A DNA stretch of 39,228 bases from the NCBI RefSeq assembly GCF_023250475.1, contig NZ_JAHFAQ010000004.1, positions 1 through 39,228 on the forward strand, written 5' to 3'. The notes under the pieces were generated by a model. The model was not told the origin of the DNA. It searched no databases and worked only from the letters and a program-made list of their open reading frames with translations. Each line of letters starts with the position of its first letter. The stretch's first letter is position 1. A program made the translations under genes and the position numbers. Below, in pieces: positions 1 through 39,228 of the stretch. The DNA comes from Sulfuricurvum sp. Lineage in GTDB: Bacteria; Campylobacterota; Campylobacteria; Campylobacterales; Sulfurimonadaceae.

Positions 1-693
1 AATGACGGACTTTTCCGTATTTCTCATCGGCTCAAAAATATTTATCCCTTCAGCACCCCTATCGGTGTCAATATCGGAAAAAATAAAATCACCCCGGATG
101 ATAAAGCGATCAAAGATTACACAACCCTGATCAAAGCGCTCCATGAGTATGCCGATTACATGGTTATCAATATCTCATCTCCCAATACACCGGGCTTGCG
201 CAATCTCCAGAACGAAGCGTTTATCAGCCAGCTCTTCGCCGAAGCAAAAGCCCTGACAAACAAACCTATTTTGCTCAAAATCGCCCCCGATATGAGCGAA
301 GATCAAGCCGTAGCCCTCTGTGTCCATGCCGTAGAGAGCGGAGCCGACGGAATTATTGCAACCAACACGACCATCGATTATTCCCTCGTTAGCGAACCGG
401 AAGATATGGGCGGGCTCAGCGGTGAAGTACTGCGCGAGCGAAGCTTCTATATTTTCGATGCGATTGCACGCGAACTCTACGGTAAAACTACCCTCATCAG
501 TGTCGGCGGAATCAGTACTCCCGAAGAGGCGTACCGCCGTATCCGTGCGGGTGCGTCACTCGTCCAAATCTACACCTCGCTGATTTTCAAAGGTCCCGAA
601 GTCGTTGAAGAGATCAACAGCGGACTGATTGATCTTTTGACATCGGACGGCTTTACCTCTATTACTGATGCGATCGGCGCAGATCGGCGATGA
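1..693 (+). CDS. pyrD: Dihydroorotate dehydrogenase (quinone-type), 5' truncated by window edge
   Basis: Frame 1 is open from base 1 ([29 protein letters not shown]...) into the listed ORF; motifs [68 protein letters not shown] are typical of class 2 DHODH. Confidence 0.95.
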
Positions 694-1991
694 AAATCCT
701 CGCTGCTACAATTTTGAGTTTAGGAACCCTTATGGCCTCATCACTGCCTCACTACGAAACCCAAACACTCTCCAACGGATTGCAAGTCGTTGCTATCCCG
801 ATGGATAACGGTTCACAGGTTATCTCCACCGATATTTTCTATAAAGTAGGAAGCCGCAATGAAGTGATGGGGAAAAGCGGCATCGCCCATATGCTCGAAC
901 ACATGAACTTCAAATCAACCAAAAACCTCAAAGCGGGTGAATTTGACGAAGAGGTCAAAAGCATCGGAGGGATGAATAACGCTTCAACCGGATTTGACTT
1001 TACCCACTATTACATCAAATCAAGTTCTGAAAATCTTCCGAAATCGCTCACACTCTTTGCGGAACTGATGCAAAACTTGAACCTAAAAGACGACGAGTTT
1101 CAACCTGAGCGCAATGTTGTTGCCGAAGAGCGCCGATGGAGAACCGACAACAATCCGATGGGGTATCTCTATTTCCGCCTCTTTAACAGCGCCTATGTCT
1201 ATCATCCGTATCACTGGACGCCGATAGGATTTATGAACGATATTCAAACATGGTCATTGAACGATATCCGAACCTTCCATGAGACTTATTATCAACCCTC
1301 TAATGCAATTTTGGTCGTTACGGGCGACATAAAAGCGGAAAAAGTTTTTGAAGAGGCGCAAAAACATTTCGGAGCGGTTCCCAATACACTCGCTATCCCG
1401 ACGGTCAAAACAGCCGAGCCCGAACAAGACGGCGCACGACGTGTCATCGTAAACAAAGAGAGCGAAGTGGAGATGCTGGCAATCTCGTTTCCGATCCCAA
1501 ATTTTCAGCATCCCGATCAGCCGAAGATCTCTGCCCTCAGTGAATTGCTCAGTTCCGGTAAAAGTTCGCGTTTAAGCCGTCTTTTGGTGGATGAAAAGCG
1601 TCTCGTCAATCAAATTTATGCCTACAATATGGAAAATATTGATCCGGGGATCTTTTTATTTTTAGCGGTCTGCAATAACGGGGTCAAAGCCGAAGAGGTG
1701 GAAAAAGAGATTTGGAATGTGATCCATAGTCTCCAAAACACTCCGGTGGAAAAAGCCGAATTGGATAAGGTCAAAATCAATACCAAAGCCGACTTTATCT
1801 ACTCATTGGAGAGTTCAACATCGGTTGCCGAGCTGTTCGGAAGTTACCTTGCCCGCGGTGATGTTACTCCGCTAATGAACTATGAAAAAACGATCGAAGG
1901 ACTCAAACCCGATGAAATTCAAGCGGTTGCAAAAGAGTACCTTATCCTTGAAAAATCCACCACGCTAATCCTACGAAAAGGCCAAAAATGA
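690..1991 (+). CDS. M16 family zinc metallopeptidase (PqqL/insulinase-like), secreted
   Basis: Signal-peptide-like N terminus; HxxEH motif (HMLEHMNFKST); overlaps pyrD stop by 4 nt. Confidence 0.92.
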   Translation: MKILAATILSLGTLMASSLPHYETQTLSNGLQVVAIPMDNGSQVISTDIFYKVGSRNEVMGKSGIAHMLEHMNFKSTKNLKAGEFDEEVKSIGGMNNASTGFDFTHYYIKSSSENLPKSLTLFAELMQNLNLKDDEFQPERNVVAEERRWRTDNNPMGYLYFRLFNSAYVYHPYHWTPIGFMNDIQTWSLNDIRTFHETYYQPSNAILVVTGDIKAEKVFEEAQKHFGAVPNTLAIPTVKTAEPEQDGARRVIVNKESEVEMLAISFPIPNFQHPDQPKISALSELLSSGKSSRLSRLLVDEKRLVNQIYAYNMENIDPGIFLFLAVCNNGVKAEEVEKEIWNVIHSLQNTPVEKAELDKVKINTKADFIYSLESSTSVAELFGSYLARGDVTPLMNYEKTIEGLKPDEIQAVAKEYLILEKSTTLILRKGQK

Positions 1992-2881
1992 ATCTCGTAA
2001 CAGGCTCAACAACCGCCCTCATAACCCCCTTTAAACACGGGAAACTGGATGAACAAAAATACGCTGAACTGATACAAAGACAGATTAACAACGGAATTGA
2101 TGCGGTTTGCCCGGTCGGAACGACAGGTGAGAGTGCTACGCTCACGTATGAAGAAGACCGTATCTGTATGGAGATTGCGGTAGCGGTATGCAAGGGAACT
2201 TCTACCAAAGTCCTCGCCGGTGCGGGAAGCAACTCGACCGCCGAAGCGATCGAAGCGGCAAAAACGGCGCAGGCTTGTGGAGTCGATGCAATATTCTCTG
2301 TTGCACCGTACTACAATAAACCTTCCCAAGAGGGACTTTACCAACATTATAAAGCGATTGCCGAGTCGGTTCCCGAGCTCCCGTTCATGCTCTATAATGT
2401 CCCGGGGCGTACCGTCGTGGATATCAGTGCCGATACCGTTATCCGTCTATTTGATGATGTAAAAAACATTTACGGGATCAAAGAAGCCACAGGAAGCATC
2501 GAGCGCTCTATCGAGCTCCTCTCTCGCCGACCTGAACTTAAAGTCTTCAGCGGTGATGACGCAATCGACTACGCTATTCTTGCCAATGGGGGAGCCGGTA
2601 TCACCTCGGTTACTTCAAACCTCTTGCCGGATTTAAAAGCCCAATTGGTTGCCAAAGCGCTAAGCGGCGATTTGAGTGGTTCAAAAGCATTGAACGATGC
2701 GCTTTTCCCGATCAACAAAGCCCTCTTTTTAGAATCCAATCCGGTAATGATCAAAGCGGCGATGTTCATTGCGGGGCTGATCGATACATTAGAATACCGA
2801 CTCCCTCTCGTCGCCCCGAGTGCTGAGAATCTTAAACGGCTTGAATCCGTCATGCAAAACTATACTATCCAAGGAGCTTAA
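1988..2881 (+). CDS. dapA: 4-hydroxy-tetrahydrodipicolinate synthase
   Basis: GSTTALITPF, PVGTTGESATLTYEE, YYNKPSQEGLYQHYKAIAE, YNVPGRT, GIKEATGS motifs. Confidence 0.97.
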   Translation: MNLVTGSTTALITPFKHGKLDEQKYAELIQRQINNGIDAVCPVGTTGESATLTYEEDRICMEIAVAVCKGTSTKVLAGAGSNSTAEAIEAAKTAQACGVDAIFSVAPYYNKPSQEGLYQHYKAIAESVPELPFMLYNVPGRTVVDISADTVIRLFDDVKNIYGIKEATGSIERSIELLSRRPELKVFSGDDAIDYAILANGGAGITSVTSNLLPDLKAQLVAKALSGDLSGSKALNDALFPINKALFLESNPVMIKAAMFIAGLIDTLEYRLPLVAPSAENLKRLESVMQNYTIQGA

Positions 2882-2882
2882 T

Positions 2883-3656
2883 TTGTCAATGCAAGGAAAA
2901 ACACTACTCATCAGCGGCGGCACACGCGGAATCGGAAAAGCGATTGTTTACGCGTTCGCAGCACAAGGGTGTAACGTCGCTTTCACCTATAACTCTAATG
3001 CAGAGATCGCTCAAGAGATCGCAGGTGACGTTGAGAAAAACCACGGAGTCAAATGCCGAGGGTATGCTCTGAATATTTTAGAGCCCGATGAGTACAAAGA
3101 GGTTTATACTAAATTTGATGAAGATTTCGACCGTCTCGACTTTTTTATCTCCAACGCCATCATCTCAGGACGCGCAGTAGTCGGCGGATTCGGGCCGTTT
3201 ATGCGCCTCAAACCTAAAGGGTTGAATAATATCTATACCGCAACCGTAGACGCCTTTGTCGTCGGCGCGCAAGAAGCGGCCAAACGGATGGAAAAAGTAG
3301 GCGGAGGTTCAATCATTTCGATGAGTTCAACCGGCAATCTCGTCTATACCCCAAACTATGCGGGTCACGGAACCAATAAAGCAGCCGTCGAAGCAATGGT
3401 GCGCTACGCGGCAGCGGAACTGGGTGAAAAAGGGATCCGTGTCAATGCCGTCAGCGGCGGACCGATCGATACCGATGCGCTCAAAGCGTTCCCCAATTAC
3501 GAAGAGGTAAAAGGTGAAGTGATCAAACGCTCACCGCTCAGCCGTATGGGAGAAGCGGAAGATTTGACGGGGGCTTGTATGTTCCTCTGCGGAAACGGTT
3601 CACCATGGCTTACCGGACAAACCATCGTCGTCGACGGCGGGACTACGTTTCAGTAA
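2883..3656 (+). CDS. SDR-family oxidoreductase, enoyl-ACP reductase-like (FabL/FabI type)
   Basis: GGTRGIGKA nucleotide-binding motif; Y-x6-K catalytic spacing (YAGHGTNK) as in enoyl-ACP reductases rather than classical Y-x3-K; C-terminal LTGQTIVVDGG. Start probably TTG 2883 or ATG 2889; the listed ORF start at 2820 overlaps dapA. Confidence 0.85.
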   Translation: MSMQGKTLLISGGTRGIGKAIVYAFAAQGCNVAFTYNSNAEIAQEIAGDVEKNHGVKCRGYALNILEPDEYKEVYTKFDEDFDRLDFFISNAIISGRAVVGGFGPFMRLKPKGLNNIYTATVDAFVVGAQEAAKRMEKVGGGSIISMSSTGNLVYTPNYAGHGTNKAAVEAMVRYAAAELGEKGIRVNAVSGGPIDTDALKAFPNYEEVKGEVIKRSPLSRMGEAEDLTGACMFLCGNGSPWLTGQTIVVDGGTTFQ

Positions 3657-3664
3657 ATTGGAAC

Positions 3665-3710
3665 GCTTCGGAAATAAAATTCCCGAAGCTACACGCGCAG
3701 CTTAGCGCGT
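3665..3710. other. Two adjacent intergenic hairpins between SDR gene and pgsA
   Basis: GCTTCGG(3665-3671)/CCGAAGC(3683-3689) and ACGCGC(3693-3698)/GCGCGT(3705-3710), followed by TTTAAAAAA. Confidence 0.5.
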
Positions 3711-3738
3711 TTAAAAAACCGAAACCTAAAAGGCTAAC

Positions 3739-4296
3739 TTGGTGTTTAACCTTCCCAATCTACTTGCATTTTCGCGCCTTCTCATCGCTCCGGTGATGTT
3801 TTGGATCATTCTAAACCCTCAGCTCTTTACCGATATGGGATGGCACGTTAGCTGGAGCTATTACGCAGCCTCACTCCTGTTTGTCATTGCTAGCGTTACC
3901 GACTTTTTTGACGGGTACATCGCCCGTGAACTCGATCAAATCACGATTATCGGTCAAATTCTCGACCCGTTAGCCGATAAAATGCTCACCCTTGCCGCTT
4001 TTCTCGGTCTCATGATGAGCGGTGCCGCTTCGGCATGGGCCATCTATATCATCATCGTCCGTGAACTTTTCATCACCGGACTTCGTACTCTTTCACTCTC
4101 GGAGGGGATCGATATCAGCGCTTCATGGGCGGGAAAAGTCAAAACCGTCGCACAGATGATCGCTATCGGATTTTTGCTGATGCACTGGCCTTTCGGTGAC
4201 CTATTGCTCTGGATTGCTGTCGCATTGACCGTATATTCGGGAGCTGAATACCTTGTAGGCTTCAGCAAAGCCTACCGAAATCGAGGTGCCGTATGA
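3739..4296 (+). CDS. pgsA: CDP-diacylglycerol--glycerol-3-phosphate 3-phosphatidyltransferase
   Basis: CDP-alcohol phosphotransferase motif DFFDGYIARELDQITIIGQILDPLADK; N-terminal NLPNLLAFSRLLIAP. Start is TTG 3739 or GTG 3742. Confidence 0.95.
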   Translation: MVFNLPNLLAFSRLLIAPVMFWIILNPQLFTDMGWHVSWSYYAASLLFVIASVTDFFDGYIARELDQITIIGQILDPLADKMLTLAAFLGLMMSGAASAWAIYIIIVRELFITGLRTLSLSEGIDISASWAGKVKTVAQMIAIGFLLMHWPFGDLLLWIAVALTVYSGAEYLVGFSKAYRNRGAV

Positions 4297-5345
4297 GTTG
4301 GTTAGTCGCGCTCCTTGTCCTCTCGGCCCTTATTTTTTTCCATGAACTCGGTCATTACACGGCCGCACGGCTATTGGGTGTTTACGTCGAAGTATTCAGT
4401 ATCGGATTCGGAAAAAAACTTGCCTCTTTTCGTTGGCTGAATACCCAATGGCAGATTTCGGCGATTCCGCTGGGGGGCTATGTCAAAATGAAAGGGCAGG
4501 ATGATCTCGATCCCACAGCCCTCAGCAGTGATAAAGACAGCTACAATAGTAAAAAACCGTGGCAGCGAATCATCATTCTGGTATCAGGTCCGCTGGCTAA
4601 TTTTGTATTGGCTTGGTTTTTGTTCTATGCCATCGCCTTAGGTGGACCACAAGCACTCTCCCCCGTAATCGGCAATGTTCTTCATGAATCTCCGGCACAT
4701 GCCGCAGGACTTCAAAAAGGGGATACCGTCCTCTCCATCAACGGAGAAAGCATTAGTGAATGGAACAATCTCTCCGATGCCGTCAAAGCATCTGTCGGAC
4801 CGCTGACATTTCGCGTTGAGAGAACGAACCGTGTCCATATTTTTATCGTTAATCCTAAAATAACCGAGACACAAAATATTTTCAAAGAGACAGTCCAACA
4901 ACGGATGATCGGTATTGCTCCCGCAGGTATTACCCACACATTGCAGCTCACTCCGATATCAGCGCTGAGCTATGCGACAGAGGAGACCTATACCTCCTCT
5001 CTTCTTATTTTCCAAAGTGTTCAAAAACTTCTTACCGGTATCGTCCCCGCCAAAGAGGTCGGCGGCGTGGTCAGCATTACCAAGATTACTGCCGATGCGG
5101 CAGAGTACGGATGGATGAGTTTGTTCTTTTTCTCAGCACTCATCTCGGTTAACCTCGGCGTCCTTAATCTTCTCCCGATCCCTGCACTTGACGGTGGACA
5201 CATTATGTTCAACCTCTATGAGATGATCCGACGCAAAGCACCGAGCGAAGCGGTGATAACCCAGCTTACCATCGGCGGATGGATATTCCTGTTCGGACTT
5301 ATGAGTTTGGGGCTTTATAACGATATAACGAGGTTAATGCAATGA
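4293..5345 (+). CDS. rseP: RIP site-2 metalloprotease RseP
   Basis: HELGH (FFHELGHYTAARLLGV), PDZ segment, NLLPIPALDGGHIMFNLYEMIR. Confidence 0.95.
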   Translation: MSWLVALLVLSALIFFHELGHYTAARLLGVYVEVFSIGFGKKLASFRWLNTQWQISAIPLGGYVKMKGQDDLDPTALSSDKDSYNSKKPWQRIIILVSGPLANFVLAWFLFYAIALGGPQALSPVIGNVLHESPAHAAGLQKGDTVLSINGESISEWNNLSDAVKASVGPLTFRVERTNRVHIFIVNPKITETQNIFKETVQQRMIGIAPAGITHTLQLTPISALSYATEETYTSSLLIFQSVQKLLTGIVPAKEVGGVVSITKITADAAEYGWMSLFFFSALISVNLGVLNLLPIPALDGGHIMFNLYEMIRRKAPSEAVITQLTIGGWIFLFGLMSLGLYNDITRLMQ

Positions 5346-6016
5346 CCACACTAGAGCATAAACGCTATTTTGACGGTATCATCGAGCGGGTAGAAAAAGC
5401 CCGTTTACGTGTCAGCGATCATCACATCGTAAAAATTGTTGCGGCAAGCAAATACGTCGATGCGGAAGCAATCAAATCCCTTTATGCGATCGGGCAGCGG
5501 GCATTCGGTGAGAACAAGATTCAAGATCTCATCACCAAAAGTGAACAGTTGGATGATCTGCCGATCGAATGGCATTTCATCGGGACCTTGCAAAAGAATA
5601 AGATCAACCATCTCCTAAACGTCCGTCCCCATCTGCTCCATTCGATCGATTCTCTCGAACTTGCCCATGCCCTCAATGATCGGTTGGAACGAGACGGTAC
5701 GACATTACGGGCTTTGGTTCAAATCAATTCCGCCTATGAAGCGTCTAAAAGCGGTTTTCTCCCCGAAGAGATCAGCGAAAAATACAGCCAAATACTCGAA
5801 GAGTGCCCGAGACTCCATCTTCAAGGGGTCATGAGTATCGGCGCTCACGTCGATGACCCGACGATTATCCGTAATAGTTTTGAGACAACCCGCCGTATTT
5901 TTGAAACTCTTCCGAAAGCAACGGTTTGTTCTATGGGGATGAGCAGTGATTTTGAACTTGCCATCGAATGCGGTTCGACTATGATACGATTGGGATCAAT
6001 TCTCTTCCCTAAATAG
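5342..6016 (+). CDS. YggS/PLPBP family pyridoxal-phosphate homeostasis protein
   Basis: VAASKYVDAEAIKSLYAIGQRAFGENKIQDL, WHFIGTLQKNK, SMGMSSDFELAIECGSTMIRLGS motifs. Confidence 0.93.
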   Translation: MTTLEHKRYFDGIIERVEKARLRVSDHHIVKIVAASKYVDAEAIKSLYAIGQRAFGENKIQDLITKSEQLDDLPIEWHFIGTLQKNKINHLLNVRPHLLHSIDSLELAHALNDRLERDGTTLRALVQINSAYEASKSGFLPEEISEKYSQILEECPRLHLQGVMSIGAHVDDPTIIRNSFETTRRIFETLPKATVCSMGMSSDFELAIECGSTMIRLGSILFPK

Positions 6017-6045
6017 TTTTGTTATTAACTATTTATAATTTTTTT
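6011..6045 (+). terminator. AT-rich hairpin with T-tract after yggS
   Basis: AAATAGTT(6011-6018)/AACTATTT(6027-6034) followed by ATAATTTTTTT; weak stem (AT-rich) but correct geometry. Confidence 0.5.
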
Positions 6046-6109
6046 GTGACAAATTCTTTTCTCCTATGCTATAATCGTATCTCATGGATATCGCAAAAAA
6101 AGGGAAAGA

Positions 6110-8320
6110 GTGAATAAAATAAAAGTACGTGCTACTCTTTTTTCCCTTGCGCTTGTCATCTTGCTTATTGCGATCTTTATTGTCACCATTATTCAAGATA
6201 AAAAACATGTTTTGGATGAAAAAACATCCGCCCACCGTGCACTTTTGCGTAACTCTTTTGATTTGGCAATGCTAGACACCCAAAAAGGGCTGAGTGAACT
6301 TGCCTGTCAAATTGCGGGAAACCGTGACATTGTTGATGCGTTTGCAGCACGTGATCGGGAAAAGCTCTATCAACTGACGATCCCGTATTTTAAAGAGGCG
6401 AAACATCGCGGTGAAGTCGATATGAGCGGTTTCATCGGTGCTGACGGCACCCATTTTCTCCGGCTTCAAGACCCGAAGAAATACGGAGATAATATTCTCA
6501 AAAAACGTCCGGTCTTAGCGTATGCCATTAATAACCGAAAAATTGTTACCACTTTGGATGTTACGATTTACGATGTCTCCGTCGTCACGATTGTCCCGAT
6601 CTTTAAAAATAAAACGTTTATCGGTATTATCCAAACCGTTGCCAAAATCGACCGTGTCCAAAAACGTCTAGATGCCCATTCAGGGATTAAGAGCGCCATA
6701 GCCTTTGATACCCAAAAGCTTAAAATCTTACTTCCGAATTCTAAAAATATTGCGTATCAGGGATATTCTATTGTCTCTTCCAATAATCCTTTGTTTGAAC
6801 ATCTGCCCGCAACATTCACGTTTAACAAGAGTAACCGATACACTATAGACGCACGCGACTATGTTATTGCATCGCGACCGTTAACCAACTATAAAAATGA
6901 GCTCATCGCCATGATGACGTGCGCGTTTGACATTACCGAAGATGTTGCTGAATACAAAATAGAAATCCGAAATCTTATACTGATAAGTCTTATTTTAGTG
7001 ACGGTAATGGCTGCCATTTTGCATTACGGATTTCGTATTCTTATCCGTCGCATTGAACGTGATACCCAGCTCACCAAAGAACTAAATCAAAAACTTGAGC
7101 ATCAGCTCCATACCGATTATCTCACTTCCCTCCCCAACCGAAATGCCCTTATTCGAGATATCCGAACCAACCGTTTTTACGCACTCATCCTCTTGAATAT
7201 CGATAATTTTAAAGAAATTAACGATTTTTACGGTCATGCGATCGGAGACGAAACCCTCCTTGCATTGGCAAAATCGATCCAAGAAGCGATTCATAATCTG
7301 CCGATGCAGCTCTATAAAATGCCCTCCGATGAATATGCCATTACCTTAAGCCAACCGATGAATTCGGCTCAATTAGAAGCTGCCCGCCTCTCCATCGTCA
7401 ATTATCTGCAAGCTCAGTATTATGATCTTCAAGGTGCGAGTATCTTCGTCACACTCACAATGGGGATGGACGTTGCCCGAAGCCGCAAAAGTAATATCAT
7501 CGATCTTCTCGCCAATGCCGACATGGCGTTGAAATCGGCTAAAAAACGGCGTCTTAGCTATCAGCTGTACGATGAAACCATGCAAATTAGACAAGAGTAT
7601 CAACATAATATTTTATGGAGCAAAAAACTCAAAGAAGCGATTGAAGAAAAACAATTTTGCCTCCATTACCAACCGATATTCGATGCTAACACTGGTCATA
7701 TCGTTGAGCATGAAGCGCTTATCCGTATGATTGACAACAATGGTGAAATTGTCTCTCCGGGATACTTTCTCCCCGCCGCACGACAATCGCGTCTTTATCC
7801 GCTCCTCTCTCAATTCGTCATTAATGAAGTATTTACGATGTTGGAGACGACAACCCATACCTATTCGATCAATCTTTCGGTCGATGATATTTTTGATAAA
7901 CCGACGAAAGAGCTATTGATCCAAAAATTACGAGCTTCCTCTCATACAAATCGGCTTATCTTTGAGCTTTTAGAGAGTGAAGGGATTGAAAATTATCCGG
8001 AAGTCTCTGCTTTTATCAGCGAAGTGAAACAATTCGGATGCCGTATTGCCATCGATGACTTCGGTACCGGATATTCCAACTTTGCCCATATTATCAAACT
8101 CGATGTTGATATTCTTAAAATTGACGGCTCACTGATCCGCAATATCGATACCGATACCAATGCGCAAACTATCTTGATCGCTATTACCGAATTTTCAAAA
8201 CATTTGGGATTGCATACGGTAGCAGAGTTTGTCCACTCCGAAGCGGTCTACAACAAATGCAGAGAGTTGGGAATTGATTATTTGCAAGGGTACTATTTGG
8301 GAGAGCCTAAGCCCCTCTAA
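6110..8320 (+). CDS. Membrane sensor protein with periplasmic Cache-like domain, degenerate GGDEF and EAL domains
   Basis: GTG start after AAAGGGAAAG; TM1 (LFSLALVILLIAIFIVTII), TM2 (LILISLILVTVMAAILHYGF); GGDEF site reads MPSDEY; EAL-domain motifs HEALIR, DDFGTGYS, KIDGSLI, AEFV, QGYYLG present. Confidence 0.93.
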   Translation: MNKIKVRATLFSLALVILLIAIFIVTIIQDKKHVLDEKTSAHRALLRNSFDLAMLDTQKGLSELACQIAGNRDIVDAFAARDREKLYQLTIPYFKEAKHRGEVDMSGFIGADGTHFLRLQDPKKYGDNILKKRPVLAYAINNRKIVTTLDVTIYDVSVVTIVPIFKNKTFIGIIQTVAKIDRVQKRLDAHSGIKSAIAFDTQKLKILLPNSKNIAYQGYSIVSSNNPLFEHLPATFTFNKSNRYTIDARDYVIASRPLTNYKNELIAMMTCAFDITEDVAEYKIEIRNLILISLILVTVMAAILHYGFRILIRRIERDTQLTKELNQKLEHQLHTDYLTSLPNRNALIRDIRTNRFYALILLNIDNFKEINDFYGHAIGDETLLALAKSIQEAIHNLPMQLYKMPSDEYAITLSQPMNSAQLEAARLSIVNYLQAQYYDLQGASIFVTLTMGMDVARSRKSNIIDLLANADMALKSAKKRRLSYQLYDETMQIRQEYQHNILWSKKLKEAIEEKQFCLHYQPIFDANTGHIVEHEALIRMIDNNGEIVSPGYFLPAARQSRLYPLLSQFVINEVFTMLETTTHTYSINLSVDDIFDKPTKELLIQKLRASSHTNRLIFELLESEGIENYPEVSAFISEVKQFGCRIAIDDFGTGYSNFAHIIKLDVDILKIDGSLIRNIDTDTNAQTILIAITEFSKHLGLHTVAEFVHSEAVYNKCRELGIDYLQGYYLGEPKPL

Positions 8321-9303
8321 GAGGAGATACTAAAGCGAAACCCTTTGCGCGGCCCCTCACAGAGGGCTATCTCTCCGCCGTGAGATTCTACAATGTTCTT
8401 GGAGAGAACCAGTCCTAAACCGTTACCCCGCTCTTTCGTACTTTTAAACGCTTCGAAAAGCCACTTTTTATTCTCGATAGCGATTCCGCTGTCATAGATC
8501 TCAAAAACATGATAGTCTCCCTCTCTCATGTGGTGGATCTCAATTTTCCCTTCGTCCTCTTCATCCAGTTCAATCGCATCGATAGCATTGAACACAAAAT
8601 TGGTAAAAAGCATGGTCAATAAATCCAAATCGCCGAAAAGTTCAAAATCCTCTTCGGGAAAATCAAACTCGATAGGCTTGGCATAACTGTAATACCCGAT
8701 AGCGCTCGTAAGCGCCTCGCGAATCTGCCACCACCGAAGAGCATTCTTTTGGGCGCTTACCCCTTTGGAGAACATCAGAGTCGCTTTGATGATCCGCTCA
8801 ATCCGGTAAAGCGACTTTTGGATCTCGGTCACAATCGGTTTATTCTCCTCTTTGACCCGTTTCATCAATGTAGAAGCTAGAAGGGCGATGGAGCCGATCG
8901 GATTACGGATTTCGTGTGATAAATGTGCCGCCATCTGCCCCATCGTAGCGAGATTTTCTTTCCGTTTTTGTTCGGTAATATCGGTAGCACTTAATAGCCG
9001 TTTTTCGTTGTGTTGAGCCGATTTGATAAGATAGGAACGTTCTTTAAATGTCATTTCATAGTCTTCATCGTCCAAATGAAGGGCATCGAAAAGTTTCCCC
9101 AGCGCTTTTCCCTGAGAGTTTTGCAAAAAGATGGAGCCGTCCGTTTCAACGATCCAAATGGCATTAGGGAGGAATTCGATTACCTGTTCGATCGTCGACT
9201 GCAGATGCGCATACGATTGACGAAGTGCGACATACTCCTCTTCAACCTTGTAGGTTTGATCGATAAGGGCTTTAAGTTCAGCGGGGGAGATCATCTCCGT
9301 CAT
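8317..9303 (-). CDS. Sensor histidine kinase, soluble PAS-type (FlgS-like)
   Basis: HLSHEIRNPIGSIALLAS H-box, NFVFNAIDAIE N-box, STKERGNGLGLVLSKNIVESHGG G-box; no TM segment; resembles Campylobacterota flagellar NtrB-type kinase. Confidence 0.85.
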   Translation of the reverse strand: MTEMISPAELKALIDQTYKVEEEYVALRQSYAHLQSTIEQVIEFLPNAIWIVETDGSIFLQNSQGKALGKLFDALHLDDEDYEMTFKERSYLIKSAQHNEKRLLSATDITEQKRKENLATMGQMAAHLSHEIRNPIGSIALLASTLMKRVKEENKPIVTEIQKSLYRIERIIKATLMFSKGVSAQKNALRWWQIREALTSAIGYYSYAKPIEFDFPEEDFELFGDLDLLTMLFTNFVFNAIDAIELDEEDEGKIEIHHMREGDYHVFEIYDSGIAIENKKWLFEAFKSTKERGNGLGLVLSKNIVESHGGEIALCEGPRKGFRFSISS

Positions 9304-10541
9304 TAATAATCTCCCAAATGGATCAAAATACGATAAAGACCGAAAGCATCGCTGATTCCTGAGAGTTCGCGGATCGAGTGCATCGCCAACGTCGGAACAC
9401 CGACATCAATCGTCTCGATTCCCAAACGTGTCGCACTGATAGGGCCGATGGTACTTCCGCATCCGATGTCGCTGCGGGTGACAAATGTCTGTGTCGGAAT
9501 ATGAAGCGCTCTGGCACACTGAAGGAATCTCCCCTGTGTCCGTGAACTTGTCGCGTAACGCTGATTGGAATTGATTTTGATCGCAACCCCCTGATTTAAC
9601 AGCGGAGCGTGTTCACTCTCGTGTTTGGTCGGAAAATTAGGGTGCTGTGCATGGGCATTATCGCACGACACCATCAATGATCGGCGCATCAGCTTCTCAT
9701 ATTCAATCCCTGCAATACGGCGCAACGTCTCTTCCACGAAGGTCCCCCCTGCCCCGATATGGCTCTCGCTTCCTACCTCTTCGTGATCCATAAAAGCACA
9801 CATCATCGGATAGGAAGTCTCCAACAGTGCCTGAAGTCCCACATAACAGCTGAGAAGATTATCCAAACGTGCTGAGGCAATAAACTCATCATCGATTCCG
9901 ATGAACGACCCTTTTTGGGTGTCATAGAAACTGAGTTCATGCGCTAAAAGGGTAAAATTCGTTATCTCTTCTTGGATCTGTGAGAGGATAAACGTCTCGA
10001 AATAAACTTCTCCCGTAGCGATAAGGGGAACGATATCACTTTGTGCATTGATAGAGTGAGCGCTATTGGCATCACGGTCGAGATGGATGGCGAGTGAGGG
10101 GATAATCGCGATGGGACGGTCGATAGTGATAATCGCCTCTTTGCGTACTTCCCCATCCAGATAAACAACACGACCCGCTAACGCCAAATCGCGATCAAAC
10201 CACGGGTTAAGGAGTACTCCGCCATAGGGTTCGACGCCGAGCCGTTTGACACCCGCCGAAGTCGTTAGCGGGTTAGGTTTAAGGCACAGATGGGGAGAAT
10301 CGGTATGGGCGCCGACGATGGTGTACCCTTTTTCGGCGCACGGAGGGTAGGTAAAAGCAATCAACGATGAGTCATTACGGGTGACATAATAATCGCACCC
10401 GATCTCCAGATTCCACACGGCATCTTCTTCCAGACGGTTGAACCCTCGGCACTCAAGCGTTTTTACCATCCACTCCACCGCATGAAACGGGGTCGGGGAG
10501 GCATCGATAAAACTGATCATCTCTTCGTTGAATTCGCGCAT
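9303..10541 (-). CDS. apeB: M18 family aminopeptidase
   Basis: GAHTDSPHLCLKPNP, DHEEVGSESHIGAGG, ISCDNAHAQHPNF-type (MVSCDNAHAQHPNF), RSDIGCGSTIGPI motifs. Confidence 0.93.
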   Translation of the reverse strand: MREFNEEMISFIDASPTPFHAVEWMVKTLECRGFNRLEEDAVWNLEIGCDYYVTRNDSSLIAFTYPPCAEKGYTIVGAHTDSPHLCLKPNPLTTSAGVKRLGVEPYGGVLLNPWFDRDLALAGRVVYLDGEVRKEAIITIDRPIAIIPSLAIHLDRDANSAHSINAQSDIVPLIATGEVYFETFILSQIQEEITNFTLLAHELSFYDTQKGSFIGIDDEFIASARLDNLLSCYVGLQALLETSYPMMCAFMDHEEVGSESHIGAGGTFVEETLRRIAGIEYEKLMRRSLMVSCDNAHAQHPNFPTKHESEHAPLLNQGVAIKINSNQRYATSSRTQGRFLQCARALHIPTQTFVTRSDIGCGSTIGPISATRLGIETIDVGVPTLAMHSIRELSGISDAFGLYRILIHLGDY

Positions 10542-10550
10542 TTTACTCTC

Positions 10551-13500
10551 CTAAATTACATCTACATCTTCTAAGGCAGTTAACTCTTCAATCACCTTGT
10601 TATCCACCCGTATTGCCGAATCAATGACGACATCGGCCAGTTTCGAGACGATGGTGAGTTTAATCTCGCGGCGTCCCGGATGACGGCGAATCAGGGTATA
10701 GAGTTTTTCGAGCGTTTCAAGATTGTCGCTGAGGCGGATGCGCAGCAGCAACGGTTCCTGAGGAGGATGGTTTTCGACGATTTTGGTCTCCACCTTTTTC
10801 GCCTCTTTTTTCGCTTCGTTAAGGGTCATAATTTTGGTGACGCTTATGCGAGTGAACATCTCGGTATGAGTCACCTTGACCTTGAACGCAATCGGCTCGT
10901 CGAGATCCATTGCTTCGAGCTGATCGACTTTGTCACTAAAGAGCATCACTTCGATATTCCCGTGGAAGTCCATCAGGCTCACGAGACCGAACATAGACCC
11001 TTTTTTCGACATCTTTTTCGTAATCTCTTCGACTTTTCCGATGAAAATGGCGCTCGATCCGTCCTCGATATTTTCTACTTCGGATGATAGGGTATAGTTG
11101 ATTGCATCGATCTGGTCACGGAAATTGTCGAGCGGATGACCGGAGACGTAAAAACCGAGGGTATCTTTCTCGAAATCCAGCAGCGTTTTGAGGTCGAACT
11201 CGTCCATATTTTTCAGGGTGAGTTCGACCGCCGTCACCTCTTCATCATCCCCGAAAAGGCTGAATTGGGCATCTTTTTTCAAAGATGACCCTTTTTTAGC
11301 CGTCTCGACAAGGGTTTCGACCTGCTCCAACAATGCACGGCGGGAGTATCCGAAGTGATCCAAGCCCCCTGCTTTGATGATGCACTCGATTACCCGTTTG
11401 TTCACTTTTTGCGGTTCGATACGGTTGGTGAAGTCTTGGATATCTTTGAACTCTCCCTCACTCCGTGCTTCGAGGATCGACTCGACCGCCGCTTCTCCGA
11501 CCCCTTTGATCGCTCCCAAACCGAAGAGGATTTGATCCTGTCCGTCTTTGTTGATCGCGGAGAATTCGAGCTGTGAGTGGTTGATATCGGGAGCACCGAG
11601 GAAGATTTTCATCCGTTTGGCTTCGTCGATGTATTTGACGACTTTATCGGTGTTATCTTTTTCAGAGGTCAGCAATGCCGCCATAAACTCCTGCGGATAG
11701 TAGGTTTTGAGCCACGCCGTCTGAAAGGTGACCATCGCGTATGCCGCCGAGTGGGATTTGTTGAATCCGTATCCGGCGAATTTTTCGATCAGGTCAAAGA
11801 GTTCGGAGGCTTTTTTATAATCCAGCCCTTGATTGGCCGCCCCTTCGGAAAACTCTTTGTTGTATTTTTGCATCTCTTCGATTTTCTTTTTACCCATTGC
11901 ACGCCGTACGATGTCCGCACCGCCAAGGCTCATTCCTCCGACGGTTTGAACGATCTGCATAACCTGCTCTTGGTAGACGATAACCCCGTAAGTCGGTTTG
12001 AGGATCGGCTCCATAGAGTCAAAGGTATAGCTAATCGCCTGACGGCCGTGCTTACGCTCGATAAAGTCATCCAACATCCCCGATTCCATCGGTCCCGGGC
12101 GATAAAGGGCGAGTACCGCAATCAAGTCCTCGAAAGAACTCGGTTTAAGACGGCGGTTAAGATCCTGCATCCCCGAACTCTCGATTTGGAACATTCCGAT
12201 CGTGTCACCGCTTTGGATAATTTCGTACACTTTCGGGTCATTCTCATCGATTTTATGCCAGTTCACCTCGACGTCGTACCGTTTTTTGATCAGTTTGATC
12301 GCGTTATCGATAACGTCAAGTGTTTTAAGTCCCAAGAAGTCGAATTTGATCAGGTCGATGTCTTCGAGGTAGTTGAGCGAGTATTGGGTGACAAATGTCT
12401 CCTCCCCCGAGGGTTTGTAGATCGGGGTTTTCTTCCAGAGCGGTTCATTCGAGATAACAACCCCCGCCGCGTGCATTCCTGCATTGCGTTTGAGCCCTTC
12501 GAGTTTTTTGGAAAACTCCCATACCCGTGCTATCTGCGGATCACTATCGATCAGTTCGGAAATTTTTGGCTCTTTTTGAAACGCTCCGGGTTTAAACTCT
12601 CCCCCTTTGGTTTTACCGTTGAGGGTAATCCCCAGCTCATCGGGAATCAGTTTGGCCATCATGTCGGCTTGAGAGAGAGGCATCTCCAAAACGCGCGCAA
12701 CGTCGCGGATAACCCCTTTAGCAAGCAGCGAACCAAAGGTAATGATCTGTGCAACCTGTTCACGACCGTATTTGCCCACGACGTAGTCGATGATCTCGCC
12801 GCGACGCGCCTGCATAAAGTCCATATCGATATCGGGCATCGATACCCGTTCCGGATTAAGAAAACGCTCAAAAAGTAAATCGTATTTCATCGGATCGATA
12901 TCAGTGATCTCGAGAGAGTAAGCGACAAGGCTCCCCGCCGCCGATCCCCGTCCCGGTCCTACGGCAATCCCCATCCGTTTCGCTTCACGGACGAAATCCC
13001 AAACGATCAGCATATAGCCGGGGAATTTCATCTGATTGATCACCTGCATCTCAAACTCTAAACGATCTCGATACTCCTGATGACGCTCCGACGGGACATG
13101 CTCGAGCCGTAACTCCAAACCGATTCGGCAGCGGTGGATAAAGTACTCCGAATCCTCTTCGATGGTTAGTCCCTCTTCGAGGGCGTATTCGGTCGTAAAT
13201 TTGAAATTCGGAGGGGTCGGATTTCCCAGTTTTAGCTCCAACTGGCACTTCTCGACGATCTCTTGGGTGTTATAGAGGGCTTCGGGAATGTCAGCGAACA
13301 GCCGTGCCATCTGCTCGGGAGATTTGATGTAAAACTCATGGACGGAGTGACGCATACGTTTGGGATCATCGTAGAGTTTATTCATCCCGATACACATAAA
13401 CGCTTCGTGATACTGCGCGTCATCGGCATAGGTATAGTGGGTGTCGTTGGTGGCGATCAGTTTGATCTTTGTCTCTTGGGAGATGCGTATCACCTGTTCA

Positions 13501-14090
13501 TCGATAAAAAGCTGATCGGCGATCCCGTGTCGCATGATCTCCATGTAAAAATCATCCCCGAAAATCTCTTTATACTCCAATGCGATCCGTTTCGCCTCAT
13601 CGTATCCTAACGCCCCGTTTTTGACGTTACGTTCGCTGTTGGTATTGAGATGCCAGTTCACCTCCCCTTGCAAACACGCCGAGGTACAAATAATCCCTTC
13701 GCAATTCTCGCGAAGAAGCTGTTTGTTAATACGGGGAAAGTAGTAAAACCCGTTGATATAGGCTTGGGAAGAGAGGTACATCAGGTTTTTATAACCCGCC
13801 TCGTTTTTGGCAAACAAACACACGTGAAAACGCTGTTTGATCGTTTTATCCCCCAACTCTTCGCCGTTATGGATGTAGGCTTCCATCCCGATAATCGGTT
13901 TGAGTCCCGCTCCGCGCATCTGCTGATAAAAATCGATTGCTCCGAACATATTCCCGTGATCGCTCATCGCGACCGAGGTCATCCCCAACTCTTTTACCCG
14001 CGAGGCTAACGCGGAAATTTTGTTTGCACCATCAAGAAGCGAGTATTCGGTATGGAGATGCAAATGGGTAAACGGGGGAATAGTGCTCAT
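10551..14090 (-). CDS. dnaE: DNA polymerase III subunit alpha
   Basis: PHP domain (HLHTEYSLLDGANK), catalytic PDIDMDF, GPGRGSAAGSLVAY, C-terminal OB-fold; 1179 aa. Confidence 0.98.
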   Translation of the reverse strand: MSTIPPFTHLHLHTEYSLLDGANKISALASRVKELGMTSVAMSDHGNMFGAIDFYQQMRGAGLKPIIGMEAYIHNGEELGDKTIKQRFHVCLFAKNEAGYKNLMYLSSQAYINGFYYFPRINKQLLRENCEGIICTSACLQGEVNWHLNTNSERNVKNGALGYDEAKRIALEYKEIFGDDFYMEIMRHGIADQLFIDEQVIRISQETKIKLIATNDTHYTYADDAQYHEAFMCIGMNKLYDDPKRMRHSVHEFYIKSPEQMARLFADIPEALYNTQEIVEKCQLELKLGNPTPPNFKFTTEYALEEGLTIEEDSEYFIHRCRIGLELRLEHVPSERHQEYRDRLEFEMQVINQMKFPGYMLIVWDFVREAKRMGIAVGPGRGSAAGSLVAYSLEITDIDPMKYDLLFERFLNPERVSMPDIDMDFMQARRGEIIDYVVGKYGREQVAQIITFGSLLAKGVIRDVARVLEMPLSQADMMAKLIPDELGITLNGKTKGGEFKPGAFQKEPKISELIDSDPQIARVWEFSKKLEGLKRNAGMHAAGVVISNEPLWKKTPIYKPSGEETFVTQYSLNYLEDIDLIKFDFLGLKTLDVIDNAIKLIKKRYDVEVNWHKIDENDPKVYEIIQSGDTIGMFQIESSGMQDLNRRLKPSSFEDLIAVLALYRPGPMESGMLDDFIERKHGRQAISYTFDSMEPILKPTYGVIVYQEQVMQIVQTVGGMSLGGADIVRRAMGKKKIEEMQKYNKEFSEGAANQGLDYKKASELFDLIEKFAGYGFNKSHSAAYAMVTFQTAWLKTYYPQEFMAALLTSEKDNTDKVVKYIDEAKRMKIFLGAPDINHSQLEFSAINKDGQDQILFGLGAIKGVGEAAVESILEARSEGEFKDIQDFTNRIEPQKVNKRVIECIIKAGGLDHFGYSRRALLEQVETLVETAKKGSSLKKDAQFSLFGDDEEVTAVELTLKNMDEFDLKTLLDFEKDTLGFYVSGHPLDNFRDQIDAINYTLSSEVENIEDGSSAIFIGKVEEITKKMSKKGSMFGLVSLMDFHGNIEVMLFSDKVDQLEAMDLDEPIAFKVKVTHTEMFTRISVTKIMTLNEAKKEAKKVETKIVENHPPQEPLLLRIRLSDNLETLEKLYTLIRRHPGRREIKLTIVSKLADVVIDSAIRVDNKVIEELTALEDVDVI

Positions 14091-14194
14091 AAAAAAATGC
14101 CTTGAAAAAAAGTAAAATGATTATAGTCTAGGGTGAATTAATATCTCATTTAATAGCTATTGTACTCCCCGAATATTGGCTATAGCAGAGATGT

Positions 14195-15070
14195 TTATAA
14201 TACGCTGATCGGTAGATAAAATTCAAGGTCGAACTCATCGAACTCATCCAAAAAATGGTTTTTTCGGTAAATGGCATACGGTGGCAAAGTTTTGGCTTCA
14301 AAACCGCTCTCCGGAAGCCATATTTGGTAGACATAGCGCATAAAATGGAGTACATCACCGTATTTCCCCTGAATAGTAAACACGGCACACAATGATGCCG
14401 GGATTTCAAAATAAGCGACTGAACCGTGCAAATTCATCCCCTTTTTGACTTCGACAGCAGCAATGTAAGCACACTCATTCAAAGGGGTAATGGTTGGATT
14501 GTCATGATGAAATCCGATCTGCCGTGAATTTTCGGGAATATCGTTTTCGATGCACCAGGCACGGAGACGATTCCAACTGTTTTTGATTGAAATATTGTAT
14601 CCGCGATGACGTATATAAGCGGCATAGATGGGAGAACTCTTCACGATTTTCGGAATCGTCCCGCTGAAATCGCGATCCGATCTTCCCGATAACGAATCGG
14701 CAAGAATTTTTTCGGAATACGATAAAGAGGCCCCGCTCTTCCATACCTTCGGCGTCGTATGAAAACGCTCTTTGAACGCTTTTATAAACGATGTTTGAGA
14801 ACTGTATCCGCACATCATCGCTATCTCGGAAACGGTCGCATAGCGATTGGTCAATAATAAACTGGCCGCTTTTTGAAGCCGAATCGATTTAATCGTTTCG
14901 AATAAATTTTTTCCCGTCTCTTCTTTAAAAATCCGGTGGAGATGGTGAGTACTGATACTTTGCAATTTTGCCAATTCTACCGCATTTAAGTCCGTATCGA
15001 TATGGAGATAAATATACGATAAGACGCCGTTGACACTGTCAGCCCGTTGATGTTTCGTTTCCCGCTTCAT
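14195..15070 (-). CDS. AraC-family regulator with C-terminal GyrI-like (SOUL/effector-binding) domain
   Basis: HTH AraC (ISTHHLHRIFKEETGKNLFETIKSIRLQKAASLL... CGYSSQTSFIKAFKERFHTTP) plus GyrI-like effector domain. Confidence 0.9.
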   Translation of the reverse strand: MKRETKHQRADSVNGVLSYIYLHIDTDLNAVELAKLQSISTHHLHRIFKEETGKNLFETIKSIRLQKAASLLLTNRYATVSEIAMMCGYSSQTSFIKAFKERFHTTPKVWKSGASLSYSEKILADSLSGRSDRDFSGTIPKIVKSSPIYAAYIRHRGYNISIKNSWNRLRAWCIENDIPENSRQIGFHHDNPTITPLNECAYIAAVEVKKGMNLHGSVAYFEIPASLCAVFTIQGKYGDVLHFMRYVYQIWLPESGFEAKTLPPYAIYRKNHFLDEFDEFDLEFYLPISVL

Positions 15071-15188
15071 ACTCTAATATTAGCATAAATGAATAGTAAA
15101 ATTGAATATTTTGGATAATTTTATTGCGTAGCTGGATAAAGAATAAAAGTGCCGTTTTCTTTACAATGTCATCAAAAAAGGATTTCCC

Positions 15189-16328
15189 GTGAAACGATCG
15201 TTTATCAGAGAAATATTGGAAGTTATCGGCAGCGATACGGTATCGTTTGCGGGGGGTCTTCCGGATGAGAGTCTGTTTCCGATTGAAGCACTGCAAAAGG
15301 CTTCACATGAAGTGTTCGCTACTCCCGGAGCACTGCAATATTCGATCTCTTCGGGCATTCCGTCCCTTCGTGACAAACTTGCATCCTACTACACAGCTAT
15401 GGGGATGGAAACAAAAAGCGAAAATATTTTAATCACAACCGGTGCGCAACAAGCACTCGATTTGATCAGTCGAATCTATTTTACCTCCGGTGTCGTTGTT
15501 GAAGCTCCTGCCTATCTTGGGGCGCTTAACGCTTTCAGTGCGAACGGCTGCGCGCTCCATCCCGTCCCGTTAAAAGAGACCGGGCCGGATATTCATCTCT
15601 TCGAAGAGAGATTTAAACAAACCAAGAGAGCCTATCTGATGTGTGATTTCCAAAATCCGACCGGCATCAGCTACAGCGATGAGGATCGGCAAGAACTTGC
15701 ACGAATAGCCGTCAAACATAATGGGATCATCATCGAAGACGGAGCCTATATGGAACTTTTTTTCAACGAGCGCCTTGCTCCGATGTCACTGTATGCTCCG
15801 AATCATACCCTCCATGTCGGCTCATTTTCAAAAACGCTTGCGCCGGGGCTTCGGCTGGGATGGATCAGAGGGGACGTAAAACTGTTACAGCCTATTATAG
15901 CGCTGAAGGAGCGCTCGGATTTACATACCTCGACCCTATCACAGCTTTTGGCGGAACGTTTTTGGGAAAGCGGTTTCTTTGGAAAACACTTACGTAAAAT
16001 TCGTGCCGCATACAGACATAAATGCGATGCACTTGCCGATGAGCTTACGTATCAATTAAGCGATTTTTGCTTTATAAAACCCAAAGGAGGGATGTTCATC
16101 TACGGCTCCTTTCCCGAGGATATCGATGCAAAAGAACTCGCATTGCAGTGCTTGAAAAACGGAGCGGTTTTCGTTCCCGGAGGAGAGTTTTATCCCGATG
16201 CTCCGGTTAGCTCAGAAGCCCGTTTTAATTTCACGAACACGACACCCGAAGAGATGCGTCGGGGTATCGAAATCATCGCCCAAGCCTATAAAATCTATAA
16301 AGATCAAAGAGAAAACACCAATGCATGA
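15189..16328 (+). CDS. PLP-dependent aminotransferase (fold type I, LysN/2-aminoadipate-like)
   Basis: VSFAGGLPDESLFP, ITTGAQQALDLI, DFQNPTGISY, GSFSKTLAPGLRLGW (catalytic K). Confidence 0.92.
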   Translation: MKRSFIREILEVIGSDTVSFAGGLPDESLFPIEALQKASHEVFATPGALQYSISSGIPSLRDKLASYYTAMGMETKSENILITTGAQQALDLISRIYFTSGVVVEAPAYLGALNAFSANGCALHPVPLKETGPDIHLFEERFKQTKRAYLMCDFQNPTGISYSDEDRQELARIAVKHNGIIIEDGAYMELFFNERLAPMSLYAPNHTLHVGSFSKTLAPGLRLGWIRGDVKLLQPIIALKERSDLHTSTLSQLLAERFWESGFFGKHLRKIRAAYRHKCDALADELTYQLSDFCFIKPKGGMFIYGSFPEDIDAKELALQCLKNGAVFVPGGEFYPDAPVSSEARFNFTNTTPEEMRRGIEIIAQAYKIYKDQRENTNA

Positions 16329-16704
16329 GATCAAATTCCCGTTTTTAGAACATATCGGGGGGAAACTTATCCGCTACGAACAAGGGAGTGCAGAAGTTGA
16401 ACTTTCAACGATGCCCTATCATCTTCAACATTTAGGATTTATCCATGGAGGAGTCATATCAACGCTGATGGATAATACCGGATGGTATGCCGCTGTTTCC
16501 AACCTTTGTGAAGGGCTGACCTCGGTGACGATGGAGATCAAAATCAATTATCTCAAACCGGCATCAGGAAAACATTTACGTGCGGTAGGCAATGTCATTC
16601 GTCAGGGAAAAAAGACTTCATTTGTTAAAATCGAACTCTATGACGAACAAAACCTCGTCGCATTCGCAACGGGAACCTATGCGGTTTTAGAGGAGAAAAG
16701 TTAA
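16321..16704 (+). CDS. PaaI-family hotdog thioesterase
   Basis: ATG 16321 overlapping aminotransferase stop by 8 nt; FIHGGVISTLMDNTGWYA motif, EIKINYLKPA. The longer listed ORF (16198) over-extends into the upstream gene. Confidence 0.88.
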   Translation: MHEIKFPFLEHIGGKLIRYEQGSAEVELSTMPYHLQHLGFIHGGVISTLMDNTGWYAAVSNLCEGLTSVTMEIKINYLKPASGKHLRAVGNVIRQGKKTSFVKIELYDEQNLVAFATGTYAVLEEKS

Positions 16705-17147
16705 CACCGTGTTGAGAGCAGTTTATTCAATCCGTCCGCAAACGCTCGAACGGTTTTTTCGCCGATGGCAGAGGGGCCGCCGGTAATCTCTCCGTTATTA
16801 CGCAACTCTTCCATCAGATTACGCATCGCTAGAAGGTGCTTGATGTTATTCTCATCGTAAATCGTTCCGCGCGGATCAAGCCCTACCGCCCCCTTCGTCA
16901 CAATACGATCGGCTAAAGGGATATCGGCGGTAATGACCAAATCATCACTTTCACACAGCTCGGTAATACGGTGATCGGCTTCATCGGGACCTTGCGCTAC
17001 TACCTCCATCGAAACATGATGGACATCCGGAATACCGATTCGCTTGTTGGCGATAAAAACTGTGGTGATTTTCCGCTTCAACACAGCGCGAAGCAATATC
17101 TCTTTTAGGGCGTTCGGAAACGCATCGGCATCAACGAGAATTTTCAT
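16701..17147 (-). CDS. UPF0178/DUF188 (YaiI/YqxD) family protein
   Basis: KILVDADAFPNALKEILLRA, DDLVITADIPLADRIVTKGAVGLDPRG motifs. Confidence 0.92.
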   Translation of the reverse strand: MKILVDADAFPNALKEILLRAVLKRKITTVFIANKRIGIPDVHHVSMEVVAQGPDEADHRITELCESDDLVITADIPLADRIVTKGAVGLDPRGTIYDENNIKHLLAMRNLMEELRNNGEITGGPSAIGEKTVRAFADGLNKLLSTRC

Positions 17148-17178
17148 AGTGTTCCAATTTTTTCAAATTCATAATTTC

Positions 17179-17934
17179 TTAAAACTGCCAAAGCAGACTC
17201 GTCATATAGCCCGTATCTCGCTTATCGACACCGACTGCAGGGCGGCTGTCGTAGAGATATTTTGCACTCAGACTTAAATTGAGTTGCCCGACAATGGGCA
17301 AGATCAATTCGAGCGTCTGCGATGACACATAATCGGACGCATCATCTGTTTTTGGCTGATAATACCCGATATAGTTCAATTTCGATGCACTCATAAAGCT
17401 TTTGGTGTACGCGATATAGCTGTTGATACGACTATTGTCTTCATCCGTATTGAGTTCGGGATGCGTATAATCGATCTTTTCGAAAAACCCTCCGATGCCG
17501 GCATACCCTTTCCCCAAATCATCCGAATTTAAAAAACGCCAGCGTACCCCGGCTCCGGCAAGAGAACGCTCATTGATATCTTTAAATTTGTCTTGTTCCG
17601 ACTGCAAAAAAAGTTCCCATGTCCACGCAGCGTTCTGCTCCAATGCGTGAATGTAGCGTAAGTGGGCATAGATTTTGTCTTCGTTTTTCGTCCCGTTGGA
17701 TTTACCGTAATCATACGTAAAAATCCCCCATGCCAGATAATCGTACCCTTGATCGTATTGCACACGCATCCCGAGAGAATATTCATCTTTTTGGGTATTA
17801 CCGCTTTTTGAACTGAGTGATCCGGAAACATTTCCGCTCAATCCGGGATTCGATCCGATGTCCACCGGTGCAATGCTTACCAGAGCAAAAAGGGATGTCG
17901 AAATAAACAAGGAGAGGATAAGAATAATACGCAC
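17179..17934 (-). CDS. Outer-membrane beta-barrel protein, DUF481/YdiY-like
   Basis: Signal peptide; alternating aromatic beta-strand pattern; NVSGSLSSKSGNTQKDEYSLGMRVQYDQ; C-terminal aromatic residue (LLWQF). Confidence 0.7.
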   Translation of the reverse strand: MRIILILSLFISTSLFALVSIAPVDIGSNPGLSGNVSGSLSSKSGNTQKDEYSLGMRVQYDQGYDYLAWGIFTYDYGKSNGTKNEDKIYAHLRYIHALEQNAAWTWELFLQSEQDKFKDINERSLAGAGVRWRFLNSDDLGKGYAGIGGFFEKIDYTHPELNTDEDNSRINSYIAYTKSFMSASKLNYIGYYQPKTDDASDYVSSQTLELILPIVGQLNLSLSAKYLYDSRPAVGVDKRDTGYMTSLLWQF

Positions 17935-18023
17935 TAAAATACCTTTGCCGTAATTTTTTTGGAATTATACCCTTAGGGCGTATATTTTTATCCAACCCTT
18001 TCCCTTTGAAACGTTAGAAAAAG

Positions 18024-18056
18024 AGGAGAAAGTGTTAGAGTGTTTTCTCCTATAAT
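18024..18056 (+). promoter_or_regulatory. 8-bp inverted repeat abutting a TATAAT -10-like hexamer upstream of the 83-aa ORF
   Basis: AGGAGAAA(18024-18031)-N12-TTTCTCCT(18044-18051); TATAAT at 18051-18056. Confidence 0.4.
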
Positions 18057-18109
18057 ATTACAAAAAATAATTACCTTTAACAGAATACATTTATTCAGAA
18101 GGATTCATA

Positions 18110-18361
18110 ATGGTTATTACTAATCTCGACAATGATGAGTATACTAACGATTTTATCTCCATCGACCTATCCAACGCTATCAATCCAAACCGTATTTTGG
18201 ATATCTATGGACGGTTCAATCCCTCAACCAACGAGTATGAATACAGTATACAGGCACAATGGATGGACGATGAGAGTCCTATCCTAAAAATAGATGAAAA
18301 ACTCTTCCTCGACTTTGCCGAAGCAATCGGAAAAACCGCCAAAAAACTTCTCAATCGCTAA
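18110..18361 (+). CDS. Small acidic hypothetical protein (83 aa)
   Basis: ORF with upstream AGAAGGATTC RBS-like sequence and its own -10-like box; no recognised family. Confidence 0.65.
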   Translation: MVITNLDNDEYTNDFISIDLSNAINPNRILDIYGRFNPSTNEYEYSIQAQWMDDESPILKIDEKLFLDFAEAIGKTAKKLLNR

Positions 18362-18380
18362 AATGAGCGAATGCGCTGCA

Positions 18381-19058
18381 TTATTGTTTAAGTATATATC
18401 CTGTCCCGTAAATATTATCAATCGATAATCTCTCTACTTTGTTCCGTATCCGATTGATTAATTCCCGTATCGTCGAATCACCGATGCTTTTATCTCCCCA
18501 AACGGCCTGACGAAGTTCTTCCATCGCAATCGGTGTATTCGGTTTGCTTAAGAAAAGAGCCAAAGCACTCGTCTCATTTTTACTTAATTCGATGATCTGG
18601 GTATGCCAATACAATCGATATTCTTCCTCTTCAAGCCGACACTCCGAAAACTGCTCTAGCTGTTGAAATTTTTCACTCTCCTCATACTCTTTTTTCACCC
18701 TGGAAACGACCATTATCACGGCAGCAATCAAATCCGCTTCCCTGAAAGGTTTAACTAAAAATCCATAAGGAAACGTTCCTGCCGCCTCCTGCAATGTCTG
18801 CGGATCGCTGTAGGCGCTGATATAGATGATCGCGATATTCTCATTGGCAAAACTGCGAGAGAGTTGTATACCGTCTTCTGAACCCTGTATATTGATGTCC
18901 AGAATAACGATGTCGATAGGTTTCAGTGCCAAAAGTTTTCGTGCTTCTAAGGCGCTTTTCGCGGTTCCGGCAACATCGTATCCCTGATCTTCAATAATCT
19001 CACGGATAAATCGGGACGTTATCGGCTCATCTTCAACGATCAGAAACGTCGGATTCAT
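18381..19058 (-). CDS. Response regulator, receiver plus winged-helix (OmpR-type) output
   Basis: LIVEDEP, DIVILDINIQG, YISAYSD, GFLVKPF; C-terminal TIRELINRIRNKVERLSIDNIYGTGYIL. Confidence 0.92.
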   Translation of the reverse strand: MNPTFLIVEDEPITSRFIREIIEDQGYDVAGTAKSALEARKLLALKPIDIVILDINIQGSEDGIQLSRSFANENIAIIYISAYSDPQTLQEAAGTFPYGFLVKPFREADLIAAVIMVVSRVKKEYEESEKFQQLEQFSECRLEEEEYRLYWHTQIIELSKNETSALALFLSKPNTPIAMEELRQAVWGDKSIGDSTIRELINRIRNKVERLSIDNIYGTGYILKQ

Positions 19059-20964
19059 TCAGAAACTCCAATCTAAAATAGGTACCGTGCCATTTTTTAT
19101 ACACAATTTGCGCTTCCGGCAATTTTTCTGCCAATGAATGTACCAGCATAATCCCGATGCATTTTTTGTTCTGTGCAAATCCCTCAAAGCCGATTCCGTT
19201 ATCTTTAATCCGAAGGCTGATACGGTCTTTACGCCGCTCACATCGTACGACCAAACGGTTTCCTGTTTCTTCAGCGCTAAAGGCATGTTTAAACACGTTG
19301 ATCAAGACTTCATTGCATATCAATCCTATGGTAACGGCCGTATCCATGTTCATCTCAAAGGGGTGAAGAATAGAGGTAATTTGAACCGATTCTCCCAACG
19401 TATTTCGTCGGCAAAGATCAATAAGCGAACGGAGATAAACCTCTAAATTGACCATGGCAATATCATTGCTTTCATACAGCATCTCATGTATCACCGCCAT
19501 ACTTTGGAGTCTGGCGGTACTGTCATCAATCAACGTATGTACCGCTTCATCATGTGTTCGTCTGCGCTGAAGCCACATCATCGAAATAATGACTTGTAAA
19601 TTGTTTTTGACCCGATGATGGACCTCTTTGAGAAGAGATTCTTTGGCCGATACGCTTTTATGCAGCTCCTGATTCGCCATATAAAGCTCTATTGTCCTCT
19701 CTTGAACTTCTCTCTCAAGTTCATCTTTGGACTTCCGCAATAGATCCGTCAAAACTTTAGCTTTCTCCGCAGCCTCATCTTGAAACCGCTCTTTCTGCAA
19801 GCGAATGACATTGATACGATCCGCCAAACCGAAGGAAAGTAAAAGGAGTTCGAAAAATACCCCGATTTGCGTCCCCCATATCGTAAAAAAATTGATCGGT
19901 AAAAGCCCGATATTTTTCAACGCCGTCAGTGTCGTACCGACGATCAACAATACCCAAGCAATCAGATAAAATTTGGATGCCCTAACGTTATACCGAAAAT
20001 AGGCGATCAATCCGACCGATACAAGGCTCAGAGTTGTCACAAATAAGACAATAACCGATAAGATAAGTCCCAGAAAATAATTAATGACCGCGGTAAGAAA
20101 AAGGATAGCGATTGAAAAAATTAAAATTCCCGAGAGCACTTTGTCCAGTTTCGGCAGCAAAGCTCTCGTATCCAAGAAAGTTCGGGTAAACACTATCGCC
20201 AAAACATGTGCCAAAACGATCAGAAACGGAATGATCGTATTGTTGATTTCAGGAGACTCCGGCCATAAATACCGTAAAGCGACTCCGCTTAGAGCCAAAA
20301 GAGCCAAAATATCGGCAATCTGAAAAATAACGTAATAAAAATAGCTCCGTTCGCGGATAGAGAGAAAAAGAAAAAAGTTATACAAGATCATAATGGCTGC
20401 CCCGCCGTAAAAAATCCCCAGAAGTGCCGTTTTAGTCACCTCTGAAGCGTAATACTGGTCATCATTCATGAGATAAAGCTGTAAGTCCATCGAACTTTTT
20501 GAGCGAATATGAAAATAAAGTGTCTCTTTGCTGTGAGGCTCCATCGTCAGTGTAAAAACAATGTTCTCATCTTTTTTTTCATGCTGTGAGACGCCAATCG
20601 AATCGCCGCTGATTTTTTTGCTGTAGGTTCCCTCGGAATTCATTCGATAAAAGCTTACTCTGTCCAGAAGGGGATAATCGAACTTAAGCAACCGTTTAAG
20701 GGGATGATTTTGAGGATTTTCTATCGAAAGTTTGATCCAATAATCCGACTGCGTAAGTCCAAATCCGGCAGAACGGCCATCAAGAGGACGAAATCTTTTT
20801 TGATTACTGCTCTGTAAAATAGTATTAAGCCCCATCTGCGCGTATTTATCTTCGAGATAAAGATAGTGCTCATGCAAAGGGGAAACCTCTGACTTTGAGA
20901 TATCAACATACTCATTGGCACAAAGAAAACGGATACATATAAATAAAAGGAGAAAAGGACGCAT
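19033..20964 (-). CDS. 7TMR-DISM sensor histidine kinase with HisKA_2 (HWE-like) domain
   Basis: N-terminal signal and DISMED2-like domain, seven TM segments, EVHHRVKNNLQVIISMM, NEVLINVFKHAF; overlaps the response regulator by 26 nt. Confidence 0.92.
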   Translation of the reverse strand: MRPFLLLFICIRFLCANEYVDISKSEVSPLHEHYLYLEDKYAQMGLNTILQSSNQKRFRPLDGRSAGFGLTQSDYWIKLSIENPQNHPLKRLLKFDYPLLDRVSFYRMNSEGTYSKKISGDSIGVSQHEKKDENIVFTLTMEPHSKETLYFHIRSKSSMDLQLYLMNDDQYYASEVTKTALLGIFYGGAAIMILYNFFLFLSIRERSYFYYVIFQIADILALLALSGVALRYLWPESPEINNTIIPFLIVLAHVLAIVFTRTFLDTRALLPKLDKVLSGILIFSIAILFLTAVINYFLGLILSVIVLFVTTLSLVSVGLIAYFRYNVRASKFYLIAWVLLIVGTTLTALKNIGLLPINFFTIWGTQIGVFFELLLLSFGLADRINVIRLQKERFQDEAAEKAKVLTDLLRKSKDELEREVQERTIELYMANQELHKSVSAKESLLKEVHHRVKNNLQVIISMMWLQRRRTHDEAVHTLIDDSTARLQSMAVIHEMLYESNDIAMVNLEVYLRSLIDLCRRNTLGESVQITSILHPFEMNMDTAVTIGLICNEVLINVFKHAFSAEETGNRLVVRCERRKDRISLRIKDNGIGFEGFAQNKKCIGIMLVHSLAEKLPEAQIVYKKWHGTYFRLEFLNESDVSDR

Positions 20965-20966
20965 CC

Positions 20967-21719
20967 TTATTCGATATCACTCACACATCGCGCATGAGCC
21001 TCTTCTTTTTTAGGAGACGTAGCCACCGAACCGAGCTTAAAACCTACCACGAAGGCCTCTTTATCATTCAAAGAATCACCGCTCCAGTAATAGCGGTGCA
21101 TCACCGGACCGAAAAATTTCATATCAAGTGTTGGACGGGTAAAATCATAATCGACGATACCGAAAAGTTCATCGGTAGTCGGCAAACGCCAACTACGACC
21201 GTAAAGAGTAAGATTCTCACACATCTCTTGCGCGTTCTCATACGTATATTTTGCACGTTTATCGGTCGCATCAAGAGAATGCCATACAATGCCGGAATAC
21301 GGATCAAGCGTCCCCTGAGGTATCAGCCGATAATCACGAACCCGCTTTACTTCCGACTCATTGGTACAGGCTGCGGCAATCTTTTTCCAACCGGGGGAGA
21401 GGGTAATATTGCGCTCTTTCGGAAAAAAACTGAACCCTACCGTTGCGATAATACCGCCATCTCCTTCACTTCCTGTACCGACTTCGGTCTTGTCCGAACC
21501 GGTTTTTGTGGAAGACCAATAACTAAAACCTTCTCTAAAGGGGAAGTTTTTCGGTAGTGCATAGATTTCCGTAATGCTCATTTGGCGCCAATTTGTTCCC
21601 AAATCACGGCAATAATCATGGGCTTGTTCTTGAGAATAAGATTCACTGGAGGAGAGATGAACATCCCCCCATAAAAGAGGGGAAATGAAGAGGAAGAAAA
21701 ATAGGTTAGCGCGTTTCAC
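20967..21719 (-). CDS. Exported DUF1566-like (Lcl C-terminal) protein
   Basis: Two DUF1566-like segments (WSSTKTGS..., GRSWRLPTTDELFGIVDY...YYWSGDS). GTG at 21719 (VKRANLFFFLFISPLLWGD signal peptide) is a better start than 21764, which overlaps the upstream gene more deeply. Confidence 0.8.
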   Translation of the reverse strand: MKRANLFFFLFISPLLWGDVHLSSSESYSQEQAHDYCRDLGTNWRQMSITEIYALPKNFPFREGFSYWSSTKTGSDKTEVGTGSEGDGGIIATVGFSFFPKERNITLSPGWKKIAAACTNESEVKRVRDYRLIPQGTLDPYSGIVWHSLDATDKRAKYTYENAQEMCENLTLYGRSWRLPTTDELFGIVDYDFTRPTLDMKFFGPVMHRYYWSGDSLNDKEAFVVGFKLGSVATSPKKEEAHARCVSDIE

Positions 21720-22272
21720 AAGAGTCTGCCAGTAATTCGGATCGCAATTTCTCATAAACATCATTGCCTACAAGTTTTTTCACAATAGCCAAACCAAAAC
21801 AGACTGCCGTTCCCGGGCCGCGAGAGGTCATAATGTTATCGGTTTCGACAACCGAAGCCTCATCGCCTCGAAACCCTCCCACATCGATTTTATTTTCGAT
21901 ACTCGGATAGCAGGTATATCCTTCTTTAAGGACACCTGCCGCCGCAAGGGCATACGGTGCGGCGCAGATTGCACCGATCCCTTTCCCTTTTTTATCCATT
22001 GTTTTTAAAAGTGACTGAACACCCGAATCGGAGGCAAGTGTCTTTGTATTACCCCATCCTCCCGGAAGAACAATCATGTCGAGTTCATCGGCACTCAGTC
22101 CCGCTATCGGACGATCCGCATGAATGGTAATACCGTGCGCCCCTTCGATCATCAGCGATTCGTTAAGCGATCCTATAATTACCTCAATATCTGCACGACG
22201 CAGTACATCGATAATAGCGACCGCTTCGATCTCTTCAAAACCGTTAGCAAGGGGAACAAGAACCCGAGGCAT
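21706..22272 (-). CDS. DJ-1/PfpI family protein (ThiJ/YajL-like)
   Basis: VLVPLANGFEEIEAVAIIDVLRRA, VLPGGWGNTKTLA, IGAICAAPYALAAAG nucleophile elbow. Confidence 0.93.
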   Translation of the reverse strand: MPRVLVPLANGFEEIEAVAIIDVLRRADIEVIIGSLNESLMIEGAHGITIHADRPIAGLSADELDMIVLPGGWGNTKTLASDSGVQSLLKTMDKKGKGIGAICAAPYALAAAGVLKEGYTCYPSIENKIDVGGFRGDEASVVETDNIMTSRGPGTAVCFGLAIVKKLVGNDVYEKLRSELLADSCETR

Positions 22273-22277
22273 AACAG

Positions 22278-22844
22278 TTATTTCACTTTTTCCATGTATT
22301 CACCCTCAACGGTGTTAACACGGATAATATCACCCTCTAACACGTGATAAGGGACTTGAACAACCGCACCCGTTTCAAGTGTTGCCGGTTTTTTAGAACC
22401 GCTAGACGTATCCCCTTTGAAGTTCGGCGGAGTTTCAACGATTTTGAGTTCCATGATTTCCGGTGCTTCGACACTGATCGCGTTGCCGTTATGGAAAATC
22501 ATTTGAACACTGGTGCCGTCTTTGATCCATTTCATCGCGTCTTCGCATTGATCATAGGTAAGACCGAGTTGTTCGTAGCTTTCGTTATCCATAAACTGAA
22601 GCATTTCGCCATCATCATACAAAAACTGCATCGTAGTATGAACCAAATTAGGTACTTCAAATTTATCACCCGCATGGATCGTTTTTTCGATCACTTTTCC
22701 GTTCAAAAAGCTCTTTACTTTACAACGGACAAATGCCGCCCCTTTGCCCGGTTTAACGTGTTGGAACTCAACGACTTTGTACGGTACGCCCGTAATCTCC
22801 AAACGTACACCTTTTTTGATATCACCCATACCGATAGTTGCCAT
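22278..22844 (-). CDS. efp: Elongation factor P
   Basis: [35 protein letters not shown]; full 188 aa. Confidence 0.98.
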
Positions 22845-23046
22845 GAAAAACCTTTTTCTGATCTTGTATTGGGCGAATTTTACCCGAAACTGCGATGAAT
22901 TTCAAACCCGATGTAACTTATGGTATGATTTAGCCCAATAATTCCTCACGACTCTGTAGGTTTTTAGCTCTATTAAATCCGTTAATGTGTATAATAATCT
23001 TATACGATTGATTACAATCACAAATACATTACAAGGAAATCTGTTT

Positions 23047-24462
23047 ATGACACCCCTTTCACGTATTTTCAGTGCATCCCTCCTGATCGGTTCATGCCAT
23101 CTGATGGGTGCTGGTCTATCGCTCCCTGCGGCGCTGGAAATTTTAGACAATAACAATCTTGAAATCAAAACGGCTGCCCTCGACGTACAGAGCGCCCACA
23201 GCGATACATGGATCGCAAAAGGGTACAACTTCGGATCACTCGATTTGACCCAAAACTTTGTACGTTCCAATGATGCGGGAAATGTATTCGGATTTAAGCT
23301 CAGCTCCCGCCAAGCTGATTTCGGGGATTTCGGATTTAATGAATTTTTAGCACCGATGGGACAAGCGCTTCTCGGTGCAAGTGCTGGTGCATTAACACCA
23401 TCAGATGTTCAAAGTATGAATTCTATTCTCAAAATTCAACCCAAAGACCTTAACTACCCGGGCTACCAAAACTTCTACCAAACTAAACTTACCTACATGC
23501 TCCCTATCTTCACCGGCGGCAAACTGAGTGCCTACGGCGATATAAGCGAAAAAATGGAGCAGATCAAAAAGCTCGACTCCGATCAGATGAAAACCGAAAA
23601 ACGGTACGAATTACGTAAAAGCTATTACGACATGGCACTTCTTCAACACTCCATCGACCAAATGAAAACCATTCATAAAAACATTTCGACACTCGAACGC
23701 ACCACACAAATGATGCTCCAAGAGGGGTACGCCAAAAAAGTCGATCTTCTTGAAGTGGAAGCGAAAAAAGCGAACGTCGAGCGAAGCCTCACCGAAATGG
23801 AGGCCAATAAAAAACTCCTCTACCATTACCTCAGTTTTTTACTTAATGAAACCGTCACCGAAATCGAACTTCCCGCTTCCGACTACCCTGCTTCGCTCAT
23901 CAGCGAAGACGATGTACTCGCCAGCAATACCGATCTCAAAAAAGCCCGTGAGGGGCTGGAAATTCGTGACCGTATGGTCGATCTCGCGTACGCTCCGTTT
24001 CTCCCGCAAATCGGTGCTTTTGCCGAAGCAAGCAGTGCCGATGACACTTTTTTAGGTAATTTTAACGACCATAAAGCCTATACCATCGGTGCAAAACTCA
24101 GCTGGAACCTCTTTAACGGTGCGGTAGACAAAAACTCTCTTGAAAAAGCCCGAATCGAAAAGATCAAAACAACGACCCAAGTGGAACTCGCTAAAAAAGG
24201 GATTGCGCTCCAATACGACAAAATCCGCACCGAAATCGATAGCCTAAACTCTCAAGTCAAAAGCTTGGAAAAAGAGCTGGAACTCGCCGAAACAATCTAT
24301 AATAACTATGAAGGGCGCTATCACGAGCACCTCGCATCGATGAGCGACGTTATCATCAAGCAGTCCCAGCAGATCGAAAAAATCCTCAATCTTCAGATGG
24401 TTAAAAATCAACGCAATGAGCGAATTTTCGCTCTAGAAAAACTTAGTAACGGAGTCAAATAA
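23047..24462 (+). CDS. TolC-family outer-membrane efflux protein
   Basis: Signal peptide after ATG 23047 preceded by AAGGAAAT; TolC coiled-coil repeats. Listed start at 22987 is upstream of the probable RBS. Confidence 0.93.
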   Translation: MTPLSRIFSASLLIGSCHLMGAGLSLPAALEILDNNNLEIKTAALDVQSAHSDTWIAKGYNFGSLDLTQNFVRSNDAGNVFGFKLSSRQADFGDFGFNEFLAPMGQALLGASAGALTPSDVQSMNSILKIQPKDLNYPGYQNFYQTKLTYMLPIFTGGKLSAYGDISEKMEQIKKLDSDQMKTEKRYELRKSYYDMALLQHSIDQMKTIHKNISTLERTTQMMLQEGYAKKVDLLEVEAKKANVERSLTEMEANKKLLYHYLSFLLNETVTEIELPASDYPASLISEDDVLASNTDLKKAREGLEIRDRMVDLAYAPFLPQIGAFAEASSADDTFLGNFNDHKAYTIGAKLSWNLFNGAVDKNSLEKARIEKIKTTTQVELAKKGIALQYDKIRTEIDSLNSQVKSLEKELELAETIYNNYEGRYHEHLASMSDVIIKQSQQIEKILNLQMVKNQRNERIFALEKLSNGVK

Positions 24463-25247
24463 TGAAATTTTTCCTCACCTCACTCGCCCTAGCTTCAACC
24501 CTCAGCGCCACAGGCCTCAGCCTCTCGGGAAGCGTTATCAGCGATAACCAAAAAATGATCACCAGCCGCAATATGGGATTCGTCACCAGTGTCAACGTCT
24601 CGGAAGGGTCTCGTGTCAGCCGCGGGCAGTTGTTATACAGCATCGATTCCAAAGAGATCGATTCAGCAAAAACCCAAGTGGAACTTGGAATTGCCCAAGC
24701 CGAACTCTCCCTTCAAATGTACCAAAACCAATACGCCAATCTGGAACTCAATTTAGAGCGTAACAAACGCCTTTTGGCACAGGATATGGTCAGCAAATTT
24801 GAAGTTGAGAACCTCGAGCTCTCTAAAAAGAATTTGCACAATATGATCTCTATCGGCGAACGCCAAGTCAACCAAGCCAAAGCCCGCCTTCAAGAAGTTA
24901 ACAACCAATACAACTATCTTCGTGTAACCGCACCCAACAGCGGTGTCGTTATCGCCAAAAACATCAAAGTGGGAGAGATGGCGATGCCGGGGATGCCGGC
25001 AATCGTCCTATCCGATTTAAACGCCCTTAAAATCGAAGTGGAAGTGGCTGAAAACAATCTCCAACTCGTCCCGATGGGTAAACGGGTCAAAGTATCCATC
25101 CCCTCGGTCGGATATACCGGAATCGGAAAGGTCAGTGCTATTATCCCAAGTTCTAACCCTATGACCCATTCATTTAGAATTAAAGTATCGTTCAGTGCAA
25201 AACAGACCGTCTATCCCGGAATGTACGCAACTGTTGATATCGAATAG
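24462..25247 (+). CDS. RND efflux periplasmic adaptor (membrane fusion protein)
   Basis: Biotinyl-lipoyl halves (GFVTSVNVSEGSRVSRGQLLYSID, VTAPNSGVVIAKNIKVGEMA) flanking an alpha-hairpin; TAATG overlap with tolC stop. Confidence 0.94.
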   Translation: MKFFLTSLALASTLSATGLSLSGSVISDNQKMITSRNMGFVTSVNVSEGSRVSRGQLLYSIDSKEIDSAKTQVELGIAQAELSLQMYQNQYANLELNLERNKRLLAQDMVSKFEVENLELSKKNLHNMISIGERQVNQAKARLQEVNNQYNYLRVTAPNSGVVIAKNIKVGEMAMPGMPAIVLSDLNALKIEVEVAENNLQLVPMGKRVKVSIPSVGYTGIGKVSAIIPSSNPMTHSFRIKVSFSAKQTVYPGMYATVDIE

Positions 25248-25255
25248 GAATCACA

Positions 25256-26845
25256 ATGGACGCTCCACACTCTTACCAACCTACCGATTCTGCGGGAAAA
25301 CTCGCGAAGGGGTTTTTACGTAATCCTCTGACCCCGATCCTCGGAATTTTTCTCCTTGTTATCGGGTATATGGCATTGATACTTATGCCTCGTGAAGAGA
25401 ACCCGCAAATGGTCGTCAGCGGTTCAACGGTCATTATCGCCCTCCCAGGAGCGACCGCCAGCGAAGTCGAAAATGTTATTGTCAAACCGCTTGAGCGCAA
25501 ACTCAAAGAGGTCAAAGGAATTGAACATATCCATGGCATGGCAATGGACAACGTAGCCGTACTCAATGCCGCCTTTTTTATCGGTGAAGCCAAAGAGGAC
25601 TCCAACCTCAAAATCTACGATAAAATCATGCAAAACATGAGTATTCTCCCAAAGGGGGCGATGCAGCCGATCATCAAACCGCTGGATATTGATGTCGATA
25701 TTCCCATCGTATCGGTCGCGTTTTATTCCAACAATCCGAAGATGGATCCTACCCTTTTGTATGACCATGTCAAAGAAATTCAACACCATATCAACGGTTT
25801 ACCCAATGTCGCCGTAACCGATATCAAGGGGGCCAAAAAACACCAGTACAACGTATTGGTGGATATGAACCGTCTTGCGGGGTATAACCTCTCTTTGGGG
25901 CAAATCGTTATGGCTACCCAATCGCTGGCGTATAACGTCCCTGAGATCAAAGGGAAAACCCAAGCCAACGAAATCGTCATGATCGGAGTTCGAAACGCTA
26001 TCGACAGTGTCGACGATGTCGGAAATATCATCGTTGCCCAATACGGCGGCTCAGCAATCTATCTGCGTGATGTCGCGACCATCAGTGCCGGGCAGGATAT
26101 CCAAAATTTCAAATCGGCACTCGTCAGTGTCAAAGGTGAAAACGGAAAATTCTCACCCCTCAAAGATCAAATCACCCTCACCGTCTCCAAGCTTCAAGGG
26201 ACCAATGCCGTTATCATAGCCGAAGCGGTCAAAACGGAACTCGAGAAATACAAAGAGCAGATGAAAAGAGATGGGATCAACTACGTCATCACCCGAAATG
26301 ACGGTGAGCGTGCCAATGAAGCGGTGAATGAACTTGTTTTCCACCTCCTCCTTTCGATCGTCATTATTGCTATTTTGCTCGTCTTTGTATTGGGCTGGCG
26401 AGAATCGCTGATCGTCACCTTTACCGTTCCGGCAATTTTGGCAATCACCCTCTTTATCGCCTACCTGACGGGGCAAACGATCAATCGGATCACCCTTTTT
26501 GCCTTTTTGCTGAGCCTTGGATTATTGGTGGATGCGGCGATTATCGTGATTGAGAATATTCATCGCCATTTCCACGCCCCGGGTGCGGCGGACAGAGATG
26601 CCGATGAACTGATGATCGAAGCAACCGATGAGATCGGAGCACCGACCAATATCGCGACCCTTGCCATCATCCTTACGATGGTTCCGATGGCGTTTGTAGG
26701 TCAGATGATGGGACAGTTTATGAAACCGATCCCCGCCAACGTCCCCGTAGCGCTTGTGGCATCGTTGTTTGTCGCCTATATTTTTACCCCTTATTTGGCA
26801 ATACGGTTGCTTAAAAAACCCGAACACCACGGAGATTCTCACTAA
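25256..26845 (+). CDS. RND efflux permease, N-terminal half (TM1-TM6)
   Basis: FLRNPLTPILGIFLLVIGYMALILMPREENPQ, porter domain, LGLLVDAAIIVIENI in TM4-like segment; ends LAIRLLKKPEHHGDSH*. Confidence 0.93.
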   Translation: MDAPHSYQPTDSAGKLAKGFLRNPLTPILGIFLLVIGYMALILMPREENPQMVVSGSTVIIALPGATASEVENVIVKPLERKLKEVKGIEHIHGMAMDNVAVLNAAFFIGEAKEDSNLKIYDKIMQNMSILPKGAMQPIIKPLDIDVDIPIVSVAFYSNNPKMDPTLLYDHVKEIQHHINGLPNVAVTDIKGAKKHQYNVLVDMNRLAGYNLSLGQIVMATQSLAYNVPEIKGKTQANEIVMIGVRNAIDSVDDVGNIIVAQYGGSAIYLRDVATISAGQDIQNFKSALVSVKGENGKFSPLKDQITLTVSKLQGTNAVIIAEAVKTELEKYKEQMKRDGINYVITRNDGERANEAVNELVFHLLLSIVIIAILLVFVLGWRESLIVTFTVPAILAITLFIAYLTGQTINRITLFAFLLSLGLLVDAAIIVIENIHRHFHAPGAADRDADELMIEATDEIGAPTNIATLAIILTMVPMAFVGQMMGQFMKPIPANVPVALVASLFVAYIFTPYLAIRLLKKPEHHGDSH

Positions 26846-28554
26846 TGTATAAAAAATTTGAAAACTATCTGCTTCTGATGCTCAACACCCCTTCCAAGAA
26901 AAAAAAGGTCTTATGGGGAACGCTCATTGCATTTATTATCGCCGTTGCCTTTATCCCGACCAAACTTGTTTTGGCCAAAATGCTTCCGGGCAAAAATAAT
27001 GACACCTACAGTATCTACATAGATTTGGCCAACGGCAGTTCGATTGAACAAACCCGACAAGTTAGCGAATGTGTCGTCGGAATTTTGCAAAACGAAAAAG
27101 AGGCATTGGATACCGAAGTATTTTTAGGAAGCGGTTCGCCGCTTGATTTTGCCGGACTGATTAAAGGGAGCCATTTCAAAAACAACGAAAATGTTGCCGA
27201 AGTGGTGGTCAATCTGACTAAAAAACATCATCGTGACGAACCATCGTACATGATGGTACAGCGTCTACGTCCGATTATCCAAAAAGAGTGCGGCAATCTC
27301 TATTCCCAAACCAATATCAAATTTGTTGAGCCTCCTGCCGGTCCTCCGACCATGGCGGCAATCGTTGCAGAAATCTACGGGAATAAAGCCGAAGGGATCC
27401 GTCATCTGAGTGAACGGGTTGAGGGGGGTTTCCATAAAACAAACGGACTTGTCGATATCGATATTATGCAAGATGAGATTTACAATAAATTTGAAGTGCG
27501 TGTCAACACCGATAAAATCACCAAATCGGGATTGGATGTCAAACACGTCAATGATATTTTGTATCTTGCGTTCGAGGGGATGGGAATTGCCGTCAAAAAT
27601 TCCCAAAGTGCAACCGATCAAATCCCTATTTTCCTGACATTATCGCCTGAGGGGAAAAAATTTGCCTCCCGTGACAAAACAGCGATTGAGATGAAACTCT
27701 CAAGCCTCAAACTCCTCAATCAAATGGGGATGATGGTTCCGATCACCGAAATCGTCGATATCGTTCCGGTGAAGTCCAATCCGATGATTATGACCAAAGA
27801 TCTCCACCAGATGTCCAATGTCGTAGCCGAAACCGATATGGTCTCACAGGTATACCCTTTGATGGCGGCACGCAATGTGATTCTCGATACCTTCAGTGAT
27901 GAATATGAGATTACCAAAACCGGATTGTTCAATCTCCAACTTGTCGATAAAAAAACCAAAGAGGTGTATGAGCTTAAATGGGACGGCGAGATGAAAGTAA
28001 CGTTGGATACCTTCGTCGATCTCGGCGGTGCGTTTATCGCGGCACTGATATTGATTTTTCTCCTGATGGTTGTCTATTACAAAAGTTTCGTCATTAGCGG
28101 AATTGTTTTATTAGGGAGTTTTCTCTCGATCATCGGGGTTATTTTCGGTCACTTTATTATGAATATCTTTACCGCCGATACGTTCTTTCTGACAGCAACG
28201 TCATTGATTGGATTCATCGCCTTGATCGGAATCAGTTCACGCAACTCGCTTCTGTTAATCGACTTTACCAAATCGTTGATGCTGGATAAAGGGATGCCTA
28301 AAAAAGAGGCGATCGCCTACGCGACCGCTACCCGTGCTAAGCCCATTTTCCTCACTGCAGCTGCGATTATACTTGCCTCAACCCTCTTAGCCAGTGATGC
28401 CGTTTTCGGAGGGCTTGGAGTTTCGCTGATTTTTGGTACAATAGCAGCAGTCATCGCGTCGCTCATTGTTGTTCCTGTTCTTATCGACAATTCCGATTTA
28501 GAACGTCATTTTAATTTTCATGAGCGTGAAGCGGTATCCATAATGGAGCCATAA
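26845..28554 (+). CDS. RND efflux permease, C-terminal half (TM7-TM12)
   Basis: Starts in a TAATG overlap; porter domain then LIGFIALIGISSRNSLLLIDF and C-terminal TM segments of the second RND repeat. Confidence 0.93.
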   Translation: MYKKFENYLLLMLNTPSKKKKVLWGTLIAFIIAVAFIPTKLVLAKMLPGKNNDTYSIYIDLANGSSIEQTRQVSECVVGILQNEKEALDTEVFLGSGSPLDFAGLIKGSHFKNNENVAEVVVNLTKKHHRDEPSYMMVQRLRPIIQKECGNLYSQTNIKFVEPPAGPPTMAAIVAEIYGNKAEGIRHLSERVEGGFHKTNGLVDIDIMQDEIYNKFEVRVNTDKITKSGLDVKHVNDILYLAFEGMGIAVKNSQSATDQIPIFLTLSPEGKKFASRDKTAIEMKLSSLKLLNQMGMMVPITEIVDIVPVKSNPMIMTKDLHQMSNVVAETDMVSQVYPLMAARNVILDTFSDEYEITKTGLFNLQLVDKKTKEVYELKWDGEMKVTLDTFVDLGGAFIAALILIFLLMVVYYKSFVISGIVLLGSFLSIIGVIFGHFIMNIFTADTFFLTATSLIGFIALIGISSRNSLLLIDFTKSLMLDKGMPKKEAIAYATATRAKPIFLTAAAIILASTLLASDAVFGGLGVSLIFGTIAAVIASLIVVPVLIDNSDLERHFNFHEREAVSIMEP

Positions 28555-28559
28555 AGTAA

Positions 28560-30371
28560 ATGTCCACTTTTGTACCGATTACCGTCGTCTCTCAAAATGT
28601 AGTACAAGATTTAAAAAAAGCTGCACTGGAACAGAGAGTTCCGGTTGATGCGCTGGATTTCGATTTATTCTCGTATGAAACCTATTTCAAAGAAACGACG
28701 GATGAAGAGTGGCAACGCCTTAGAGAGAGCGACCTCCTCTCTCAAACCACCGAAATAGAAGTACGCTCTCCCCATTTTCTCCTCCGCCAAGAGTATCAAA
28801 TCCATATCCGGTTGCAAAAACCCCACCCTTACCTCAATCTTAATTTTACGATTGCAACCGATAAAACCAAAAGCAAAGTGATTGTCATCATTGATCCAAC
28901 CTCAAAGATTCCCCTTAAAAAAGGGATTCAGGAGTGGATCAAAGAGGCTATTATCCGTAAAATGCTTCGACATGGTCTCCTTATCGGTCTTTATGATCAA
29001 GGGCTCGATCGTGAAATCAACCGCCTTATCATTAAAATACAGAAAGAGGGACCCCTCGCATTTTTGTATCGCTTAACGATCGGCGAATTTTTTCTCCCGA
29101 TTCTTCCGATCAATGACAAAGTGATCCTCCATTACAAAGAGGCAAACAAAACCAACAGTCTTATCGAAGGGGTCTCCCCCGGAGATTTGATTCTCGAATA
29201 TATTCTTCCGAAATACGGTCGTGACGGCCGTGCCTGTACCGGAGAGCATATAGCCGTTCCTGACCCGTCCACAAAATACGCAAACTACATTGTGATTGAT
29301 CCCGAAACCGTCCGAAGTGAACAAGATGAAGAGAGTATCCGCTTTTTTGCTTCCGTTTCAGGATTTGTTGAACGAAAACAAGGGATCATTTTTATTTCGC
29401 AAGAGCTTCAAATCGAATCGGCTAGTTTCAAAAAAACCGGTTCGATCGAAACCGGATTAGACAAAGATGTATCGCTGAAAATCAATAAAAAAATTTCCAG
29501 TGAAGATGCCGTCGGGATGGGAGTAAATATCGACGTTCTAAAGCTCGATGTAAGCGGAACCATTGGAAGTAACTCCAAAATCCAGGCATGTGAAGTCAAT
29601 ATCGGTGCACAAACGCATAAACGATCCCAGATCAATGTTTCAGAGATTGCAAATATTCATCTCCATCGCGGCAATCTTAAAGCCAAAGAGGCAAATATTA
29701 CCATTTTAGAAGCAGGGAAAGTGGAAGCCGATATCATCCGTATCCAGAAAATGATGGGAGGGGAGATTATCGCACGTGAAATTCACATCGATACCCTTTA
29801 TTCCAATGCCCGTGTAATTGCGCTTGAATCGATAACCATCCAAAATATTGAAGGGGATGGCAATAACCTGATTATTGATCCCCATGCCATTGAGAGTTAT
29901 CATGACAAAATTACAGAGTTAGAGATAACTATACGGGATAAAACGTCCCGTTTGCAGATAGAGAGTAAAGAGTTTATTGCTCGAAAACTCACACTTAAAG
30001 AAAAAAGTGCCCGTATCAAGGAAATCCAAGAACGGGTTCTGGTGAAACAAAAAAAAGGGGAACTCCCTTTAAAAGCCGATCTTGTCAGATTGCAACAATA
30101 CAAAGCTGAATCCGAATCTCTTCATGAATTTGCCGAGAAACTCAAAGAGGTAGAAACCGATATCCAACTTATCGGAGAAAAACTGGAGCAACTCTACGAA
30201 GCCGATCTTCACGCTATCATTACCCACTACGGAGTCTATAACGGACATAGCCGGATACTCTTTATAGACCCGAAAACTCATCAGGAGCATAGTATTTCTC
30301 CTGAAGGAAAAGTGACCAAAGTCCGGTTAAAAAAAGAGAATGATGAGAAGAAATTTCAATTGGAATCGTAA
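28560..30371 (+). CDS. FapA/DUF342 family protein
   Basis: Long right-handed beta-helix-like repeats (IGSNSKIQACEVNIGAQTHKRSQINVSEIANIHLHRGNLKAKEANITI) with C-terminal coiled coil. Confidence 0.8.
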   Translation: MSTFVPITVVSQNVVQDLKKAALEQRVPVDALDFDLFSYETYFKETTDEEWQRLRESDLLSQTTEIEVRSPHFLLRQEYQIHIRLQKPHPYLNLNFTIATDKTKSKVIVIIDPTSKIPLKKGIQEWIKEAIIRKMLRHGLLIGLYDQGLDREINRLIIKIQKEGPLAFLYRLTIGEFFLPILPINDKVILHYKEANKTNSLIEGVSPGDLILEYILPKYGRDGRACTGEHIAVPDPSTKYANYIVIDPETVRSEQDEESIRFFASVSGFVERKQGIIFISQELQIESASFKKTGSIETGLDKDVSLKINKKISSEDAVGMGVNIDVLKLDVSGTIGSNSKIQACEVNIGAQTHKRSQINVSEIANIHLHRGNLKAKEANITILEAGKVEADIIRIQKMMGGEIIAREIHIDTLYSNARVIALESITIQNIEGDGNNLIIDPHAIESYHDKITELEITIRDKTSRLQIESKEFIARKLTLKEKSARIKEIQERVLVKQKKGELPLKADLVRLQQYKAESESLHEFAEKLKEVETDIQLIGEKLEQLYEADLHAIITHYGVYNGHSRILFIDPKTHQEHSISPEGKVTKVRLKKENDEKKFQLES

Positions 30372-30536
30372 GCCATTCCTTTTGGATTGATCATTAATCA
30401 GACAAAACGATAAATATTAGTCATAAAATAAGATTAGATGATCAAAATTTAATCATTATTCCTTCCTCATTCCCACCTATTGCTTCTTATACTGTCACTG
30501 TTATTTAACCTAACTCTTTATTTCGCAGGAACCACG

Positions 30537-33032
30537 ATGCAACGCAACCACCTCATCAACTATATGTCCGATGTTCAAAATTTTGAAAAGAACATGAGTA
30601 CCCTATCGGGTAAGTGGGATTTACTTACTCTACTAGGCTCGATGTCCAATATCGGCATGGATACGAGTGAAACACGAAAAGCTTTTGAGGACTTGCTTGA
30701 TGAGCCTCTGTTGCGCCTTATTGAAGAGACCTTTAACAAAAGTCTCAATGAACTCGAGTCCAAAGCACAGACGGCAATCGATATCCTGATCCGCAACCTT
30801 TTCGAACGTACCGCCGATATCGGATTCCTCGCAACGGACGATGATATTCGCGATTATCTCCTCTTTTTACACTCTGCCGATATGTCGGCATCCGAAGAGA
30901 TGCGCGAAATCAAAATCAAGAAAAAAGAGGCTCTTACCGGACGTTTTAGAGAATATGTCGCTAAATACAGTGTTTATGAAAATATTATCCTTCTCGATAC
31001 CAAAGGAAAAGTGCTCGTACAGCTCGATAGTGCCAATCCGATCACCCACTCTAAAGATCCTCTGATTCAAGAGTCCCTGCATACGTATCAAGGATATGTC
31101 GAAACCTTTTCTTCCAGCGATCTGACGCACCAAAAACCTTCGCTCATCTACTCTTACCGTGTCAGCAACCCCGAAACCGAAGAGCCGTTGGGGGTACTGT
31201 GCCTTATTTTTCGGTTTGAAAATGAACTTCAAAGCATTTTTCGAAAACTGACCCGTGAAAATCCGTATATTGCACTGGAACTTCTCAGCCCCGACGGAGA
31301 CGTTATCGCTTCATCATCCGCACACCACGTGCCGGTAGGGTCCTATTTGTCTCCGCGCAATAATGCCGATCATCAAACCTACTATGCCGGATTCGAATAT
31401 CTTTACCAAGCGGTAAAAACGACTGGGTATCAAGGGTATAACGGGACGGGATGGATCGGACATGCGATGGTCCCTTTACATCTGGCATTTCGTTCCTCGT
31501 CACGCCCTTCGTTTCTTAAAAACGAGCTCTTTGATTCAGTCGCGAACGCCAAAGTCTACTATCCGCAAGAGCTCAAAGATATTTTGGAAAAAGCGAAAAA
31601 AATCCAAAGCGAACTCGATATTACCGTCTGGAACGGTAATGTCCAAATCGCCAATGCGATCGGTCACGAAAGCCCATTTACCAAAGCCCTCCTCTCTGAA
31701 ATATCGAAAACCGGAGAAGAGACCAAGAGGGTTTTTGATCATACCGTTGCCAATCTCAATTCGGCCATGATGGTGCAGTATCTTGAAGATTTAAAATTTC
31801 AATCCTCTCTTGCTATCGACATCATGGACCGTAACCTGTATGAACGGGCGAATGATTGCCGCTGGTGGGCTTTGACGACAACCTTTCGGGAGTGTTTATC
31901 CCATATCAATGTCAGCGAAGAGTATCGTGAAAAGATGAACTCCATATTGGGATACATCAACAACCTCTATACCGTTTACAGCGCTATGTTCATTTACGAT
32001 CGTGAGGGGACCATCGTATCGGTTTCGAATCCGTCCGATAATGGTATCATCGGAAAAAAAGTGGGATATTCATGGGCAATGGAGACCCTGGATCTCAAAA
32101 CGACTCAAGAGTATGTGGTATCGACATTCGAACCGAGTCCTTATTATTCCGGCCGTTCAACCTATGTCTATAATGCCTGTATCCGTAATTTTAACGAAGA
32201 AAATGTCGGCGGAATCGGGATTGTCTTTGATGCCGAGTCTCAGTTTGAAGCAATGCTGAACGATACGCTCCCGAAAGACGAACACCATGAGATCCCGGAG
32301 GGGATGTTTGCCCTTTTTATCGATCGCAGCGGCCGTGTCATCTCTACCACTACCGCTCTAATCCGTGTAGGAGATGTGCTTAATCTCCCGGTAAGTGTTT
32401 TGGAACTCACACCGGGGCAAAGCGATGCGCAAATCATCCCTTTCGGGGGGGTCTATTACGCACTCGGAGCAACCTGCTCCAACGGGTACCGCGAATACAA
32501 ACAAAGCGACGGGTACGACAATGACATTATTGCCCTCCTCTACCGTCCTATCGGAGAAGTTCAAGCGATTGAAGCTGAGACTCCGCTCCAACGGGTCTAT
32601 ACCTATCCAAAAGCGAACGGAACCGAAGAGACATCCGAAATTTCAACCTTTTTCGTCGGCGGATCGCTTTTTGCGGTCGAATCTAAAAATGTCGTCTGTT
32701 CACTCGCCCATCAAGAGCTTACCTCGATACTCCACGCAAGCGAATACAATCTGGGGGTCATCAGTTATGACAAACGGATGGTAAGTGTTATTTCCCTAGC
32801 CAAATTGCTCGGTATGGAGAAAAAATACGACAAAGAGAGCGATACCATCATCCTCGTCAAAGCGGTTATCGAAAAGCAGGTTGTCTATCTCGGATTTGCC
32901 GTCGATGCAATCTACAGCAGCCCAGAGATTCCGCTTCGCTCGATCAGTCAATACAGCAATGTCTTGAAAAATGAAAATTCATTGACCAAAGCCGTTATTA
33001 TCCCAGACAATGCCGAAGATTTCGGAAACTAA
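30537..33032 (+). CDS. Tandem Cache-like sensor protein with C-terminal CheW-like domain
   Basis: ATG 30537 preceded by GCAGGAACCACG (RBS); two homologous sensor modules; C-terminal ISTFFVGGSLFAVESKNVVCSLA...LGVISYDKRMVSVISLAKLLG...IILVKAVIEKQVVYLGFAVDAIYS is CheW-like. The track's TTG start at 30480 lacks an obvious RBS. Confidence 0.8.
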   Translation: MQRNHLINYMSDVQNFEKNMSTLSGKWDLLTLLGSMSNIGMDTSETRKAFEDLLDEPLLRLIEETFNKSLNELESKAQTAIDILIRNLFERTADIGFLATDDDIRDYLLFLHSADMSASEEMREIKIKKKEALTGRFREYVAKYSVYENIILLDTKGKVLVQLDSANPITHSKDPLIQESLHTYQGYVETFSSSDLTHQKPSLIYSYRVSNPETEEPLGVLCLIFRFENELQSIFRKLTRENPYIALELLSPDGDVIASSSAHHVPVGSYLSPRNNADHQTYYAGFEYLYQAVKTTGYQGYNGTGWIGHAMVPLHLAFRSSSRPSFLKNELFDSVANAKVYYPQELKDILEKAKKIQSELDITVWNGNVQIANAIGHESPFTKALLSEISKTGEETKRVFDHTVANLNSAMMVQYLEDLKFQSSLAIDIMDRNLYERANDCRWWALTTTFRECLSHINVSEEYREKMNSILGYINNLYTVYSAMFIYDREGTIVSVSNPSDNGIIGKKVGYSWAMETLDLKTTQEYVVSTFEPSPYYSGRSTYVYNACIRNFNEENVGGIGIVFDAESQFEAMLNDTLPKDEHHEIPEGMFALFIDRSGRVISTTTALIRVGDVLNLPVSVLELTPGQSDAQIIPFGGVYYALGATCSNGYREYKQSDGYDNDIIALLYRPIGEVQAIEAETPLQRVYTYPKANGTEETSEISTFFVGGSLFAVESKNVVCSLAHQELTSILHASEYNLGVISYDKRMVSVISLAKLLGMEKKYDKESDTIILVKAVIEKQVVYLGFAVDAIYSSPEIPLRSISQYSNVLKNENSLTKAVIIPDNAEDFGN

Positions 33033-33116
33033 ATGATCTCGATCCTCGACATACCCAAAATCTATGGACAGCTGATCCAGCCATACGCTCGCCCCTTGCA
33101 TAAAGTGATGGCATAA
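33033..33116 (+). CDS. Candidate 27-aa small ORF (MISILDIPKIYGQLIQPYARPLHKVMA)
   Basis: ATG directly follows the upstream TAA (TAAATG); GGAA at suitable spacing; in-frame TAA at 33114. Confidence 0.35.
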   Translation: MISILDIPKIYGQLIQPYARPLHKVMA

Positions 33117-33258
33117 CACTCTTTTCGGAGGCCTTCTTGCCTCCTATAGATCGCTTTATATCCTTCAAACTGCTCATAAATACGTTCATCCCACGGTAAT
33201 ATCCCATGTTGGTTATTTTTTAATCATATATAAATTACTTTTTGATCATATTGTTGAC

Positions 33259-33264
33259 TATAAT
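33259..33264 (+). promoter_or_regulatory. Candidate sigma70 -10 box (TATAAT) for narK
   Basis: Exact TATAAT in the AT-rich intergenic region, 35 nt upstream of ATG 33299. Confidence 0.4.
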
Positions 33265-33298
33265 TATTTCAGACAAAAAAATCTTAAAAGGAGACGCT

Positions 33299-34576
33299 AT
33301 GAAATTTGGCGCTTTAAAAAAAGAGGGACACTGGCCGACACTGCTCGCCGCATTCCTCTATTTTGACTTTAGTTTTATGATGTGGACGATGTTGGGGCCT
33401 CTTGCTACCGAGATCAACGAGTCTTTAACCTCTAGAGGCTTTGCGATGAATGACGATCAGACCGCTACTCTTTTGGCAGTTCCGGTACTCGCCGGAGCTA
33501 TATTACGTCTGGTATTGGGAATATTCGTCGATAAATTTGGTCCGAAAAAGACCGCTTTAGTTTCCCAAAGTATTGTTATCGCTACATTGTTTTATGGGTT
33601 CTTCGCGGCAGCGTCGATCACGTATGATCAGTTATTGTGGGTAGCATTAGGACTCGGATTCGCCGGTGCATCGTTTGCCGTAGCACTGCCTCAAGCAGGA
33701 CAATGGTATCCGCCTCGTCTGCAAGGGACAGTTTTAGGTATTGCGGGTGCCGGGAATATCGGTGTTGTTATCGACTTTTTGTTTGCCCCGAAGATAGCTG
33801 AAATTTGGGGATGGCCATCGGTATTTCTCGTCGGAGCCGTATTATCGTTTGTCGTTTTATTCGCCTATATGTTTCTGGCTAAAGATGCTCCCGCATCGGT
33901 CTATAAACCCAATCCAAAGAAGCTTGGGGATTACCTGAAACTGCTGCGCGATCGCGATACCTGGTGGTTTAATCTCTTTTACGCAGTGAGCTTCGGCGGA
34001 TTTATCGGCTTTGCCAATTACATGAAAGTCTATTTGATGAACACCTACCAAGCGGATATGTCAACGTTTGGGATTAACGTCATGGAGGAGGGAAACGTGA
34101 AAGTCATTGCAGGCTATTTCGGAGCACTGTGTATCTTTGCCGGTGCCTTGCTGCGTCCAGTCGGAGGAGCCATTGCCGATAAAATGGGGGGGATTAAATC
34201 ACTTTATGTGTTTTACGGTAGTATCATCGTTTTAGCACTGATCAGTGCGTTCGTCAGCTTGCCGTTTTGGGCAGCAATTCTTGTAATGTTTCTCATTATG
34301 GCGAATCTGGGAATGGCTAACGGCTCAGTATTTCAGCTCGTACCGCAGCGTTTCGGTAAAGATATCGGTGTTATGACGGGTCTGATCGGTATGGCCGGAG
34401 GTCTAGGCGGAACGGCTCTGATCAAAACTTTCGGTTGGTCACAAAGTGCATTTGATGGCTATGCTGCGGGATTTGTGATCTTTGCAGTGATGACGGTGAT
34501 CGCCCTATCGGGAATCAGTTTAGTCAAAACCCGTTGGCGTACGACATGGGGTGCGGTTTCGGGGGCACGGATATAA
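33299..34576 (+). CDS. narK: Nitrate/nitrite transporter, NarK/NasA-type MFS
   Basis: ATG 33299 after AAAAGGAGACGCT; 12 TM MFS with RLVLGIFVDKFGPKK, GFAGASFAVALPQAGQWYPPRLQGTVLGIAGAGNIG nitrate-signature-like, second-half ANLGMANGSVFQLVPQRF. Confidence 0.92.
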   Translation: MKFGALKKEGHWPTLLAAFLYFDFSFMMWTMLGPLATEINESLTSRGFAMNDDQTATLLAVPVLAGAILRLVLGIFVDKFGPKKTALVSQSIVIATLFYGFFAAASITYDQLLWVALGLGFAGASFAVALPQAGQWYPPRLQGTVLGIAGAGNIGVVIDFLFAPKIAEIWGWPSVFLVGAVLSFVVLFAYMFLAKDAPASVYKPNPKKLGDYLKLLRDRDTWWFNLFYAVSFGGFIGFANYMKVYLMNTYQADMSTFGINVMEEGNVKVIAGYFGALCIFAGALLRPVGGAIADKMGGIKSLYVFYGSIIVLALISAFVSLPFWAAILVMFLIMANLGMANGSVFQLVPQRFGKDIGVMTGLIGMAGGLGGTALIKTFGWSQSAFDGYAAGFVIFAVMTVIALSGISLVKTRWRTTWGAVSGARI

Positions 34577-34578
34577 TG

Positions 34579-34662
34579 CGTCATCCTGAACTTGATTCAG
34601 GATCTAAGATTGCGGATCAAGTCCGCAATGACAGAACTTTGCCTTCCTTCGCGGGAATGACG
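34579..34662. repeat. Composite palindromic intergenic repeat (REP/BIME- or MITE-like)
   Basis: CGTCAT(34579-34584)...ATGACG(34657-34662) ends; hairpins ATCCTGAA-CTTGA-TTCAGGAT (34583-34603) and ATTGCGGA-TCAAG-TCCGCAAT (34609-34629); third half-unit TTCGCGGGAATGACG. Confidence 0.75.
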
Positions 34663-34682
34663 ATGCTATAAAGGTTCATTCT

Positions 34683-36320
34683 ATGCTTAAAGTCCAATCT
34701 TCCGAATTCATCCTCCCCAAAGACACCACCACAGGTGATGACGCTTGTGCCTACAGCATTATTGACAATGCTCTTCTGGTGAGCGTGTTGTGCGATGGAG
34801 TCGGAAGTGCGGCACGCGGAGGGACTGCCTCACGCCAGTGCGTCAAATTTTTCATCGATCAGTTCAAAAACCGCCCAAAGGCTTGGGATATCCCCAAAAC
34901 GATGGAAGTATTTACCCGCCATATCAACAGCCTCCTCTTTAAAGAATCCATGACCCAATACGGAAAAATCGAGCTTCTCACGACATTATGTCTCGCAGTC
35001 ATCGAGGGTGAAACGCTCTACACTCTCAATCTCGGTGATTCTCGCATCTATATCCAAAAAAACAATGGGGAGCTTCGCCGTCTCAGCACCGATCATACCT
35101 TGGACGATAAATATATGTCCCATGTTTTAACTCTCGCGTGCGGACTGAATGAAAACATCGATCCCATTATCCTCACGACCCCTTTATCGGTAGGCGATAC
35201 TCTGATACTGTGCAGTGACGGAGTCTATACGCTGCTGGAGGAGTCTGAATTTAACGACATGATCAAAAAAAGACTAGGAGCGCGTACAATTATCCATTAC
35301 ACCGCCCAAAATTGTGAAGCGATCAATCGGGATGATATGAGTCTCCAAATTTTTTATATTGAATCGCTTGACCCGCTTTATGCGATTAAAAACACCCCCC
35401 TTCTGATACCCGAAACCCTGAGTGAAGGGGAAATCATCGATGGATATACCCTTGTATCTGCGATGATGGAACACAAACGGATTTGGAAAGTTGTCAAAGA
35501 TTCCGAATTCTGTGTCATGAAATTTCCCCTCAGCGACGATGAGGAATCGCTCGATGCCTTCGTCCGAGAAGCATGGTATGCTAAACAGATTACCCATAAA
35601 GCATTCGGGCATGCGTGGATTCCGAGCGGGCGCAGTATGCGTTATTATCTCATGGAATTGGTAGAGGGGATAAATCTGCGAGAGTATCTCAAAAATCGCC
35701 CTTTGTCCGTCGATAATGGCGTTGAACTCGGTAAATTTCTCCACCGAGCAGAAGCGCATCTGCTGCATCTCGGGCTCGTTCACGGCGATATCAAACCTGA
35801 GAATATCATCGTATACCAACGCGAGGGGGAAGCCGGAGTAGATTTTAAAATGGTCGATTTCGGCTCTATCGTCGAAATTTTTTCGCTCAATAATCGTGCC
35901 GGAACCCCTACTTATCTTGCACCGGAGCGTTTTAACGAAAGTGTTATCAATGAAGCTACGGAGATATTTTCCATAGGGGTGACCCTCTATTGGGCACTTA
36001 CCGCTCAATTTCCCTACGGTGAGATCGAACCGTTCCAAACCCCGACATTCAAGATACCAAAACGCCCCTCTAAGCTCAATAACACTATTCCCTTATGGCT
36101 CGATTCCGTGATTATGCGCTCCATTGCGGTTAATCCACAACTGCGCTATCGCCACTACTCAGAGCTTTTTTATGATCTTAAAGCACCCGAAAAAGTAAAA
36201 CCGTTTTTTTCAGGATCTACCCCTTTGATTGAACGCTCCCCGGTAACTTTTTATAAAATCGGATTTATAATTCTGTTATTATTAGAGATGATTACATTTT
36301 ATCTGTATGTTACCAAATAA
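34683..36320 (+). CDS. PP2C-type phosphatase / Ser-Thr kinase fusion with C-terminal TM anchor
   Basis: PP2C motifs CDGVGSAARGG, LNLGDSRIYI, LCSDGV, NRDDMS; kinase motifs VMKFP, HGDIKPENIIV, DFGS, APERF; C-terminal IGFIILLLLEMITFYLYV. Confidence 0.92.
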   Translation: MLKVQSSEFILPKDTTTGDDACAYSIIDNALLVSVLCDGVGSAARGGTASRQCVKFFIDQFKNRPKAWDIPKTMEVFTRHINSLLFKESMTQYGKIELLTTLCLAVIEGETLYTLNLGDSRIYIQKNNGELRRLSTDHTLDDKYMSHVLTLACGLNENIDPIILTTPLSVGDTLILCSDGVYTLLEESEFNDMIKKRLGARTIIHYTAQNCEAINRDDMSLQIFYIESLDPLYAIKNTPLLIPETLSEGEIIDGYTLVSAMMEHKRIWKVVKDSEFCVMKFPLSDDEESLDAFVREAWYAKQITHKAFGHAWIPSGRSMRYYLMELVEGINLREYLKNRPLSVDNGVELGKFLHRAEAHLLHLGLVHGDIKPENIIVYQREGEAGVDFKMVDFGSIVEIFSLNNRAGTPTYLAPERFNESVINEATEIFSIGVTLYWALTAQFPYGEIEPFQTPTFKIPKRPSKLNNTIPLWLDSVIMRSIAVNPQLRYRHYSELFYDLKAPEKVKPFFSGSTPLIERSPVTFYKIGFIILLLLEMITFYLYVTK

Positions 36321-36329
36321 AGGTTTTTA

Positions 36330-36755
36330 ATGCTCTCTTCCGCCTGCCAAGATACGATTCGAGCCGCCGTATGGCTCTCTACCCAACCAAAAGGAGAGTT
36401 TCATCGGATTCAAGAGATCAGTGAAGCGCTGGAACTGCCGTTTCATTTTATGGCAAAATCACTCCAAAAACTCGTTCGTGCCGGAATACTAATCTCGCAG
36501 CGCGGCGCGACTGGAGGCGTTTCCCTCTCCCGTGAAGCTTCCGACATTACCCTTTTCTCCATCATCGAAGCAGTTGATGGAACAACCTTTTTTGATGCGT
36601 GTGTGTTGGGAATCGGAGACTGCGAAGCCGAAAAGCCCTGTGCCCTCCACGCTCAATGGGATGTATGGCGTCAAGAGATGCTCGAAATGTACTCTGCCAT
36701 GCGGTTGAGTGAAATCACGGAAGATGTACTCCATAGAAAAATCAAACGTATTTAA
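36330..36755 (+). CDS. Rrf2-family transcriptional regulator with three-cysteine cluster motif
   Basis: Rrf2 HTH (IQEISEALELPFHFMAKSLQKLVRAGILISQRGATGGVSLSR) and C-x6-C-x5-C (CVLGIGDCEAEKPC). Confidence 0.92.
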   Translation: MLSSACQDTIRAAVWLSTQPKGEFHRIQEISEALELPFHFMAKSLQKLVRAGILISQRGATGGVSLSREASDITLFSIIEAVDGTTFFDACVLGIGDCEAEKPCALHAQWDVWRQEMLEMYSAMRLSEITEDVLHRKIKRI

Positions 36756-36947
36756 CACATTGCCATCCTCTCTATCTACTCGGTTAATGGAGCCATTACA
36801 CTTATCTCGATCAATAAGAATCTTATTTTGTATTATTAGCAATAAATTGATTAAAAAATAAACAAAAAATTGTTTTTATCTCTTCTGTTTTACACTATTA
36901 TTTTTTAAAGATAAAAAAGTCTGAATAAGTGACTTCAAGGAAACGAC

Positions 36948-37724
36948 ATGAATGGGAAACTCTATTTAATCGGTTGCGGACCCGGCGATGCTGACTTGTT
37001 GACCCTCAAGGCCCTCAAAAGCATTGAAAAACTCGATATTGCCCTTATCGATCATCTGTTAACTCAAGAGATAATTGATTTGATCCCCTCTTCCGCTAAA
37101 ATAATTTTCGTTGGAAAAGAAAAAGGGAAACACAGTTTTCCGCAAGAGCAAATCAATACGATGATCAGTGAGTATGCACTGCAAGGATACACGGTAGGAC
37201 GTCTCAAATGCGGTGACCCCTACATCTTCGGTCGCGGTACGGAAGAGGCGATATATGCCTCATCCCACGGTATCGAAACAGAGGTAATTCCCGGAATATC
37301 TTCGGCTTTTTCAGGACCTCTTTCTGCGGGAATCGCCCCCACTGCCCGTGGAGTAAGTACGGGAGTATCGGTAGTATCGGCTCATCTTTCAGGTGATCGT
37401 GTCAACCTCACATGGATCCCTATGCTTGGGGTGGAGGATCATACGACCATAGTTCTTATGGGGGTAAGCCGAACCCGTCAAATCGTCAAAGAGGCATTGG
37501 AAAAAGGGATTGGTGCCGCGTTGCCAGTCGCTATCATTTCCAACGCGACCACAGCCATCCAAAGCACCATCATCACAACACTCGGCGAACTCGTCACGGC
37601 AGCGAAAGAGGCTCCGAAACCGGCTATTTTAGTCTTCGGGAACGTTGTGAATTTAGCTGAAATACTCCCGAAATATCGCTATGAGCCCAAGGAGGTGTGT
37701 TATGACATCACTTGCGAAGGCTAA
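36948..37724 (+). CDS. cobA: Uroporphyrinogen-III C-methyltransferase (siroheme branch)
   Basis: LYLIGCGPGDADLLTLKALK, GRLKCGDPYIFGRGTEE, VIPGISSAFSGPLSAGIAPTARG, VLMG motifs. Confidence 0.95.
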   Translation: MNGKLYLIGCGPGDADLLTLKALKSIEKLDIALIDHLLTQEIIDLIPSSAKIIFVGKEKGKHSFPQEQINTMISEYALQGYTVGRLKCGDPYIFGRGTEEAIYASSHGIETEVIPGISSAFSGPLSAGIAPTARGVSTGVSVVSAHLSGDRVNLTWIPMLGVEDHTTIVLMGVSRTRQIVKEALEKGIGAALPVAIISNATTAIQSTIITTLGELVTAAKEAPKPAILVFGNVVNLAEILPKYRYEPKEVCYDITCEG

Positions 37725-39228
37725 TACGGAACGAAGTGTCAAACGGCACAAAACCGAATCAATAAAGGAGCTGTTTAACGCTGCAGAAGCATGGGAACGA
37801 CTGATAGGATATGCCTCGAGCGGTTATGCATCCATCCGTGAGGAAGATAAAGATTTCGTCCTCAAAAGCTTCGGGATATTCGACCGACCCGCTACTCCGG
37901 AACGGTTTATGATCCGGGTACGGATCGCCGGAGGGGCTTTGAATGTCGAACAGGCGATGGCAGTCGCCTATGTGGCCAAAACGTTCGGACAAGATTACAT
38001 CGATCTCACCACTCGCCAACAGATCGAGCTGCGCTATATGCGGATCGAAGATATTCCTGAGGCGTTGAAACTGCTCGAAGAGGTCGGACTCACAAGCTAT
38101 CAGACGGGAGTGGATAATTTTCGTAATATTCTCATCGATCCGCTCGATGCTCTGGCGATGGACAATATTATCCCCTGCACGATGATCATGGAACAAATCC
38201 AGTCAATCTTTTTAAAAAATCCCGATTGGATCACCACATTGCCCCGTAAATTCAATATCGGGATTAACGGTTCCCTCTCCAACCGATGCAATATCTTCGG
38301 ACAAGACTTTGCCCTCTCTCTTGCGCAAAAAGAGGGAATCTACGGATTCAACCTCTACCTGGGAGGACGGGTCGGAAGTTTGGCACACGATGCCGATATG
38401 TTCGTCGCTCCCGATGAAGCTGCGAAAGTTTTCGAAGCGGTAGCCACCCTCTTTAAAACCTACGGTTTTCGTGACAACCGCAATAAAAACCGTCTCAAAT
38501 TTCTGATCGAAGCGGTGGGGATGAGTGAGTTTAGAGCCGCGATTGAAGGGCAACTCGGGCGCTCGATGCCCAAAGCCGGTATCAGTCTTACACAGTTGGA
38601 AGGGGGAGATCATTATGGCAAAATTGCTCTCAATAACGGAAATTTCGCCCTCTATGCGGCTATCCCTTCCGGTGTATTTAGCGGAACGGATCTGTTGTAT
38701 GCGGCAAATATTGCACAAAGCCAAAACGGTGCCATCCGCCTCACCATCGAACAAAACCTCATCATCACCGGAATCAGCAATGAGAGCGAGGCATTAGCTT
38801 CCCCTCTCTTTCTCAAATATCCGAACCGTCCCTCACCCTATATGGCGAATCTCATTGCTTGTGCCGGGAGTGAACATTGTCCCTTCGGCGTCATCCCCGG
38901 TAAACCCGACGCAATCGATATAGGTGAATATTTGAGTCGTGAAGTTCCGATCGAAGATGCAAAAGTACGTCTTTATTGGTCAGCATGTGTCAAAGGATGC
39001 GGGGTTCACGGTGCGGGAGATTTGGGATTTGTCGGATGCAAAGTGCCCCGGAACGGGAAAACGCTCTTAGGGGTGGATATTTTTATCGGGGGAACGCTTA
39101 GCGGCACAGGGGGAGAGGCCCATTTGTTGCTAAAAGGGATCGTTCTTGAAGAGGCACGCGAATTTGTCGCCGAGTTGATGCGTCAGTTTCGCGATTTGCG
39201 AAATTCAAAAGAGAGTTTGGAACATTTC
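37702..39228 (+). CDS. nirA: Ferredoxin-type nitrite reductase / sulfite reductase-family siroheme [4Fe-4S] protein, 3' truncated (absent from ORF track)
   Basis: Frame open for 509 codons from ATG 37702 (RBS AAGGAGG) to window end; TTRQQIELRYMRIEDIPE, CAGSEHCPFG (C-x5-C) and SACVKGCGVHG (C-x3-C) siroheme/4Fe-4S ligands; adjacent SUMT and NarK. Confidence 0.92.
   Translation, partial: MTSLAKANTERSVKRHKTESIKELFNAAEAWERLIGYASSGYASIREEDKDFVLKSFGIFDRPATPERFMIRVRIAGGALNVEQAMAVAYVAKTFGQDYIDLTTRQQIELRYMRIEDIPEALKLLEEVGLTSYQTGVDNFRNILIDPLDALAMDNIIPCTMIMEQIQSIFLKNPDWITTLPRKFNIGINGSLSNRCNIFGQDFALSLAQKEGIYGFNLYLGGRVGSLAHDADMFVAPDEAAKVFEAVATLFKTYGFRDNRNKNRLKFLIEAVGMSEFRAAIEGQLGRSMPKAGISLTQLEGGDHYGKIALNNGNFALYAAIPSGVFSGTDLLYAANIAQSQNGAIRLTIEQNLIITGISNESEALASPLFLKYPNRPSPYMANLIACAGSEHCPFGVIPGKPDAIDIGEYLSREVPIEDAKVRLYWSACVKGCGVHGAGDLGFVGCKVPRNGKTLLGVDIFIGGTLSGTGGEAHLLLKGIVLEEAREFVAELMRQFRDLRNSKESLEHF

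Follow-up and report, generated by a model that had tools for sequence, protein, structure and literature searches.

A membrane-free tandem-dCache protein family with a C-terminal CheW domain recurs beside nitrogen genes in Campylobacterota

Proteins in which two tandem dCache modules precede a C-terminal CheW domain, with no transmembrane (TM) helix, form a family found widely across Campylobacterota and in a few cases in Pseudomonadota, and their genes recur beside genes for nitrate/nitrite use and nitrogen fixation. One member is encoded in the stretch of Sulfuricurvum sp. DNA analyzed here (39,228 nucleotides of contig NZ_JAHFAQ010000004.1; hereafter, the window). We consider it probable that the family represents cytoplasmic Cache-CheW input proteins, which inform chemosensory arrays of a nitrogen-related signal within the cell.

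The reading frame in the window is open over 30480–33032 in the ORF listing, and the gene as present there occupies 30537..33032 (plus strand), encoding a truncated protein of 831 aa. The initial annotation had described tandem Cache modules ending in a CheW-like domain, and both Pfam and the structural model of an orthologue (below) confirmed this. With the window protein as the query, dCache_1 (PF02743) matched two stretches (whole-protein E 8.8e-15, 55.3 bits against a cut-off of 45) and CheW (PF01584) matched the C-terminus (E 1.3e-13; score 51.2 bits, cut-off 23.5). A phmmer search of PDB with the same protein returned only weak CheW matches (E about 0.01) and no dCache match. Sensor module 1 (30666..31487, plus strand), delimited from the AlphaFold model of orthologue L012 and the alignment, starts with a 56-residue helix (residues 44–99) followed by a double PAS-like dCache domain extending to about residue 317. 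Sensor module 2 (31674..32576, plus strand), delimited from Pfam, the alignment and the same model, has a 65-residue helix (380–444) and a dCache domain extending to about residue 680. In the alignment the first module carries RNLFERTADIGFL, KYSVY and GYQGY.G.GW, and the second carries DRNLYERANDCRWWAL, LYTVY and GYREYK. Because a single motif set (RNL[FY]ER..D; [KL]Y[ST]VY; GY[QR]xY) is thus repeated, the two modules appear to have arisen by internal duplication. The CheW-like domain recognized by Pfam follows at 32631..33029 (plus strand).

The frame can be read from a TTG at 30480 or from an ATG at 30537, and the initial annotation favored the latter. Comparison with Sulfuricurvum orthologues supports this choice. 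Across about 20 orthologous loci the 57 nt upstream of the ATG are 44–71% identical and contain stops and frame shifts/indels, whereas in the Sulfuricurvum orthologues the 57 nt from the ATG onward align without gaps at 77–91% identity. A ribosome-binding site, AGGAA (30527..30531, plus strand), is located 5 nt before the ATG, and an AGGA/GAGG-type site is kept 5′ of the same ATG in orthologues. The N-terminus of the protein is MQRNHLINYM, and the apparent N-terminal extension MLLILSLLFNLTLYFAGTT (30480..30536, plus strand) is non-coding sequence 5′ of the gene and does not represent a TM helix. Within it, TATACTGTC at 30488–30496 is conserved across the aligned orthologue upstream regions, so that the hydrophobic segment 'LLILSLLFNLTLYF' pointed out in the initial annotation is simply a non-coding element in translation. 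TATACTGTC is probably a promoter −10 element, but a promoter scan gave no sigma-70 match at this conserved position, and we therefore keep the role as putative. A membrane-anchored or periplasmic Cache receptor, read from the TTG and with its TM helix overlooked, would account for the open frame from 30480 and its hydrophobic translation. However, the segment 5′ of the ATG is not coding in orthologues, a second TM helix is absent, a CheW domain must be cytoplasmic and no TM helix is apparent anywhere in the family. The TTG start with a TM anchor was rejected on the basis of the orthologue comparison, and such a receptor is strongly disfavored, to the point of being very improbable.

The absence of a TM helix was borne out at the level of the whole family. 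Taking as a TM criterion a 19-residue stretch at or above 1.9 on the Kyte-Doolittle scale, we found such a stretch in only one of 74 family members, and there it was borderline; in the window protein the highest 19-mer hydropathy corresponds to a pair of CheW β-strands. Four other dCache proteins checked in the same genome have peaks of 2.4–2.8, each accompanied by a second hydrophobic stretch. With no TM helix in 73 of the 74 members, and with translation starting at the ATG, the dCache modules are not placed extracytoplasmically between two TM helices.

The AlphaFold model of L012, an intact and gap-free orthologue, was built with 31 aligned sequences and has a pLDDT of 83.9 and a pTM of 0.72. 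In this model helices 44–99 and 380–444 each enter a dCache module, and the CheW domain spans residues 699–850. Foldseek searches against PDB matched the dCache folds to the sensor domains of DctB, rpHK1 and Tlp3, with TMt values of 0.6–0.7 for the DctB/Tlp3 type. They also identified the C-terminus as a complete two-barrel CheW fold, with TM-scores of 0.76–0.78 normalized to the CheW chains of 2qdl and 2ch4. A CheW-less relative, L078, was modeled with the same fold minus CheW (pLDDT 82.9). The conserved start site, the family-wide lack of TM helices and the modeled dCache and CheW folds all support the soluble sensor-adaptor proposed initially.

The CheW fold makes direct coupling to CheA arrays plausible. 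When the family was aligned to the genome's own CheW (L001), the position corresponding to Arg 62 of E. coli CheW, within the NLRG motif, was not conserved and was occupied by other residues across the family. In E. coli, the R62A substitution in CheW leaves binding to CheA and to receptors intact but impairs chemotaxis (PMC3828127). As the arginine of the NLRG motif is missing and its loss in E. coli is detrimental, the coupling may differ from that of ordinary CheW.

What the initial annotation had overlooked is that the window protein ends early, 28 residues short of its orthologues. All intact orthologues with a complete 3′ end have 859 aa (858–864), and where the window has an in-frame TAA (33030..33032, plus strand) they carry GAA or GAG (Glu). 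Beyond the TAA, an intact C-terminal remnant (33033..33116, plus strand) comprises 27 codons, MISILDIPKIYGQLIQPYARPLHKVMA, plus a stop; in the orthologue alignment these codons are still conserved and the normal stop comes after them. The PF01584 score rises to 61.7 bits if the window frame is continued beyond the premature stop. Mapped onto the L012 model, the stop costs the last CheW strand (834–837) and the C-terminal helix (839–850), and for this reason the window copy is probably impaired. A six-frame search for CheW across the whole genome, which detected nine CheW-containing loci, the window locus among them, likewise reads one TAA inside the window locus. A separate nonsense codon (TCG to TAG) is present at the start of CheW in the 92% identical orthologue of a high-quality 5-contig genome, G062 (L033/L091); apart from this codon the frame there is undamaged.

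The stops may mean that the adaptor function is being lost in this clade; alternatively, one of them or both may be sequence errors. If the window allele is decaying, CheW is non-functional in this lineage and nothing is coupled to CheA here. In favor of decay are two independent nonsense changes within CheW, one (GAA to TAA) in the window, the other (TCG to TAG) in G062. On the other hand, every other orthologue with a complete 3′ end is intact at 858–864 aa, the codons past the stop remain conserved, and a sequence error at the TAA is possible because the assembly is a draft (G000, 2.17 Mb in 185 contigs). Taken together, these observations make decay a minority reading, though one to be reckoned with.

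Within the family, the orthologues of the window protein constitute group A, which is restricted to the genus. Groups B (44–50% identity) and C (37–40%) occur in the same family of genomes as A, and so does group D, a sister group of about 630 aa in which CheW is absent. CheW-bearing copies were also found in two more Campylobacterota families, which look Arcobacteraceae-like and Sulfurospirillaceae-like, and longer CheW-less copies were found in other families of this phylum. Among 399 Pseudomonadota genomes there are six CheW-ended members, including one from Parasulfuritortus (L028); in one of the six (L172) CheW is not called by Pfam. In a maximum-likelihood tree a single branch (SH-aLRT 100) separates all CheW-bearing rows from the others, indicating one gain or one loss of CheW; the tree was computed from sensor columns only by a quick method, is unrooted and has some long branches. 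The genome of the window encodes, in addition, a B-group paralogue (G000:C19:14047-16035) located 4 kb from nifA. No CheW is visible in this paralogue because its 3′ end leaves the contig.

In the window, the tandem-dCache gene is preceded directly by a FapA-like (DUF342) gene (28560–30371; weak PF20250 match, 29.6 bits against 27) and followed directly by a gene for a NarK-family nitrate/nitrite transporter (33302..34576, plus strand). The transporter matches MFS_1 (E 2.4e-40) and TIGR00886 (E 1.5e-73), the latter subfamily match falling below that model's own cut-off. The ORF listing lets it begin with a TTG at 33242; the ATG at about 33302, with AGGAGA before it, is the likelier start. Further downstream on the plus strand are a PP2C phosphatase fused to a Ser/Thr kinase (34683..36320), which recurs in narK clusters, and an Rrf2-family regulator (36330..36755) identified by profile matches. 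Next come a CobA-type uroporphyrinogen-III C-methyltransferase of siroheme synthesis (36948..37724; profile match) and the 5′ part of a NirA-type nitrite/sulfite reductase (37726..39228), an open frame of 501 codons that leaves the window. A NirA homologue elsewhere (L185:12308-14209) matches ferredoxin-nitrite reductase (NF007125), below its cut-off.

The initial annotation had drawn a link to nitrate from the adjacent narK. For direct orthologues this adjacency does not hold: in group A, narK lies within 10 kb in only two of the 22 narK-bearing genomes, the window and G014 (L014), so a conserved narK adjacency had to be rejected and replaced by a wider nitrogen linkage. Eight other group A members have narK on the same contig but 48–475 kb away, and nifA is nearby in none of 23. 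The usual upstream neighbors in this group are the FapA-like gene, which is the most conserved of all, and an RND efflux operon; often a 478-aa gene, which we take to be SelO-like, stands in between. The order fapA–CacheCheW–narK–PP2C/STK–rrf2 is identical in the window and L014, which belong to two non-sister lineages, while closer relatives have no narK block at that place. The shared order reflects either repeated loss or transfer of the block.

It is in the wider family that the link to nitrate, nitrite and nif genes stands, about ten lineages having copies next to narK/nas/nap/nor or nifA/nifX/nifN. For neighboring NifA, NifX, NifB, NifN and NapA, curated names were obtained. In group D, narK lies within 10 kb in 4/4 copies that share a contig with it, and nifA in 5/5. 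Two D copies (L078 and L079) are positioned between narK and napA, L187 is beside napA, L081 follows narK near norCB and L076 is inside a nas/nrt/nirA/narK cluster; L077 and copies from four other genomes are near NifA. In group B, the nifA count is 4/10; L062, L063, L066 and L069 are located next to NifA, and L064 and L177 next to NifX/NifB. In group C the narK count is 2/10, and three CheW-bearing copies (L178, L184 and L185) are located in nas clusters. The 'nas' label of these clusters rests on adjacent narK, nirA or nrtA-like genes, as their catalytic subunits score below the NasA/NasC cut-offs and resemble formate dehydrogenase too. In two other families, L120 is located next to NifA/NifX, and L127 and L128 next to NifN/NifX. 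In contrast to these, most Arcobacteraceae-like copies (L119, L121–L126) reside among housekeeping genes. Overall, narK or nifA is no more than 10 kb away for 17 of 73 family copies and for 0 of 30 ordinary CheW genes from the same genomes (Fisher p 0.0015, uncorrected for phylogeny, so that the counts are not independent of kinship; search tables served to gauge the background). Together with the group D counts and 13 changes of the nitrogen label on the tree, this indicates that the linkage is recurrent.

Could the nitrogen neighborhood nevertheless be incidental to a soluble sensor-adaptor, arising from hot spots or from accessory clusters moved by horizontal transfer? If so, its ligand would be a general one, such as a carboxylate or an amino acid, which dCache folds often bind; the nearest solved structures are DctB and Tlp3. 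Copies of group A and most Arcobacteraceae-like ones have no nitrogen neighbors, and the linkage counts are not independent of phylogeny. Against this stand the 13 changes of the nitrogen label, the occurrence of both nif and nas/nap/nor contexts in several separate lineages, and the control CheW genes, none of which has such a neighbor within 10 kb. On balance we find an incidental neighborhood unlikely.

We therefore return to cytoplasmic input proteins for a nitrogen-related signal as the preferred reading. Two tandem dCache modules, each on a long helix and with no membrane anchor, are joined to the CheW domain, through which the protein would be incorporated into CheA/CheW rings. A small intracellular molecule would be bound by the dCache pair, with an effect on kinase output. 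Because family copies recur in gene clusters for nitrate/nitrite use and nitrogen fixation, the signal would most likely be an intracellular nitrogen-related metabolite or ion; no evidence emerged for redox state, which the initial annotation had considered, or for one specific ligand. The domain content, the lack of TM helices, the start site, the breadth of the family, the one gain or loss of CheW and the linkage to nitrogen genes are observed, while we infer the ligand, the binding to CheA and the direction of the response. Speaking against this reading are the location of group A mostly away from nitrogen genes, the housekeeping surroundings of most Arcobacteraceae-like copies, the non-conserved Arg62-type residue and the nonsense codons in the window and G062. 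A more far-reaching possibility, which we put forward tentatively, is that the whole membrane-free tandem-dCache class evolved as cytoplasmic nitrogen-status sensors. The CheW branch would let bacteria steer by this status without an MCP, and the CheW-less branch, in narK-nap/nas/nif loci, would use the same signal for another purpose.

Among known systems, the closest analogy in the way of working may be CheWS of the spirochaete Treponema denticola, a protein that binds both SAM and CheA and through which SAM taxis is mediated (PMC10653840). In both cases CheW is fused to a soluble intracellular sensor and a cytoplasmic signal enters the array without an MCP, as shown or proposed. In CheWS, however, CheW is N-terminal and the C-terminus is a CheR-like SAM-binding domain, whereas the family described here, known from sequence and models, has a C-terminal CheW and two dCache modules. 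CheV is likewise a multi-domain adaptor containing CheW, but it has a receiver (REC) domain. Pfam detected neither a REC domain nor a CheR-like SAM-binding domain C-terminal to CheW in the window protein, and membership in CheV or CheWS was rejected because the domain content does not match. DctB, Campylobacter Tlp3 and H. pylori TlpC share the dCache fold and the long N-terminal helix, but their dCache is extracytoplasmic, between two TM helices (PMC4822843), and they differ from the present proteins, which have two dCache modules in tandem and no TM helix. Cache domains are regarded as extracellular, although for dCache this position is typical, not obligatory (PMC4822843).

The nitrate sensors NasR, McpN and NreA belong to different domain families, being of the NIT, PilJ or GAF type. 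They may be functionally analogous in sensing nitrogen oxyanions, but no nitrate-sensing domain of these kinds was detected by Pfam in the window protein. We found no paper on the present family; subscription journals and supplements were outside the search, and Fig. S10 of PMC10653840 may list a Cache-CheW architecture. Sensors fused to CheW have hardly been characterized: that study calls CheWS the first characterized CheW-fused sensor and counts 30 undescribed CheW architectures (PMC10653840). A conserved cytoplasmic dCache-CheW family tied to nitrogen acquisition by its neighborhood would provide an example, open to testing, of taxis linked to metabolism via CheW; the phylum concerned plays a central part in sulfur-driven denitrification. 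On this reading, bacteria may navigate by the state of nitrogen inside the cell. For such tests, intact copies from nas or nif clusters are better suited than the truncated one in the window.

The PP2C/Ser-Thr kinase fusion adjoins narK/nas clusters in L014, L076 and L185, lies at most 10 kb away in L081 and is found without narK in L075. It may regulate nitrate uptake; its match to PD-T4-6 defense kinases is through the kinase fold only.

In Pseudomonadota, a Cache of the same type is present in short soluble MCPs (L145–L168, of 319–460 aa; the Pseudomonadota search brought up such proteins of 340–400 aa). They resemble the family in being soluble, in their chemosensory output and in the Cache motif RNLYER..D.RWWA, but they have a single Cache and an MCP signaling hairpin in place of CheW. 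In the fusions seen, this Cache type is thus joined to a chemosensory output, CheW or an MCP signaling domain. The C-terminal Cache of these MCPs carries [DR]RNL[YF]ER..DVRWWATD, the motif of the second module, after the MCP signaling domain, an unusual domain order in which the signaling domain comes first and the sensor last.
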